DNA from: Brevundimonas sp. | GTDB taxonomy: Bacteria > Pseudomonadota > Alphaproteobacteria > Caulobacterales > Caulobacteraceae | NCBI GenBank assembly: GCA_016742215.1 | Contig: JACVCC010000001.1 | Location: 372,001 to 436,000, forward strand | DNA: 64,000 nt | Direction: 5' to 3' | In this document: one piece after another, positions 1 to 64,000 of the stretch | How positions within the stretch are numbered: the stretch's first letter is position 1 | Layout: each line of letters opens with the position of its first letter | Position numbers and translations under genes: made by a program | Notes under the pieces: generated by a model | The model's database searches: none | The model's input: the letters and a program-made list of their open reading frames with translations, nothing else | Told to the model about the DNA's origin: nothing

Positions 1-74
1 CCTCCGGATGGGCCCTGACTACAGGCGGACAGGGCGATCGGAGCGAGCATTGCGGAGACGAGAATGCGTTTCAT
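1..74 (-). CDS. Lipoprotein, N-terminus only (gene runs off the left edge)
   Basis: Minus-strand ATG at 74 reads MKRILVSAMLAPIALSACSQGPSG, a lipoprotein signal with LSAC lipobox; directly downstream of the PepSY gene. Confidence 0.6.
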   Translation of the reverse strand, partial: MKRILVSAMLAPIALSACSQGPSG

Positions 75-86
75 GGAACGATCCTT

Positions 87-1418
87 TCAGGACGCAGCGG
101 GCTTGAGCCGCATCGCCGCCCGGACTGCCTGATCCAGCAGCAGGGCGACGAGAAGACTAAGTCCCGTCAGGGGATAGAGGATGCAGAACGGGATGACGAT
201 GCCGAGAACCGCCGCTCTGACGCGCGGGCCCGGCGGGGCGGTTGGGGCGCCGACACGGCCCTTGGGTCGCCTGCGCCACCACATGACTAGCCCGCTGATC
301 GCCAGCACCCAGACCGCGATGCAGCCCAGCAGCATGAGGATGCGGTTGATCTGGCCATACTGGGTGCCCTGGTGGGTCGCGATGCCCCACTCGATGGCCT
401 TTGCCGCCGGGCCGAACTGCTCGTAGCCGATATCGGCCGCCACCAGCCCGTCGGGACGCACATAAAGCGTGCGGGTGTCCTGGACCCGCATGACCTGAGC
501 GGTCGCTGTCCAGGTCGCGTTCGGATCGGACGGGATCGACAGGATGTAGGGGCGAGCGAGGGCCCGCGCGTCCACCACTGCAAGGGCGGCGGTCAGGTCT
601 GCGGGCGCATGGGGGCGAGCGTGAAGGTTGACGCCCTCAAGGGTCCAGCCCGCTCCGGCAGGGGTGTCGTCATGATGAGCTGTCTGCCAAGCCCCGGCGA
701 CCGGAGCAGGAGGTCGACCCCAGGCCGTGTTTTTCACGGCTCCCATCACCTGTTCGCCCCAGACTGCGGACCAGGGCATGCCGGTGATGGCGAGAAAGGC
801 GATGATGCCGCCCGCGTAAAGGCCGGTGACGGCGTGCAGGTCGCGCCAGAATGGCCGCCCCACCCTCGCCTTGACGGTCAGCACGCCCCCATCCCGTCTG
901 CGCGGCCACCAGAGAAAGATCCCCGTCGCGACGAGGATGATCGCCCAACCAGCCACGATCTCGATCAGCAGGTTCGCCCACGGACCGACGATGGCAAGGC
1001 TGTGGATCTGCTTGACGATTTCGGTCACGCCGCCCGCAGGCGTTACGCCGGTCACGCGCGCATTATGTGGATCGACAAAGACGAACCGCTCTTCGCCGTC
1101 CGGCGAGCGGACGGTGAAGCGAACGGCCCGATCTTCACGGGCGGGTCTCAGTAGATTGATCACCGTCCCCGGCCGGGCCGCCTTCACCGAAGCAAGCCAG
1201 GCATCCGGTGACGCCTGGGTCGACGCCGGGTTAACCGCGGCGACCGGCCGCTGGAGGGCATCATCGATCTCGGGCTGGAACAGATAGATGCCGCCCGTCA
1301 GGGCCAGCAGCATCAGGAAGGGCAGGACAAGAAGTCCGGCGTAGAAATGCCAGCGCCAGACTACCCGGTATGCGCCGCTGATCGGCGCGCGTTCGATACT
1401 CGCCATCGGCTTTCCCAT
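87..1418 (-). CDS. PepSY-associated TM domain membrane protein
   Basis: 443 aa; WRWHFYAGLLVLPFLMLLALTGGIYLF start, HAVTGLYAGGIIAFLAITGMPWS and C-terminal TM helices typical of the PepSY_TM family. Confidence 0.85.
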   Translation of the reverse strand: MGKPMASIERAPISGAYRVVWRWHFYAGLLVLPFLMLLALTGGIYLFQPEIDDALQRPVAAVNPASTQASPDAWLASVKAARPGTVINLLRPAREDRAVRFTVRSPDGEERFVFVDPHNARVTGVTPAGGVTEIVKQIHSLAIVGPWANLLIEIVAGWAIILVATGIFLWWPRRRDGGVLTVKARVGRPFWRDLHAVTGLYAGGIIAFLAITGMPWSAVWGEQVMGAVKNTAWGRPPAPVAGAWQTAHHDDTPAGAGWTLEGVNLHARPHAPADLTAALAVVDARALARPYILSIPSDPNATWTATAQVMRVQDTRTLYVRPDGLVAADIGYEQFGPAAKAIEWGIATHQGTQYGQINRILMLLGCIAVWVLAISGLVMWWRRRPKGRVGAPTAPPGPRVRAAVLGIVIPFCILYPLTGLSLLVALLLDQAVRAAMRLKPAAS

Positions 1419-1573
1419 CAGAAGGCGAAGCGAACGTTGACGAAGACCGGGTCATCGGCATCTCGCTGCCCGGTAAAGATGACGGTGTCCGGGTCAGCGT
1501 CCTGGGCGAAGGCGGGGGCGGCCAAAGCCGCGAGCAGCAGCGCGCACGGCGCCGCACGGGTCATGAGAGACAT
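1418..1573 (-). pseudogene. Remnant of a TonB-dependent receptor (signal peptide + TonB-box-like segment fused to the last beta strand)
   Basis: MSLMTRAAPCALLLAALAAPAFAQDADPDTVIFTGQRDADDPVFVNVRFAF; stop overlaps the PepSY start as ATGA. Confidence 0.55.
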
Positions 1574-1650
1574 GGGAAATCCTGAAACAGAGAAGATCGC
1601 CACGCGGCCGGATGGCGGCGTGGGGCGACGCGCGAGGCGTCAGGTCTGCT

Positions 1651-2010
1651 TCAGGCGAGGGGAGGGGCGGTCGAGGGCGGTCGCGGCGGCGCACGAGCCG
1701 GCGGAGGCGGGCTGACGCTTTCCGCAATCCAGACCGCGGCAGGGGCGACAGCGGGAGCGGCCGAGGGGCAAGGCGTCGGGGGGACGGGCAGCGCCGCCAG
1801 CAGCGGCATGACGCAGGCGGCGCATTTGGCGGGTTTGGCCTTGCCGCCGGGCCCGTCCACCTCGCCGCCTACCTGAACGGTCTGCGGCCCTTCGGCCGTA
1901 CAGAAGATCACGGTTTCGCCCGGCCGGGCGGCCGCCATGGCCCCGAACGGAAGGAGGGTCCCGAGCACGATCGCGAACGTCGCGGCCAGGAAGACCAGCG
2001 AGCGGGACAT
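1651..2010 (-). CDS. DUF2946-like small secreted protein
   Basis: 119 aa from ATG at 2010; hydrophobic N-terminus, KCAACVMPLLAALP motif and proline-rich tail; adjacent to PepSY/TonB locus. Confidence 0.6.
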   Translation of the reverse strand: MSRSLVFLAATFAIVLGTLLPFGAMAAARPGETVIFCTAEGPQTVQVGGEVDGPGGKAKPAKCAACVMPLLAALPVPPTPCPSAAPAVAPAAVWIAESVSPPPPARAPPRPPSTAPPLA

Positions 2011-2154
2011 CGACCAGTGATCAGCGGAGTTGCGGCTCACACCAGCCGCATAGCGGTCCTGTTCCCGTTCGGGAAGTGGGCGTCGTGTCACCCCGCCGAT
2101 AGACAGACTTTGGCAGCCGTGACAGCCTCGCCATTCAACCGTGGAGCGTGTCGC

Positions 2155-3588
2155 ATGATTGACCGTCTGGCCCTGCTGACCGGCGTCGCTGTTTCGGTCC
2201 TCGCGACATGCCCGGTCGCCGCTCAATCCGCGCAGGATGGATCCGGCGGCCCGGATTCCGTGTCGTTGACGGTCTATAACCAGAATATCGCCCTGGTGGA
2301 GGACACACGGTCCATGACGCTTCCCGCCGGTCGCTCGCGCCGGGAGTTCCCCGGGGTGTCGGCGAGCATTCGCCCGGAAACCGTCGGGCTGTCCGGCCGG
2401 GGTCTTTCTGTGGTCGAGCAGAATTTCGACTACGACCTGCTGACGCCGAACCGTTTGATGCAGGCGGCCGTCGGCGGGGAGATCGGCATTGTCCGCACCA
2501 ATCCCGGCTCGGGCGCCCAGGAGACGGAGCGAGCCCGCGTGCTTGCCGCGAACGAGGGCGTGGTGCTTGAGGTCGATGGCCGGATCGAGGTTTTGCGCGA
2601 CGACGGCGTGCCGACCCGCGTGATATTCGATGAGGTGCCGACGAACCTCCGGCCTCGTCCGACGCTCAGCGTCACCCTGGACGCAAGCAACGGTGGCCAG
2701 CGCGACGTGACGCTGACCTATCTGACGACGGGCCTTCAGTGGAAGGCGGACTATGTGGCCCGGTTCGATGAGGCGAACAATCGGCTGGATCTGACCGGCT
2801 GGGTCACCCTGACCAATGCGTCCGGAGTTACCTTCGCCAATGCGCGCACCAGCGTGGTCGCCGGTGATGTCGCCCTCGCCGATCAGAACCCGGTCAACCG
2901 GGGGCGGGGCTACCCGCAGCAACCGCCACGGGCGGTCAGGGGCGCGGGAACCGAGGCCGGCGGGGCCCAGGGCGTCGGAGACGTCTATGTCTATCCGCTG
3001 CCGGAACCGGTCACTGTCGCGAACAACCAGACCAAGCAGGTGGGATTGATCGACGTGGCCAATGTGCCCGCCTCGAAACGCTACATGTTCCGGTCGGAGT
3101 GGCTTCAGACCGAGGAGGAGCCGCGTGCGGCCGAGGTCGCAGTCGTGTTTTCCAACGGGCGCGCCTCCGGCATCGGCGCCCAACTGCCCGCGGGGATAGC
3201 GCGCGTCTACGTCAACGACGCCTCCGGTGAACCCCGGTTCGTCGGCGAGGATCGGGTACCCCATACCCCGACAGGCTCGGATATCGTCGTCACGACGGGC
3301 CAGGCCTTTGACGTCACGGTGCAGCCGAGGGTGGTCTCCAGCACCACGGTTCCGGGCTACAGCTCCCGACGCACCCGCACGCGCTATGTGATGGAATACA
3401 CGGTCCGCAACGCCCGCTCGCAGGACGTCGTCGTCGAGGTTCGGCAGGGTGGATTCTGGCGTAACACCGAGCTGTCCGAGCAGTCCATCGTTGGCGAGAT
3501 GCGGGACAGCCGGACGGCGGTCTGGAGCGTGCCTGTGTCCGCCAACGGCGAGACGAAGCTGACCGCCACCATCACTACCGGCTACTGA
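2155..3588 (+). CDS. DUF4139 domain-containing protein (copy 1)
   Basis: Signal peptide; VYNQNIALVEDTRSMTLPAG..., LTYLTTGLQWKADYVARFDEANNRLDLTGWVTLTNASG typical of DUF4139. Confidence 0.85.
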   Translation: MIDRLALLTGVAVSVLATCPVAAQSAQDGSGGPDSVSLTVYNQNIALVEDTRSMTLPAGRSRREFPGVSASIRPETVGLSGRGLSVVEQNFDYDLLTPNRLMQAAVGGEIGIVRTNPGSGAQETERARVLAANEGVVLEVDGRIEVLRDDGVPTRVIFDEVPTNLRPRPTLSVTLDASNGGQRDVTLTYLTTGLQWKADYVARFDEANNRLDLTGWVTLTNASGVTFANARTSVVAGDVALADQNPVNRGRGYPQQPPRAVRGAGTEAGGAQGVGDVYVYPLPEPVTVANNQTKQVGLIDVANVPASKRYMFRSEWLQTEEEPRAAEVAVVFSNGRASGIGAQLPAGIARVYVNDASGEPRFVGEDRVPHTPTGSDIVVTTGQAFDVTVQPRVVSSTTVPGYSSRRTRTRYVMEYTVRNARSQDVVVEVRQGGFWRNTELSEQSIVGEMRDSRTAVWSVPVSANGETKLTATITTGY

Positions 3589-3590
3589 TC

Positions 3591-5186
3591 ATGAGGCGGG
3601 CCTTGCTGATTGCAGCAGGGACGACGGTGCTGGCTGTGTGGCCGGCGCTGGCGCTCGCGCAACAGCAGGTGATCTCGTCCGCTCCCGAGAGGGCGGGCGT
3701 CGTCGTCTATCGGGATCGCCCGGTGAATACCGCTGAGCTGCTCGAACGTTCGGGGCGCACCTGGGAAAGGCTGGATCGCGAAGGCCTGGCGCTGATCGTG
3801 GAGACACGCACGCTGGACCTTCCAGCGGGCGACAGCGTCGTGCAGTTCCGGGGGGTGGCGACAGGGATCGTCACCCAGACGGCGACCCTTGAGGGCCTGC
3901 CGGGGCGAGTGAGCGAGAGAAACACCGAGTTCAACCTGCTCAGTCCCGGTTCGATCCTCGAGCATTCGGTCGGCGAGGTCGTCAGCGTGGTCCGCACCAA
4001 TCCGGTGACGGGAGAACAAATCAGGCGACCCGCCATCGTCCGGGCCGCAGCCGGGGGCGCTGTTCTGGAAATCGACGGTCGGCTTGAGGCGCTCGACTGT
4101 TCCGGCCTGACGGAACGCATCATCTTTGATCGCGTCCCGGAGGGATTGGGGGATCAGCCTGTGCTGTCGGTTCGGACGACCACGCCGGCCGCTGGCCGTT
4201 ACACGGTCACACTGGCTTATCTTGCGACCGGCCTTCAGTGGTCGGCCGACTATGTGGCCACCATCCATCCGAATGGCCGCACCCTGTCCCTGACGGGTTG
4301 GATCACCCTGGCGAACTTCGGCGGCACCGGCTTTCCCGATGCGCCGGTGCAGGTCGTGGCGGGAAACCTGAATCGCGATGACGATACCGTCCCCGTCGAT
4401 CCGGACCGACATCAGATTTCCCCTTCATGCTGGCCCCAGGACCGGACGACCGGTGTGCCCTTTGGCGGGGCAATCCCGCCCCCGCCCGCGCACCCGACGC
4501 TCTCCGTAGCGCTCCATGCGCCGATGCTGGACGAGATCGTCGTGACGGGCTCGCGCGTCCGTCGTGACAATCTGGTGGCCATCCAGGGCGACCTTGGGGA
4601 CTACAAGATCTACACCCTGCCGACGCGGACCGACGTCCGGGCCCGGCAGACCAAGCAGGTCCGCTTCCTCGAACAGGATAACGTCCGGTTCACCCGGATC
4701 TACAGGGCGACGCTCAGCTCGTCAGACTCGTCGGACGATCATGCGCCGCAACGCCTGCTGCGATTGCGCAACCGGACCCGCGATGGCCTGGGGCTGCCGC
4801 TCCCCGGCGGTGGCGTCGCTCTGATGGAGAGGCACGGCGGGGCATCCCTGTTCACCGGGGAGGCGCGGTTCGATGATCGACCGGTCGATCTTCCGGTCGA
4901 ACTGGAGTTCGGCCAGGCGTCGGATCTGGCAGTCAGCCATGAGACGCGCCAGCTCGAACCCACTGGCGATCGGGTTCGTTATTCGGTGACCGTGACGGTG
5001 AGGAACGACAAGCCTGAAGCGGTCGAGGTCGAACTGGCTCCTGAGGAGAGCCAGTGGCGCAACTTCCGGATCCTGCAGTCCAGCGAGCCCTCTGTCGTCA
5101 CTGATGCTGGAACGCCGGCCTGGCGGCTCAGCGTTCCATCCGGGCAGGCGAGGGAACTGACCTACACCGTGGAGTTCGGCGGCTAG
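3591..5186 (+). CDS. DUF4139 domain-containing protein (copy 2)
   Basis: LAYLATGLQWSADYVATIHPNGRTLSLTGWITLANFGG aligns with copy 1; contains an extra central segment with EIVVTGSRVRRD. Confidence 0.85.
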   Translation: MRRALLIAAGTTVLAVWPALALAQQQVISSAPERAGVVVYRDRPVNTAELLERSGRTWERLDREGLALIVETRTLDLPAGDSVVQFRGVATGIVTQTATLEGLPGRVSERNTEFNLLSPGSILEHSVGEVVSVVRTNPVTGEQIRRPAIVRAAAGGAVLEIDGRLEALDCSGLTERIIFDRVPEGLGDQPVLSVRTTTPAAGRYTVTLAYLATGLQWSADYVATIHPNGRTLSLTGWITLANFGGTGFPDAPVQVVAGNLNRDDDTVPVDPDRHQISPSCWPQDRTTGVPFGGAIPPPPAHPTLSVALHAPMLDEIVVTGSRVRRDNLVAIQGDLGDYKIYTLPTRTDVRARQTKQVRFLEQDNVRFTRIYRATLSSSDSSDDHAPQRLLRLRNRTRDGLGLPLPGGGVALMERHGGASLFTGEARFDDRPVDLPVELEFGQASDLAVSHETRQLEPTGDRVRYSVTVTVRNDKPEAVEVELAPEESQWRNFRILQSSEPSVVTDAGTPAWRLSVPSGQARELTYTVEFGG

Positions 5187-5803
5187 TCTTCGCCGCGCGC
5201 GGCTTGTCGCGGGCTGAACTTGGGCGCCGGGGCCAGCCGCATGACCTCGCCCTGATACCGCTCGTCGTCACCGGCGAGGGCGAAGGGAAGGGCGTCGGCG
5301 CAGGCGTCGAGCATGGCTTGCAGCCACGGCTGGTCGGCCTTGGCGAAGTCGCCCAGCACATGGTGATGCACAAGCTGCGGATCGCCCGGATGGCCGACGC
5401 CCATGCGCGCGCGGCGGAACTCGGCGCCCAGCTGGCTGATCATGGAGCGCACGCCGTTCTGGCCGGCGGCGCCGCCGCCCTTCTTCATGCGGAAGCGGCC
5501 CGGGGCCAGATCGATCTCGTCATGGAAGACGATGACCTCTTCCGGCTTCACCTTGTAGAAGCGCGCGGCCTCGCCGACCGCCCGACCGCTCTCGTTCATG
5601 TAGGTCTGTGGCTTCATCAGCAGGACCTTCACCGGTCCGCTCGCCGTCTGAACCTCGCCCTCGCGGATCACAGACTGGAATTTCGCCCGCTCGGGTCCGA
5701 AGTTCCAGCGGCGCGCGATCTCGTCAGCCGCCATGAAGCCGATGTTGTGGCGGTTCTTCTCGTATTTCGGGCCCGGGTTGCCGAGGCCGGCGACGATGAT
5801 CAT
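5183..5803 (-). CDS. pth: Peptidyl-tRNA hydrolase
   Basis: MIIVAGLGNPGPKYEKNRHNIGFMAAD; internal Met chosen over the upstream ATG at 5833. Confidence 0.96.
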   Translation of the reverse strand: MIIVAGLGNPGPKYEKNRHNIGFMAADEIARRWNFGPERAKFQSVIREGEVQTASGPVKVLLMKPQTYMNESGRAVGEAARFYKVKPEEVIVFHDEIDLAPGRFRMKKGGGAAGQNGVRSMISQLGAEFRRARMGVGHPGDPQLVHHHVLGDFAKADQPWLQAMLDACADALPFALAGDDERYQGEVMRLAPAPKFSPRQAARGED

Positions 5804-5824
5804 GACGTGCTCCGGACAAGGAAA

Positions 5825-5852
5825 CGGCCCCATCCGTAACCGGAAGGGGCCG
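5825..5852 (-). terminator. Putative terminator downstream of rplY
   Basis: CGGCCCC...GGGGCCG stem followed on the minus strand by TTTCCTTG. Confidence 0.5.
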
Positions 5853-5878
5853 CTCCAGAAAACAGTCGATCGAAGGAT

Positions 5879-6583
5879 TTAGCCTTCGGTCGTTTCGCCC
5901 TCGGCGGCTTCGTCGCCTTCGGCCGATTGCTCGGTGGCCGGCACTTCGTCGGCAGCAGCGGCCTCGGCAGCGGCGGTTTCCTCGGCGATTGCCTCTTCGA
6001 TCTCGTCAGCAGCCTTGGCGGCCGAAGAGGTCTTGATCGAGGCGATCACGAAGTCGCGGTCGGTGATGGTCGGCTCGACGCCCTTCGGGACCTTCAGGTC
6101 CGACCAGCGGATGGTGTCGCCCAGCTTGTGGCCGGCCAGGTCGACGATCAGGTCTTCCGGGATGTGATCGGCGCGGACGGCGATCTCGACCGAGTGACGG
6201 ACGATTTCCAGCGAGCCGCCCTGACGGAAGGCCTTGCACTGGTCTTCGTTGATGAAGTGCACCGGCACTTCGATCTTGATGGTTTGCTTTTCATCGACGC
6301 GCATCAGGTCGAAGTGCAGCGGACGGTCCGACACCGGGTCGAACTGCACGTCGCGGGCGATGACCGGCTGGGTCTCTTCGCCGTACTTCAGGGTCACCAG
6401 GTGGCCCAGCAGCTTGCCGGTGTACAGCGACTTGCGGAAGTCCTTCTCGTTCACCGAGATGGCGACGGGGGCCTTGTCGCCGCCGTACAGGATGCCCGGC
6501 ACCATGCCGGCGCGACGCGCGGCGCGGGCGCCACCGGTGCCCACGCCTTCACGGACGTCAACGTTCAGAATGATCTCAGCCAT
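5879..6583 (-). CDS. rplY: 50S ribosomal protein L25/general stress protein Ctc
   Basis: MAEIILNVDVREGVGTGGARAARRAGMVPGILYGG; acidic Ala/Glu-rich C-terminus. Confidence 0.95.
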   Translation of the reverse strand: MAEIILNVDVREGVGTGGARAARRAGMVPGILYGGDKAPVAISVNEKDFRKSLYTGKLLGHLVTLKYGEETQPVIARDVQFDPVSDRPLHFDLMRVDEKQTIKIEVPVHFINEDQCKAFRQGGSLEIVRHSVEIAVRADHIPEDLIVDLAGHKLGDTIRWSDLKVPKGVEPTITDRDFVIASIKTSSAAKAADEIEEAIAEETAAAEAAAADEVPATEQSAEGDEAAEGETTEG

Positions 6584-6681
6584 CTGGCTCGCCTCAACAG
6601 AAACAGAAACGCCGCGCCAACCGTGGCCCGCGCGGCGGGGTGTGAACCCTCGAATTCAAGAGCGCGGGCTATTACACGCAA

Positions 6682-6711
6682 GCGCCGGTGGACGCAACCG
6701 CCCACCGGCGC
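6682..6711. terminator. Perfect 10-bp hairpin between lipoprotein 1 and rplY
   Basis: GCGCCGGTGG-N10-CCACCGGCGC; no clear T-tract. Confidence 0.4.
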
Positions 6712-6730
6712 CAATCGCGTATTAACGGAC

Positions 6731-7807
6731 TCAGCGACCTGCGTTCAGCGCCGCGGTGCTGGAAACCGAAGCGGCCGCGGCGGCGGCGTCGGCTGCGACC
6801 GGCGACTGCGTCGGTGCATCGGCGACCGCCGTAGCGGGGATTTCAGCCGGAGTCGGCGTGATGTTCTGGGCGGTGCAGGTCGACAGGTCGCGGGCGATGT
6901 GTCGACCGATGCAGAACATGTCCTCATAGCTGGGACGCGAGGCCGCGAGGCACTGGAACAGCATCAGCTTGGACATGTTGAGGCAGAACTCGCTGTTCTG
7001 GTCGACCGTCATGGCTTCGGTGTGCGGACGCGAGTCCTCGCCGCCGGCGCCAAGAGCTGCAAGGGCGGCCAGCGCTAGCGCGCGGGTCACGGCCGGCGTG
7101 TACGGCGGACCCGAGCGACCACCGGACAGCTCCAGTCCGCCGCCCGAATGGGCCGCGGTGAACAGCCGGGTGGATTCCTCAGCCGATGGCAGCATGGCGG
7201 CCGCGGACAGGGTCTTGGCGTTCTGCAGGCGATTCTCGCGGTTCGGAATCGGGGTGACCGCCCAGCGACGACGCGGGTCACGACGTTCCTGGATCGTATA
7301 GGCGTCGGCCTCGACGCCCTCGGCGATCCGATGCATGGCCGCGACGTCGCGGCCCAGAATGTCGACGATCAGGCCGGCAGCGGCCTCGGCCCCCGGCAGG
7401 GTCGCGGCGGTCGCGGGGTCGGCGATGAGGCGGGCGACCAGTTCCTGACGAATGGCAGGGTCGACTGCGAAGGTCCGCACGCCGGCGACGAACTCCGGCG
7501 ACTGCAGGGCGAGGATCGAGCCGTAGGCGATCATGCCGCGCGACAACTGGGCGGGCTCATAGGCGGCGCCCTTGCGGATGGCGGCCTGGATCGACTCGGC
7601 GTCCTGGAAGCCGCCGGCGGGAATGGTGCCGACGTCCCGCATGAACGAAACATAGATGGAGGCGGCCTGCGCAACGCCCTCGTTCAGGGTCAGGGCCGGC
7701 GGCGGCGGCGGAGGGGGCGGCGGCGGCGCGGGAGGCGGTTCGTCGGTAGCGCAACTGGCGAGCAGGGCCGCAGCGGCGACGGCGGCCAGCGCAAGGCCGC
7801 GGCGCAT
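6731..7807 (-). CDS. Proline-rich lipoprotein of unknown function (paralog 1)
   Basis: MRRGLALAAVAAAALLASCATDEPPPAPPPP...; lipobox LASC; paralogous to the next gene. Confidence 0.75.
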   Translation of the reverse strand: MRRGLALAAVAAAALLASCATDEPPPAPPPPPPPPPPALTLNEGVAQAASIYVSFMRDVGTIPAGGFQDAESIQAAIRKGAAYEPAQLSRGMIAYGSILALQSPEFVAGVRTFAVDPAIRQELVARLIADPATAATLPGAEAAAGLIVDILGRDVAAMHRIAEGVEADAYTIQERRDPRRRWAVTPIPNRENRLQNAKTLSAAAMLPSAEESTRLFTAAHSGGGLELSGGRSGPPYTPAVTRALALAALAALGAGGEDSRPHTEAMTVDQNSEFCLNMSKLMLFQCLAASRPSYEDMFCIGRHIARDLSTCTAQNITPTPAEIPATAVADAPTQSPVAADAAAAAASVSSTAALNAGR

Positions 7808-7958
7808 ATGAGCTTGAAGCATTACAGAACCCCCGTCGACCGCGCCGCCAGATGGCGCAGCGCCCCCCAGATTGTTTAAGGGGCTTATATCGCGGTGAAA
7901 CAGGTTCTCCGAGCGTTAATCCAAGCGTTGCCGCACGCTCGCAATCACGTGATCGCCC

Positions 7959-9146
7959 CTATCCGCCGGGTGTGCTGTTCAGGCGCTCGGTCGGCGTCAG
8001 CGTCCTTTGGGGCGCCGGAGCCGGGGTCGGTGTAATTGTCACCGCAGTTCGAGCAGGCGGAGTTTCGGGCGCGACCGGGGCCGGCTCAAGCGTGGAAGGT
8101 TCGATCCGGGGGGCGGGCGGAGGCGCTGCGACCGAAAGGTTGGAGACCGACACGATGGCCGCCGGCTGTGATGCCCCGCGCGTGCAGGTCGCCAGATCGC
8201 GCACGATGTGGCGCCCGACGCAGAACATGTCCTCATAGGCCGGACGAGACGCGGCGAGGCACTGATACAGGTTCAGCTTGGACTCGGTCAGGCAGGTCTG
8301 GCTGACTGTCTCCGTCTGCAAGGCGGTGGTGCGCGCGACGTCGGCATTGCCGGCCTCGCCCAGGGCCGCCAGCGCGGCCAGGGCCAGGGCGCGCTCCACG
8401 ACGGGAGGGAAGGGCCCCTCGCGCCGCCTGTCGGTGCTGACGCCGAGGCCCTGTCCCGATCGAGCAGCCGAGAGCAGGCGGGCGGAATCCTCCGCAGAGG
8501 GGAGCATGACCCGGGTGGCGGCGGCCTTGACGTTGTCCAGCCGTTGCTGACGGTCCGCGACATGGGCCACCGCCCAACTGCGGCGCGGGTCCCAGCGGTT
8601 CTGGATGGTGTAGGCGTCGTTCTCGATCGAATCGGCGGCGTCGTTGAGGGCGTCGATATCCTGCCTCAGCACCGACATGACCAGGCTGGCAGCGGAATCG
8701 GCACCCGGCAGGGTCAGGACCCAGCGCGGGTCGTTGCTGATGTTGTTGGCCAGCTCTTCCCGGACGCTCGCATGGGAGGCGTACTGCCGGACGCCCGCCA
8801 CGAACTCCGGCGATTGCAGGGCGATGATGGCGCCATAGGCGACCATGCCTTGCGAAAGCTGGGCGGGATCATAGGCGGCGCCACGTTGCAGGGCGGCCTG
8901 GATCGAGGCTGCATCCGCGAAGCCGCCGCGAATGGTGGCTATGTCGCGCGTGAAGCTCAGATAGATGGACGCGGACTCGGCGATGCTGTCGGCCAGGGCG
9001 ACAGGCGGCGGCGTGCGCGCGGCGAGTTCCGCGGCGATGCGGGCCGCCTCGGCCTCGGCGGCCTTTTCCGCCGCGGTGGTTCCGCAGCTGACCAGCAGAA
9101 GGGCGGCGGCTGCGACGCACAGGCCGCGTACCGGAACTCTAGCCAT
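7959..9146 (-). CDS. Lipoprotein of unknown function (paralog 2)
   Basis: MARVPVRGLCVAAAALLLVSCGTT; shares ASIYxSFxRD, ILALQSPEFVAGVR and CLAASRPxYEDMFCxGRHI with paralog 1. Confidence 0.75.
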   Translation of the reverse strand: MARVPVRGLCVAAAALLLVSCGTTAAEKAAEAEAARIAAELAARTPPPVALADSIAESASIYLSFTRDIATIRGGFADAASIQAALQRGAAYDPAQLSQGMVAYGAIIALQSPEFVAGVRQYASHASVREELANNISNDPRWVLTLPGADSAASLVMSVLRQDIDALNDAADSIENDAYTIQNRWDPRRSWAVAHVADRQQRLDNVKAAATRVMLPSAEDSARLLSAARSGQGLGVSTDRRREGPFPPVVERALALAALAALGEAGNADVARTTALQTETVSQTCLTESKLNLYQCLAASRPAYEDMFCVGRHIVRDLATCTRGASQPAAIVSVSNLSVAAPPPAPRIEPSTLEPAPVAPETPPARTAVTITPTPAPAPQRTLTPTERLNSTPGG

Positions 9147-9233
9147 GAACACTCCTCGATCCGCCCCCGGAAGCGCCGATGCTAGATCGACGGTTCTGGC
9201 GTGAATGAGGCGAGGCCCAAGCGGTTCCCTCGA

Positions 9234-10169
<936 letters not shown>

Positions 10170-10367
10170 GTCCGGTCATCCTTTCGGCGCAATCGCCCGG
10201 CTGACAATGCTGCCGCGCGTTGGCGCGCTTCATATCAGCGGATCGCCGGGCCACAAGGCATGGGGACGTCTTTTTCAGCGTCTCTTCATGCATTGGCGCA
10301 GGGTTGTTCGCTGGTGTAGAGATCGCGTCACGTTCGGGGCGTCGCGGGTCGTTGCCCACGGCATTTC

Positions 10368-11270
10368 ATGTTCAGGGGCCTGAAAAAGGCCGGAAGGCCG
10401 CAGGGCCAAGCACAGAGGTTGTCCTTGTCCGCTACGAAGTTTCGCTCCGGCCTGATGCTTGCGGTCGCCGCCGTGTCGGTCCTGTCGATCACGGCCTGTT
10501 CCAACACCCGCCAGCGTCCCCGTCTGGCCTATGAAGAGCGTCCGGTAGAGCAGCTGTACAACACCGGCTACCAGCGTCTCGAATCGCGCCGCTGGGCGGA
10601 CGCCGTCGACTACTTCCAGGAGGTCGAGCGCCAGCATCCGTATTCCGAGTGGTCGCGTCGCGCGATCCTGATGCAGATCTACGCCTACTATCAGAACAAC
10701 AATTACATCGAGGCGATCCAGGCGGCCGACCGCTTCATTGCCCTGTTCCCCGGCAATCCCAGCGCGCCCTACGCGTTCTATATGAAGGCCATCTGCAACT
10801 TCGAGCAGATCACGGACGTCGGCCGCGACCAGGGCTATGCCCAAGCGGCGCTGGACGGCCTTCGCGATGTCGCGCGTCGCTATCCGGGGACGTCCTACGC
10901 CATCGACGCCACGGTCAAGATCGACATGGTCAACGATCAGCTGGCGGGCAAGGAGATGGCCATCGGCCGTTACTATCAGCGCGCCAACCAGCCGCTGGCC
11001 GCGATCAATCGGTACAAGGCCGTGATCGACAACGAGGCCTATCAGCGGACCTCGCACACGCCGGAAGCCCTCTACCGTCTGGTCGAGGTCTATACCCAGC
11101 TGGGCCTGAAGGATGAGGCGAACCGCAACGGTTCGGTTCTCGGCTACAACTATCCGGGCAGCCCATGGTACGCCGAGGCCTATGACCTGCTGACCCGCGA
11201 AGGCGAAACGCCAACGGTCCAGCCGACCGGCCAGCGCGAGAGCTGGCTGCGCCGCATAATCCCGGGCTGA
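10368..11270 (+). CDS. bamD: Outer membrane protein assembly factor BamD
   Basis: Lipoprotein-type start (SITACS), TPR repeats YNTGYQRLESRRWADAVDYFQEVERQHPYSEWSRRA. Confidence 0.92.
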   Translation: MFRGLKKAGRPQGQAQRLSLSATKFRSGLMLAVAAVSVLSITACSNTRQRPRLAYEERPVEQLYNTGYQRLESRRWADAVDYFQEVERQHPYSEWSRRAILMQIYAYYQNNNYIEAIQAADRFIALFPGNPSAPYAFYMKAICNFEQITDVGRDQGYAQAALDGLRDVARRYPGTSYAIDATVKIDMVNDQLAGKEMAIGRYYQRANQPLAAINRYKAVIDNEAYQRTSHTPEALYRLVEVYTQLGLKDEANRNGSVLGYNYPGSPWYAEAYDLLTREGETPTVQPTGQRESWLRRIIPG

Positions 11271-11358
11271 CGTTTTCGATATGTTCCGCTAGCTTCGGGC
11301 TTCCCCGAGGCGGCGGCGCACCGCAGTCTCGGGCTTCGTTCCCGGAGATCGATTCGTC

Positions 11359-13062
11359 TTGCTGACCGCGCTTTCCATCCGCGACATCGTTCTGGTCGAT
11401 GCGCTGGATCTCGATGTCCGCGACGGCCTGACCGTGCTGACCGGCGAGACCGGAGCGGGGAAGTCGATCATTCTTGATGCCCTCGGACTTGCACTGGGCG
11501 CCCGCGGCGACGCCGGACTGGTGCGGGCCGGGGCCAAACAGGCCAGCGCGACGGCGGTCTTCACTGCGCCGGATGACGCCGCCCTGCTGGACCTCATCAC
11601 CGAAAGGGGCTTCGACGTTGCGCCGGGCGAGGACCTGATCCTGCGTCGCGTCGTCGCCAGCGATGGCCGCAGCCGCGCCTTCGTCAACGATCAGCCCGCG
11701 GGCGTCACGGCCCTTCGCGAGATCGGTCAGGCGCTGGTCGAGGTCCATGGCCAGCACGAGACCGTTGGCCTGCTGGACTGGAAGACCCACCGCGCCCTGC
11801 TGGACAACTACGGCGGCCTGCAGCCCCAACTGGCGGGCGTGGCCCAGGCAGCGGAGCGACTGAAGACCGCCGAGCGGGAGGTCGCGGACCTGATCGCCGC
11901 CGCCGCGGACGCCGCCGCCCACGCCGAGGAACTGACAAACAACCTCGCCGACCTCGATGAACTGGACCCCCGTCCCGACGAGGAAACCGAACTGGCCGGC
12001 GAACGCGCCGTGCTGGGTGCGGCCGAAAAGGCCATGGCCGACCTGACCGACGCCCGCGCCTCGCTGGGCGGGGACAAGCTGTCTCGCAATCTCGCCGCCG
12101 CCCTGCGCGCCGTGGAGCATGCCCGGACTCGCGCAGGTCAGTCAGGTGTCGAGGCCGACCATCCGCTGATGCAGAAGTTGTCCGCCGCCGCCGAGGCTAT
12201 CGACCGCACCCTGGTCGAGGCGGAAGAGGCGCTGGCCTGCGTCGACGCGGCCGCCGGGGCCTTCGACTTCGAGCCGGGCCGGTTGGACAAGACCGAGGAG
12301 CGGCTGTTCGCCCTGCGGGCCGCGGCCCGCAAGCTGAACACCTCCGTCGAACTGCTTCCGGTCCTGCGTGAGCGCTTCCGCGAGCAACTGCGGATGATCG
12401 AGAGCGGAGCGGACGCCATCGCTGAGGCCGAGCGCCGGGCCGCTGAGGCCCGCGAAGGTTACGATCTGGCAGCCACCCTGCTGAGCTCGGCCCGTGAGGC
12501 CGCCGCGGATCGCCTGACGACCTCGGTCATGGAGGAGCTGGGCCCGCTCAAGCTGGAGCGCGCGCGTTTCCGCGTCGCCTTCGAGCCGGTCGCCGATGGG
12601 CGTCGCGGTCCTCTGGGCGTCGAGACGGTCCGTTTTGAGATCGCCACCAACGCCGGCACGCCCTTCGGCCCGCTGGACGCCATTGCGTCGGGTGGTGAAC
12701 TGGCCCGCTTCGCCCTGGCCATGAAGGCCGCGCTGGCGGGGCGCGAGGATCAGCGCCAGCCGGTCATGATCTTCGACGAGGTGGATCAGGGCGTCGGCGG
12801 CGCAGTGGCCGAGGCCGTCGGTACCCGGCTGGAGCGGTTGTCACGCGGGGCGCAGGTGCTGGTCGTGACCCACAGTCCGCAGGTCGCCGCCCGGGGCCAT
12901 GCGCACTGGAAGGTCCGCAAGGCCGACGCCGGCGGAATGACCACCACGACGGTCGATACGCTGGACGACGATCAGCGGCGCGAGGAGATTGCCCGCATGC
13001 TGTCCGGCGCCACCGTCACGGACGAGGCCCGCGCCGCCGCCCGGGCGCTTATCGGCGCATGA
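11359..13062 (+). CDS. recN: DNA repair protein RecN
   Basis: MLTALSIRDIVLVDALDLDVRDGLTVLTGETGAGKSIILDAL; VMIFDEVDQGVGGAVAEAVG. Confidence 0.96.
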   Translation: MLTALSIRDIVLVDALDLDVRDGLTVLTGETGAGKSIILDALGLALGARGDAGLVRAGAKQASATAVFTAPDDAALLDLITERGFDVAPGEDLILRRVVASDGRSRAFVNDQPAGVTALREIGQALVEVHGQHETVGLLDWKTHRALLDNYGGLQPQLAGVAQAAERLKTAEREVADLIAAAADAAAHAEELTNNLADLDELDPRPDEETELAGERAVLGAAEKAMADLTDARASLGGDKLSRNLAAALRAVEHARTRAGQSGVEADHPLMQKLSAAAEAIDRTLVEAEEALACVDAAAGAFDFEPGRLDKTEERLFALRAAARKLNTSVELLPVLRERFREQLRMIESGADAIAEAERRAAEAREGYDLAATLLSSAREAAADRLTTSVMEELGPLKLERARFRVAFEPVADGRRGPLGVETVRFEIATNAGTPFGPLDAIASGGELARFALAMKAALAGREDQRQPVMIFDEVDQGVGGAVAEAVGTRLERLSRGAQVLVVTHSPQVAARGHAHWKVRKADAGGMTTTTVDTLDDDQRREEIARMLSGATVTDEARAAARALIGA

Positions 13063-14077
13063 CTCTTACGGCCTCGACCGCGATCACCGGCTGATCGGCG
13101 AAAACGGCATCGAGGCCCAGCCTCAGGAAGCGTTCGACCATCTCGTCCATCCGGCCACGCGTGACGGGATCGTCACCGATCCGGTCAGCGTCCGCGAGGA
13201 AGGCGTTCTCCGCCCGGAAGGTCCAGGCCGCGACCTTCAGCCCGGCGGCGTGCGCATCATCGATCAGCGCCGTCGGCGCACCGGGGCGGGGCTCGATCAG
13301 CCGGGTGTTCACGCCCACCCAGTCGGCATACTCACGAATCGCCAGCAGGCCGTCGGGCGTGATCATCGCGGCATAGGTCTGTTCCGGCAGATCCGCCGGG
13401 CCGCCCGACGCGTCGATCAACTGCACCAATGGTGTCTCAATCATACCGTTCAGGGTCTTCAGCGTCCCGACCTCGAAACACTGGACGAACACCGCCGCAT
13501 CCGCCCCCGTCAGACCGTGCGACTCCAGTACGGCGACCAGCGCTGTCTGCATCGGCAGTCCCCGACCGGCGAAGTAGGTCGGGTGCTTCAGTTCGGGCGC
13601 GATGCCGATCGTCCTGCCCGTCCGCTCCGTGCCCGCGCGAGCGATCGCGATGACCTCCTCGAAGGTCAGGATAGGCTCCCGCCGGTCGTAGGCGGTATTG
13701 GCCGGCCGCAACTGAGGCAACCGTTCCCGCGCCCGCAGGCTCTTCAGTTCGGCGAGGGTGAAGTCCTCGGTGAACCAGCCGCTCACTTCGCGGCCGTCGA
13801 TGAAGCGGGTCGCGCGACGATCTGCAAACTCGGGCCGGTCGGCGACGTCGGTGGTTTCGCCGATCTCGTTCTCGTGGCGCACGACCAGCACGCCGTCCCG
13901 GCTCATCACCAGATCCGGCTCGATCACGTCCGCGCCCTGGTCGATGGCCAGGTCGTAGGCCATGCGCGTGTGCTCCGGGCGTTCGCCCGAGGCCCCGCGG
14001 TGGGCGATGATCAGAGGTTCGGCGACGACAGGCGAGGCGGTCATCAGGGCGAGTGCCGTCAACAGTTTCCCGAGCAT
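13049..14077 (-). CDS. Glycerophosphodiester phosphodiesterase family protein
   Basis: LIIAHRGASGERPEHTRMAYDLAIDQGADVIEPDLVMSRDGVLVVRHE; overlaps recN 3' end by 14 nt. Confidence 0.93.
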   Translation of the reverse strand: MLGKLLTALALMTASPVVAEPLIIAHRGASGERPEHTRMAYDLAIDQGADVIEPDLVMSRDGVLVVRHENEIGETTDVADRPEFADRRATRFIDGREVSGWFTEDFTLAELKSLRARERLPQLRPANTAYDRREPILTFEEVIAIARAGTERTGRTIGIAPELKHPTYFAGRGLPMQTALVAVLESHGLTGADAAVFVQCFEVGTLKTLNGMIETPLVQLIDASGGPADLPEQTYAAMITPDGLLAIREYADWVGVNTRLIEPRPGAPTALIDDAHAAGLKVAAWTFRAENAFLADADRIGDDPVTRGRMDEMVERFLRLGLDAVFADQPVIAVEAVRVMRR

Positions 14078-14121
14078 GCGCCGAGGCTAGCCGCGGCGCA
14101 TGACAGGACATCAACGCAGCC

Positions 14122-14928
14122 TTACGCCGCCTGCAATACCTTGCGCAGGGCGGTATGGATCTCGGGGTTCGCCGCGATGATCTGCTTGCCGTTCTTGGGG
14201 TCGCCATCGACGTCGATCGTCGTCACCAGACCGCCGGCCTCGGTGACGAACAGGATGCCCGCCGCAACGTCCCAGGCGTTCAGATTGCGCTCGTAATAGG
14301 CGTCGTACCGGCCGGCGGCGACCCAGGCGAAGTCCAGCGCGGCCGAGCCGAGGCGGCGGATGCCCGCCACCCGCTGGCCGACGGCGTGGATGTCCTTGAT
14401 GGCCTGGGCGTGGCCGGCCTTGCCGATAAAGGGCAGGCCGGTGGCGATCAGGCTGTCGGCCAGGTCACGGCGCGCCGCAACGCGGATGCGGCCTTCGTTC
14501 AGGTAGCAGCCCTTGCCCTTTTCGGCCCAGAACATCTCGTTCATGACCGGGTTGTAGGTCACGCCGGCGACGATCTCCGACGAGCCGTCCGGCGCGAAGC
14601 GCTCCAGCCCCACGGTGATGGCGAAGTGCGGCATCGCGTGGATGAAGTTGGTCGTGCCGTCGATCGGGTCGACAATCCAGCGGTGCGACTTGTCGGTGCC
14701 CTCGACCATGCCGCGTTCCTCGCCGAGGAAGCCGTAGCCGGGACGCGCCTTCATCAGCAGCTCGAACAGGGTCTCCTCGGCCTTGATGTCGGCGGCCGTG
14801 ACGAAGTCGCCCGGCCCCTTGCGCGACGTCTGCAACTGGCTGACTTCGCCGAAGTCGCGCAGCATCGGGCGGGCGGTCTTGCGGACCGCGTCCATCATGA
14901 CTTGAAGCAGGGCAGAGGCGAGAGCCAT
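14122..14928 (-). CDS. suhB: Inositol monophosphatase family protein
   Basis: FLGEERG..., HRWIVDPIDGTTNFIHAMPHFAITVGLE; WDVAAGILFVTEAGG. Confidence 0.92.
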   Translation of the reverse strand: MALASALLQVMMDAVRKTARPMLRDFGEVSQLQTSRKGPGDFVTAADIKAEETLFELLMKARPGYGFLGEERGMVEGTDKSHRWIVDPIDGTTNFIHAMPHFAITVGLERFAPDGSSEIVAGVTYNPVMNEMFWAEKGKGCYLNEGRIRVAARRDLADSLIATGLPFIGKAGHAQAIKDIHAVGQRVAGIRRLGSAALDFAWVAAGRYDAYYERNLNAWDVAAGILFVTEAGGLVTTIDVDGDPKNGKQIIAANPEIHTALRKVLQAA

Positions 14929-14996
14929 CGGGAATCTCCTGGTCCGCAGGTCCTCAAAGGCGAATGCCCGGACAGGCGGAGAAGTTCAGAAAGAGA

Positions 14997-15014
14997 CGGC
15001 CCCCGAAGGGGCCG
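14997..15014 (-). terminator. Putative terminator downstream of efp
   Basis: CGGCCCC-CGAA-GGGGCCG followed on the minus strand by a T/C-rich tract. Confidence 0.55.
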
Positions 15015-15023
15015 CTGGAAATC

Positions 15024-15593
15024 TTAGTCCGCGCGGCGGACGTATTCACCGGTCGCGGTGTCGACGACGATCTTCTCGCCGGCCGACATGTACGGCGGGA
15101 TCATGATGCGGACACCGTTCGAGGCGATGGCCGGCTTGTACGACGACGAGGCGGTCTGGCCCTTCACGGTCGGCTCGGTCTCGGCGACCTCGAGCGTGAC
15201 CTGATCCGGCAGCGACAGGCCGATCGGACGATCCTCGTGCGACTCGATCACGACCTTCATGCCTTCCTGCAGGTACGGGATCCGCTCTTCGCCGACCCAT
15301 TCCTTCTGCAGTTCGATCTGCTCGTAGTTCTCGTCGTTCATGAAGACGAGCGTCTCGCCGCCGTCGTACAGGTACGAGTAGTCCTTCTGCTCCAGCGTGA
15401 CGCGCTCGACCTTGTCTTCCGACCGGAAGCGTTCGTTCAGCTTGTTGCCGGTCTCGAGGTTCTTGGCCTCGACGTTGGCGAAGGCGCCGCCCTTGCCGGG
15501 CTTGACGTGGCTGGCCTTGGTGACGACCCACAGGCCGCCGTTGTGCTGCAGGACCATGCCGGGCTTGATGGTGTTGCCGTTAATCTTGGCCAT
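15024..15593 (-). CDS. efp: Elongation factor P
   Basis: [49 protein letters not shown]. Confidence 0.97.
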
Positions 15594-15678
15594 GATGTCT
15601 CGGAAGTGTTGAGGCGCAGCCCTTGCGGCGCGCGCGAGCGGCCGCAGTCCCTAAAGGAAGCCGGGGCTTACGGCAAGG

Positions 15679-16227
15679 TCAGTGCAGGGTCTGACCGGCC
15701 TCGCGGGATTTGCGACCGATCATGTTGGCGACCGCCACCTCGCCGCCGACCGGAGCGGCCAGCTTGCCCGCGCGGGCGTCCAGCTTGCGGGCCTCGTGGG
15801 CGAAGGCCGCCGCCATCCCGGCGGACGACATCGCCGCGGCGATCTGCAGGCCGCGACTGGCGGGACGCATGGCGATCCAGACAGCGTTCAGCGCCTGCGC
15901 CGCCGCCCACAGGCCCATGGCGACGTTGCGCTCCTTGGCCTTCGGGGCATTCCACACCCGCACGGCGGAAAGGGTCGTGGCGGAGAAGACCGCCGGCAGG
16001 ATCAGGCTCAAAGACCCGCGCGGCCGCTCGGTGATTGGCGCGTCGTCCTTCGCCAGATGAACCGGCCGGGGCCTGATTGTCCTGCGGGCGAAGGCCGTAG
16101 CGGCCAGCGCGAACCCGACCGTCAGCGCCACGCCCAGCACCACGTGCGCGACATCGCGCCCTTCGGCGTTCAGAAAGTCGCTAGCCGCGTCCTGCACGTC
16201 GTCGAACACGTCATCGATGTCGGTCAT
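15679..16227 (-). CDS. Membrane protein, tentatively diverged TspO/MBR-like
   Basis: 182 aa; SAVRVWNAPKAKERNVAMGLWAAAQALNAVWIAMRP resembles the TspO RVW...LW..Q..LNA.W core. Confidence 0.5.
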   Translation of the reverse strand: MTDIDDVFDDVQDAASDFLNAEGRDVAHVVLGVALTVGFALAATAFARRTIRPRPVHLAKDDAPITERPRGSLSLILPAVFSATTLSAVRVWNAPKAKERNVAMGLWAAAQALNAVWIAMRPASRGLQIAAAMSSAGMAAAFAHEARKLDARAGKLAAPVGGEVAVANMIGRKSREAGQTLH

Positions 16228-16271
16228 CCCGGCTCCTCCAGCTTGCCGGAGGGGAATGAGCCGGGGAGGGG

Positions 16272-16772
16272 TCAGTTCCCCGTCGCGCTCTTGTCCGGAG
16301 CGATCTCGGTCATGGCGGATTGCAGGTAGTTCTGCTCGCCCAACTGCTCGACCAGCTTGTGTTGCGCTTCGAGGAAGTCGATGTGCTCTTCGGTGTCCGA
16401 CAGGATGCGCATCACCAGATCGCGGCTGACGAAGTCCTTGGCGGCCTCGAACTGGGCGACGGCGGCGACCACGGTGTCGCGCGAGCCGAGTTCCAGTTGC
16501 AGGTCGGCGCCCAGGCACTCGAAGACGTTCTCGCCGATCTTCAGCTTGTGCAGGTCCTGCAGGTTGGGCAGGCCGTCCAGGAACAGGATGCGCTTGATCA
16601 GCATGTCGGCGTGACGCATCTCGCCGATCGACTCGTCATAGATGATCTGGCCGAGGTGCTTCAGGCCCCAGCTTTCGAACATGCGGGCGTGCAGGAAGTA
16701 CTGGTTCACCGCCGTCAGTTCGTTGGTCAGGATCGCGTTCAGCGTCCGGATGATCGCGGGGTCGCCCTTCAT
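16272..16772 (-). CDS. bfr: Bacterioferritin
   Basis: MKGDPAIIRTLNAILTNELTAVNQYFLHARMFESWGLKHLGQIIYDESIGEMRHAD. Confidence 0.96.
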   Translation of the reverse strand: MKGDPAIIRTLNAILTNELTAVNQYFLHARMFESWGLKHLGQIIYDESIGEMRHADMLIKRILFLDGLPNLQDLHKLKIGENVFECLGADLQLELGSRDTVVAAVAQFEAAKDFVSRDLVMRILSDTEEHIDFLEAQHKLVEQLGEQNYLQSAMTEIAPDKSATGN

Positions 16773-16895
16773 GGCCGTGTTCCTTGCAGCGCCGGCGCCT
16801 CCGCTCCGGAGTCGCCCTGTTGGACGCCGTTCATAACACGCGAAAACGCCTTGTGTTCACTTGCGAACACTTATCACGACATTGATTTTGCGAGT

Positions 16896-16922
16896 AAAAA
16901 TCGCCCGCAGCGATCGCTGCGA
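16896..16922 (-). terminator. Rho-independent-like terminator of bfd
   Basis: Perfect palindrome CGCAGCGATCGCTGCG (16906-16921) followed on the minus strand by GGCGATTTTT. Confidence 0.55.
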
Positions 16923-16925
16923 ATG

Positions 16926-17183
16926 CTACTCAGCCGCCAGGGCGAAGGCCTGTTGCGACTGCTGGATCATCTCACGCATTTCGCAGACGCATTTGGCGCA
17001 CTGGGCCTGGCACTGATGCCGGGCGAACACCTCGCGCGGACGCGTCGCGCCCGCCTCGATGGCCGAGGCGACGTCACGTTTGCGAAGACCGTTGCAGTTG
17101 CAGACGTACAAGGACGTGAAACCCACCGACTGAGAATGGTTCGCTATAGCAGGGTGATTAAGGCAAATGCAAGTCGTTCGCAC
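16926..17183 (-). CDS. bfd: Bacterioferritin-associated ferredoxin-like (2Fe-2S) protein
   Basis: [17 protein letters not shown]...[16 protein letters not shown]; next to bfr; true start may be internal. Confidence 0.85.
17168..17182. promoter_or_regulatory. Candidate Fur-type iron box between bfd and thiE
   Basis: TGCAAGTCGTTCGCA, imperfect dyad upstream of bfd; near-identical to 21444-21458. Confidence 0.4.
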
Positions 17184-17230
17184 CCTTGCGACATGTTGAC
17201 GACGCGCCCTGTTCGTCGCAGGTCCGGCAC

Positions 17231-17890
17231 ATGGCCAGAGAACCTGTCGTCCCGCCGCGTCCGCCCTGTGCGCTGTATCTGATCACGCCGCCCTCGATCG
17301 CCGATCTGCCGGCGTTCGCGAAGACGCTGGCCGATGCCTTGGACGCCGGGCCGGTGGCGGCGCTGCAGATCCGGCTGAAGGATGTATCCGACGATACGAT
17401 CCTCGCTGCCATCGCGGCGCTGAAGCCGGTGGCCCAGGCACGCGGGGTCGCTGTGATCCTGAACGATCGTCCGGACCTTGCCGCACGCTCGGGCTGCGAC
17501 GGCGTGCACGTCGGCCAGTCTGACGCCTCCTATGCCGAGGCGCGCCGGGCGATGGGACCGAACGCCATGATCGGGGTGACCTGCCACGACAGCCGCGAGC
17601 TGGCGATGGACGCGGCCGAGGCGGGCGCCGACTACGTCGCCTTCGGCGCCTTCTTCCCGACCTCGACCAAGGAGACCACGCACAGGCCCGAAGTCGAGAC
17701 TCTGACCATCTGGCAGGAGACCGTGGAGACCCCCTGTGTCGCCATCGGCGGCATCACGGCGCAGAACGCCGGCGATCTGGCGCGGGCGGGGGCGGACTTC
17801 GTCGCCGTCTCGGCTGCGGTCTGGGGGCATCCAGACGGCGCTGCCGCCGCGGTTCGCGAGTTCGATCAGGTGCTTGCGACGGCATTCTGA
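17231..17890 (+). CDS. thiE: Thiamine phosphate synthase
   Basis: [39 protein letters not shown]...[11 protein letters not shown]. Confidence 0.92.
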
Positions 17891-17955
17891 CCTTCAGGGG
17901 ATGTTAGGAAGCCGGGCGTTAGGAAACCGAAAGACATTCCGCGTTCCCGGATCCG

Positions 17956-19644
17956 ATGATGATGATGATGAGCCGCGCGCTCGACTCCAGGCCAAACGCC
18001 CAGACGACCGGCGCCCCGATGGCGGCGGCGCGTGCGGGCGTGGCGACGCCATCCGGTTTCGGTCAGCCCTTCGCGCCGGTCTTCACCGCCATGGCGGTGA
18101 TGGTTCTCGTCGTCCTGTCGCTCACCTACGCGCGTTCAGCCGACGCTGTCGCGGCTCTTTGGGGGGCGGGCGGCGTTGCCGTCGCGGTCTGGCTGAGAAC
18201 CTCGCGCGGTCCGCTCTATGATCTGAGTTTCGGCGCCCTGGTTGCGCTCGGCGTCGCTGCCGGAAACCTGCTGGCCGGCAACTCGACCCAGCTGACCGCC
18301 CTGTTCACGGTTGCCAATCTCCTCGACATCTATCTGGCCGTTCTGCTGGCGCGCCGCTTCGCGCCGACGCTGAATTTGGCGACTGTCGAGGGGGCCTGTC
18401 GCTTCCTCATCAGCGCGGCGCTCGTTGCGCCCCTGCCTGCTGCCGCCTTCGTCGGCGGCTTCCTCTGGTACATGAATGGCGCCGACTTCCTTGAGACGGC
18501 CCAGACCTGGTGGTTCGGTCACGCGCTGAGCATCGCCGTTATCGGCAGCTTCGGCCTTGCGATGACCAAGCGGGATCTGATCCGGTTCAGGGCGCCCGCA
18601 CGGGCGATCGAAGCCCTGGTGCTGATCGGGCTTTTGACCGCCGCATCGGCCGCCATTTTCCTGAACCAGGCGCTCCCGATCACCTTCGTCACCCTTCCGC
18701 TTCTGCTGATCGTGGCGGTCCGTCTGCGAATGCTGGGCGTCACGGCCGCGCTGGTGATCATGACCGTGCTGTCGGTGGGCGGCGCCATGGCCGACAAGGG
18801 GCCCTATTCGGCGTCATTCGACGGCCCGGACCGGGCGATGATGGCGCAGTTGCTGGTTCTGTTCGGCTACATGCCGATCATGCTGGTGGCCGCCCTTCTG
18901 GAGGAGCGCGACAGGCTTTCGGATCGCGCTCGACTGGGGCAGGTCCGCGCGGAACGGGCGTCGGAGGCGAAATCACGTCTGCTGGCCAACGTGGCGCACG
19001 AGATCAAGAGCCCGGTCGGCGGCATCATCGGGATCGGCGAGCTCTGGAAGTCCGGCCAGCTTGGGGCGATCACCGCGACGCAGACCGAGATGGCGGACAT
19101 GCTGGTCAAGACCGCGCGCCAGATCGAGGCGCTGTCTCACGACCTGCTCGACGTCGCTCGTGCGGAATCCGGAGCGGTGAAGGTGGAGCTGCGCCCCACC
19201 GATGTGCCGGGTGTTCTGGAAGATGTTCGCCGCTCGACCGCCTTGCGTCCCGAGGCTGCCGGTGTGCGTCTGGACGTTGTCAGCGAAGGCGACGGCCTCG
19301 TCGCGCTCGCCGATTCCCAACGCCTGTCGCAGGTCGTCGCCAATCTGGCCTCCAACGCCGTGAAGTACGGCGCCGAAGGGGGCTCGGTGACCCTGCGCGC
19401 CTTCCGCATCCATGACGGCGTCCGCATCGAGGTCATCGACCGCGGACCGGGTCTGACGGCCGACAAGCAGGCGCAGTTGTTCGAGCCGTTCAACCGACTT
19501 GGTCTGGAGCGCTCGGCTGTCGAAGGTCACGGCATTGGCCTGGCCATCGCCAGGCGACTGGTCGAACTGCAGCGTGGCACGATCGGGGTCGAATCGACGC
19601 CGGGCGAGGGGGCGACCTTCTGGGTCGAACTTCCGGCCGCCTGA
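17956..19644 (+). CDS. Membrane-bound sensor histidine kinase (MASE1-like sensor, HisKA, HATPase)
   Basis: Multiple TM helices; LLANVAHEIKSPVGGIIGIGEL H-box; NLASNAVKYG, DRGPGLT, GHGIGLAIARRL. Confidence 0.9.
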   Translation: MMMMMSRALDSRPNAQTTGAPMAAARAGVATPSGFGQPFAPVFTAMAVMVLVVLSLTYARSADAVAALWGAGGVAVAVWLRTSRGPLYDLSFGALVALGVAAGNLLAGNSTQLTALFTVANLLDIYLAVLLARRFAPTLNLATVEGACRFLISAALVAPLPAAAFVGGFLWYMNGADFLETAQTWWFGHALSIAVIGSFGLAMTKRDLIRFRAPARAIEALVLIGLLTAASAAIFLNQALPITFVTLPLLLIVAVRLRMLGVTAALVIMTVLSVGGAMADKGPYSASFDGPDRAMMAQLLVLFGYMPIMLVAALLEERDRLSDRARLGQVRAERASEAKSRLLANVAHEIKSPVGGIIGIGELWKSGQLGAITATQTEMADMLVKTARQIEALSHDLLDVARAESGAVKVELRPTDVPGVLEDVRRSTALRPEAAGVRLDVVSEGDGLVALADSQRLSQVVANLASNAVKYGAEGGSVTLRAFRIHDGVRIEVIDRGPGLTADKQAQLFEPFNRLGLERSAVEGHGIGLAIARRLVELQRGTIGVESTPGEGATFWVELPAA

Positions 19645-19690
19645 CGCACAGGCCTTGCCGTCCCCGGGCCGAGAGGCGAAGGTCGCAGGC

Positions 19691-20590
19691 ATGAAAGCCG
19701 CGCTCCTTGGTACCGCCCTCCTGCTCGCTGCAGGTTCTGCCGCCGCACAGACTGCACCGACGTCGCCACCGGCGCAGCCTGATCCGGGCTCCAGCCTGAC
19801 GCGCGACCTGAACAGCGGTCCGCCGAGGCCTGCGGTCTATCTGGCTCCGGAACCCGCGCCGATCCGGACGCCTGCGCCCGTGACGGCCGCTCCGGCGGCG
19901 CCCACAGCCACGAACGCCCCCGCGCCTTCTGCACCCGCTGCGAGCACGACCCCGGCGCCGCGTCCATCCACCAGCGCCGCTCCCGCGCCCCGAGCAACGG
20001 TTACCCCGACCCCGACCCCGACGCCCGCTCCAGCTTCGGCAGCGCCGGCTCCGACCCCGCGACCGACGCCGGCGCCAGCGGCGCCAACCATGACGGCGCC
20101 GAGGCCGGCTCCCGCTCCGGCTCACACTCCGACGCCGGCTACGGTGGCTACGCCCGCTCCGGCCGCCGCACCACCACCCGCTCCGAACGTCGCCACGGCC
20201 ACCGTTCTTGACGCGTCGGCGCGCGCCGCTCTGCCCTTCACCGTTGATCTGCCGCGCGGCTTCCAGATCGAGACCGGCCGTCCGGGTCCGACCTTCCGCG
20301 TCTATACGATCCGCCGCGGCGAGCGGTCGTTCGCCATGGTCTACGTGGGCTCAGGCGCGCGCTTCCCGATCTACAGCGGCGAAACGATCGAGGCAGCCGG
20401 CCGCCTGTCCCTCGTGTCCACCGAGGACGGCGAGCGTCACGCCAAGGAGCATCTGTTCCGCCGCGACGGCTCGCCCGACGTTCACGTCTGGACGATGACC
20501 CTCGACGGCGAGGATCGGGTGATCGCCGAGCGCATCGCCCAGTCGGTGGATGTTCGTCCCGCTACGCCCGCCGCACCGGCGCGTCCGTAG
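19691..20590 (+). CDS. Secreted Pro/Ala-rich protein with conserved C-terminal domain, unknown function
   Basis: Signal peptide MKAALLGTALLLAAGSAAAQ; PAPTP low-complexity middle; ARAALPFTVDLPRGFQIETGRPGPTFRVYTI. Confidence 0.7.
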   Translation: MKAALLGTALLLAAGSAAAQTAPTSPPAQPDPGSSLTRDLNSGPPRPAVYLAPEPAPIRTPAPVTAAPAAPTATNAPAPSAPAASTTPAPRPSTSAAPAPRATVTPTPTPTPAPASAAPAPTPRPTPAPAAPTMTAPRPAPAPAHTPTPATVATPAPAAAPPPAPNVATATVLDASARAALPFTVDLPRGFQIETGRPGPTFRVYTIRRGERSFAMVYVGSGARFPIYSGETIEAAGRLSLVSTEDGERHAKEHLFRRDGSPDVHVWTMTLDGEDRVIAERIAQSVDVRPATPAAPARP

Positions 20591-20966
20591 GTCCCAGCCG
20601 GACGCCGCGCTGGCCGGCGAAGACCAGCACCTCCTGTCCGGGGGCGGCGGCCCAGCGCCGCAGGGTCGCCTCGTAGGGCGCGCGTCGCCAGTCGTGCGGC
20701 CGCGCGGCGTCGCACTCCACGACCAGCCGCGCGCCACCCTGTTCGCTGTGTAGAACAAAGCCGGAGACGCTGGGCTTCCAGTTGTCGTCGAGGGCCTCGG
20801 TCAGCAGCCACAGGCAGTTGAAGATACGGCAGTCGTCGGGCCGCGTTTCGTAGATGGCGCAGCCCGACGTCTTGCTGAACTGGCGGCACCATTTGCCGGC
20901 GGGCTTGTCCAGGCCGGACACGCCCATCAGCTTGCAGCACAGTCCGCAATCGCCGCAGCTCTTCAT
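20562..20966 (-). CDS. YkgJ-like cysteine-cluster protein (copy 1)
   Basis: MKSCGDCGLCCKLMGV...CRQFSKTSGCAIYETRPDDCRIFNCLW. Confidence 0.8.
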   Translation of the reverse strand: MKSCGDCGLCCKLMGVSGLDKPAGKWCRQFSKTSGCAIYETRPDDCRIFNCLWLLTEALDDNWKPSVSGFVLHSEQGGARLVVECDAARPHDWRRAPYEATLRRWAAAPGQEVLVFAGQRGVRLGPTDAPVRRA

Positions 20967-20971
20967 CCGGC

Positions 20972-21310
20972 TCAGGTCCCGGACCAGACCGCCAGTTCGT
21001 TTCCGGCCGGATCCCGGAAATGGAAGCGCCGGCCGCCGGGGAAGGCGAAGATCGGCTTCACGACCGTGCCGCCCGCGGCCTCGACCTTGGCCAGCATTGC
21101 TTCCAGATCGTGGGCATAGAGGACCGGCAGGGGCGTCCGGACCGCGTCGGACTGGGCGTCGAACCCGCCATCCAGCCCCTCATTGAAGGCTGCGTACTCC
21201 GGGCCGTAGTCCTGGAACGTCCAGCCGAAGGCGGCGCCGTAGAAGCTCTTCACCTCGTCAAGCCGGCCGCCGGGCAGCTCGATGTAGTTCAGTTTTCCAT
21301 CTTCAGGCAT
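20972..21310 (-). CDS. VOC (glyoxalase/bleomycin resistance) family protein
   Basis: LNYIELPGGRLDEVKSFYGAAFGWTFQDYGPEYAAF...FHFRDPAGNELAVW. Confidence 0.9.
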   Translation of the reverse strand: MPEDGKLNYIELPGGRLDEVKSFYGAAFGWTFQDYGPEYAAFNEGLDGGFDAQSDAVRTPLPVLYAHDLEAMLAKVEAAGGTVVKPIFAFPGGRRFHFRDPAGNELAVWSGT

Positions 21311-21443
21311 GGGATGCTCCCGTCTCGAACGCCAACCGACCCCGCCATCTGGCCTGAGCGAAGGAGGGACGGGAAGGGGCGATCTCACGACCGCGCGACT
21401 TTTCGACAGTCCCGCTTGCCACCGGCGGATTCGTGCGCAACGC

Positions 21444-21458
21444 TGCAAATCGTTCGCA
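21444..21458. promoter_or_regulatory. Candidate Fur-type iron box (orphan)
   Basis: TGCAAATCGTTCGCA, one substitution from the bfd-upstream site; no obvious full-length gene downstream. Confidence 0.4.
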
Positions 21459-21534
21459 ATCGCAGGAGGTGGCCATGATCGTGCTGACCACAGGCCCGGC
21501 GTCGCTGGCCCGGCTTATGAGACGGGATGAGCCT

Positions 21535-22263
21535 TCACAGCACCTCGCGCCGCGTCAGGTGGGCGACCATCAGCGCAAGGGCGACCAGGCCGAGTCCGCC
21601 ACCCAGCCCCAGCGCCGCCTGTAGCCGCCAGCCTTCACCCATCAGAACATTGACCGGCATCTGCCAGGGCAGGAAGGCGCCCTGCTTGGACGCCGTTGCG
21701 ACGACCGAGAAAAAGGTCCCGCCGATGCCGAGAACCAGTCCCGGAACGAAGCTGGCGTAGCGCAGCGCGGTCCAGAGCTGCACCGCGACAAGCAGCAGCC
21801 CGGCCAGAAACATCTGGCCCAGAAGGATTGCGTACCGACCGACCTCGAGAACGCCGGTCGGCTCGACCTGCGGCTTGATCTCGACCGCTGCCTGAACCGC
21901 CAGCCAGGTCAGCGCCGGCGCCGCCACACTCATCAGTCCGACCACGATGACCACGCAGATCGCCTTGGCGGCATACAGTTTCCAGCGCGCGACGGGCAGG
22001 GCCCGCAGGTGATCCCAGGACTTCGGCCCGTGCTCCATATGCGCCACCAGGGCGGTCAGGGCGGTGACGCTCATGGGCAGCATGAAGAACGCCCAGATGC
22101 TGATCCCGCCGACCATCCACATCTCCCAGGGCTGGCCTGTCTTTCCGCGCAGGATGTTGAAGAAGGTGAAGACGGCGATCAGCGTGGGGGCGGCGATCGC
22201 AAGGAGGGCGGCCAGGGACCGGTTCAGCTTGCGAGCTTCGACGGAGAGAACAGCCAGCATCAC
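21535..22263 (-). CDS. ABC-2 type transporter permease
   Basis: Six-TM profile; starts 4 nt into the ATPase gene's end; MMLAVLSVEARKLNRSLAALLAIAAPTLIAVFTFFNILRG. Confidence 0.85.
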   Translation of the reverse strand: MMLAVLSVEARKLNRSLAALLAIAAPTLIAVFTFFNILRGKTGQPWEMWMVGGISIWAFFMLPMSVTALTALVAHMEHGPKSWDHLRALPVARWKLYAAKAICVVIVVGLMSVAAPALTWLAVQAAVEIKPQVEPTGVLEVGRYAILLGQMFLAGLLLVAVQLWTALRYASFVPGLVLGIGGTFFSVVATASKQGAFLPWQMPVNVLMGEGWRLQAALGLGGGLGLVALALMVAHLTRREVL

Positions 22264-23201
22264 GCGGCCTCCGGAATGGACTGGACAGAAGAAGGAGAGG
22301 CGACCTGCCGATAGATGCCCTCCAGAGACCGTGCCTGCGGGCCGATCAGGAACACCGCGATTCCGGCCTCGACCAGCGCGCGATTGAGGGTCGAGGCGGC
22401 GAGGTTCGCATCATCGCCGGCGTTCAGGTGAACGACGATGGCGTCGCCGCTCGCCACCGCAGAAAGGCCTCTCGAGCGAACCACCTGCGCCGCCCGTGCG
22501 GTGTCGTCGGCTTTCAGCAGGATCTCCGGCGCCAGATCGGCCTTCATCCGCTCCAGTTCGCCTTCCAGCACCAGCCGGCCCTCGTTCAGGATGCCGATGT
22601 GGGTCGCCGTCTGCTCGATTTCGCCCAGCAGGTGGCTGGACAGCAGAACTGTCGCGCCCGTCCGTTCAGGCAGGCTGCGCAGGAACTGTCTCATGTCAGC
22701 GATGCCGTCCGGATCCAGGCCGTTCGTCGGCTCGTCCAGGACCAGAACCGGAGGCGCTCCGAGCATCGCCCGCGCCAGCCCCAGCCGCTGCCGCATCCCG
22801 AGCGAATAGTCCGAGACCCGCCGACCGGCGTCGTCACTCATCTCCACGACCTCGAGAACGCGATTGATCTCGGTCTTCGGAAGCCCCAGCAGTGCCCGCG
22901 TCAGGTCCAGGTTCTCGCGCCCCGACAGGTTGCCGTAGAAGCCGTGAGCCTCCAGCAGCGCTCCGACCTTCCTTGCGGCGCCCAGCCGCTCGCGCGCCAC
23001 ATCGTGTCCGACGACGTGCGCCGTTCCGGAGGTCGGAGCGATCAGACCCAACAACATCTTCAACGTGGTCGTCTTGCCCGCGCCGTTCCGGCCGAGGAAG
23101 CCATAGACGGCACGTTCGGGCACGGTCATCGACACGGCGTCGACCGCGAGATGGTTCCGGAAGCGGCGCGTCAGCGCATGGGTCTGGATGGCGCTGCCCA
23201 T
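22260..23201 (-). CDS. ABC transporter ATP-binding protein
   Basis: GFLGRNGAGKTTTLKMLLGLI, YSLGMRQRLGLARAML, LVLDEPTNGLDPDG. Confidence 0.95.
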   Translation of the reverse strand: MGSAIQTHALTRRFRNHLAVDAVSMTVPERAVYGFLGRNGAGKTTTLKMLLGLIAPTSGTAHVVGHDVARERLGAARKVGALLEAHGFYGNLSGRENLDLTRALLGLPKTEINRVLEVVEMSDDAGRRVSDYSLGMRQRLGLARAMLGAPPVLVLDEPTNGLDPDGIADMRQFLRSLPERTGATVLLSSHLLGEIEQTATHIGILNEGRLVLEGELERMKADLAPEILLKADDTARAAQVVRSRGLSAVASGDAIVVHLNAGDDANLAASTLNRALVEAGIAVFLIGPQARSLEGIYRQVASPSSVQSIPEAA

Positions 23202-23215
23202 GGCGGCCTCCTTTG

Positions 23216-23266
23216 TTTAAGTCATATTTAAATTTGCGAACGCTCGATCTTTAAGTCAAGATTAAA
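23216..23266. promoter_or_regulatory. Pair of 17-nt AT-rich operator-like repeats in a divergent promoter
   Basis: TTTAAGTCATATTTAAA (23216-23232) and TTTAAGTCAAGATTAAA (23250-23266), each a TTTAA-N7-TTAAA dyad, 34 nt apart. Confidence 0.5.
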
Positions 23267-23290
23267 GATAAGACAGCTTCGGAGCCCGCC

Positions 23291-23791
23291 TTGAGCCAGA
23301 CCGATCTCGCCCGCTTCCGCCTGCGGTGCCGTCAATTCAACTGGCTGGCCATCTTCATGGTCTGCAGCGTCGGGGCGCTGCTGGCGCTGACCAATCTGAT
23401 TGGGCCAGCGATGCACTATCTGGGGACGGCGTCGGATTCCTATGAGCCGCGATATCTGGTCGGGCTGATCTGGGCCGTCCCCCCAATCTGCTATCTGACG
23501 GGAGTCTGGGCGATCGGCGCGGCGATGGGGCAACTGGCGAAGGGCAGGCTGATCCAGCCGACCCTGTCCGTCGCCTTGCGGCGGGTGGGTCTGGCGCTGG
23601 GAATCGGGGGGGTGTTCAGCGTCTTCGTGATGAGCAACCTGATCCGGCTGGTCGAGGGCGGACGAGGCGGCTACCTGCATTTCGACGTGGCCGGAATGAC
23701 GTTGGGCATGATCGGCGGGGCGCTGTTCCTGCTGGGGCGTGTCATGGAGCAGGCGGGGCGGGTCCAGGCCGAGCTGGACGAGATGATCTGA
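23291..23791 (+). CDS. DUF2975-like membrane protein
   Basis: Four TM helices, overlaps the start of a YozG-like HTH gene, a typical DUF2975 arrangement. Confidence 0.75.
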   Translation: MSQTDLARFRLRCRQFNWLAIFMVCSVGALLALTNLIGPAMHYLGTASDSYEPRYLVGLIWAVPPICYLTGVWAIGAAMGQLAKGRLIQPTLSVALRRVGLALGIGGVFSVFVMSNLIRLVEGGRGGYLHFDVAGMTLGMIGGALFLLGRVMEQAGRVQAELDEMI

Positions 23792-24030
23792 TGCCCATCC
23801 GCGTGACCCTCGACCAGCTGATCGTGAAACGGGGCATCAAGGCCCGGGATCTGGCCCAGCAGGTCGGTCTCAGCGAGACCCAGTTGTCCCTGTTCCGGTC
23901 CGGCAAGGTGAAGGGCATCCGGTTCCGGACGCTGGCGAAGCTGTGCGCGGCGCTGGAGTGCCGGCCGCGGGATCTGCTGGACTATGACTTCGAGCCCGCC
24001 GATCTGCTGGAGGCTGACGAGGGCGAGTGA
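23791..24030 (+). CDS. XRE/Cro-CI-type HTH regulator (YozG-like)
   Basis: IRVTLDQLIVKRGIKARDLAQQVGLSETQLSLFRSGKVKGIRFRTLAKLCAALECRPRDLLDY. Confidence 0.92.
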   Translation: MPIRVTLDQLIVKRGIKARDLAQQVGLSETQLSLFRSGKVKGIRFRTLAKLCAALECRPRDLLDYDFEPADLLEADEGE

Positions 24031-25000
24031 GCGCACAGGCCTGAAGCCAGCCTTGGCGGCGGCCCCAGGCGAGAGCGAAGGAGGGCCAGGCCTCGGCCGG
24101 CTTGCCGACGATCAGGCGGACGCCGAAGCCGTGGCCGCCTTCCTCGAACAGGTGAGCTTCGGTCAGCGCGCCGGCCGCGCGGCGGGCCTCCAGCAGGCGC
24201 AGGCTGTTCTCGACCGGGACGGAAGCGTCGTCCATCGCGTGAAGCAGGAACATGGGCGGGTTTCCGGTCCAGTCCGCCTGCTCGAGGGAATGACGGGCGA
24301 TGGCCTCCGCCGAAGGCGTCTCGCCCAGCAGGTGGAGGCGGGAGCCGGCGTGGGCGTGCGGCTCCGTCAGGGTGACGACCGGGTAAAGCAGGATGCCCAG
24401 GCAGGGCGGGACTGGCGGCCCGTCGCCGGAAACGTCGTCCCGGCGGCTGAGCAGGGTTCCGGCCAGATGGCCGCCGGCGGAGGCGCCCAGGACGGCGATG
24501 CGGTTCGGGTCGAGCCCGTCGGCGGCGGCGCGCTGGCGGATCAGGGTCATGGCCCGCTGGGCGTCCTGAAGGGGGGCGTCAGGGCCGGCGGCCCAGCCGT
24601 CGGCGGGCAGGCGGTAGCGCAGAACGAAGCAGGTCACGCCGGCCGCGGCGAAGACCCGGGCGCAGTCCAGTCCCTCCTTGTCGATCACGGCCCAGCGGTA
24701 GCCGCCGCCGGGGATCAGAAGCAGGGACGCGCCGTTCGGGCGCTGCGGGCGGACGACGCTCAGCAGCGGGTCGATCGTGTACTGGGCGTAGCGGTCGTGG
24801 AAGGCCGGGTCGGTCGAGCGCTCGACGACCCGGGGCGTGACCGTGACGCGCTCGCCGCCGGGCGCGCCGTCGGGCCACAGGCGGATGGTCTCGGTCGGAT
24901 CGGGCGGGGCGAGCTGAGACACCGGTGTCAGGGCGCGGGCCGAAGCGGGCGTCGCAGCCAGGGCGGCGAGGCCCAGCGCGCCTCTGCGGTTCAGGATCAT
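23870..25000 (-). CDS. Alpha/beta hydrolase (secreted esterase-like)
   Basis: LLLIPGGGYRWAVIDKEG, GASAGGHLAGTLL, LLHAMDDASVPVENS; frame stays open antisense into the HTH gene. Confidence 0.85.
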   Translation of the reverse strand: MILNRRGALGLAALAATPASARALTPVSQLAPPDPTETIRLWPDGAPGGERVTVTPRVVERSTDPAFHDRYAQYTIDPLLSVVRPQRPNGASLLLIPGGGYRWAVIDKEGLDCARVFAAAGVTCFVLRYRLPADGWAAGPDAPLQDAQRAMTLIRQRAAADGLDPNRIAVLGASAGGHLAGTLLSRRDDVSGDGPPVPPCLGILLYPVVTLTEPHAHAGSRLHLLGETPSAEAIARHSLEQADWTGNPPMFLLHAMDDASVPVENSLRLLEARRAAGALTEAHLFEEGGHGFGVRLIVGKPAEAWPSFALAWGRRQGWLQACALTRPRQPPADRRARSHSPADPAAGTPAPRTASPASGTGCPSPCRTGTGTTGSR

Positions 25001-25097
25001 GGGAGCCTCCGGGCGGGAGGCTAGGCCGGGCAGGGGCTGGCGGCAAGAAGCCCGCCTCCGGTCGGAAGCGGGCTCCAAAGCGTAACTAAGTTACCGA

Positions 25098-26279
25098 TCA
25101 GGCCAGTTCGACGGCCATGGCCACGGCTTCGCCGCCGCCGATGCACAGGGAGGCGACGCCCTTGGTGCCGCCGCGCGCCTTCAGGGCCGCCAGCAGGGTG
25201 GCCAGAACGCGGGCGCCCGAAGCGCCGATCGGGTGGCCCAGGGCGGTCGCGCCGCCGTTGACGTTCAGCTTCGCCCGGTCGATGCCCAGTTCGTGCATGG
25301 CGATCATGGGGACGATGGCGAAGGCCTCGTTGATCTCCCAAAGGTCGACGTCAGCGACCGACCAGCCGGCCTTCTCCAGCGTCTTCTGCATGGCCGGAAC
25401 CGGGGCGGTGGTGAACTTGGCCGGCTCGTGGGCGTGAGCCGAGTGGGCGACGATGCGCGCCTCGATCTTCAGGCCCAGAGCCTTGGCGGTGCTCTCGCGG
25501 GCCACGACCACGGCGGCGGCGCCGTCCGAGATCGAGGCCGAGGAGGCGGCGGTGATGGTGCCGTCCTTCGCGAAGGCGGGCTTCAGGTTCGGGATCTTGT
25601 CCGGCATGGCGTTGCCGGGCTGCTCGTCGTTGGAGACGGTGACCGGGCCCTTGCGGGTCTGGACCTCGACCGGAACGACCTCGGCGGCGAAGGCGCCGGA
25701 GTTCACGGCCTCGACCGCGCGGGTCAGGCTCTCAATGGCGTAGGTGTCCTGCGCCTCGCGGGTGAACTGGTACTCGTTGGCGGTGTCCTGGGCGAAGGAG
25801 CCCATCGGCTTGCCGGGCTGATAGGCGTCCTCGAGGCCGTCCATCATCATCGAGTCGACGATCACGTCATGGCCGATCCGGGCGCCGCCGCGGTGCTTGT
25901 TCATCACGTAGGGCGCGCCGGTCATGGACTCCATGCCGCCGGCGACGATGACCTGGGCCGAGCCGGCCAGCAGGGCGTCAGAGGCCATCATGACCGACTG
26001 CAGGCCCGAGCCGCACATCTTGTTCACGGTGGTCGCCTCGACGTGCTGGCCGAGGCCGGCGGCGATGGCGGCCTGACGGGCCGGGGCCTGGCCGAGGCCG
26101 GCGGGCAGGACGCAGCCCATGTAGATCTGGTCGACCTTCTCGGGGGCGACGCCGGCGCGCTCGACGGCGGCCTTGACCGCGGCGGCGCCCAGATCGGTGG
26201 CCTTCACCCCGGCCAGAGCGCCCTGGAAACCGCCCATCGGCGTGCGGGCGAAGGAACAGATGACGACGGGATCAGACAT
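25098..26279 (-). CDS. Acetyl-CoA C-acyltransferase (thiolase)
   Basis: VNKMCGSGLQSVMMASDAL, NVNGGATALGHPIGASGARVL, CIGGGEAVAMAVE. Confidence 0.96.
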   Translation of the reverse strand: MSDPVVICSFARTPMGGFQGALAGVKATDLGAAAVKAAVERAGVAPEKVDQIYMGCVLPAGLGQAPARQAAIAAGLGQHVEATTVNKMCGSGLQSVMMASDALLAGSAQVIVAGGMESMTGAPYVMNKHRGGARIGHDVIVDSMMMDGLEDAYQPGKPMGSFAQDTANEYQFTREAQDTYAIESLTRAVEAVNSGAFAAEVVPVEVQTRKGPVTVSNDEQPGNAMPDKIPNLKPAFAKDGTITAASSASISDGAAAVVVARESTAKALGLKIEARIVAHSAHAHEPAKFTTAPVPAMQKTLEKAGWSVADVDLWEINEAFAIVPMIAMHELGIDRAKLNVNGGATALGHPIGASGARVLATLLAALKARGGTKGVASLCIGGGEAVAMAVELA

Positions 26280-26361
26280 TTCACCACATCCTGAATTGAA
26301 CTCACGCGGCTAGATCGACCGTTTCACATTGTGGTGCAAGAGGCTTTGCCGCACCGCACAA

Positions 26362-27165
26362 TCAGGCCTCCGTGACCAGCCAGTCGGGACGGCGTGCCTG
26401 TACGGGCCGCCCATCGACGGTCAGAACCCCGTCCAGCCGATCCAGACGAACCAGGGCCATGGCGCTTCCGTCCCGCCCGGTCAGCACTTCACCAGCGCGC
26501 AGTTCGCCGTTCAGGATCTCGGCTCCCACGGCGGGGGGAGGGCCGTCGAAGGCGATCGGCAGCATCCGGTTGCGGATCGAGCCGCGCCGCTTCATGCGCG
26601 AGGTGGTCTCCTGACCGATAAAGCAGCCCTTCCTGAAGTCGATGCCGTTCAACAGGTCGAAATTGGCCTCGATGGGATAGGTCTTGTCGTCCGGCGCATC
26701 GGCTGTCGGATCGGGAACGCCGACGGCCAGGCGGTGGGCCTGCCAGTCGTCCTCGGTCGCGTTGGTCACGACGTCTCCGCCATAGCGGCGACCGCCGAGG
26801 GCGGGCATCCGGGGGTCGGTTGCAAAGCCTTCGACCTCGCCGTCCCAGCAGACGAACACCGGCTGTTCGTCGGCCTCTACGGCGACCTGGGCCCGCAGCT
26901 TGTACATCGACAGGCGCTGGATCAGGGCGTCGCGGCGGTCGGCGGCGACGTCGAGCAGTATGATGCCATCGATGCAATTGATGCATTCGATGAAAAGATC
27001 GAACAGCAGCCGGCCGGGCGGGGACAGCAGGGCGCCGAAGCGCAGCTCGCCATCGGCCATGGATTCAACGTCCTGCGTCAGCAGATTGTGCAGGAAGGAC
27101 CGCGCATCGGGGCCGGAGACCCGGACAAGGGCTCGGCTGGTCAGTTGGGCGATGCGGGCGGTCAT
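26362..27165 (-). CDS. ygfZ: Folate-binding protein YgfZ-like (GcvT-related)
   Basis: ARSFLHNLLTQDV..., IDFRKGCFIGQETTSRMKRRGSIRNRMLPI (K-G-C-[FY]-x-G-Q-E motif). Confidence 0.92.
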   Translation of the reverse strand: MTARIAQLTSRALVRVSGPDARSFLHNLLTQDVESMADGELRFGALLSPPGRLLFDLFIECINCIDGIILLDVAADRRDALIQRLSMYKLRAQVAVEADEQPVFVCWDGEVEGFATDPRMPALGGRRYGGDVVTNATEDDWQAHRLAVGVPDPTADAPDDKTYPIEANFDLLNGIDFRKGCFIGQETTSRMKRRGSIRNRMLPIAFDGPPPAVGAEILNGELRAGEVLTGRDGSAMALVRLDRLDGVLTVDGRPVQARRPDWLVTEA

Positions 27166-27205
27166 GGACGCCAGATAGGGACCGCCCCGCCCACGGCCAA
27201 GATGG

Positions 27206-27508
27206 TCAGTGGAAGATGCCGACGGCGCCTTCGATCCAGACGAGCGCAACCGCCGCCAGCACGCCGAGAACCAGGGCGATCCGCACCGGCGTCGAACGCG
27301 CCTTCCAGACCGCGAGTTCGACCAGGGCGCCCGCGCCGACAAGCAGCAGGCCGGCGAACAGGAAGTCGCTGGCGGTCCAGGCGACCTCGTTGGTGAACTG
27401 CATGGCCACAGCCGGGGCCAGAAGGATCGCTGCGACGGCGCCCCAGCCGGCGATGCGCCAGCCGTTGAGTCCGCGCCGGGTCTGGTTGTTGTCGTTCGTC
27501 AGGGTCAT
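27206..27508 (-). CDS. Small membrane protein, unknown function
   Basis: 100 aa, three predicted TM helices; MTLTNDNNQTRRGLNGWRIAGWGAVAAILLAPAVAMQFTNEVAWTASDF. Confidence 0.7.
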   Translation of the reverse strand: MTLTNDNNQTRRGLNGWRIAGWGAVAAILLAPAVAMQFTNEVAWTASDFLFAGLLLVGAGALVELAVWKARSTPVRIALVLGVLAAVALVWIEGAVGIFH

Positions 27509-27660
27509 CGTCAGCCTCCACCGTACAGACGGGACAATGCGCGCGGCGACGCCCGGCGTCACGTGGAGTTCCCAAGGTTCCGTTGTGCAGGAGTTGTGCA
27601 GAGCCTTGCGTCGCGCCGTGGGCCGTTTAGAGGTCGGGTCTCCGGGGTGGGGGATTTTCG

Positions 27661-28257
27661 ATGCTGACGACGGCCTTGTTCGCGTTTCTGTTGCAGGCCT
27701 CTGCACCGGCCCCGGCAGATCCGCCGCCCGCGACCGAGCGGCTGCGCGCTGCGGCTCCGCTGGCGGCCGCTTTCCCCAATACGACCCTGCTGGGCTACGA
27801 GGTCACCGGGCGATCACCCCGGTCGGTCCGGGAATCGATCAATGAGTCGAAGCCGGCGGACCCGCAGGGTCAACGCCACGACGCCGTCACCCGTTGGCGC
27901 TATCAGCCGCGGTGGATGGGGCGGAACGGCCAGTGCCTCCCCGAGAGCGCGACGGTGGAGCTGCAGATCACCATCATCCTGCCGGACCTCGCGACCCGTA
28001 GCGCCCTGCCGGGCCGGGAGGGGGAGGCCTGGGACCGGTATTTCGATGCGCTGGTCGCCCATGAGGTCAATCACGCTCGCGTCGCGCAGGCCGGCGCCGA
28101 GCAGATGCAGGTGGCGATGCGTGCGGCCACGGACTGCGCCGGGATGCAGGCGGCCGTCCAGGGAGTGAACAGCGCCGTTCAGGCCGCCAATGACCAGTAT
28201 GATCAGCAGACGGGCCATGGCCGCACCGAAGGCGCGGTCTATCCCCGGTCGCGCTGA
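27661..28257 (+). CDS. Secreted DUF922-like putative zinc protease
   Basis: Signal peptide; VAHEVNHARVAQAGAEQM (HExxH), paired Cys. Confidence 0.75.
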   Translation: MLTTALFAFLLQASAPAPADPPPATERLRAAAPLAAAFPNTTLLGYEVTGRSPRSVRESINESKPADPQGQRHDAVTRWRYQPRWMGRNGQCLPESATVELQITIILPDLATRSALPGREGEAWDRYFDALVAHEVNHARVAQAGAEQMQVAMRAATDCAGMQAAVQGVNSAVQAANDQYDQQTGHGRTEGAVYPRSR

Positions 28258-28259
28258 CG

Positions 28260-28811
28260 TCAGGTCTCGCCCACCGCGTAGCGCGGTTCGATCCCGTCCG
28301 GCTGCCAGTCATGCTGTTCCAGCCGGTCCAGCGACAGCAGGACCCGACGGATGAAGTCGTCCGGATCGCCGGCCTCCACCGCCGGGCGCAACCAGTCGCT
28401 GACCACCGCTCGCGCCGGGTAGGTCCCGACGGGGCCGGGCACGCTCAATGCCACCTCGACGCCCTCGGCCAGCCAGCCGGCGACGACCGCGAACATTTCC
28501 TCGGAGGCCAGAAACTCCGAGCGGCGCACGACGAACAGGGTGATGACCCCGTCCTCGATGCCGTCGGGCCGCACCACGACGCCGCTGCGGTCCGGCCGCC
28601 AGTCGTCCGACAGCTCGATGACCCGCCACAGGCAGAACCATGTCCGGCAGGTCTGCGGACGGATGGCGTGAACCGAGCAGCCCGCGCCGTCGACGCAATA
28701 GGCGCACAGCTGGCCCGTCGGCTTGGACAGCTCCGGCAGGTTCAGGGGGATCACCCGGCAGCACTCGACGCAGCCGCCGCACTCCCGGTCGGGAAGCAGG
28801 GGAATGCTCAT
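28260..28811 (-). CDS. YkgJ-like cysteine-cluster protein (copy 2)
   Basis: CGGCVECCRVIPLNLPELSKPTGQLCAYCVDGAGCSVHAIRPQTCRTWFCLW. Confidence 0.8.
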   Translation of the reverse strand: MSIPLLPDRECGGCVECCRVIPLNLPELSKPTGQLCAYCVDGAGCSVHAIRPQTCRTWFCLWRVIELSDDWRPDRSGVVVRPDGIEDGVITLFVVRRSEFLASEEMFAVVAGWLAEGVEVALSVPGPVGTYPARAVVSDWLRPAVEAGDPDDFIRRVLLSLDRLEQHDWQPDGIEPRYAVGET

Positions 28812-28948
28812 GACAGGAGGGCGCTGACAGTCATCGCCGATGCCAGACCGGAAAGCCGCGCCCGGGTCAACAGCAGGCCGTCCACAGCTTGATTACAGGG
28901 ATGCGTCATGTCCCGCTTCCGCGACGAGAATCTCTGTACAACCGGCTC

Positions 28949-29908
28949 ATGGCGGGCCGTTTCCCCATCCTCTACCTCGCAGAGGCCGACGCCGAAGACG
29001 CAATCCTGTCGTCCGGTGTTCTGGCCTATCTCGTCGAGGCCATGCCGCAGGCGACCTTCACGATCGTCGGCTCGCCTGCCAGCGCCCCCCTGTTCGCCGA
29101 TACGCCCCGCCTGGATCGCGTGATCGTTCTGGAGAAGGAAGGCCGGCTGGAATGGCTGGGCCTCTGGAACCAGGTGCGGGCGACCAAGTGGGGGCTGGTC
29201 GTCGACATGCGCGGCACCACCTTCTCGGGCAAGCTGAGCCGGCAGAAGCGCGCCGTGCGCACAAAGGATGAGCCGGGCGTGCACAAGGTCGAGCTGGCCG
29301 CTCGCGTGCTGCAGCTGGACGAGGTCCCGGCGCCGCGACTGTTCGCCTCCGACATCACCCGCACCAAGGTCGAGGCCCGCGTACCCGCCGATGGCGCGCC
29401 CCTGCTGGTGATCGCGCCGGGCGCGGACTGGATGGGCCGGCAGTGGCCCGCCGAGCGCTTTGCGAGCCTCGCCGCCAACTTGACGAACGATGGCCCCCTG
29501 GCCGGTGGTCGCGTCGTGGTGCTGGGCGACGACAAGGATCGCGACGCGGCCCACACCATCCGTCTGGCCATGCCGCGCAACCGCACGGTCGAGCTGCAGG
29601 GCAAGTTGTCGAAGCAGGAGGCTCTGGCCGTGCTGGAGCGCGCCGACCTGTATCTGGGCGGGGACTCGATCTGGACCCATCTGGCCACGGCCGCCGGCGC
29701 GCCCGTGGTCGCCGCCTTCGGTCCGTCCGACGACACAGTGCGCGGACCCTGGGGCGGGGCCGTCGTGCGCGGCCCCCGCTCGGTGGACGAGTTCCGCAAG
29801 ATCGATCCGGGCCTCAACCAGGCGATCCAGCACATGAACGAGGTCCCGGCCGACCGCATGCTGAAGGCGGCGAAGAAGGTGCTCGCCGAACGCGCCGCGG
29901 CGACCTGA
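28949..29908 (+). CDS. Glycosyltransferase family 9 (heptosyltransferase-like)
   Basis: MAGRFPILYLAEADAEDAIL..., PLLVIAPGADWMGRQWPAERFASLAANL, YLGGDSIWTHLATAAGAPVVAAFGPSD. Confidence 0.88.
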   Translation: MAGRFPILYLAEADAEDAILSSGVLAYLVEAMPQATFTIVGSPASAPLFADTPRLDRVIVLEKEGRLEWLGLWNQVRATKWGLVVDMRGTTFSGKLSRQKRAVRTKDEPGVHKVELAARVLQLDEVPAPRLFASDITRTKVEARVPADGAPLLVIAPGADWMGRQWPAERFASLAANLTNDGPLAGGRVVVLGDDKDRDAAHTIRLAMPRNRTVELQGKLSKQEALAVLERADLYLGGDSIWTHLATAAGAPVVAAFGPSDDTVRGPWGGAVVRGPRSVDEFRKIDPGLNQAIQHMNEVPADRMLKAAKKVLAERAAAT

Positions 29909-29923
29909 CATCCACCTCACGCA

Positions 29924-29956
29924 CCGTCACCCTCGGGTCAAGCCCGAGGGTGACGG
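29924..29956. repeat. Perfect 14-bp palindromic element (alphaproteobacterial REP-like or bidirectional hairpin)
   Basis: CCGTCACCCTCGGG-TCAAG-CCCGAGGGTGACGG. Confidence 0.7.
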
Positions 29957-30049
29957 CGTAGGGGGGCGGAGGGAGCGAGTGTGGGGCTCCCCGCATTTTT
30001 TCCGCGCGCCCCCTGCCATCGGCGGCGTTTCCGACTATTCAGACAGGCC

Positions 30050-31375
30050 ATGACCTATGACCTGATCGTTCGTGGCGGCGAAGTCGCAAATCATGCGGGA
30101 CGGGGGCTGGCGGATGTCGGCGTCCGGGACGGCCGCATCGTCTTCGTCGGCGACCTGTCGCAGGCTTCGGCCGGGGAGGTGTTCGACGCCACCGGCCTGA
30201 CGGTTCTGCCGGGCGTGATCGACACCCAGGTCCACTTCCGCGAGCCGGGACTGGAGTGGAAGGAAGACCTCGAGACCGGCTCACGCGCCGCCGCTTTGGG
30301 CGGGGTCACCGCCGTGTTCGAGATGCCGAACACCGAGCCGAACACTACCGATCCGGCGACGCTGGAAGACAAGCTGGATCGCGCCCGCGACCGCATGTGG
30401 ACCGACCACGCCTTCTACATCGGCGGCACCCACGAGAACGCCAAATACCTCGGCGAGCTGGAGCGCCTGCCGGGCTGCTGCGGCGTGAAGGTCTTCATGG
30501 GCGCCTCGACCGGCACCCTGCTGGTGGCCGACGACGACGGCGTGCGCGAGGTGCTGAGCCATGTGAAGCGCCGCGCCACCTTCCACTCCGAGGACGAATA
30601 CCGTCTGGTCGAGCGCCGCCCGCTGGCGCGCACCGGCGACTGGACCAGCCACCCGGAGGTCCGCGACCCCGAGAGCGCCATCATGTCGACCCGTCGCCTC
30701 GTGCGGCTGGCCCGCGAGACCGGCGCCCGGATCCACGTCCTGCACGTCACGACGGCCGAGGAGATCGACTTCCTGGCCCACAACAAGGACGTCGCGACCG
30801 TCGAGGTCACGCCCCAGCACCTGACGCTGGACGGCGACGAGGCCTATGCGCGGCTGAAGGGTCTGGCCCAGATGAACCCGCCGATCCGCAACGCGTATCA
30901 CATCGCGGGCCTGTGGCGCGGCATCGAGCACGGCGTCGCCGACGTGCTGGGCTCGGACCACGCGCCGCATACGCTGGAAGAGAAGGCGCGCCCGTATCCG
31001 GCCTCGCCGTCGGGCATGCCGGGGGTGCAGACGCTGGTGCCGGTCATGCTGACCCACGTCGCCAACGGCCGCCTGTCGCTGGACCGCTTCATCGACCTGA
31101 CCAGCCACGGCGCGAACCGGGTGTTCGGCATCGCCGGCAAGGGACGCATGGCCGAGGGCTATGACGCCGATCTGACCATCGTCGATCTGAAGGCGAAACA
31201 CGTCCTGAAGCACGAGGACATGGCGACCCGCTCGGCCTGGACGCCGTTCGACGGCATGGAGTGCACCGGCAAGGCGGTGGCCACCATCGTGCGCGGCCGG
31301 GTCGTGATGCGTGACGGAGAGCTGCAGGGTACGGCCCATGGGCAGGCGGTCCGCTTCCAGGAGACGCTGGCGTGA
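30050..31375 (+). CDS. pyrC: Dihydroorotase
   Basis: GVIDTQVHFREPGLEWKEDLETGSRAAALGGVTAVFEMPNT; LGSDHAPHTLEEK. Confidence 0.93.
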   Translation: MTYDLIVRGGEVANHAGRGLADVGVRDGRIVFVGDLSQASAGEVFDATGLTVLPGVIDTQVHFREPGLEWKEDLETGSRAAALGGVTAVFEMPNTEPNTTDPATLEDKLDRARDRMWTDHAFYIGGTHENAKYLGELERLPGCCGVKVFMGASTGTLLVADDDGVREVLSHVKRRATFHSEDEYRLVERRPLARTGDWTSHPEVRDPESAIMSTRRLVRLARETGARIHVLHVTTAEEIDFLAHNKDVATVEVTPQHLTLDGDEAYARLKGLAQMNPPIRNAYHIAGLWRGIEHGVADVLGSDHAPHTLEEKARPYPASPSGMPGVQTLVPVMLTHVANGRLSLDRFIDLTSHGANRVFGIAGKGRMAEGYDADLTIVDLKAKHVLKHEDMATRSAWTPFDGMECTGKAVATIVRGRVVMRDGELQGTAHGQAVRFQETLA

Positions 31376-31752
31376 GCGCGAGCATCCTCGTCGTCGACGA
31401 TGACGCCGAGCTGGCGGCCGCGGCCGTCCTGTTCCTGACGCAGGCGGGCTACGAGGCGCGGTCGGCTCCCAACGGCGCCGCGGCTCTGGTTCAGCTGGTC
31501 GATGCGCCGGTCGATCTGGTGCTGATGGACATCCGCATGCAGGGGATGGACGGGGTCGAGACCCTGCGCCGCATCCGCAAGTCGGGGAACGATGTGCCGG
31601 TGGTGATGATGACCGCCGACGGCCGGCCGGAGGTCGTGCGCGACGTTCTGGCCACCGGCGGCAACGGCTATCTGATGAAGCCGTTCGAGCCGGAAGACGT
31701 CATCGCGCGCGTCCGCAAGGCGCTGGACGCGGCGAAGATCGCGCCGCGCTAG
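31372..31752 (+). CDS. Stand-alone response-regulator receiver protein
   Basis: ILVVDDDAELAAAAVLFL, DLVLMDIRMQGMDGVETLRRI, MMTADG, YLMKPFEPED; GTG start overlaps pyrC stop. Confidence 0.93.
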   Translation: MSASILVVDDDAELAAAAVLFLTQAGYEARSAPNGAAALVQLVDAPVDLVLMDIRMQGMDGVETLRRIRKSGNDVPVVMMTADGRPEVVRDVLATGGNGYLMKPFEPEDVIARVRKALDAAKIAPR

Positions 31753-31758
31753 GGTCGG

Positions 31759-32136
31759 CTAGATCGAGAAGCTGACGCCGCAGCCGCAGCTGGACGCGGC
31801 GTTCGGGTTGCGAACCACGAACTGGGCGCCCGACAGGTCGTCGACGAAGGCGATCTCCGAACCCTTCAGGAAGGGCAGGGAGACCGGGTCGACCACGGCG
31901 GCCTGACCGTCGGCGCGGATCACGATGTCCCCGGCGTCCGCGGCCTCGATGAGTTCGAGCCGGTACTGGAAGCCCGAGCAGCCGCCGCCGTCGACGGCGA
32001 CCCGCAGCATGACCGGATGACCCTCGGCCTCGCCCAGCTTCGCCAGCCGGCGCGCGGCGCTGTCGGCCAGCGTCAGGCCGTGGCCGCCGGTCGAGGGCGA
32101 CAGTTCGAAGACGGGGGAGGCCAAGGGACTACTCAT
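31759..32136 (-). CDS. erpA: Iron-sulfur cluster insertion protein (A-type carrier)
   Basis: LRVAVDGGGCSGFQYRLEL...NPNAASSCGCGVSFSI. Confidence 0.93.
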   Translation of the reverse strand: MSSPLASPVFELSPSTGGHGLTLADSAARRLAKLGEAEGHPVMLRVAVDGGGCSGFQYRLELIEAADAGDIVIRADGQAAVVDPVSLPFLKGSEIAFVDDLSGAQFVVRNPNAASSCGCGVSFSI

Positions 32137-32191
32137 TGGACGGTGCTCACGCGGCTCTATATGAGGCGCGGACGGGCGTTCGCAAAGACCC

Positions 32192-33391
32192 GTGATCACA
32201 GACGAGCCGCCGACGTTGTTCCCCGAACGCGCACCCTGGGCCGAATACCCCGAACACAGCCGCGGCCGGCTGTCTCCCGAGCCGATCAGCCGCACCCGCA
32301 ACGCCTTCGCCCGCGACCGCGACCGCATCATCCATGCGACCGCCTTCCGTCGGCTGAAGGAGAAGACGCAGGTCTTCGTGGCGCATGAGGGCGACCACTA
32401 CCGCACCCGCCTGACCCACTCGCTGGAGGTGGCGCAGATCGCGCGGTCGCTGGCGCATGCGCTGCGGCTGGATACGGACCTCGCCGAGACGGTCGCGCTC
32501 GCGCACGATTTGGGCCACCCGCCGTTCGGACACGCGGGCGAGGACGAGCTTCAGGCGCAGATGCAGCCGTGGGGCGGCTTCGACCACAACGTCCAGACCT
32601 TCCGCGTCGTGACCAAGCTGGAGGAGCGCTATCCGCAGTTCGAGGGGCTGAACCTCAGCTGGGAGACGGCCGAGGGCGTGGTCAAGCACAACGGCCCGGT
32701 CAGCCATCGGCTCGGCGAACCCGCGTGGCAGGCCATCGCCGACTATGCGAAGGACTGGGACCTGCGGCTGGGGACCTTCGCCTCGCTGGAGGCGCAGGCG
32801 GCGGCCATCGCGGACGACATCGCCTACAACAACCATGACGTGGACGACGGGGTGCAGGCGGGACTGTTCACCCTGGACGACCTCGCCGATGTGCCGCTGA
32901 TCGGGCCTGTGCTGCATGGCGTGCGCAAGGACTGGCCGGGCATCGACGCCCGCATGGTGCGGATCGAGGCTGTGCGGCGGATGATCGGCGTGATGGTCGA
33001 GGACGTGCTGGCCGAGACCGAGGCCCGGATCGAGGCGGACGAGATCCGCTCGACCGAGGACGTGCGGATGGCGAAACGGACGCTGGTGTCGTTCTCGCCG
33101 GCTATGCTGGCGGACCTGGGCGTGCTGCGGAAGTTCCTGTTCGAGCGGATGTATCGCCACTACCGGGTCAACCGGACGCGCAGCCAGGCCCGGCGGATCC
33201 TCGGCGAGATGTTCCAGCTTTTCATGGCCGAGCCGGAAACCATGCCGCCGGAATGGTCGGGCAAGGCCATCAGCGGCGACGAGACCAAACGGGCTCGCGC
33301 CGTGTGCGACTACATCGCCGGCATGACCGACCGCTACGCCATTGAAGAGCATCGCAAGCTGTTCAGCCTCGACCTCGCCCTGGATCTGTGA
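32192..33391 (+). CDS. dgt: Deoxyguanosinetriphosphate triphosphohydrolase-like protein
   Basis: [48 protein letters not shown] (HD domain). Confidence 0.95.
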
Positions 33392-33427
33392 TTCGTAAGG
33401 TCGCCGGGGCGGGTTAGGATGCTGTCC

Positions 33428-33449
33428 GGCCGCGCCGATTCGCGCGGCC
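33428..33449. terminator. GC-rich hairpin downstream of dgt
   Basis: GGCCGCGC-CGATTC-GCGCGGCC; no T-tract. Confidence 0.35.
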
Positions 33450-33468
33450 GCTCCTGAAAGGCGCGGTC

Positions 33469-34230
33469 ATGTCCCACGAAGATCCCTATCGTCCGAACCC
33501 GGGTCGCGACCGTGGCGCCTATACGCCACCGACCGAGGACGACCTGCCCTTCAACCGGCAGGGCTACGACCCGCGCCGGGGCGGCGGCGGAGGGGGCGGC
33601 GGCAAGGCTCCGCCGATGACGCTGATCATCTCGGCCGTAGTCCTGCTGCTGCTGATCATCGCCGTGGTGGTCTATTACCGCGCCGGGCCGCGCGCCTCGG
33701 GCGATGCGCCGCCGGCCGTGGGCCGCGAGGTCGGAGCGATGAAGGCCGATGCGCCGATCGACGCCCAGCCGATCGACCCGGAAGCCGGCATCGACGTCTA
33801 TTCCAACGCCCAGACCCCGACCGACGCTCCGACCTTCACTCCGCCGCCTGAGACGCCGCAGCCGCGCCCCGCGCCGCAGCCGGATCCGATCGTCGCCGCC
33901 CCGCTGCCGTCGGCGACCACGCCCGCGACCCGCCCGGCCACTCCGCCGGCCGAGAAGGCCGAGCCGCGGCCGGCCGCGCCCGCCGCCGGCGGAACCTCCG
34001 CCGTCCAGATCGGCGCCTTCTCGACCCCGGCCATCGCCGAGCGCGAGTACGCCTCGGTCGTCGGCCGCTATTCGCAGTTCACCTCGGGCGCCAGCCGCCG
34101 GGTGCAGGAAGTCACGGCCTCGAACGGCAACACCGTCTATCGCACCACGGTGACCGGCCTGAGCCGCGAGCAGGCGGCCGGCCTGTGCAGCGCCATCAAG
34201 GCGTCCGGCGGCGACTGCATCGTTCGGTGA
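33469..34230 (+). CDS. SPOR domain-containing protein
   Basis: Single TM, Pro-rich linker, C-terminal AVQIGAFSTPAIAEREYASVVGRYSQF...AGLCSAIKASGGDCIV. Confidence 0.9.
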   Translation: MSHEDPYRPNPGRDRGAYTPPTEDDLPFNRQGYDPRRGGGGGGGGKAPPMTLIISAVVLLLLIIAVVVYYRAGPRASGDAPPAVGREVGAMKADAPIDAQPIDPEAGIDVYSNAQTPTDAPTFTPPPETPQPRPAPQPDPIVAAPLPSATTPATRPATPPAEKAEPRPAAPAAGGTSAVQIGAFSTPAIAEREYASVVGRYSQFTSGASRRVQEVTASNGNTVYRTTVTGLSREQAAGLCSAIKASGGDCIVR

Positions 34231-35270
34231 CGACGGCCGCGATCTACGGCTGCGAGGGCCATCGGCTGACCGAGGCGGAGAAGGCCTTCTTCGCCGAGGT
34301 CCGGCCGTGGGGCTTCATCCTGTTCCGGCGCAACGTCGGGAGCCCGGACCAGCTGCGCGCCCTGACCGCCGAGCTGCGGGCCTGCATCGACAACCCTGAC
34401 GCCCCCATCCTGATCGATCAGGAAGGCGGCCGGGTGCAGCGGATGGGGCCGCCGCACTGGCCCAAATACCCACCGGGCGACGCCTATCTGAAGGCGACGA
34501 ACGATCCGCTTGCCGCGCGCGAGCTGGCCCGGCTGGGCGCCCGGCTGATGGCGCATGACCTGAAAGAGGTCGGCATCAACGTCGACTGCGTGCCGGTGCT
34601 GGATGTGCCGGTGCCCGGCGCTCACGACATCATCGGCGACCGCGCCTATGCCCGCGATCCGGCGACGGTGGCGCAGCTGGGCCGGGCGGCCGCCGAAGGG
34701 CTGCTGGCGGGCGGCGTCCTGCCGGTGATCAAGCACATGCCCGGCCACGGCCGCGCTTTCGCCGACACGCACAAGGAGCTGCCGACGGTCCATGCGGACC
34801 TCGAGACGCTGGACGCCTGGGACTTCGCGCCATTCAAAGCGCTGTCGGACATGCCGATCGGCATGACGGCGCACATCGTCTTCACCGCCATCGACAGGAA
34901 GCGGCCGGCGACCCAGTCCCGGAAGGCGATCAGGCTGATCCGCGAACGGCTGGGCTTCGGCGGCCTGCTGCTGTCCGACGATCTGGTGATGAACGCCCTG
35001 TCCGGCACCCTGACCGAACGGGCGGAGAAGTCGCTGAAGGCAGGCTGCGATCTGGTGATCCACTGGAACGGGATCATGGAAGAGATGAAGCAGGTGGCCG
35101 CGGGCGTCGGGAAGCTGAAGGGCGGGGCCGCGCGCCGCGCCGAGGCCGCCCTTGCGCGCATCGTCCACACACCCGAGCCACTGGATGTCCACGAGGCCCG
35201 CCTCCGCTTCGGCGCGGCGATGGCCGGTCGGCTGGATGCGGCCAGGGGGCCGGATGTGGCGGAGGCCTGA
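34227..35270 (+). CDS. nagZ: Beta-N-acetylhexosaminidase (GH3)
   Basis: GFILFRRNVGSPDQLRAL, LIDQEGGRVQRM, KHMPGHGRAFADTHKELP; GTG start overlaps upstream stop. Confidence 0.93.
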   Translation: MTTAAIYGCEGHRLTEAEKAFFAEVRPWGFILFRRNVGSPDQLRALTAELRACIDNPDAPILIDQEGGRVQRMGPPHWPKYPPGDAYLKATNDPLAARELARLGARLMAHDLKEVGINVDCVPVLDVPVPGAHDIIGDRAYARDPATVAQLGRAAAEGLLAGGVLPVIKHMPGHGRAFADTHKELPTVHADLETLDAWDFAPFKALSDMPIGMTAHIVFTAIDRKRPATQSRKAIRLIRERLGFGGLLLSDDLVMNALSGTLTERAEKSLKAGCDLVIHWNGIMEEMKQVAAGVGKLKGGAARRAEAALARIVHTPEPLDVHEARLRFGAAMAGRLDAARGPDVAEA

Positions 35271-35272
35271 GG

Positions 35273-36106
35273 GTGACCGAAGCCTTCCAGCCCAATCTGG
35301 ATTTTCAGGCCGTCGACCAGGCGGATGAGCGCGACGCCTTTGTCGTGGATCTGGAGGGCTATGAAGGCCCGTTGCACGTGCTGCTGGCGCTGGCGCGGAC
35401 GCAGAAAGTCGATTTGCTGAAGCTGTCCATCACCCGGCTGGCGGAACAGTATCTGGCCTTCGTTCACGAGGCCCGGCGGCGCAATTTCGCGCTGGCGGCC
35501 GACTATCTCGTGATGGCGTCGTGGCTGGCCTATCTGAAGTCCCGCCTGCTGCTGCCGCGCAACGAGAAGGCCAAGAGCGACGAACTGCCGGCCGAGGAAA
35601 TGGCCATGGCGCTGGCCTTCCGGCTGCAGAAGCTGGAGGCCATGCGCAAGGCGGTTGAGGCGATCCAGTCGCGACCGCAGCTGAAGCGCGACGTCTTCAC
35701 CCGCGGCGATCCCGAGGCTTTGGTCATCGTGCCGTCCGACCGGATCGACGCCAGCCTGTATGAGCTGATGGCCGCCTATGTCACCCAGCGCCGTCGCGAG
35801 GAGCAGCGCCGCTACAATCCCGGTCAGCGGGTCGAGGCCTTCCAGCTGGAGGCCGCGCGCGACTGGCTGCGCGAGGTGCTGCCGCGTCTGGAGCAGTGGA
35901 CGCCGCTGGACCGCATCGCGCCGGAGAAGCACGGGGAGGAGGGCCCCTCGCAGGCCAGCTTTACCGCCTCGACCCTGTCGGCCAGTCTGGAGCTGGTGAA
36001 GGAGGGGGCGATGGACGTGAAACAGGCCGAGGCGTTCGCCGACATCTTCCTGAAGCGGCGCGGGCAGGGTCCGGGGCAGGCCCAGCCGCTGGAGCTGACG
36101 CCGTGA
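35273..36106 (+). CDS. scpA: Segregation and condensation protein A
   Basis: FVVDLEGYEGPLHVLLALARTQKVDLLKLSITRLAEQYL...LVMASWLAYLKSRLLLP. Confidence 0.93.
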   Translation: MTEAFQPNLDFQAVDQADERDAFVVDLEGYEGPLHVLLALARTQKVDLLKLSITRLAEQYLAFVHEARRRNFALAADYLVMASWLAYLKSRLLLPRNEKAKSDELPAEEMAMALAFRLQKLEAMRKAVEAIQSRPQLKRDVFTRGDPEALVIVPSDRIDASLYELMAAYVTQRRREEQRRYNPGQRVEAFQLEAARDWLREVLPRLEQWTPLDRIAPEKHGEEGPSQASFTASTLSASLELVKEGAMDVKQAEAFADIFLKRRGQGPGQAQPLELTP

Positions 36107-36765
36107 GCCTGCAGTTCGCCCCCGACCACATGGAGATCGAGCGCCGGGTCGAGGCCCTGCTGTTCGCCGCCGCCGGGCCGCTGTCGGCCGCTGAGATCGC
36201 GCGGCGTCTGCCCGAGGGCGCGGACGTGGGTGGAGCCATCTCGGCCCTGCGCGAACGCTATCAGGGGCGGGGCGTCGAGCTGGAGTGCGTCGCCGACCGT
36301 TGGCGTTTCCGCACCGCGCCGGATCTCAGCTTCATGATGACCGAAGAGCGGGAGGAGCCGCGCCGGCTGTCCAAGGCCGCGCTCGAGACCCTGTCGATCA
36401 TCGCCTATCACCAGCCCTGCACCCGCGCCGAGATCGAGAGCGTGCGCGGCGTGTCCCTGTCCAAGGGCACGCTGGACCTGCTGCTGGAGATGGGGTTCGT
36501 GAAGCTGAAAGGGCGTCGCCGCACGCCCGGCCGGCCGGTCACCTACGGTACGACGGACAAGTTCCTCGAACACTTCAGCCTGGCCAGCCTCTACGACCTG
36601 CCCGGCGTGCAGGAGATGAAGGCCGCCGGCCTTCTGGACCTGTCCATCCCGGTCGGCTTCGAGGTGCCCGACCCGACGCGGGCGTCCGACGAGGACGAAA
36701 CGCCGCTGCTGCCGGGCGAGGAGGACTCGCCGGAGTTTGCGCAGGATTTTGTGAGCGAGGACTGA
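36103..36765 (+). CDS. scpB: Segregation and condensation protein B
   Basis: IERRVEALLFAAAGPLSAAEIARRLP; LSKAALETLSIIAYHQPCTRAEIESVRGV; GTG start overlaps scpA stop. Confidence 0.93.
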   Translation: MSLQFAPDHMEIERRVEALLFAAAGPLSAAEIARRLPEGADVGGAISALRERYQGRGVELECVADRWRFRTAPDLSFMMTEEREEPRRLSKAALETLSIIAYHQPCTRAEIESVRGVSLSKGTLDLLLEMGFVKLKGRRRTPGRPVTYGTTDKFLEHFSLASLYDLPGVQEMKAAGLLDLSIPVGFEVPDPTRASDEDETPLLPGEEDSPEFAQDFVSED

Positions 36766-36806
36766 GGGCGGGGCTCCAGCGCTCGGAGGTCCATTCCCGT
36801 GTTTGG

Positions 36807-36913
36807 GAAGTGATTAGTGGCTAGTGATTAGTGGCTGCGAGTTCGCTGATCGCGGTTAGCCTGGCGCCGGTGGCGACCGTATCTCCCACTAACCACTAGC
36901 CACTAATCACTTC
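36807..36913. repeat. Long inverted repeat with internal 14-nt tandem duplication
   Basis: 28-nt arms GAAGTGATTAGTGGCTAGTGATTAGTGG / CCACTAACCACTAGCCACTAATCACTTC, 27/28 complementary, 51-nt spacer. Confidence 0.9.
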
Positions 36914-36968
36914 ACGCGCTCCGCAGCCGGATGATGCATTCGCGTCGAACCCCTGCTAACCCGCTTGG

Positions 36969-38399
36969 ATGATCGCACGCCTTCGCCCCGTTCCGTTCGA
37001 CCTCGGTCCCGTCCACTTCGTCGGCATCGGCGGCATCGGCATGAGCGGCATCGCCGAGATCATGCTGAAGATCGGCTATTCGGTGCAGGGCTCGGACGCC
37101 AAGGCCTCGGCCAATACCGAGCGGCTGGAGAAGCTGGGCGCGAAGATCTTCATCGGTCACGACAGCGCCAACGTCAGCGAAGGCGTCTCGGCCGTCGTCT
37201 ATTCGACCGCGGTGAAAGCCTCGAACCCCGAGATGATGGCCGCCCGCGAGCGCCGCATCCCGCTGGTTCGCCGCGCCGAGATGCTGGCCGAGCTGATGCG
37301 CCTGCAGTTCTCGATCGCCGTCGGCGGCACCCATGGCAAGACGACGACGACCTCGATGGTCGCGGCCCTGCTGGACGCCGCGGGCCTCGACCCGACGGTG
37401 GTCAACGGCGGGATCATCAACGCCTATGGCACCAACGCCAAGGTCGGCGACGGCGACTGGATCGTGGTCGAGGCCGACGAGAGCGACGGCAGCTTCCTGC
37501 GCCTGAAGTCGACGGTGGCGATCGTCACCAACATCGACCCCGAGCATCTGGACCACTACGGCGACTTCGACGGCGTGCGGAAGGCGTTCGTGGACTTCGT
37601 CGAGAACATTCCCTTCTACGGCTTCGCGGCGGTCTGTCTGGACCACCCGGAGGTCCAGCGCCTGGTCGCCTCGATCGATAACCGGCGTCTGGTCACCTAC
37701 GGCCTGAACCCGCAAGCCATGGTTCGCGCCGACAACTGCGACATGGGCCCCGACGGCTGCCGCTTCGACGTGGTGATCCAGCAGCAGGGCCTGGCCGCGC
37801 TGGACGAGCCGATCCGCATCTCCGGCCTGCACCTGCCGATGGCCGGCTGGCACAATGTCTCCAACGCCCTGGCCGCCATCGCCGTGGCGCGCGAGCTGGA
37901 CGTGTCGGACGAAGCCATCAAGACCGGTCTGGCCGGCTTTGGCGGGGTCAAGCGCCGCTTCACCACCACGGGCGTGGCCAATGGCGTGCGGGTCATCGAC
38001 GACTACGGCCACCACCCGGTCGAGATCGCCGCCGTGCTGAAGGCCGCCCGTCAGGTGGCCGAGGGGCGGGTGATCGCCGTGGTCCAGCCGCACCGCTACA
38101 CCCGCTTGCGCGACCTGATGGAGGAGTTCTCGACCTGCTTCTCCGACGCTGACGCGGTCTTCGTCGCCGACGTCTATCCGGCCGGCGAAAACCCCATCGA
38201 AGGCGTCGACAAGCACGCGCTGGTCGACGGCATTCGTCGCTTCGGCCACCGTCAGGTCCAGCCGCTGGAGAACGCCGCAGTCCTGCCGCGCGCGATCAGG
38301 GAAGAGGCGAAGGCCGGCGATCTGGTCGTGCTGCTGGGCGCCGGCGACATCACCAGCTGGGCCTACGCCCTGCCGGCGCAGCTGGAGGCGCTGGGGTGA
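36969..38399 (+). CDS. murC: UDP-N-acetylmuramate--L-alanine ligase
   Basis: [44 protein letters not shown]. Confidence 0.97.
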
Positions 38400-38863
38400 G
38401 CGAACAGAGCGCGCGCCTGCTCGCGGCGCTCTGGCCCGACAGCGTCGCCGGCCACGACCACGAGATCCGCTATCTCGGCGGCAATCTGCGCGAGGCGCTG
38501 GCCCACTACCGGGTCCTGTTTCCGGAACTGATCAGCTATCGGGGCGGCCTGTTTATCGAGAGCCATTTCGATCAGCAGACCATTGATGAAATCCTGGACG
38601 CCTCGGCCTTCGGCGGAGGGGAGGACCCGATCGCCGCGGCGGAACAGCACGTCAACGCCGTCGCGCTGTCGGCCGAGGATGATCAGGCCCATTTCGACAT
38701 CGAGATCGCGAAGGCGAACGCCGCGGCCATCGGCTGGGTCTGGACGCAGTGGATCCGCGACACCTATGCGGTGGAGGTTCGCATCGAGACCTCGATCTCG
38801 GCCGCCGACGACTGCATGATCTGGTTTGAATCCAGCCCGACCGAAGAGGCACGCCTTGGCTGA
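38396..38863 (+). CDS. Hypothetical protein embedded between murC and murB
   Basis: 155 aa, GTG start overlaps murC stop and its 3' end overlaps the murB start; Trp/acidic-rich. Confidence 0.75.
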
Positions 38864-39764
38864 CACCTACCCCGAAGTCCGCGGCAAGCTGCTGCTGAAC
38901 GAGCCGCTGGGGCCCTACACCTGGTTCCGGGTGGGCGGAGCGGCGGATGCGCTGTTCATCCCGGCGGACGCCGACGATCTGGCCGACTTCCTGAAGGCGC
39001 TGGACCCGGCTGTGCCGGTGACCGTGCTGGGTGTCGGTTCCAACGTCATCGTGCGCGACGGCGGGGTCGAGGGCGTGGTCGTCCGTCTGGCGGGGCGCCC
39101 CTGGGCTCAGGTGACGGCCGACGGCGAAACCATCACCGCCGGGGCGGGCGCGCTGGATTCCATGGTGGCCAAGGCCTCGGCAAAGGCCGGTCTGGCAGGG
39201 CTGGAGTTCTACGCCGGCATTCCGGGCACCATCGGCGGCGCCCTGACCATGAACGCGGGCTGCTACGGCTCGGAGACCAAGGATGTGCTGGTCTCGGCGC
39301 GCGGCGTGACGCGGGCCGGGGAGTGGGTCGAGTATGCGCTGGCCGATTTCGGCTACACCTACCGCCACAGCGTCGTGCCCGAGAACGAGATCATCTGGGT
39401 CGAGGCGACCTATCGCGGGACCGCGGACGCGCCGGAGGCCGTGCAGGCCCGGATCGACGAGATCACCAGCCGTCGCGAACAGACCCAGCCGATCCGCGAC
39501 AAGACCGGCGGCTCGACCTTCAAGAACCCCGAGGGTCACTCCTCGTGGAAGCTGGTCGACGAGGCCGGCTGGCGCGGCAAGCTGCACGTGGTGAACGGCG
39601 GCGGGGCGAAGTTCAGCGAGCTGCACTCCAACTTCATGATCAACCCCGGCGAGGCGACCGCCGCTGACATCGAGGGTCTGGGCGAGGCTGTCCGCGCCGA
39701 CGTGAAGGCCAAGACCGGCGTCCAGCTGGACTGGGAGATCAAGCGGATCGGCCGCAAGGGCTGA
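38856..39764 (+). CDS. murB: UDP-N-acetylenolpyruvoylglucosamine reductase
   Basis: [56 protein letters not shown] start inferred. Confidence 0.95.
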
Positions 39765-39813
39765 TCTGCGGATAGGGGATCACCCCCAATTTATCTCGCG
39801 CGGGCGGGGTTCT

Positions 39814-39831
39814 GGTTAAGGCTTCTTAACC
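39814..39831. promoter_or_regulatory. TTAA-N6-TTAA dyad upstream of ddlB, CtrA-box-like
   Basis: GGTTAAG-GCTT-CTTAACC; spacing 6, not the canonical 7. Confidence 0.3.
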
Positions 39832-39880
39832 GTCCCCGCGGCAATCGGTTGAGGGGCGCTGAAGATGCCCGGAGCCGATC

Positions 39881-40819
39881 ATGACCCGTCCTCTTGCAGA
39901 GCTTCACGTCGCCGTCCTGATGGGCGGGCTGTCGTCCGAGCGCGAGGTGTCGCTGAGCTCGGGCAAGGGCTGCGCCGATGCGCTGGAAGGGCAGGTGGCC
40001 AAGGTCAGTCGCGTCGACGCAGGGCGCGATCTGGCGCAGGTGCTGGCCGCGCTGAAGCCCGATGTGGTGCTGAACGCCCTGCATGGCGAATGGGGCGAGG
40101 ACGGCTGCGTGCAGGGCATCCTCGAGACCCTGCAAATCCCTTACAGCCACTCCGGCCTGCTGGCCTCGGCCCTGACGATGGACAAGGACAAGACCAAGGC
40201 GGTGCTGCGCGCTGCTGGCGTCGAGGTGCCTGGCGGCGGCCTGTTCGACCGGCACGAGGTGGCGACGCGCCACGTCATCCCGCCGCCCTATGTGATCAAG
40301 CCGAACGCCGAGGGCTCGTCCGTCGGGGTCTATCTGGTGCCCGAGGGCGCCAACGGCCCGCAGGCCGAGGTCGGCGCGCCCGACTGGACCTATGGCGAGG
40401 AGGTGATGGTCGAGCCCTACATCCCGGGCAAGGAGCTGTGCGTGACCGTGCTGGGCGAGGTCACCGGCCCCCGCGCGCTGACCGTGACCGACATCACCCC
40501 GGTGAAGGGCTTCTACGATTACGAGGCCAAGTACGCACCGGGCGGCTCGGTCCACAAGCTGCCGGCCGAGCTGCCGCAGCACATCTTCGAGCTGGCGATG
40601 CGCGAGGCCGAGCTGGCCCACCGGGCGCTTGGTTGCCGGGGCGTTAGCCGATCCGACTTCCGTTATGACGATGTTAAGGACGTTCTGGTCCTCTTGGAAG
40701 TCAACACCCAGCCCGGCATGACGCCGACCTCGCTCGTCCCCGAGCAGGCCGCCTATTGCGGGATGGCGTACAAAGACCTGGTCCGGTGGATGGTGGAGGA
40801 CGCCTCATGCCCGCGGTAG
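39881..40819 (+). CDS. ddlB: D-alanine--D-alanine ligase
   Basis: [44 protein letters not shown]. Confidence 0.96.
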
Positions 40820-41694
40820 TTCGCGGCGGTCGGCGACAGAGTACGAACCCGCCCGCAAAACGCGGCGGCGCGCCCGGACAGAAGGGACGCGGCCGCGCGC
40901 CCCGCAATGCTCCGGCCACGCCCGGAAAGCTTGCTGCAATCGGACGCCTGGACCTTTCCCCCCGCGCGGTCGTGCTGTCGATCGCGGCGGGCGTCGTGCT
41001 GCTGGGCGCCGTGCTGGCGACCGGGGCGCGGGCCGAGCGGATCGGCGCCTCGATCAGCAACGGCTTCGGCGACCTGACCGCCGGGATGGGGCTGAAGCTG
41101 GAGCGGGTCTATATCGAGGGCGAGAGCGCCGAGGCGACCGCCTCGATCCAGCGCGCCGTGCAACTGAACGCCGACCAGCCGTTGCTGTCGGTCAACCTCG
41201 ACGAGGTTCGCCAGCGGGTCGAGCAGGTGGGCTGGGTCAAGTCGGCCCGCGTGGTGCGCCTGCTGCCCAACACCCTGATCGTCCACGTCACCGAGCATGA
41301 TCGCCTCGCCGTCTGGCAGACCGCGGGCAAGGCCTGGGTCATCGACGGCCACGGCCAGGTGATCCAGGGCGCCGACCCCGGTCGCTATCCGAACCTGCCG
41401 CTGGTCGTCGGCAAGGGCGCCGAGCAGGCGGCCTCCGAGGTGCTGCCGCTGGTCGCCCAGCGGCCGCGTCTGGCCAGCCGTCTCGATGCGCTGGTGCGCG
41501 TGGACGAGCGCCGCTGGGACCTGCGCCTGAAGGACGGCAGCCTGATCCAGCTTCCGGCCACCAACCAGGAAGCGGCCCTGATCCAGCTGGATGCGCTGGA
41601 CCAGCGCGAACGCCTGCTGGAGCTGGGCTTCGCCCGGATCGATCTGAGAACCCCCGAGGAGGTCGCCGTCCGGCCCTCCGCTCGCGACGCTTGA
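40807..41694 (+). CDS. ftsQ: Cell division protein FtsQ
   Basis: N-terminal TM, POTRA-like [64 protein letters not shown]. Confidence 0.9.
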
Positions 41695-41713
41695 GAGACT
41701 GAGGAACCACGGA

Positions 41714-43039
41714 ATGGCTGGACGGGCTGGCAAGGGCGCGGTTGAGACCAAGGGCGCATCGGGACGCGCTCCGATCGTGGCTGCGCTGGATCTCGGCGCG
41801 TCGAAGGTCGGCTGCTTCATCATGAAGCCCGAGGGCGTGCGCCATGCCGACCGGACCATCCGCGTCGCCGGGGCAGGGCATGTGCAGTCGCGCGGCATTC
41901 GCGGCGGCGGCATCGTCAACATGGATGAGGCGGCCCAGGCCATCGGCCACGCGGTCGAGCGCGCCGAGCGCGCCGCCGGCACCGCGGTCTCGGGCGTCGT
42001 CGTCACCACGGCCATCGGCCAGATGGCCAGCCACCGCGTCCAGGCCCGGGTCTCGCTGAGCCAGCATCCGGTCGGCGACGCCGATCTCGCCCGCGCCATC
42101 GCCATGGCGCTGGCCCAGATCAAGCTGCCGAACCGCCGCCCGATCCACGTCCTGCCCATCGCCTGGTCGGTGGACGGCGCGCGCGGCGTGCACGATCCGC
42201 GCTCGATGCGCGGCCACTCGCTGGGCCTCGACCTGCTGGTCGTCTCCATGGCCGAGGGCGCGTTCAACGCCCTGAGCCACTGCCTGGAGCTGGCGCACCT
42301 GGACCTGCAGGGCGTGGTGGCGGCGCCGGTGGCCTCGTCGCTGGCGGCGCTGGAAGACGACGAGATGGATCTTGGCTGCGTCTGCATCGACATGGGCGGC
42401 GGCGCGACCTCCGCGGCGGTCTGGGGCGGACGCTCCCTGTTGCACATCGAATCGATCAACGTCGGCGGCGACCATGTCACCGCCGACATCGCCCGCGGCC
42501 TGTCGACCTCGCGCGCGGGCGCGGAGCGACTGAAGACCCTGCACGGCTCGGCTATGGCCAGCGCCAACGAGGACCGCGAGATGCTGGAGGCCCCGCCGCG
42601 TGGCGAGGATCCGTCCGCCGGCCCGGTCGTGGTGCCGCGCGCCATGCTGAAGACCGTTATCGCTCCGCGCGTCGAGGAGACCCTGGAACTGCTGCGCGAC
42701 CGCCTGCGTAACGCCGGCGTGGGGCTGGAGCCGGGAGCGGGGCTGGTCCTGACCGGCGGCGCCAGTCAGCTGAACGGCGTGCGCGAACTGGCGGTCCGCG
42801 TGTTCGACCGCCCGGTGCGACTCGGCAAACCCCAGCGCGCCCCGCACCTGGCCGATGCCGCGTCCGGCCCGGCCTTCTGCTCGGCCGCCGGCGTGCTGCT
42901 GCGGGCTGCCTATGGCCCCCGCGAAGCCGTCTCGGCGCGCAAGCTCATGTCACGCCAAATTACGGCCGCAGATGCGCCGCGAGCGCATTCGGGCGGGCTG
43001 GTTGCTCGCGCCGCCGGATGGCTGCGCGAGAACCTCTAG
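41714..43039 (+). CDS. ftsA: Cell division protein FtsA
   Basis: IVAALDLGASKVGCFI; GCVCIDMGGGATSAAVW; LTGGASQLNGVRELA. Confidence 0.95.
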   Translation: MAGRAGKGAVETKGASGRAPIVAALDLGASKVGCFIMKPEGVRHADRTIRVAGAGHVQSRGIRGGGIVNMDEAAQAIGHAVERAERAAGTAVSGVVVTTAIGQMASHRVQARVSLSQHPVGDADLARAIAMALAQIKLPNRRPIHVLPIAWSVDGARGVHDPRSMRGHSLGLDLLVVSMAEGAFNALSHCLELAHLDLQGVVAAPVASSLAALEDDEMDLGCVCIDMGGGATSAAVWGGRSLLHIESINVGGDHVTADIARGLSTSRAGAERLKTLHGSAMASANEDREMLEAPPRGEDPSAGPVVVPRAMLKTVIAPRVEETLELLRDRLRNAGVGLEPGAGLVLTGGASQLNGVRELAVRVFDRPVRLGKPQRAPHLADAASGPAFCSAAGVLLRAAYGPREAVSARKLMSRQITAADAPRAHSGGLVARAAGWLRENL

Positions 43040-43068
43040 GCGGCCTGAAACCCCCAAGATACGGGCTT

Positions 43069-43082
43069 TGCAACCGGTTGCA
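43069..43082. promoter_or_regulatory. LacI-family-operator-like palindrome upstream of the TonB receptor
   Basis: TGCAACCGGTTGCA, perfect 14-nt palindrome with central CG, about 190 nt upstream of the receptor start. Confidence 0.45.
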
Positions 43083-43274
43083 GGCAACCGGCGCGATGTT
43101 TCGCCTGCATGGCGAGACTGTGTCCAGATTGTAACAACCAGCGTTCGGATTGGACGCTATGCAGCCACAATCACTTGTCCGCGACGTCTTTGCTGCTAGC
43201 GTGAAATGCGAAGCAGTGTGCCGTCGGAGGGCGGGACGCTGTGCTTTGCATCATCACTGGTTGGGGCCCACCAC

Positions 43275-46200
43275 ATGCTAATCAAGCGCAAGTATCTCTT
43301 TGGAACCACGATCCTGGCCGGGATCATGGCCGTGACGGCTCCGGCCTTCGCTCAGACCGCGCCGTCGTCGCAGGAAGAGCAGACCGAGATCGGCGAAGTC
43401 GTCGTCACCGGTTCGCGTATCCGTCGTGACCCGACCACGGCTCCGACGCCGCTGATCCAGGTTCAGCGCGAGCAGCTGCTGGAAACCGGTCTGGCGACCG
43501 TGGTTGACTACCTGGCCACCATCCCGGCCCTGTCGAACTCGCTGGTTCCGTCGGACACGACCGGCTCGAACCTGAACGACGGTGGTCTGGAGTTCGCCAA
43601 CCTGCGCTCGCTGGGTTCGGGCCGCACGCTGACCCTGGTCGACGGTCGTCGCCACGTGGGTTCGGCCGCCGGTAACCTGGCCGTCGACGTTTCGGTCGTT
43701 CCGCGTCTGCTGATCGAGAACATCGAAATCATCACCGGCGGTGGTTCGTCGGTTTACGGCGCCGACGCCGTGTCGGGCGTCGTCAACTACATCCTCCGCA
43801 AGGACTTTGAAGGTCTCGAAATCGACGCCAACTACGGCCAGCTCGTTCAGGGCGGCGCCGCGGACTCGCGTCGTATCTCGGTTCTGGCCGGCGCCAACCT
43901 CTTCGACGACCGCATGAACGTTTACGTCCACGGTGAATATGAGCGCACCGAGGAAGTGTACGCCGAGCACATCAACTGGCTGCGCGACGGCCGCCTCCGT
44001 CTGGGCATCGACGCCGACCCGACCAACAGCGCGTTCGGTCCGGCCTCGGACGGCTTCCTGGACACCGGCCAGTTCTACGGCGGCCGTCGTCTGGATCGCC
44101 CGCAGTGGGGTTCGACCACCCTGGCGAACATGCAGCGTCCGAGCCCGAACAACGATCCGGACGTTGGTTTCTCTGACTGCGCCGGCGGCAACACCACCAG
44201 CGCCAACTGCTTCAACGTCGATCCGAACTACACCTGGTGGTTCGATGGCACGACCGCTCGCCTGGCCAACTTCGGTCAGCGTATCGGCGTGACCGGCACC
44301 AACCGTCCGTGGAACATCGGCGGTGACGGCGAGCCGGCCAACCTGACGAGCTTCGACCAGCGTTCGCGCTCTCCGTTCCAAGAGTCGAAGCGCTTCCAGG
44401 CCGGCCTGAACTTCGACGTTTCGGACAACGTCCGTCTGAGCCTCGAAGCCAAGTACACCACCGAAGACGCCTTCGACGTGGGCCAGAAGTCGTTCTGGGA
44501 TATCTACATCAACAACGGCCTGTTCGCGTGCGGTGGCCAAGCAGTTACGATCGCGTGTAACAGCGGCAACGGCCCGACCGGTTCTCCGGGTCTGATCTCG
44601 GGCACTTCGGCCTTCACCACCCGCATCGACAACGCCTTCCTGCCGGCGAACCTGCGTGCGGCCATTCTGGCCAATACGTTCCAGCGCTATTCGCAGCCGA
44701 GCACGGTCGATCCGTCGCAGCCGGGTGCTCCGAGCGCCATCGTCGCCTCGGCGGCCGCTATCCACCGCGGCTTCGGTATCGATCGTAACCAGACCAACAA
44801 CCGCGAGATCTTCCGCTACGTCGCGGCCCTGGAAGGCAACTACGACCGTCTCGGCTTCATCGACAACTTCAACTGGGAAGTGTCGTACGTTTACGGCGAG
44901 ATGAACAACGTCAACCGTGAAGCCGGTCCGGACGCCATCCGGTTCGCTCACGCGATGGACTCGGTTGTCGACGCCGCCGGTGTGGTCAACGGCCGTCCGG
45001 GCGAGATCGTCTGCCGCGTGCAGCTGCTGCGTGCCCAAGGCGCGACGGTCATCGAGCAGAACCCGTTCACCGCTCGCACCACCTATGGCACGGGCGCCGC
45101 GATCAACGATCCGGAAGTCAACGGCTGCGTTCCGCTGAACGTCTTCGGCGCTGGCAACCAGAGCCAGGCTGCCCTGGACTACATCTCGACCGCGATCCGC
45201 GTGTTCGAAACCAACGAGCAGGAAAGCGCTCTGGCTTCGTTCGGCGGTCAGCTGTGGGATATGTGGGGCGCCGGCCCGATCGGCTTCGCCGTCGGTGCTG
45301 AATACCGCCGCGAGTTCACCGAAGGTGTGGGCCGTAGCCGCGAAACCAACAACCGCGTGCTGCAGCTGAACACCGGCGCTGACTTCCTGGGCGCCGAGTA
45401 CGAGTCGGAAGAGTTCTTCGCCGAAGTCGCCATCCCGCTGTTCCGTGACAGCTGGCTGGGCGAGTACGCCGAACTGTCGGGTTCGTACCGCTACTTCGAC
45501 TACACGACTGCCGGCACCGGCGACGTGTACGGCGTGAACCTGGTCTATCGTCCGATCCAGGACATCACCTTCAAGACCAGCTTCAACACCTCGTTCCGCG
45601 CTCCGAACCTGACGGAAAACTTCCGTCCGCTGTCGCAGACCTTCGTCAACGCCTTCGTTGATCCGTGCGACACCCGTCAGATCGCCGGCTTCACCGGTGA
45701 GAACGCGGCGACGGTCAAGGCGAACCGTATCGCCAACTGCACCACCCTGGCGGCGCAGAAGGGTCTGACCTACGACTTCGCCCAGAGCACCGTCACCATC
45801 GCTGACGACTATCGTCCGACCTACTCGTCGGGCATCGCCTCGGCGCTGGGCGGCAACCCGAACCTGAAGCCGGAACAGTCGGAATCGTTCACCTTCTCGA
45901 CGGTTCTGCAGCCGCGCTTCTTCCCGAACCTGTCGGTGGTTCTCGACTACTACGAGATCACCATCAGCGACGTGATCGTGACCCCGAGCGGTCAGTTCCT
46001 GGCTGACGACTGCGTCAGCTCGGGCGCTTCGCTGAACCCGGTCACCTGTGCGTTCGTCTTCCGCAACAACCCGACCACCGGCGACGTGTTCGACGTCTTC
46101 AAGGTCGGTGCGCCGGCGAGCGACGCGAACGGCGGCTTCATCCTGGCCGGCATCAACAACGCCAAGCTGGAAACCCGCGGTCTGGACTTCACGATCAACT

Positions 46201-46682
46201 ACAGCCTGGACGCAATGGAAACGTTCGGTTGGGACATCGGTACGTTCAACTGGAGCCTCGGCGGCCTGTGGCTGATCGAGCAGAAGAACTTCACCAACCC
46301 GGCCAACCCGGCGGCGTTCACGGACTCGACCTCGAGCGTGTTCTTCCCGCGCGCCGAGTTCGTCTCGCGTCTGACCTGGCAGCCGAACGATCAGTGGTCG
46401 GTCACCTGGACCGCCGACTGGATGGCTTCGCAGGACCTGCGCAAGGCTCGCGACGTCATCGCCACGGGCAACCTGGACATCGACATGGTCGAGGAGTGGA
46501 CCACCGGAAACTTCGTCCGGAACGACTTCTCGGTTCGCTACAACGTGCGTGACGACCTGTCGCTGCGCTTCGGTGTGACGAACGCCTTCGATGCAGAGCC
46601 GCCGGCATACCTCGGCTTCGCCTCGAGCTTCGACCCCTACGGTCGTCGCTTCAACATCGGCCTGAACTACCGTCCGTACTAA
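43275..46682 (+). CDS. TonB-dependent receptor
   Basis: Signal peptide; EIGEVVVTGSRIRRDPTTAPTPL plug start; NLRSLGSGRTLTLVDGRRHVGSA; VYGADAVSGVVNYIL; C-terminal FNIGLNYRPY. Confidence 0.93.
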   Translation: MLIKRKYLFGTTILAGIMAVTAPAFAQTAPSSQEEQTEIGEVVVTGSRIRRDPTTAPTPLIQVQREQLLETGLATVVDYLATIPALSNSLVPSDTTGSNLNDGGLEFANLRSLGSGRTLTLVDGRRHVGSAAGNLAVDVSVVPRLLIENIEIITGGGSSVYGADAVSGVVNYILRKDFEGLEIDANYGQLVQGGAADSRRISVLAGANLFDDRMNVYVHGEYERTEEVYAEHINWLRDGRLRLGIDADPTNSAFGPASDGFLDTGQFYGGRRLDRPQWGSTTLANMQRPSPNNDPDVGFSDCAGGNTTSANCFNVDPNYTWWFDGTTARLANFGQRIGVTGTNRPWNIGGDGEPANLTSFDQRSRSPFQESKRFQAGLNFDVSDNVRLSLEAKYTTEDAFDVGQKSFWDIYINNGLFACGGQAVTIACNSGNGPTGSPGLISGTSAFTTRIDNAFLPANLRAAILANTFQRYSQPSTVDPSQPGAPSAIVASAAAIHRGFGIDRNQTNNREIFRYVAALEGNYDRLGFIDNFNWEVSYVYGEMNNVNREAGPDAIRFAHAMDSVVDAAGVVNGRPGEIVCRVQLLRAQGATVIEQNPFTARTTYGTGAAINDPEVNGCVPLNVFGAGNQSQAALDYISTAIRVFETNEQESALASFGGQLWDMWGAGPIGFAVGAEYRREFTEGVGRSRETNNRVLQLNTGADFLGAEYESEEFFAEVAIPLFRDSWLGEYAELSGSYRYFDYTTAGTGDVYGVNLVYRPIQDITFKTSFNTSFRAPNLTENFRPLSQTFVNAFVDPCDTRQIAGFTGENAATVKANRIANCTTLAAQKGLTYDFAQSTVTIADDYRPTYSSGIASALGGNPNLKPEQSESFTFSTVLQPRFFPNLSVVLDYYEITISDVIVTPSGQFLADDCVSSGASLNPVTCAFVFRNNPTTGDVFDVFKVGAPASDANGGFILAGINNAKLETRGLDFTINYSLDAMETFGWDIGTFNWSLGGLWLIEQKNFTNPANPAAFTDSTSSVFFPRAEFVSRLTWQPNDQWSVTWTADWMASQDLRKARDVIATGNLDIDMVEEWTTGNFVRNDFSVRYNVRDDLSLRFGVTNAFDAEPPAYLGFASSFDPYGRRFNIGLNYRPY

Positions 46683-46706
46683 GGACGGCCCTACGGCCAA
46701 AGGAAC

Positions 46707-46736
46707 GGGGGCGGCTCGCGAGAGCCGCCCCTTTTT
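46707..46736 (+). terminator. Rho-independent terminator of the TonB receptor
   Basis: GGGGCGGCTC-GCGA-GAGCCGCCCC-TTTTT. Confidence 0.9.
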
Positions 46737-46782
46737 CTGTTGCGGAGGATCTGTCGGCCGGCCGTGCCCGGAATTCTCCGGC

Positions 46783-46796
46783 AAAGGTTAACCTTT
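46783..46796. promoter_or_regulatory. Perfect palindrome AAAGGTTAACCTTT upstream of ftsZ
   Basis: 14-nt palindrome between the receptor terminator and ftsZ; further TTAA motifs near 46850 and 46860. Confidence 0.3.
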
Positions 46797-46939
46797 TTGA
46801 TGGTCCGGCCTCCGACTCACCGTATCCGGTAACCTTCCATTAAGGCGTGAGCGCGATCCTTAACGCGCTCATAACCATAGGCGAATCGGCGGGGGTTCGT
46901 TTCTGGGGCTACAGGGCAGGGTCGGAAGGTCGAAATCGA

Positions 46940-48523
46940 ATGTCTCTCTCGCTGGTGCGTCCGCAAAACACGGAACTGAAGCCTCGCATCGTCGTCTTCG
47001 GCGTAGGCGGGGCGGGCGGAAACGCCGTCAACAACATGATCGACGCCGGCCTTGAAGGGGTCGAGTTCGTCGTCGCCAACACCGACGCGCAGCACCTGTC
47101 GTTCGCCAAGACCGACCGCCGCATCCAGCTGGGCGAGACCATCACCCAAGGTCTGGGCGCCGGCGCGCATCCCGAAGTCGGCATGAACGCCGCCGAGGAG
47201 TCGGCCGAAGAGATTTACGGGCACCTGGACGGTGCCCACATGGTGTTCATCACCGCCGGCATGGGCGGCGGCACCGGCACCGGCGCTGCTCCGGTCATCG
47301 CCAAATGCGCCCGCGACCGCGGCATCCTGACCGTCGGCGTCGTGACCAAGCCCTTCACCTTTGAAGGCCGTCACCGCATGCGTCTGGCCGATGCGGGCAT
47401 CGCCGAGCTGCAGCGTTACGTCGACACCCTGATCGTCATTCCGAACCAGAACCTGTTCCGCGTCGCCAACGAGCGCACGACCTTCGCGGACGCGTTCAAC
47501 ATGGCCGACCAGGTTCTGCACTCGGGCGTTCGCTCGATCACCGACCTGATGATCCTGCCGGGCCTGATCAACCTCGACTTCGCCGACGTCCGTGCCGTCA
47601 TGTCCGAGATGGGCAAGGCGATGATGGGCACGGGCGAGGCCTCGGGCGACGACCGCGCCCTGATGGCGGCCCAGAACGCCATCGCCAACCCGCTGCTGGA
47701 CGAGACGTCGCTGAAGGGCGCCAAGGCCGTGCTGGTGAACATCACCGGCGGCATGGACATGACCCTGCTGGAAGTCGACGAAGCCGCCAACGCCATTGCG
47801 GCCGAGGTGGACGGCGACGCCAACATCATCTTCGGCGCCGCCTTCGATCCGGCGCTGGAAGGCAAGATCCGCGTGTCGGTCGTCGCGACCGGCATGGAAG
47901 ACCTGGCCGCCGCCAAGGCGCCGCCGTCGGCCTCGACCTCGATCTTCGAGAACCGCCGCCCGGCTGCTCCGGCCCCGCGCCCGGCCGAGCCGGCCCGCTC
48001 GGTCGAGACCCGCGCCGAGCCGGTCCGCGCCGAAGCGCCGCGCGCCCGGGTGGAAGAGGCTCCGGTCGTTCCGACCTTTCAGTCCGCCCAGCCAACCTAC
48101 GGCGCTGTGGCCCGGGCTCCGGAACCGCAACCCGAGCCGGTGATCCACGTCGCCGAGGAACGTAACCTCGAGCCGATCATCGATCCGTGGGTCGAGGAGT
48201 ACGAGTCGGCGCCGCGTCCGGCCGCTCGCGCGACCGCCCCGGCGGCCCAGGGCGAGCTGCATCTGGACCGCGAGGAGCCGCAGGCTGAAACCGTGCGCCC
48301 GGAACCGGCCTACGACGACTACGACGATCGCGACCACCGCAAGAGCGGCTGGAGCCTGTTTGGCAAGAAGCGCCAGCAGCCGCAGCCGACCTATCCGGCT
48401 CCGGGCTCGCGCCAGACCGAAATGCGGGCCACCACCCAGGTCCAGCCGGCCCAGGAGCCGCAACTGGGTGAGGCCGAGGACGATCTGGAAATCCCGTCCT
48501 TCCTGCGCCGACTGGCGAACTAA
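46940..48523 (+). CDS. ftsZ: Cell division protein FtsZ
   Basis: [52 protein letters not shown]; long linker and C-terminal [13 protein letters not shown]. Confidence 0.98.
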
Positions 48524-48548
48524 CAAGGCGAGCGCATCGCAGATGGGG

Positions 48549-48577
48549 CCGCTCCGGAGAGATCCGGGGCGGTCTTG
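48549..48577 (+). terminator. Putative terminator of ftsZ
   Basis: CCGCTCCGGA-GAGA-TCCGGGGCGG followed by TCTTG; one G.T wobble. Confidence 0.6.
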
Positions 48578-48592
48578 TCATGTCCGCGCGTC

Positions 48593-48609
48593 TGTTTCGT
48601 AACGAAACA
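48593..48609. promoter_or_regulatory. 17-nt palindrome upstream of lpxC
   Basis: TGTTTCGT-A-ACGAAACA, perfect dyad about 108 nt before the lpxC start. Confidence 0.4.
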
Positions 48610-48716
48610 ATCCGAAACCCGACTTTCATTTCGCGCTTGCGAACCGGCCGGTACACGGACGGTCAGGCGAACTCCGCACGCAGAGGCGGGGGCGCGGTAT
48701 CGAAAGTGAGTACAGT

Positions 48717-49616
48717 TTGTCGGTTCGCAACGACCATCTCCAGAAGACGACCATCGCCCCTGCGATCATCGCGGGCGTGGGCGTCCACACGGGCGACCGT
48801 GTGCGTCTGGCGGTGCGTCCCGCGGCGGTCGGCACGGGCATCGTCTTCGTGCGCACCGACATCAAGGACCGCGACAATGTCGTGCCGGTGCGCGGTGACG
48901 TGGTCATCGACGCCCGCCTGAACACCCGGATCGCCAACGCCGACGGCGTCGAGGTCTCGACCATCGAGCACCTGATGGCGGCTTTCGCGGCCCTGGGCGT
49001 GTCGAACGCCATCGTCGAGATCGACGGGCACGAGGTGCCGATCATGGACGGCTCGGCCCTGCCGTTCGTCCAGCTGCTGGACCGCGCCGGCTTCCGCAAG
49101 CAGGAAGCCCCGGTCCGCTACATCGAGGTTCTGGAGCCGATCCGCGTTCAGGACGGCGACAAGAGCGCGGCCCTGCTGCCGTGCGACCGCTACGAAATGC
49201 GCTTCGAGATCGATTTCGACAGCAAGGTCATCGGCAACCAGGTCGTGGACTTCGTGGTCGACGAGGACACCTTCCGTCGCGAGATCATGTCGGCCCGCAC
49301 CTTCGGCTTCGCCCACGAGGTCGAGGCGCTGCGCAAGGCGGGTCTGGCCCGCGGCGGCTCGCTGGAGAACGCCGTGGTCATCGACGGCGACGAGATCCTG
49401 AACCCCGGCGGGCTGCGCATGGAGCGCGAGTTCGTGAAGCACAAGGCGCTGGACGCCATCGGCGACCTCTACGTTCTGGGCGCGCCCCTGCTGGGCCGCT
49501 ACGAGGGCGTGAAGGCTGGCCACGCGATCAACAACCTGCTGGTCCGCGAACTGCTGGCCAACCCGCAGGCCTGGCGCGAGGTCGTCCGCGTGCCGGAAAT
49601 GGCGATGGCGGGCTGA
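48717..49616 (+). CDS. lpxC: UDP-3-O-acyl-N-acetylglucosamine deacetylase
   Basis: QKTTIAPAIIAGVGVHTGDRVRLAVRPA; VSTIEHLMAAFAALGVSNAIVEIDGHEVPIMDGSALPFV; TTG start inferred. Confidence 0.95.
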   Translation: MSVRNDHLQKTTIAPAIIAGVGVHTGDRVRLAVRPAAVGTGIVFVRTDIKDRDNVVPVRGDVVIDARLNTRIANADGVEVSTIEHLMAAFAALGVSNAIVEIDGHEVPIMDGSALPFVQLLDRAGFRKQEAPVRYIEVLEPIRVQDGDKSAALLPCDRYEMRFEIDFDSKVIGNQVVDFVVDEDTFRREIMSARTFGFAHEVEALRKAGLARGGSLENAVVIDGDEILNPGGLRMEREFVKHKALDAIGDLYVLGAPLLGRYEGVKAGHAINNLLVRELLANPQAWREVVRVPEMAMAG

Positions 49617-49629
49617 GAGGCCCCGAAAG

Positions 49630-50400
49630 TCAGCCCAGGCTGATCGCGCTCATCAGCCGGCCGAAGTCCGGCTCTCCGTTCAGATACGCACGGCGGTTCG
49701 AGTAGAAGCGGGCCGCATCGACGCGCGTGTCGTCGCCGGTCCAGGCGGCCTCGCCGACGCCGGCCTGTTCCAGACGCCACAGGACGAAGCCGGGCAGGTC
49801 GAACAGTCGCTTGTCCGGGGCGGAGCCGGGGACGAAGAACCGCTCGCTGCCCGGATCGTGGTGGGCGAAGCGTTCCTCGAAGTCGGCGCCGACCTCGTAG
49901 CTGTCCTGCGCGATGCAGGGGCCGACGACGGCCACGATGCGCGACGGCTCGGCGCCCAGCGCCTGCATGCTGGCGACAGTCGAGTGGACGATGCCGCCCA
50001 GCGCGCCCTTCCAGCCGGCGTGCGCCGCGCCGACGACGCCGGCCTCGGCGTCGGCGAACAGGACTGGCGCGCAGTCGGCGGTCAGGACGCCGCAGACGAC
50101 GCCGGGCGCGGCGGTGACGACGGCGTCGCCCTCGGGCCGCTCGCCCTTCCAGCCGGCCTCGGCGACGCGGCAGACGGCCGAATGGATCTGGTAGCAGGCC
50201 GCGATGTCGTCGTGCGTTCCGCCGAACCAGCCGGCGATGCGGCTGCGGTTCTCAAGCACAGCGGCCGGATCGTCCTTCGAGCCGACGCCGGTGTTCAGGC
50301 CTTCGTAAAGGCCGGTGGAGGCGCCGCCTTCGCGCGTGAAGAAGCCGTGGCGAACGCCCGCGCGCTCCAGCAGCGGATGGGAGATCGGCGTGAGTGTCAT
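49630..50400 (-). CDS. pgeF: Peptidoglycan editing factor PgeF (YfiH/laccase-domain family)
   Basis: HGFFTREGGASTGLYEGLNTG; LTADCAPVLFAD; GAAHAGWKGALGGI. Confidence 0.93.
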   Translation of the reverse strand: MTLTPISHPLLERAGVRHGFFTREGGASTGLYEGLNTGVGSKDDPAAVLENRSRIAGWFGGTHDDIAACYQIHSAVCRVAEAGWKGERPEGDAVVTAAPGVVCGVLTADCAPVLFADAEAGVVGAAHAGWKGALGGIVHSTVASMQALGAEPSRIVAVVGPCIAQDSYEVGADFEERFAHHDPGSERFFVPGSAPDKRLFDLPGFVLWRLEQAGVGEAAWTGDDTRVDAARFYSNRRAYLNGEPDFGRLMSAISLG

Positions 50401-51476
50401 GACGGGTCCTCGAAGCCGGGGACGACCAATGCCCTCGGAGAGAAGATCGCACAGGCCTTGAACAGGGTTCCCATCTGGTCGTCGCCGGTCAGTCGCTCCA
50501 GCTGGCGGTCGATGACGGCTGCGGCGTCCGGACGGCCGGCCTTCAGCCGTTCCGCGCGATGCTCGATGCCCAGCAGGCGCAGGAACTCGCCCTGACCCAG
50601 GCAGCCGGTGATCTCGGCCCCGGCGTGGATGGCGGCTTCCAGCACGGCGGGGAAGTCGGCCCACTGGGTCAGGTCCACCTCGCCCGGATCGGTCAGGGGG
50701 TCGACCTTCTGATGGCGACGCAGGCCTTGCAGGGTGTCGCCCGCGCCGGCCTTGGCGCGGCCGTAGTCGATCAGCAGGGCCGCGCCCGAGGCCGCCTTGA
50801 CCAGTTGAGCCAGATCGCGGCCGAAGCCGGCCTGCTGGTCCGAAATCTCGATCGTCTGGCCGGGCTCGACCGAATATTCCGGTCGCTTGAAGCCACCGGT
50901 GATCTTCGTCAGTCCGAACAGCAGGTCACCGTCGTCGGACACGCCGACGCGGCGCTCGGCCCAGCCATCCCCGGTCTTCACGAACTGACGGGCGGGCAGA
51001 CAGTCCAGCACCTCGTTGGCGATCAGGATGACAGGTGCATCGGTCTCCATGCGATCCAGCGCCGAGACCCAGCGCGGGTGGATGTCACTGTCGGCCAGCA
51101 TGCGGGCCTGGGCTTCACGCAGGGGGGCGCTGGGCTCGATCAGGATCAGGTCGACGGCCTGCAGGAAGTCCGGCGCCAGCCGGGCGGCGCGCAGGGCGTC
51201 GGCCATCAGTGTGCCATCTCCGGGGCCGACCTCGACCAGCCGCACCCGCTCAGGCGCGCCGAGCCGTTGCCAGACCTCGACCGCCCACAGACCGATCAGT
51301 TCGCCGAACATCTGGCTGACCATCGGCGCGGTGATGAAGTCGCCCGCCGCTCCGATGGCCGGGCGCGTGGCGTAGTAGCCGTCCTGCGGGTCGTGCAGGC
51401 AGCGCGTGACGTAATCGGCGATGGTCATCGGCCCGGTGAGGGCGATCTCGCGCGCCAGCCGGTCCTGCAGGCTCAT
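50397..51476 (-). CDS. SAM-dependent methyltransferase, MidA/NDUFAF7 family
   Basis: GPMTIADYVTRCLHDPQDGYYATRPAIGAAGDFITAPMVSQMFGELIGLW; LVEVGPGDGTLMADALRA. Confidence 0.93.
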   Translation of the reverse strand: MSLQDRLAREIALTGPMTIADYVTRCLHDPQDGYYATRPAIGAAGDFITAPMVSQMFGELIGLWAVEVWQRLGAPERVRLVEVGPGDGTLMADALRAARLAPDFLQAVDLILIEPSAPLREAQARMLADSDIHPRWVSALDRMETDAPVILIANEVLDCLPARQFVKTGDGWAERRVGVSDDGDLLFGLTKITGGFKRPEYSVEPGQTIEISDQQAGFGRDLAQLVKAASGAALLIDYGRAKAGAGDTLQGLRRHQKVDPLTDPGEVDLTQWADFPAVLEAAIHAGAEITGCLGQGEFLRLLGIEHRAERLKAGRPDAAAVIDRQLERLTGDDQMGTLFKACAIFSPRALVVPGFEDPS

Positions 51477-51480
51477 GGCG

Positions 51481-52353
51481 TCAGGCCGCGGCGGAGGGCG
51501 GACGGTTCCAGGCGCGCCAGATCAGCCAGGCGCCGATCAGCATCATCGGGATCGACAGGAACATGCCCATGGTCAGGCCCAACGGCAGGTTTTCCAGACC
51601 GGCGTCCGGCTGGCGCACATTCTCCAGCAGGATGCGGTTCAGACCATAGCCGACCAGGAACAGGCCGGTGACATAGCCGGGCTTGCGCAGCAGGCCGAAC
51701 TTCCAGATCGCCAGCGCCAGCAGGCCGAACAGGAAGACGCCCTCCAGACCCGCTTCGTAGAGCTGGCTGGGGTGGCGCGGCACATCGCCGGCCGGGCAGA
51801 AGCCATAGAGGCTCTGGATCCGCTCGTTGCAGAAGCGGATCGCCCACGGCACGTCCGTGGGGCGCCCCCAGAGCTCGCCGTTGATGAAGTTGGCGATGCG
51901 GCCGAACATCAGGCCCATCGGCGCGGCGGCCAGAGCCACGTCGCCGACGCTCAGCACGTTCAGCTTCAGGCGGTTGGCGAAGGCCAGCACGGCGATCGTG
52001 CAGCCCAGCAGGCCGCCGTGGAAGGACATGCCGCCGTCCCACAGCCGGAACAGGGCCAGCCGCTCGCCCCAGTCGGCGCCGCTGAACAACTGGCCGTACA
52101 GACCCGGTTCGTAGAACAGGGCGAAGCCGAGACGGCCGCCCAGGATGATGCCCAGCGTGACCCACAGGATCAGGTCGTCCAGCTGCTGGGTGTTCATCGG
52201 CGGCTGGCCGGGCGACCACAGGCGGGCTGTCTTGATCAGCTTGGCGGCGTACCACCAGCCCAGCAGGATGCCGGCCACATAGGCGAGCGCGTACCAGCGG
52301 ATATCCAGCGGGCCGATGCTGATGAGGACCGGATCGAACTCAGGAAATTGCAC
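51481..52353 (-). CDS. lgt: Prolipoprotein diacylglyceryl transferase
   Basis: IRWYALAYVAGILLGWWYA; GRIANFINGELWGRPTDVPWAIRF; RHPSQLYEAGLEG. Confidence 0.96.
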   Translation of the reverse strand: MQFPEFDPVLISIGPLDIRWYALAYVAGILLGWWYAAKLIKTARLWSPGQPPMNTQQLDDLILWVTLGIILGGRLGFALFYEPGLYGQLFSGADWGERLALFRLWDGGMSFHGGLLGCTIAVLAFANRLKLNVLSVGDVALAAAPMGLMFGRIANFINGELWGRPTDVPWAIRFCNERIQSLYGFCPAGDVPRHPSQLYEAGLEGVFLFGLLALAIWKFGLLRKPGYVTGLFLVGYGLNRILLENVRQPDAGLENLPLGLTMGMFLSIPMMLIGAWLIWRAWNRPPSAAA

Positions 52354-52523
52354 GGGCGCTCCTGCCGAGGTGACTTCGCCCCGCTTCTAGCAAGCGTCGC
52401 GGCGCCCGTCCCTGAAATTTCCGCAACGGACTGCCGCAGGGCAGGTTGGCCGGAAAGGTTTCGTTCACCATATCCGGCAACCCTTGTTAACCAGACGAAC
52501 CCTTTGAGTCGGAGCGTCATTCC

Positions 52524-52802
52524 ATGCAGACCCGCAATCCCATCCTGGACGAGTTCGCCAAGCTGACGACCGGCGCCATGGGCCTGGCCCAGGCCGCCGG
52601 CGAAGAGGCGAAGACCGCCTTCCGGGCGCAGGCCGACCGCTTTGCCGCCGAGATGGATCTGGTGCGTCGCGACGAGTTCGACGTCCTGAAAGCCGAGATC
52701 GCCGCCCTGCGCGCCGAGGTTGAAGCCCTCAAAACCGCCGCGAAGACGCCTCGAAAGGGAACGTCCACAGCGGGGGTTCCCCCCAAGGACGCAGCCGGTT
52801 GA
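52524..52802 (+). CDS. ubiK: UbiK-type accessory factor (BMFP domain)
   Basis: MQTRNPILDEFAKLTTGAMGLAQAAGEEAKTAFRAQADRFAAEMDLVRRDEFDVLKAEIAALR. Confidence 0.85.
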   Translation: MQTRNPILDEFAKLTTGAMGLAQAAGEEAKTAFRAQADRFAAEMDLVRRDEFDVLKAEIAALRAEVEALKTAAKTPRKGTSTAGVPPKDAAG

Positions 52803-52866
52803 GCCGAATCTGCGAACCCGCCTACGGTTCATTAACAGGGCGTGAGTCGCGCCCGGGGATGACTTG

Positions 52867-53370
52867 ATGGACGCCGCACGGCCCGAAGAAATCGACACGC
52901 CACACGATCCGCTGGACGTGGTCGAGCATGTTCTGGTCGCGGAAAATCTTCCGTTCGACCGGACGGACGAGGGCGATCTGGCCTTCTCCCTGGCCGGCGA
53001 CTGGAAGGACTACGAACTGTGGTTCGCCTGGCGTCCCGAGGGGGATTGCCTGCAACTGTGCTGCGCCCTCGATCTTCAGGCCAGCAAGTCGCGCCGCGCT
53101 GCGGCCTATGAGCTGGTCGGCCTGATCAACCAGCGCACATGGATGGGCCATTTCGAGGTCTGGGCCGAGGACGGCGAGATCGTCTTCCGTCACTCGCTGG
53201 CCCTGCCGATGGGCGAGCGTCCGACGCTGGCCCAGGCGGCCTCGATGATCGACGCGGCCGTCGAGGCGGCCGACCGTTACTACCCCGCGTTCGACTTCAT
53301 GGTCCGTGGCGCGAAGAAGCCGCAGGAGGCGATCGACGCCTGCCTGTTCGAGACCGTCGGCACGGCCTGA
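52867..53370 (+). CDS. YbjN domain-containing protein
   Basis: DVVEHVLVAENLPFDRTDEGDLAFSLAGDWKDYELWFAWRPEGDCLQLCCALDL. Confidence 0.88.
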   Translation: MDAARPEEIDTPHDPLDVVEHVLVAENLPFDRTDEGDLAFSLAGDWKDYELWFAWRPEGDCLQLCCALDLQASKSRRAAAYELVGLINQRTWMGHFEVWAEDGEIVFRHSLALPMGERPTLAQAASMIDAAVEAADRYYPAFDFMVRGAKKPQEAIDACLFETVGTA

Positions 53371-53374
53371 GGCC

Positions 53375-54175
53375 ATGACATCCGATACCGCAACCGGCGC
53401 CGTGGTCCTTGTGGGCTGCGGCCGTCTGGGCTCGGCCATTCTGGAAGGCTGGCTGGCGACATCGACGGTCGCCCCGGCCGACCTGATCATCCTGACGCCC
53501 TCGTCCAAACCTGTCGCCGAGCGGGCGCAGGCGCTGGGCGCCGCGGTCAATCCCGATATCTCCACGCTCGGCCGGGCGCGCGTCGTCGTGCTGGCGGTCA
53601 AGCCGGCCATGTGGCGCGCGGCTCTCGAGCCGCTTGTCGCGCATCTCGCCCCTGATGCCCTGATCGTCTCGGTCATGGCCGGGGTGAAGTCCGGGGATAT
53701 CGCCGCGCTGTCGGCCCGCACGGTCGCCCGTGTCATGCCGACGACCGCGGTGGCGCAGGCCAGCGGCGTGGCCGCGGTGTGGTCCACCGACCCCGCCGCC
53801 TCCGCCGCCGCCCGCAGGTTGTTCGCGCCTCTGGCCGATGTGGTGGAGCTGGACGCCGAGGATCAGATGGACGCGGCAACAGCCGTCGCAGGCTCGGCGC
53901 CCGCCTTCATCTATGCCTTCGTCGCGGCGCTTGCGCAGGCGGGATCAGGACAGGGACTGTCGGAGGAGGCCGCGATGCGGCTGGCGCGTGGCGCGCTCAG
54001 GTCGGCCGGCTCGGGGGCGGGTACGGGCGAGGCGCTGGACGCCCTGATCGCCCGCATCGCCTCGCCTGGCGGGACGACGCGGGCCGGTCTGGATGCGATG
54101 ACCGAAGACGGCGGGCTGACGCGCGCGGCCGGGGCCGCCGTCAGCGCCGCCGTGGATCGGGCGCGGAGCCTCTAG
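53375..54175 (+). CDS. proC: Pyrroline-5-carboxylate reductase
   Basis: VVLVGCGRLGSAILEGWLA; VMPTTAVAQASGVAAVW; ASPGGTTRAGLDAM. Confidence 0.93.
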   Translation: MTSDTATGAVVLVGCGRLGSAILEGWLATSTVAPADLIILTPSSKPVAERAQALGAAVNPDISTLGRARVVVLAVKPAMWRAALEPLVAHLAPDALIVSVMAGVKSGDIAALSARTVARVMPTTAVAQASGVAAVWSTDPAASAAARRLFAPLADVVELDAEDQMDAATAVAGSAPAFIYAFVAALAQAGSGQGLSEEAAMRLARGALRSAGSGAGTGEALDALIARIASPGGTTRAGLDAMTEDGGLTRAAGAAVSAAVDRARSL

Positions 54176-54298
54176 AGCCTGATCGGTTGAGGTGGAATCG
54201 CTTCGCGATTCCGCTGAGGCCTTGAATCAGGCTCTCGCGTTATGCTGGACCGAAATCTGAGCCCACTTGGACTGCGTCCAACTGAACCGATTTCGGTC
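54174..54298. repeat. Composite nested palindromic intergenic element
   Basis: Module 1 AGAGCCTGAT...GGAATCGC-TTC-GCGATTCC...ATCAGGCTCT (54174-54235); module 2 GACCGAAATC...TTGGAC-N3-GTCCAA...GATTTCGGTC (54248-54298). Confidence 0.85.
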
Positions 54299-54789
54299 TA
54301 GCGGACCTCGTAGCGGCCCGTCGCCAGATTGCGAGCGAGGCGGCTGTAGGCGCGATCTGCATCGGTCCAGGTTCCGTGACCGCGCACATCGGCGAGATTG
54401 GACGAGAACCAGTCGTAGCTGACCTCGTGGGTCGAGCCATCGGCCAGAATGACCGTCCCTTCGATCGCGGCGCCGCCGATCGAACGGCTGCGGATCGGGT
54501 CAAGGCCCGGCCGCTTGGCGATCTGCTCCATCGTCGGGCGGTTCGGCTTCAGATCGGTGAGCACCAGTTCGATACGGGCTCCGTCGAGAGCGGCCGTATC
54601 GGCCAGACGGGACTGGAGCACCCAGGTCAGGCGATCGACCTGTTCCTGGACCTCGCGTTCACCGAGGGTCTGGGCCTCGCGCTCAAGCGCATGGCTCAGC
54701 GTCACATTGACCGAAGCGGGCTGGGCGGCCGCGATGCCGGCGAAGGCCACAGCGGCGGCGAGTGGAGCGAAGAAGGCGAGTTTACGCAT
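54298..54789 (-). CDS. Secreted hypothetical protein
   Basis: Signal peptide MRKLAFFAPLAAAVAFAGIAAAQ; DGSTHEVSYDWFSSNLADVRGHGTWTDADRAYSRLARNLATGRYEVR. Confidence 0.75.
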   Translation of the reverse strand: MRKLAFFAPLAAAVAFAGIAAAQPASVNVTLSHALEREAQTLGEREVQEQVDRLTWVLQSRLADTAALDGARIELVLTDLKPNRPTMEQIAKRPGLDPIRSRSIGGAAIEGTVILADGSTHEVSYDWFSSNLADVRGHGTWTDADRAYSRLARNLATGRYEVR

Positions 54790-54872
54790 GTCTGTTCCTC
54801 CATGGCCCCCCGGCCACAGGGGAAAGGTGCGCCGTATGGCTCCGCTTGGCTAGAGGTGTGAGCCAAATGTGA

Positions 54873-56216
54873 TCAGCCGGGCAGGCGGATCAGCGCCTTG
54901 AGGCCGCCCATGTCGCTGCGGCCCAGAGTGATGTCGCCGCCATGGCCGCGGGCCACGTCGCGGGCGATGGCGAGGCCCAGGCCGACGCCCTTGCGGTTCT
55001 GGTTGCGGGATTCGTCCAGGCGCGAGAAGGGCCGGAAGGCCTCCTCGTGCATGTCGTCGGGAATTCCCGGACCGTCATCCTCGATGGCGATCTCGAGCCC
55101 GCCGGAGGGCAGGGCGCGGGCGCCGAGGCGGACATGTTCCCCGTGCGAGGCGGCATTGCCTGCCAGATTGATCACCGCGCGCTTGAATGCCAGTGGACGC
55201 AGGGTGGCGGTCAGACCGTCCTCGACCTGGACCTCGACCTCCGCGCCGGCGCGCTTCGCGTCCTCGGCCGCCGTGTTCAGCAGGTCGGCGATGGAGATCG
55301 GCTGGGCTGCCTCGCCGGCTTCGCCGCGGGCGAAGGCGAGGTATTCGTCGATCATATGCTCCATCTCGTCCATGTCGCCGCGCATGGCCTCGGCGCGCTT
55401 GAACGGCGGGGCAAGGGCCAGCTCCAGCCGAAGGCGGGTGAGGGGCGTGCGCAGGTCGTGGCTGACCGAGGCCAGAAGCGCGGTCCGTTGCTCGATATGC
55501 CGCTGGATCCGGTCGCGCATGTTCAGGAACGCCTGGGCTGCGGCCCGCACTTCCTTGGCGCCGTGGGGCTTGAACCGTTCCTGCGCCTCACCACGGCCAA
55601 AGGCCTCCGCCGCCTCGGCCAGACGCTCGATGGCGCGGACCTGATTACGGATGAACAGGATGGCCACGCCCATCAGCAGCACGGTGGCGATCAGGAGCCA
55701 CAGCACGAAGATATGAGCCTGGGTCGCCACCGCCCGCTCGCGTGGGGCGATGATGCGCAGCACGCCCTGCGGCTGCTGCACGCGAATGTCGACATAGGCG
55801 GGGTAGCGGGTGGTGTCGAACCAGAAGGGCTGATCCAGCCGGGTGGTCAGGGCGCGCTCAAGGGCGCGGTCGATGACCCCCAGGGCCCCGCGACGCGTCT
55901 CTTCGGGCAGGGTCTCGCCCTCGCGCAGTTGCACCGACAGGGACATCGACCGCTCTGCGCGCTCGGTGATGATCTCCATGTTCTGCAGTGACGGATCGTC
56001 CGCATAGCTCTCGACCGCCCAGGCGATGTCGCCGGCCAGGCCGTCGGACAGGCGCGCGGTCACCGTCTGCCAATGCATGTCGAAGAAGGCCCAGGTCACC
56101 GCAACCTGCATGACCAGCACTGGAAGGACGATGATCAGCAGCGACCGGCCCCACAGCGAGGACGGCAGCCGTCGCTTCAGGAACCGCGGCCAGAGGCTGG
56201 CGGGCAGAAGCCGCAT
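54873..56216 (-). CDS. Sensor histidine kinase (EnvZ-like)
   Basis: HAMP region; LLASVSHDLRTPLTRLRLELAL; NLAGNAASHG; EDDGPGIPDD; GVGLGLAIARDV. Confidence 0.93.
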   Translation of the reverse strand: MRLLPASLWPRFLKRRLPSSLWGRSLLIIVLPVLVMQVAVTWAFFDMHWQTVTARLSDGLAGDIAWAVESYADDPSLQNMEIITERAERSMSLSVQLREGETLPEETRRGALGVIDRALERALTTRLDQPFWFDTTRYPAYVDIRVQQPQGVLRIIAPRERAVATQAHIFVLWLLIATVLLMGVAILFIRNQVRAIERLAEAAEAFGRGEAQERFKPHGAKEVRAAAQAFLNMRDRIQRHIEQRTALLASVSHDLRTPLTRLRLELALAPPFKRAEAMRGDMDEMEHMIDEYLAFARGEAGEAAQPISIADLLNTAAEDAKRAGAEVEVQVEDGLTATLRPLAFKRAVINLAGNAASHGEHVRLGARALPSGGLEIAIEDDGPGIPDDMHEEAFRPFSRLDESRNQNRKGVGLGLAIARDVARGHGGDITLGRSDMGGLKALIRLPG

Positions 56217-56222
56217 TCAGGG

Positions 56223-56954
56223 TCAGTCCGGAGCCAGCATGTAGCCGATGCCGCGCACCGTCTGCAGGTAGCGCGGGTTCTTCGGGTCGGCTTCCAGCTT
56301 GCGGCGCAGGCGGGTGACCTGAACGTCCACGGCGCGGCCGGTGATATCGGCCGTATCCGGCGACAGGCTCATCCGCTCGACCGGGGCGTGGGCGTGGATG
56401 GCCAGCGTCTTCAGAAGCTGGGCCTCGGCCTCGGTCAGGCGTTGCAGCTTGCCGTCGCGGGTCAGCTCCAGCCGCTCCATGTCGAACACCGCCGGTCCCA
56501 GCTTGATCTCGCGCGGCGTCAGAGGCTTGCCGCCGGTGCGTCGCAGGATGGCGTCCACCCGCAGGGCCAGCTCACGCGGATCGAACGGCTTGGACATGTA
56601 GTCGTCGGCGCCGCGCGACAGGCCCTCGATCCGGTCGTCCGGATCGCCGCGGGCGGTCAGCAGCAGCACCGGTGTCTTCGAGGTCTCTGCCTTGCCGCGA
56701 ATCCAGGTCGTCAGGTCGAACCCGCTTTCGCCCGGCATCATGACGTCCAGGATGATCAGATCGAACTCGATCAGCTCCACCAGACGCTTGGCCGCCGCGG
56801 CGTGGGCGGCGCCGGTGACGCGGTAGCCCTCACGGGTCAGGAATTCCTTCAGCAGCTCGCGGATGCGGTCATCGTCATCGACGACCAGCAGATGGCGACC
56901 GGCGCCAGGGCCGGCGATGGGGCCGGAGCGACCATTGGGGCGAACGTCGCTCAT
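56223..56954 (-). CDS. OmpR-family response regulator
   Basis: HLLVVDDDDRIRELLKEFL, DLIILDVMMPGESGFDL, DDYMSKPFDPREL, C-terminal winged helix DITGRAVDVQVTRLRRKLE. Confidence 0.95.
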   Translation of the reverse strand: MSDVRPNGRSGPIAGPGAGRHLLVVDDDDRIRELLKEFLTREGYRVTGAAHAAAAKRLVELIEFDLIILDVMMPGESGFDLTTWIRGKAETSKTPVLLLTARGDPDDRIEGLSRGADDYMSKPFDPRELALRVDAILRRTGGKPLTPREIKLGPAVFDMERLELTRDGKLQRLTEAEAQLLKTLAIHAHAPVERMSLSPDTADITGRAVDVQVTRLRRKLEADPKNPRYLQTVRGIGYMLAPD

Positions 56955-57042
56955 GCCGATGCACCCTGACGGTCGTCACAGGCGTTGACCTGAGCGATTC
57001 CGGGGGGTCTAAACCGGGGAGCTTTGCGGGAGACGTTCTTCA

Positions 57043-57921
57043 ATGGCCTTCGTTCCTTTCGACGATCGTGACGGCTGGATCTGGATGGACGGCGATTTCG
57101 TGCCCTGGAGGGAAGCGAAAACGCACGTTCTGACCCATGCCCTGCACTACGGCTCGTCGGTGTTCGAGGGTGAGCGTATGTATGGCGGCGAAATCTTCAA
57201 GCTGACGCCCCATTCGGAACGCCTTCAGAAGTCGGCGAACCTGCTGGATTTCGACCTACCCTATAGCGTGGCCGAGATCGACGCCGCCAGCATCGAAACG
57301 TGCAGGAAGATGGGATTGTCGGACTGCTATGTCCGTCCGGTCGCCTATCGCGGGCCAGAACAGGTCTCCGTCTCGGCCGTGAACAACAGGACCCACGTCG
57401 CAATCGCCGTGTGGGAATGGCCCAGCTATTTCGATCCTGAGACCAAGGCGAAGGGGATTCGGCTCGAGTGGGCCAAGTGGCGTCGCCCCGACCCGATGAC
57501 CGCCCCGTCGGCGGCCAAGGCGGCCGGCCTCTACATGATCTGCACCATGTCCAAGATGGCCGCAGAGAAGCGCGGCTATGCCGACGCCATGATGCTGGAC
57601 TGGCGCGGCTATGTGGCCGAGGCCACCGGCGCCAACGTCTTCTTCGTTCAGGATGGCGTGATCCACACCCCGCCGGTCGATGCGATTCTGGACGGCATCA
57701 CCCGCCAGACCGTCATCGAGATGGCCAAGGCGAAGGGTATCGAGGTGGTCGTGCGCCACATCCGTCCGGAAGAGCTGTCGACCTTCTCGGAATGCTTCCT
57801 GACCGGCACCGCCGCCGAGGTGACGCCGGTGAGCGAAGTCGGCGAATACCGCTTCACCCCCGGCGCCCTCAGCCTGGGTCTGATGGAAGACTACGGCAAA
57901 CTGGTCCGCGGCCAGCTCTAG
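57043..57921 (+). CDS. ilvE: Branched-chain amino acid aminotransferase
   Basis: DRDGWIWMDGDFVPWREAKTHVLTHALHYGSSVFEGERMY; EATGANVFFVQDGVIHTPP. Confidence 0.93.
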   Translation: MAFVPFDDRDGWIWMDGDFVPWREAKTHVLTHALHYGSSVFEGERMYGGEIFKLTPHSERLQKSANLLDFDLPYSVAEIDAASIETCRKMGLSDCYVRPVAYRGPEQVSVSAVNNRTHVAIAVWEWPSYFDPETKAKGIRLEWAKWRRPDPMTAPSAAKAAGLYMICTMSKMAAEKRGYADAMMLDWRGYVAEATGANVFFVQDGVIHTPPVDAILDGITRQTVIEMAKAKGIEVVVRHIRPEELSTFSECFLTGTAAEVTPVSEVGEYRFTPGALSLGLMEDYGKLVRGQL

Positions 57922-58913
57922 GCCGGAGTCGGCTCCTTCCGACGGCGGCGCACCGTGGCCCACCACACCGCGCCGCCGATCACGGCGATCGGCAACAGGA
58001 CCGAGCCGGTGGTGATCAACACCGCCAGCATGCCCATAGACAATCCAAACGCGTTCTGCAGCGCCTTGGCGACCGGGCGCGTCGGGCTGCTGGCGGCCAT
58101 GGCGCCGCCCTCGCGATAATCGATGGTCAGGGTGGCGGATTGCACCCGGCCGTTCAGTTCGCGCAGCTCGATCTGCTGTTGGTCCTGAAGCCGCTGGAGT
58201 TCGGCCAGCTGGCGCTCGATCTCCAGTCGCTGGGCGAGGGTCCCGCCCTGGCGCTGCTGCAGATCGCGAATGCGTTCGGCCAGGGTCGCGGTCGTCTTCG
58301 CACCGGTTTCCGCCTCGTCGATGCCGCGGGTGACATCCTCGCCGACGGTGGCGGCTTCTTCCAGCGCGCCGCCGACGTTGGCGGCGTCCAGCGCCAGACC
58401 GGCGCGGAATCGGTTGATCCATTCCGGCTGACCCCGCAGTTCAAGGCGGCCGCCGGGGTTGTTCGTGGTCCAGTCCGCCTGGGCGGACACCACCTGACAC
58501 AGGCCCGCGCCGGCGGTGACACAGGCGAACTCGTGCCGGCTCATCAGCTCCGGCCCGCGCTCCCTGGGCAGGGCGACGGCGTAGCTGAAGGCGTAGGCGA
58601 TGCGCGCGACCGGGGCGAGCGGTGCAGGTCGGGGCTCGGCGACGGGCGATGGGGTATCGGCCGCGATGCGGTCCTGAGCGGCGGCTTCGGGCGACGCCGC
58701 GACAGACTCGACGGCCTGCGGCACGCGAGCCTGAAGTTTCGGCTGGGGGATGTCGTTCGCCGAGATCGTCCGCTGTTCGGCGGGCGCCGGCTCGATGATC
58801 TCGACCTCGGTCGCGCTGTCCGAGTACGTCTGCTCGTCGGCGCGCTCGGGTGAGCAGGCGGACAGAACCAGTGCGCTGGCCGCGGCCAGCATCAGAGCCT
58901 TTCTCATCGTCAT
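57918..58913 (-). CDS. DUF4349-like lipoprotein
   Basis: Lipobox ASALVLSAC; coiled coil IRDLQQRQGGTLAQRLEIERQLAELQRLQDQQQIELRELNGRVQSATLTIDY; C-terminal TM. Confidence 0.75.
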   Translation of the reverse strand: MTMRKALMLAAASALVLSACSPERADEQTYSDSATEVEIIEPAPAEQRTISANDIPQPKLQARVPQAVESVAASPEAAAQDRIAADTPSPVAEPRPAPLAPVARIAYAFSYAVALPRERGPELMSRHEFACVTAGAGLCQVVSAQADWTTNNPGGRLELRGQPEWINRFRAGLALDAANVGGALEEAATVGEDVTRGIDEAETGAKTTATLAERIRDLQQRQGGTLAQRLEIERQLAELQRLQDQQQIELRELNGRVQSATLTIDYREGGAMAASSPTRPVAKALQNAFGLSMGMLAVLITTGSVLLPIAVIGGAVWWATVRRRRKEPTPA

Positions 58914-59103
58914 TCTCCCTGTCGCCGTGATGATCACGGTTCCGTGATGGCGCGCTCCGATAACGGCGAAGTCTGGACGCAGGCGAAGCGGAACCTTGGC
59001 CGTGGCGCGTTCAATTCGCGGCGTGGTTTCCGCCTTGCCAGACCGGCCCGGGTGGCGTTCAACGGGCGAGGGCCGGCGGTGTGTCGGCGGGGAAGTGCAT
59101 TCG

Positions 59104-60372
59104 ATGTTCAGCCTGCTGAATCTCCAGAGCCTGCTCGGGCTTCTGGTCATCGTCGCGGCCTGCTGGGGCCTGTCGGAGAACAGGCGGGCCTTCCCGTGGA
59201 AACTGGCCATCGGCGCTATCGTCGTTCAGGCGGTTCTTGTGCTGGTGCTGTTCAACCCGGCCTCGCACGGCGTGCTGCACGCGGTGAACGCCGCGGTCGA
59301 CGGGCTGGCCCGGGCGACCAGCGTCGGCACCAACTTCGTGTTCGGCTATCTGGCGGGCGGCGGCTTCCAGCAGCCCTATTCGGTGCAGGAGCCGGGCGCC
59401 CTGTTCACCTTCGCCTTCCAGGTCCTGCCGCTGATCCTGGTCATCTCGGCCCTTTCGGCCCTGCTGTGGCATTGGAAGATCCTGAAGTGGATCACCTACG
59501 GCTTCGGCATCCTGTTCCAGAAGACGATGGGGCTGGGCGGCGCCTCGGCGCTGGCGGTGGCCGCCAATATCTTCCTGGGCATGATCGAGAGCCCGATCGT
59601 CATTCGCGCCTATCTCGACAAGCTGACCCGGTCGGAGCTGTTCCTGATGATGGTGGTCGGTCTGGCCACCGTCGCAGGTTCGACCATGGTGGCCTACGCC
59701 CTGATGCTGGCCCCGACCCTGACCAATGCGGCCGGTCACGTGCTGGTGGCCTCGATCATCTCGGCCCCGGCAGGCATCCTGCTGGCCCGCATCATCGTTC
59801 CGGAAAAGCCGGGCGAGGGTGGCGCCCATGCCGAGTATGACTCGCCTCTGAAGTACGACAGCGCCATTGACGCCATCGTGAAGGGCACCTCGGACGGCCT
59901 GATGGTCGTGCTGAACATCTCGGCAGTGCTGATCGTCTTCGTCGCCCTGGTGGCGCTGGTGAACATCATCGTCGGCGGCATTTTCGGCGAGGGCATCAGC
60001 GTCGAGTGGTTCCTCAGCTGGATCTTCGCCCCGGTCGCCTGGCTGACGGGCGTCCAGTGGGCCGACGCCCGCGAGGCCGGCCTGCTGCTGGGCGTCAAGC
60101 TGACCCAGACCGAGTTCAAGGCCTTCATGGACCTCGGCGCCGTTCCGGCCGACGCGATCAGCGAGCGCACCCGCATGCTGCTGACCTACGCCCTGTGCGG
60201 TTTCGCCAACATCGGCTCGGTCGGCATCACGGTCACCGGCCTGTCGGTCCTGATGCCCGAGCGTCGCGAAGAGGTCCTGAGTCTCGTCTGGAAGGCCCTG
60301 TTCGCCGGCTTCCTCGCCACCCTGATGAGCGCTGCCATTGTCGGCATCATGCCCGGCTCCATATTCGGCTGA
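59104..60372 (+). CDS. Concentrative nucleoside transporter (NupC family)
   Basis: LLGLLVIVAACWGLSENRRAFPWKLAIGAIVVQ; GLGGASALAVAANIFLGMIESPIVIRAYLDKLTRSELFLMM. Confidence 0.93.
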   Translation: MFSLLNLQSLLGLLVIVAACWGLSENRRAFPWKLAIGAIVVQAVLVLVLFNPASHGVLHAVNAAVDGLARATSVGTNFVFGYLAGGGFQQPYSVQEPGALFTFAFQVLPLILVISALSALLWHWKILKWITYGFGILFQKTMGLGGASALAVAANIFLGMIESPIVIRAYLDKLTRSELFLMMVVGLATVAGSTMVAYALMLAPTLTNAAGHVLVASIISAPAGILLARIIVPEKPGEGGAHAEYDSPLKYDSAIDAIVKGTSDGLMVVLNISAVLIVFVALVALVNIIVGGIFGEGISVEWFLSWIFAPVAWLTGVQWADAREAGLLLGVKLTQTEFKAFMDLGAVPADAISERTRMLLTYALCGFANIGSVGITVTGLSVLMPERREEVLSLVWKALFAGFLATLMSAAIVGIMPGSIFG

Positions 60373-60386
60373 ACCGGAGATCGACG

Positions 60387-61007
60387 ATGAAGCTCTACAC
60401 CTCGCACCGCGCCCCCAACCCCCGCCGCGTCCGCTGGGTCATGGCCGAGAAGGGCATCGAGGATGTGGAGATCATCGAGATCGACATCATGGTCGGCGAG
60501 CACAAGTCGCCCGACTATCGTGCGAAGGTCGGCGTGCCCCATGTCCCGGCGCTGGAGCTGGACGACGGTACGGTCTTCTCGGAATCGCTGGCGATTGGCC
60601 GCTATCTCGAGGCCGTCTATCCCGAGCCCAACCTTTTCGGCCACGACGCGCGCGAACAGGCGGTGATCGAGATGTGGACCCGCCGCTGCGAGTTCTATCT
60701 GGCCAATCCGATCATGCTGAACGTGCGCCACTCGCACCCCGCGCTGGCCGCCCTTGAGGCGACCCAGGTCCCGCAGGTGGCCGACTACAACAAGTTGGCC
60801 GCCGAGAAATACATGCGCTCGCTGGACCGCCGTCTGGCCGAGCACGAGTTCATCGCCGAGGACCGCTTCACCATCGCCGACATCGTCGCCGTGGTCGGTC
60901 TCGATTTCGCGCGGCTGATCAAATATCGCCCGCCCGAAGAGCTGACCCATCTGGCCCGCTGGCTCGAAACCTGCCGGGCCCGCCCGGCGGCGAAGGCCGG
61001 CGCCTAG
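60387..61007 (+). CDS. Glutathione S-transferase family protein
   Basis: MKLYTSHRAPNPRRVRWVMAEKGIEDVEIIEIDI; VPALELDDGTVFSESLAIGRYLEAVYPE. Confidence 0.9.
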   Translation: MKLYTSHRAPNPRRVRWVMAEKGIEDVEIIEIDIMVGEHKSPDYRAKVGVPHVPALELDDGTVFSESLAIGRYLEAVYPEPNLFGHDAREQAVIEMWTRRCEFYLANPIMLNVRHSHPALAALEATQVPQVADYNKLAAEKYMRSLDRRLAEHEFIAEDRFTIADIVAVVGLDFARLIKYRPPEELTHLARWLETCRARPAAKAGA

Positions 61008-62017
61008 AGCTCGAAGTCAAACGGGCCTTCTCGGGCCGGCTCGATCTTCTGGCCCTGATACAGTTGCGCCACCCGGGCGCCGAGCAGGTCGCCGGGGCCC
61101 TGCAGGAAGCGCGGCGCGCCGAAGCGTTCGATGTTGTCCAGCTGGCGGGCGAGGGCGTGGCGGTCCTGCGCGACCACCTTCTCAAGGAAGAACCGGATGG
61201 CCCGCTCCTTCAGCCAGCCCGGCCCGCGCCCCTTGGGCGTGGTGAAGCAGGCGAAGGGCGCCAGAGTGGTCGGCGTCACCGGGGTGAAGAAGACCGTCAC
61301 GCACAACGTCAGCCCGCGCGGTCCCTCCCATCGGGCCTGCACCAGTGTCGGCGAATGGAGCCGCGTCCGGCTGCGATCGCGCGGCGGCTCCAGCATGCGG
61401 GACATCCAGCCCATGTCCGGCTGGGGCTGTTCGATGATCGACTCGATCCAGTCTTCGCCCGCCTCGACCGACAGCCGCACCGGGATGCGCCGGTTGCTGC
61501 GGCGGATGATGCCGTCGTGGATGAAGTTGGTGTGGAACGGGTCCAGCACATTCTCAAGCGCATCCAGCGCCCGGCCGCGCCAGACGCCCTGCGACCACCA
61601 GAAATGATCGTGGTCCGCCGCGCCCCAAGGGCCCGGGTCCGGCAGCTCCGGCCCGCCGGGCTCCAGCCGCACCAGCACCGCGCCGTGGATCTCGCGCGCC
61701 TCGACGGTCTTCGCCTCCAGCCGCTGTCCCTAACCGGCATCCAGAGCACAGCCGGGCACGTCCACGCAGGCGCCGTCCGCTCCGAAGCGCCAGCCGTGGT
61801 AGGGACACTGCACCGTCCCGCCGACGATCTGGCCCTCGGACAGCGGATAGTTGCGGTGCGGACAGCGGTCGATCAGGGCGACGGCTCGGCCCGCCTCGTC
61901 CCGGAACAGCACCAGAGGCGTATCCGCCACCGTCCGCGCCAGCGGCCGATCCTTCAGCTCCCGCGACAGGGCCGCCATCTGCCAGCTTCGGGCGATGCTC
62001 TCGGGCAGGGGCGTCAC
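61004..62017 (-). pseudogene. Rieske [2Fe-2S] aromatic ring-hydroxylating-type oxygenase interrupted by an in-frame TAG
   Basis: N-part CPHRNYPLSEGQIVGGTVQCPYHGWRF ends ...CALDAG* at 61730; C-part continues in the same frame GQRLEAKTVEAREIHGAVLVRLEPGG...NVLDPFHTNFIHDG. Confidence 0.75.
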
Positions 62018-63138
62018 GTCCGGCTCCAGCGGTCGGGCTCCAGCGGCTGCCCGTTCCACTCGATGTCCGCCGTCATCGCCTCCGTCAACGTCCGGCCGGT
62101 GCGCAAGGCGTCGCAGGCGAAGGCCGCCGCATCCACCAGCGCCCCGAGCGGGGGCAGAGGATCGCCCGGCGCCGACAGCACATCCTCGCCCAGCCCCCGC
62201 GCGCCGCGGCTCCAGACGGCAGGCCCCAGGCATCGCGATCGGTTCGACATCTGCGCTCGCCCCCGCCCCATCAGCGCCCGGCCGAAGTCCGCGCTGCGGT
62301 CGAACAGGTGCACGCCGCTGGTCGCGCGCGGATTGCACTCGATCAGCCACGGCCGACCGTCGGCGTCGATCACCGCGTCGAACGACAGCTGCCCGTCGCC
62401 GGCCCAGGCTGCCAGAGGCTCGATCATGCGCCGCAGCCGCTCCGTCTGTTCCGGCCCCAGCGGCTGGAACGCCAGCGCGGCGCCGCCACGGCTGCGCAGG
62501 GGAGAGCCGTAAGCCGACAGGGCGTCGATCCGTCCGTCGTTGCAGACGGCATAGACGCTGACGTCCTCGCCCCGGATGCGCTGCTGTACGGCCCAGGGCT
62601 CGGTCGGCGAGGGACGCAGCGCCTGCACCTGCTCCGGCGTCGGCCCCACCAGCGTTCTCGCTCCGAACCGCGACCAGACCGGCTTCAGCACCAGCGCCTC
62701 CAGCCCGTCGCGCGGCAGGGCGGCGGCCTCCCTCACCGTCCGGGTCTCGGGCGCGTCCACCCCCAGCGTCCGGCACAGGGCGGCGAACCGGTCCTTGGCG
62801 TGCAGGTCCGCCAGCCGTCCGGCCTCCGGCGCGAACAGCCGGTCGGCGAACCCGTCGACGGCGGCCAGGGCGGACAGGTGGAAGACCTCCTCGCAGGTCG
62901 GGATGATCCGCACCGGATCCAGCCGCGCGATCAGCGCCCGCACATCCTGCGCGAACCGGGCCGGCGTCTGAACCGGCGCGGCGTACCGGTGCACGGGTCC
63001 CGCCGTCCGCGACCAGCGCGCCAGCCGCGCGGGGCTGCAGTCGGCCAGATGCGGCTCGAACCCCGCCGCGCGCAGGCTGCGCGCCAGATCCAGCGCCGCC
63101 GCCGCCCGCGCCCCGGTGATCAGGACCCGCTCAGCCAT
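62014..63138 (-). CDS. ATP-grasp domain protein
   Basis: RVLITGARAAAALDLARSLRAAGFEPHLADCSP; LVLKPVWSRFGARTLVGP; SFDAVIDADGRPWLIECNPRATSGVHLF. Confidence 0.85.
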   Translation of the reverse strand: MAERVLITGARAAAALDLARSLRAAGFEPHLADCSPARLARWSRTAGPVHRYAAPVQTPARFAQDVRALIARLDPVRIIPTCEEVFHLSALAAVDGFADRLFAPEAGRLADLHAKDRFAALCRTLGVDAPETRTVREAAALPRDGLEALVLKPVWSRFGARTLVGPTPEQVQALRPSPTEPWAVQQRIRGEDVSVYAVCNDGRIDALSAYGSPLRSRGGAALAFQPLGPEQTERLRRMIEPLAAWAGDGQLSFDAVIDADGRPWLIECNPRATSGVHLFDRSADFGRALMGRGRAQMSNRSRCLGPAVWSRGARGLGEDVLSAPGDPLPPLGALVDAAAFACDALRTGRTLTEAMTADIEWNGQPLEPDRWSRT

Positions 63139-64000
63139 CGATCCAGCGCACGCGCCGGCGTTTGACCACGATCTCCGGCGGCATGCCGTCCGGCGTCACC
63201 GGCAGCTCGAGCCCGCGCCGTCGCAGCAACTCCCGCACCGCGTCGGTCGCTGCGGTGACATCGTCGGGCGCGGCCTCGACCGTCACGCCGCCCGGCCCGG
63301 CGACCGCCCGCCATTCCGCCTCTGCGCCGATGGCCTCGCACACCGCATCGTCCACCGCGCGCGGCGGGATCGCCACCTCGCCCCAGCGCCACAGGTCCTC
63401 CAGCCGCCCCTCCACCGGCCGGATCGCCTGCAGCGGCGAGCGGCAGATGCAGGTCGTCGGCTCCAGCAGATCGCCCAGCCGCACCCGCACCATCGGCTGG
63501 GTGGTGCGTCTCAGATCGGTGATGATCGGCACGAACCGGTTCGTGCCTGGCACGACTTCGCGCTCGACCACCAGCACATCCTCGTTCAGATGCAGGGTCC
63601 CCAGCCGGCAGGGTGAGGCGAGGAAGCCTTCGGTGGCCTGATAGATCGGCGTGGGCCGGCTCTCGAGCACCGCCTCGATCCAGTCCCGCTCGGCGTCGCC
63701 CATGGGCTCGGCGCCTTGCAGCAGGCGACGCGGCGTCCACGGCGCGCCGGTCTCCACCCGCCGCGCCAGATCGGCCAGCACATGGGAAGGGGCGATCACC
63801 ACGTCCGGGGCGAAAGCCGCCAGCCGCTTGATCCGCTCCTCGCCCGGCGTCTCCAGCCCGAGGAACAGGAAGTGGAACGGCCCGGCGCCGGTGACGTCGC
63901 TGTAGAGGCTGGAGGTGGCCCGCAGGCACAGGGCGATCTTCGCGCCGCGGATCAGGGCCAATCGCGGCAGCAGGCGCGCGATCAGATGGCCGAGGTACCC
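63131..64000 (-). CDS. CapK/F390-synthetase-like adenylate-forming protein (truncated by window edge)
   Basis: Frame open to the right edge; PIYQATEGFLASPCRLGTLHLNEDVLVVEREVVPGTNRFVPIITDLRRTTQPMVRVRLGDLLEP. Confidence 0.7.
   Translation of the reverse strand, partial: GYLGHLIARLLPRLALIRGAKIALCLRATSSLYSDVTGAGPFHFLFLGLETPGEERIKRLAAFAPDVVIAPSHVLADLARRVETGAPWTPRRLLQGAEPMGDAERDWIEAVLESRPTPIYQATEGFLASPCRLGTLHLNEDVLVVEREVVPGTNRFVPIITDLRRTTQPMVRVRLGDLLEPTTCICRSPLQAIRPVEGRLEDLWRWGEVAIPPRAVDDAVCEAIGAEAEWRAVAGPGGVTVEAAPDDVTAATDAVRELLRRRGLELPVTPDGMPPEIVVKRRRVRWIDG

Follow-up and report, generated by a model that had tools for sequence, protein, structure and literature searches.

Organization of the locus

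We analysed a minus-strand gene cluster at one end of the window, a 64,000-nucleotide stretch of Brevundimonas sp. DNA from a 2.0-Mb assembly that is 70% complete. The cluster contains a cruR-like DUF2946 leader gene (1651-2010, 119 aa), a micro-ORF of 51 codons (1418-1573) that starts after a gap of 77 nt, and an intact crpH-like PepSY_TM gene (87-1418, 443 aa; PF03929, 220.6 bits). Behind it another gene begins (1-74) and is cut by the window edge, at a place where most relatives have a PCuAC copper chaperone. The leader scores slightly below the Pfam gathering cut-off for DUF2946 (23.2 versus 23.7 bits, E 1.3e-4), and carries a CxxC motif, as CAAC, and a C-terminal RAPP motif 39 residues apart. 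Two adjacent DUF4139-type genes (2155-5186, plus strand) separate the leader from pth in the window, unlike in G088 and many other relatives, where pth immediately precedes the leader.

The micro-ORF is a remnant of a TonB-dependent receptor

The product of the micro-ORF is 51 aa long and reads MSLMTRAAPCALLLAALAAPAFAQDADPDTVIFTGQRDADDPVFVNVRFAF, followed by the stop. The first-pass annotation had described this ORF as overlapping the PepSY start in the form ATGA. The ORF and the overlap stand, but the junction reads TTC TGA TG, that is, TGATG with one shared nucleotide (1416-1420, minus strand). The annotation had also recognized a signal peptide and receptor-like ends, and profiles built from the receptors of the genus agree with it, both ends giving the best score in the window. 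With the N-terminal profile, the first 14 residues score 43.0, compared with a mean of 42.2 for true receptors, and the micro-ORF start ranks first among 12,814 candidate starts in the window (runner-up 20.8). The last 12 residues score 8.2, the top value among 1,023 stop-to-stop ORFs (runner-up 0.6); true receptors reach at least 25, indicating that the tail has diverged, and it is unlike every intact receptor tail compared. A TonB-box-like stretch, DTVIFTGQR, matches a motif that 49 of the 76 genus receptors share and that no other ORF of the window contains.

On its N-side the micro-ORF follows receptor N-termini through the signal peptide and the TonB-box region up to RDADDP (compare DTVIVTARRNADDPVVVAEAR in G008). 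After RDADDP it consists of the final 8-9 codons of the receptor, in frame, which encode the last beta strand (DPVFVNVRFAF; ends of relatives, GRSVFVGLRLAY). Comparison of codons with intact receptors places the deletion junction in GTC TTC GTC (1439-1447, minus strand), with N-side receptor sequence upstream and C-side sequence downstream. At the equivalent sites, relatives have GTCGTC on the N-side and GTCTTCGTC on the C-side, a short imperfect direct repeat that could plausibly have caused the deletion. Short similar sequences near the two ends of the receptor gene probably mediated it. The micro-ORF has no match in Pfam or NCBIfam and lacks the plug and beta-barrel domains of a functional TonB-dependent receptor. 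Both of its ends are homologous to genus receptors and it occupies the same operon position, as expected of a receptor remnant. A search of the window's genome assembly, 70% complete, found no receptor of this family elsewhere.

Relatives carry the full receptor

A search with the PepSY protein (E up to 1e-60) gave matches in 93 of 131 genus genomes. Three loci with partial matches only were left out, and the remaining 90 (89 relatives and the window), sampled by the presence of PepSY, were screened with the receptor and neighbouring proteins as queries. A TonB-dependent receptor, about 690-720 aa where complete, lies directly between the DUF2946 leader and PepSY in 76 of the 90 loci; 13 have no receptor, and one contig (G017) is too short to tell. 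The usual order on contigs that are long enough is pth - DUF2946 - receptor - PepSY - PCuAC, and the receptor stop and PepSY start form TGATG in 44 of the 76 receptor-bearing loci.

On the PepSY tree, the window falls in a supported clade with G088 and G022, both of which bear the receptor, so the short ORF of the window represents a derived deletion. The receptor of G088, the nearest relative, contains both the plug and the barrel domain. In a search of solved structures, a relative's receptor came closest to YncD/PqqU, and PepSY gave no match. These comparisons bear out the earlier proposal of an in-frame internal deletion that kept both receptor ends and the coupling overlap, which was to be checked by looking for a full-length receptor between DUF2946 and PepSY in relatives. 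The removal of about 1.9 kb of the receptor gene's interior, in frame, is near certain, and that the deletion is the derived state is close to certain. A conserved short ORF with no receptor ancestry was considered and rejected.

By analogy, the operon matches the Bordetella cruR-crtA-crpH arrangement of a copper-responsive upstream ORF, a copper receptor and a PepSY_TM protein. By operon context the receptor is a putative CrtA; it did not reach the NCBIfam subfamily cut-offs. The first-pass annotation had linked PepSY_TM genes to siderophore or metal receptors. Operon context points to copper, and the siderophore-receptor label was rejected. In the open-access literature we found no report of this stub, nor of CruR or CrtA in Brevundimonas.

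The receptor and PepSY genes are separable, since at least 14 genomes of the genus have a receptor without a close PepSY partner (G076, G080, G083, G085, G031, G002, G091, G095, G005, G097, G104, G105, G106 and G153). In locus L183 (G120) the receptor is split over two frames (residues 1-563 and 521-686), reflecting either decay under way or a sequencing error, and the PepSY matches in L212 (G035) and L218 (G118) each contain one internal TGA.

The receptor has been lost repeatedly in the genus

The receptor has been lost about 9-11 times independently in the genus: placing the 13 receptor-less loci on the PepSY tree takes 11 state changes, and well-supported branches force 9 of these. The distance from the leader stop to the next start is 50-77 nt in these loci, as in the receptor-bearing ones. 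The sequence at this next start resembles receptor starts and not PepSY starts, with a weak resemblance in G070, G004 and G024, indicating that the start region of the receptor was retained in nearly all receptor-less loci. Since loci were chosen for the presence of PepSY, the survival of some PepSY start is expected anyway. In 10 of the 13, PepSY now begins at the old receptor start, and in G133 and in the group of G096, G086 and G009 the PepSY protein opens with the first codons of crtA (MSLETTAP, MSSKTIAAP).

The other three loci (the window, G011 and G061), which are unrelated, have stubs of 29-52 codons that end at the PepSY ATG or 5 nt before it; each stub type is represented by one genome, and G000 is an incomplete genome. 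The G011 stub (Brevundimonas sp. MCMED-G04, locus L039, contig NZ_JACESA010000008.1, a metagenome assembly) has 52 codons and ends with the exact receptor tail FPGEGRSAYVGVRMSY and TGATG. The G061 stub has 29 codons, encodes a signal peptide only, and stops 5 nt ahead of the PepSY ATG. This recurrent receptor loss, with retention of the start that follows the DUF2946 leader, is the new observation here.

The leader stop codon is predicted to pair with the downstream Shine-Dalgarno region

A Shine-Dalgarno-like AGGA (1580-1583, minus strand; anti-Shine-Dalgarno energy -4.1), once that of the receptor start, now precedes the micro-ORF and belongs to a TTCAGGA that is conserved ahead of receptor starts in the genus. 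In nearly every leader of the genus, TGAA..AGA from the DUF2946 stop complements TCT..TTCAGGA, which lies before and extends into the Shine-Dalgarno sequence of the next gene. In the window, the predicted leader RNA fold (1583-1653, minus strand) pairs a 5' arm, TGAAGCAGA (1645-1653, including the cruR stop codon), with TCTGTTTCA (1583-1591). The stem has nine perfect pairs, its 3' arm lies directly before and partly overlaps the Shine-Dalgarno sequence, and the fold has a z of -3.05 against shuffles.

RNAalifold found no pairs and no consensus fold on a MAFFT alignment of the leaders. Therefore, we used an alignment-free swap test with slid-register controls, and the case for the stem rests on this test. 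Among 38 diverse loci, arms from the same locus pair at -7.53 kcal/mol, compared with -5.28 when swapped between loci, and none of 5000 permutations was as low. The difference corresponds to a z of about -8, or -4.2 for the variable part alone, in a test that removes locus relatedness only partly. Slid control arms gave values mostly near 0; sliding the 3' arm by +8 gave a z of -4.1, as expected for an arm that still overlaps half of the true one. These comparisons suggest base pairing between the stop codon of cruR and the Shine-Dalgarno region that follows, with co-variation of the two arms in the genus. The single-sequence fold of G096-type loci differs from this stem, and the leader RNA has no match in Rfam.

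The CxxC-RAPP spacing of 39 residues is shared by most of the genus and differs from the 45 of Bordetella (PMC9426467), indicating that the spacing varies between lineages. In one clade (L187, L182, L149, L183, L177 and L223) RAPP has disappeared from the leader and the terminal PPPSTAPPTA is kept.

The stub may act as a translation relay

We propose that the window stub, what erosion has left of crtA, persists as a translation relay, which holds crpH under cruR control after loss of the receptor, and consider this reading probable. The stub has the ribosome-binding site and the start of crtA, as well as its signal peptide and its stop. Ribosomes finishing cruR would disturb the stem formed by its stop codon and the downstream Shine-Dalgarno region, after which ribosomes would load at the old crtA start, read through the 51 codons, terminate at TGATG and begin again on crpH, which lacks a Shine-Dalgarno sequence at its first ATG. 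A relay function is likely. We infer the coupling, the copper control and the selection on the stub; the sequence itself shows that a deletion took place and is derived, that stop and start overlap, that the crtA start was retained and that the stem co-varies.

Shine-Dalgarno pairing is +1.2 kcal/mol at the crpH ATG of the window, compared with -4.1 at the stub start. A crude comparison of genus medians gave -4.1 both at receptor starts and at TGATG PepSY starts, so the missing Shine-Dalgarno sequence is particular to the PepSY gene of the window and is no rule of the genus. The main weakness of the relay is a second in-frame PepSY ATG (1404-1406), preceded by a Shine-Dalgarno-like GGGAAAG (-4.2), from which crpH could start without the stub.

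This second start favours the main rival, a neutral scar, in which the deletion is real, the stub is simply left over and unmaintained, and crpH starts by itself, for instance at 1404-1406. A scar would also fit the finding that just 3 of 13 receptor losses left a stub, and that other loci do well with PepSY starting right behind the leader. In addition, high G+C keeps frames open easily, which makes the open frame of the stub weak evidence of selection, and the chance of both double-ended remnants being in frame is as high as 1 in 9. However, the start region and the leader spacing are kept in nearly all receptor-less loci, and both double-ended stubs, in the window and in G011, retain the frame and the exact TGATG. 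The tail of the window stub has also had time to diverge (8.2 versus at least 25), yet the stub is open, with signal peptide and overlap intact. We regard a neutral scar as unlikely, although it is the strongest competitor of the relay.

It is very improbable that the stub encodes a functional peptide of about 28 aa for export, engaging TonB, for example, through the retained TonB-box-like stretch. Although the signal peptide and DTVIFTGQR are intact in the window, no mature peptide is common to its stub and the other two (the TonB box is missing from G011, and in G061 nothing follows the signal peptide), and ten receptor-less loci have no such peptide at all. Least probable of all is the assembly collapse raised by the first-pass annotation, in which the genome has a full receptor whose two ends were joined by the assembler: the genome is only 70% complete, but exact repeats shared by the two ends of an intact receptor gene do not exceed 11 nt, a length at which an assembler would not collapse 1.9 kb. 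Furthermore, the window tail differs from all intact tails, no receptor fragment occurs elsewhere in the assembly, several independent assemblies, complete ones included, also lack the receptor, and in G011 the gene collapsed independently, at another junction.

If the relay reading is right, an operon can shed a costly outer-membrane protein while the gene behind it stays connected, and small ORFs can originate as leftovers with a purely positional role. More tentatively, gene erosion may have yielded relay ORFs several times in this one genus, with stubs of dead outer-membrane receptors, their peptides irrelevant, persisting because ribosomes have to travel from a structured leader that senses copper into the gene behind it. 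Within the genus, intact receptor, stub and start takeover form a natural series in which to study translational coupling behind such a leader, and the putative co-varying pairing of stop codon and Shine-Dalgarno region would give DUF2946 leaders a concrete RNA mechanism, which may complement the Rho-dependent one of Bordetella.

Comparison with known leaders and coupled genes

In Bordetella, the DUF2946 protein CruR is a copper-sensing upstream ORF ahead of genes for a TonB-dependent transporter (CrtA) and a PepSY_TM protein (CrpH) (PMC9426467, PMC12914433, PMC13038864), and loss of CrpH is not phenocopied by loss of CrtA (PMC13038864). The window resembles the B. pertussis cruR-crtA(bfrG)-crpH operon in the order of leader, receptor and PepSY_TM gene, in the CxxC and RAPP of the leader, and in having PCuAC nearby, as in some crtA operons. 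It differs in that crtA is a 51-codon stub, the gap from leader to next gene is 77 nt compared with 162 nt in Bordetella, and a stop/Shine-Dalgarno stem is predicted; for Bordetella, the published mechanism is one of Rho-dependent termination.

CutF of Rhodobacter capsulatus, a member of the DUF2946 family, acts via a stem-loop on the next Shine-Dalgarno sequence (PMC9973294). The leader of cutFOG is likewise exported, has a proline-rich end and is followed by a stem-loop that shields the downstream Shine-Dalgarno sequence. Unlike in the window, its downstream genes encode a multicopper oxidase and a chaperone, with no receptor or stub, and it may respond to copper in a different direction. 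Other leaders use RAPP motifs as arrest sequences (PMC10987492); the same source notes that such arrest had yet to be demonstrated for CruR and CutF. The RAPP arrest-peptide leaders of secA, secDF and yidC resemble the window leader in having a RAPP-like motif at the C-terminus and a stem-loop at the Shine-Dalgarno sequence of the next gene, but they monitor protein export.

Of 14 overlapping pairs tested, 13 showed strict translational coupling (PMC6728339). The window junction resembles these TGATG/ATGA termination-reinitiation pairs in the 1-nt overlap of co-directed ORFs, and differs from them in that its upstream partner is an eroded gene and not one for a functional protein.
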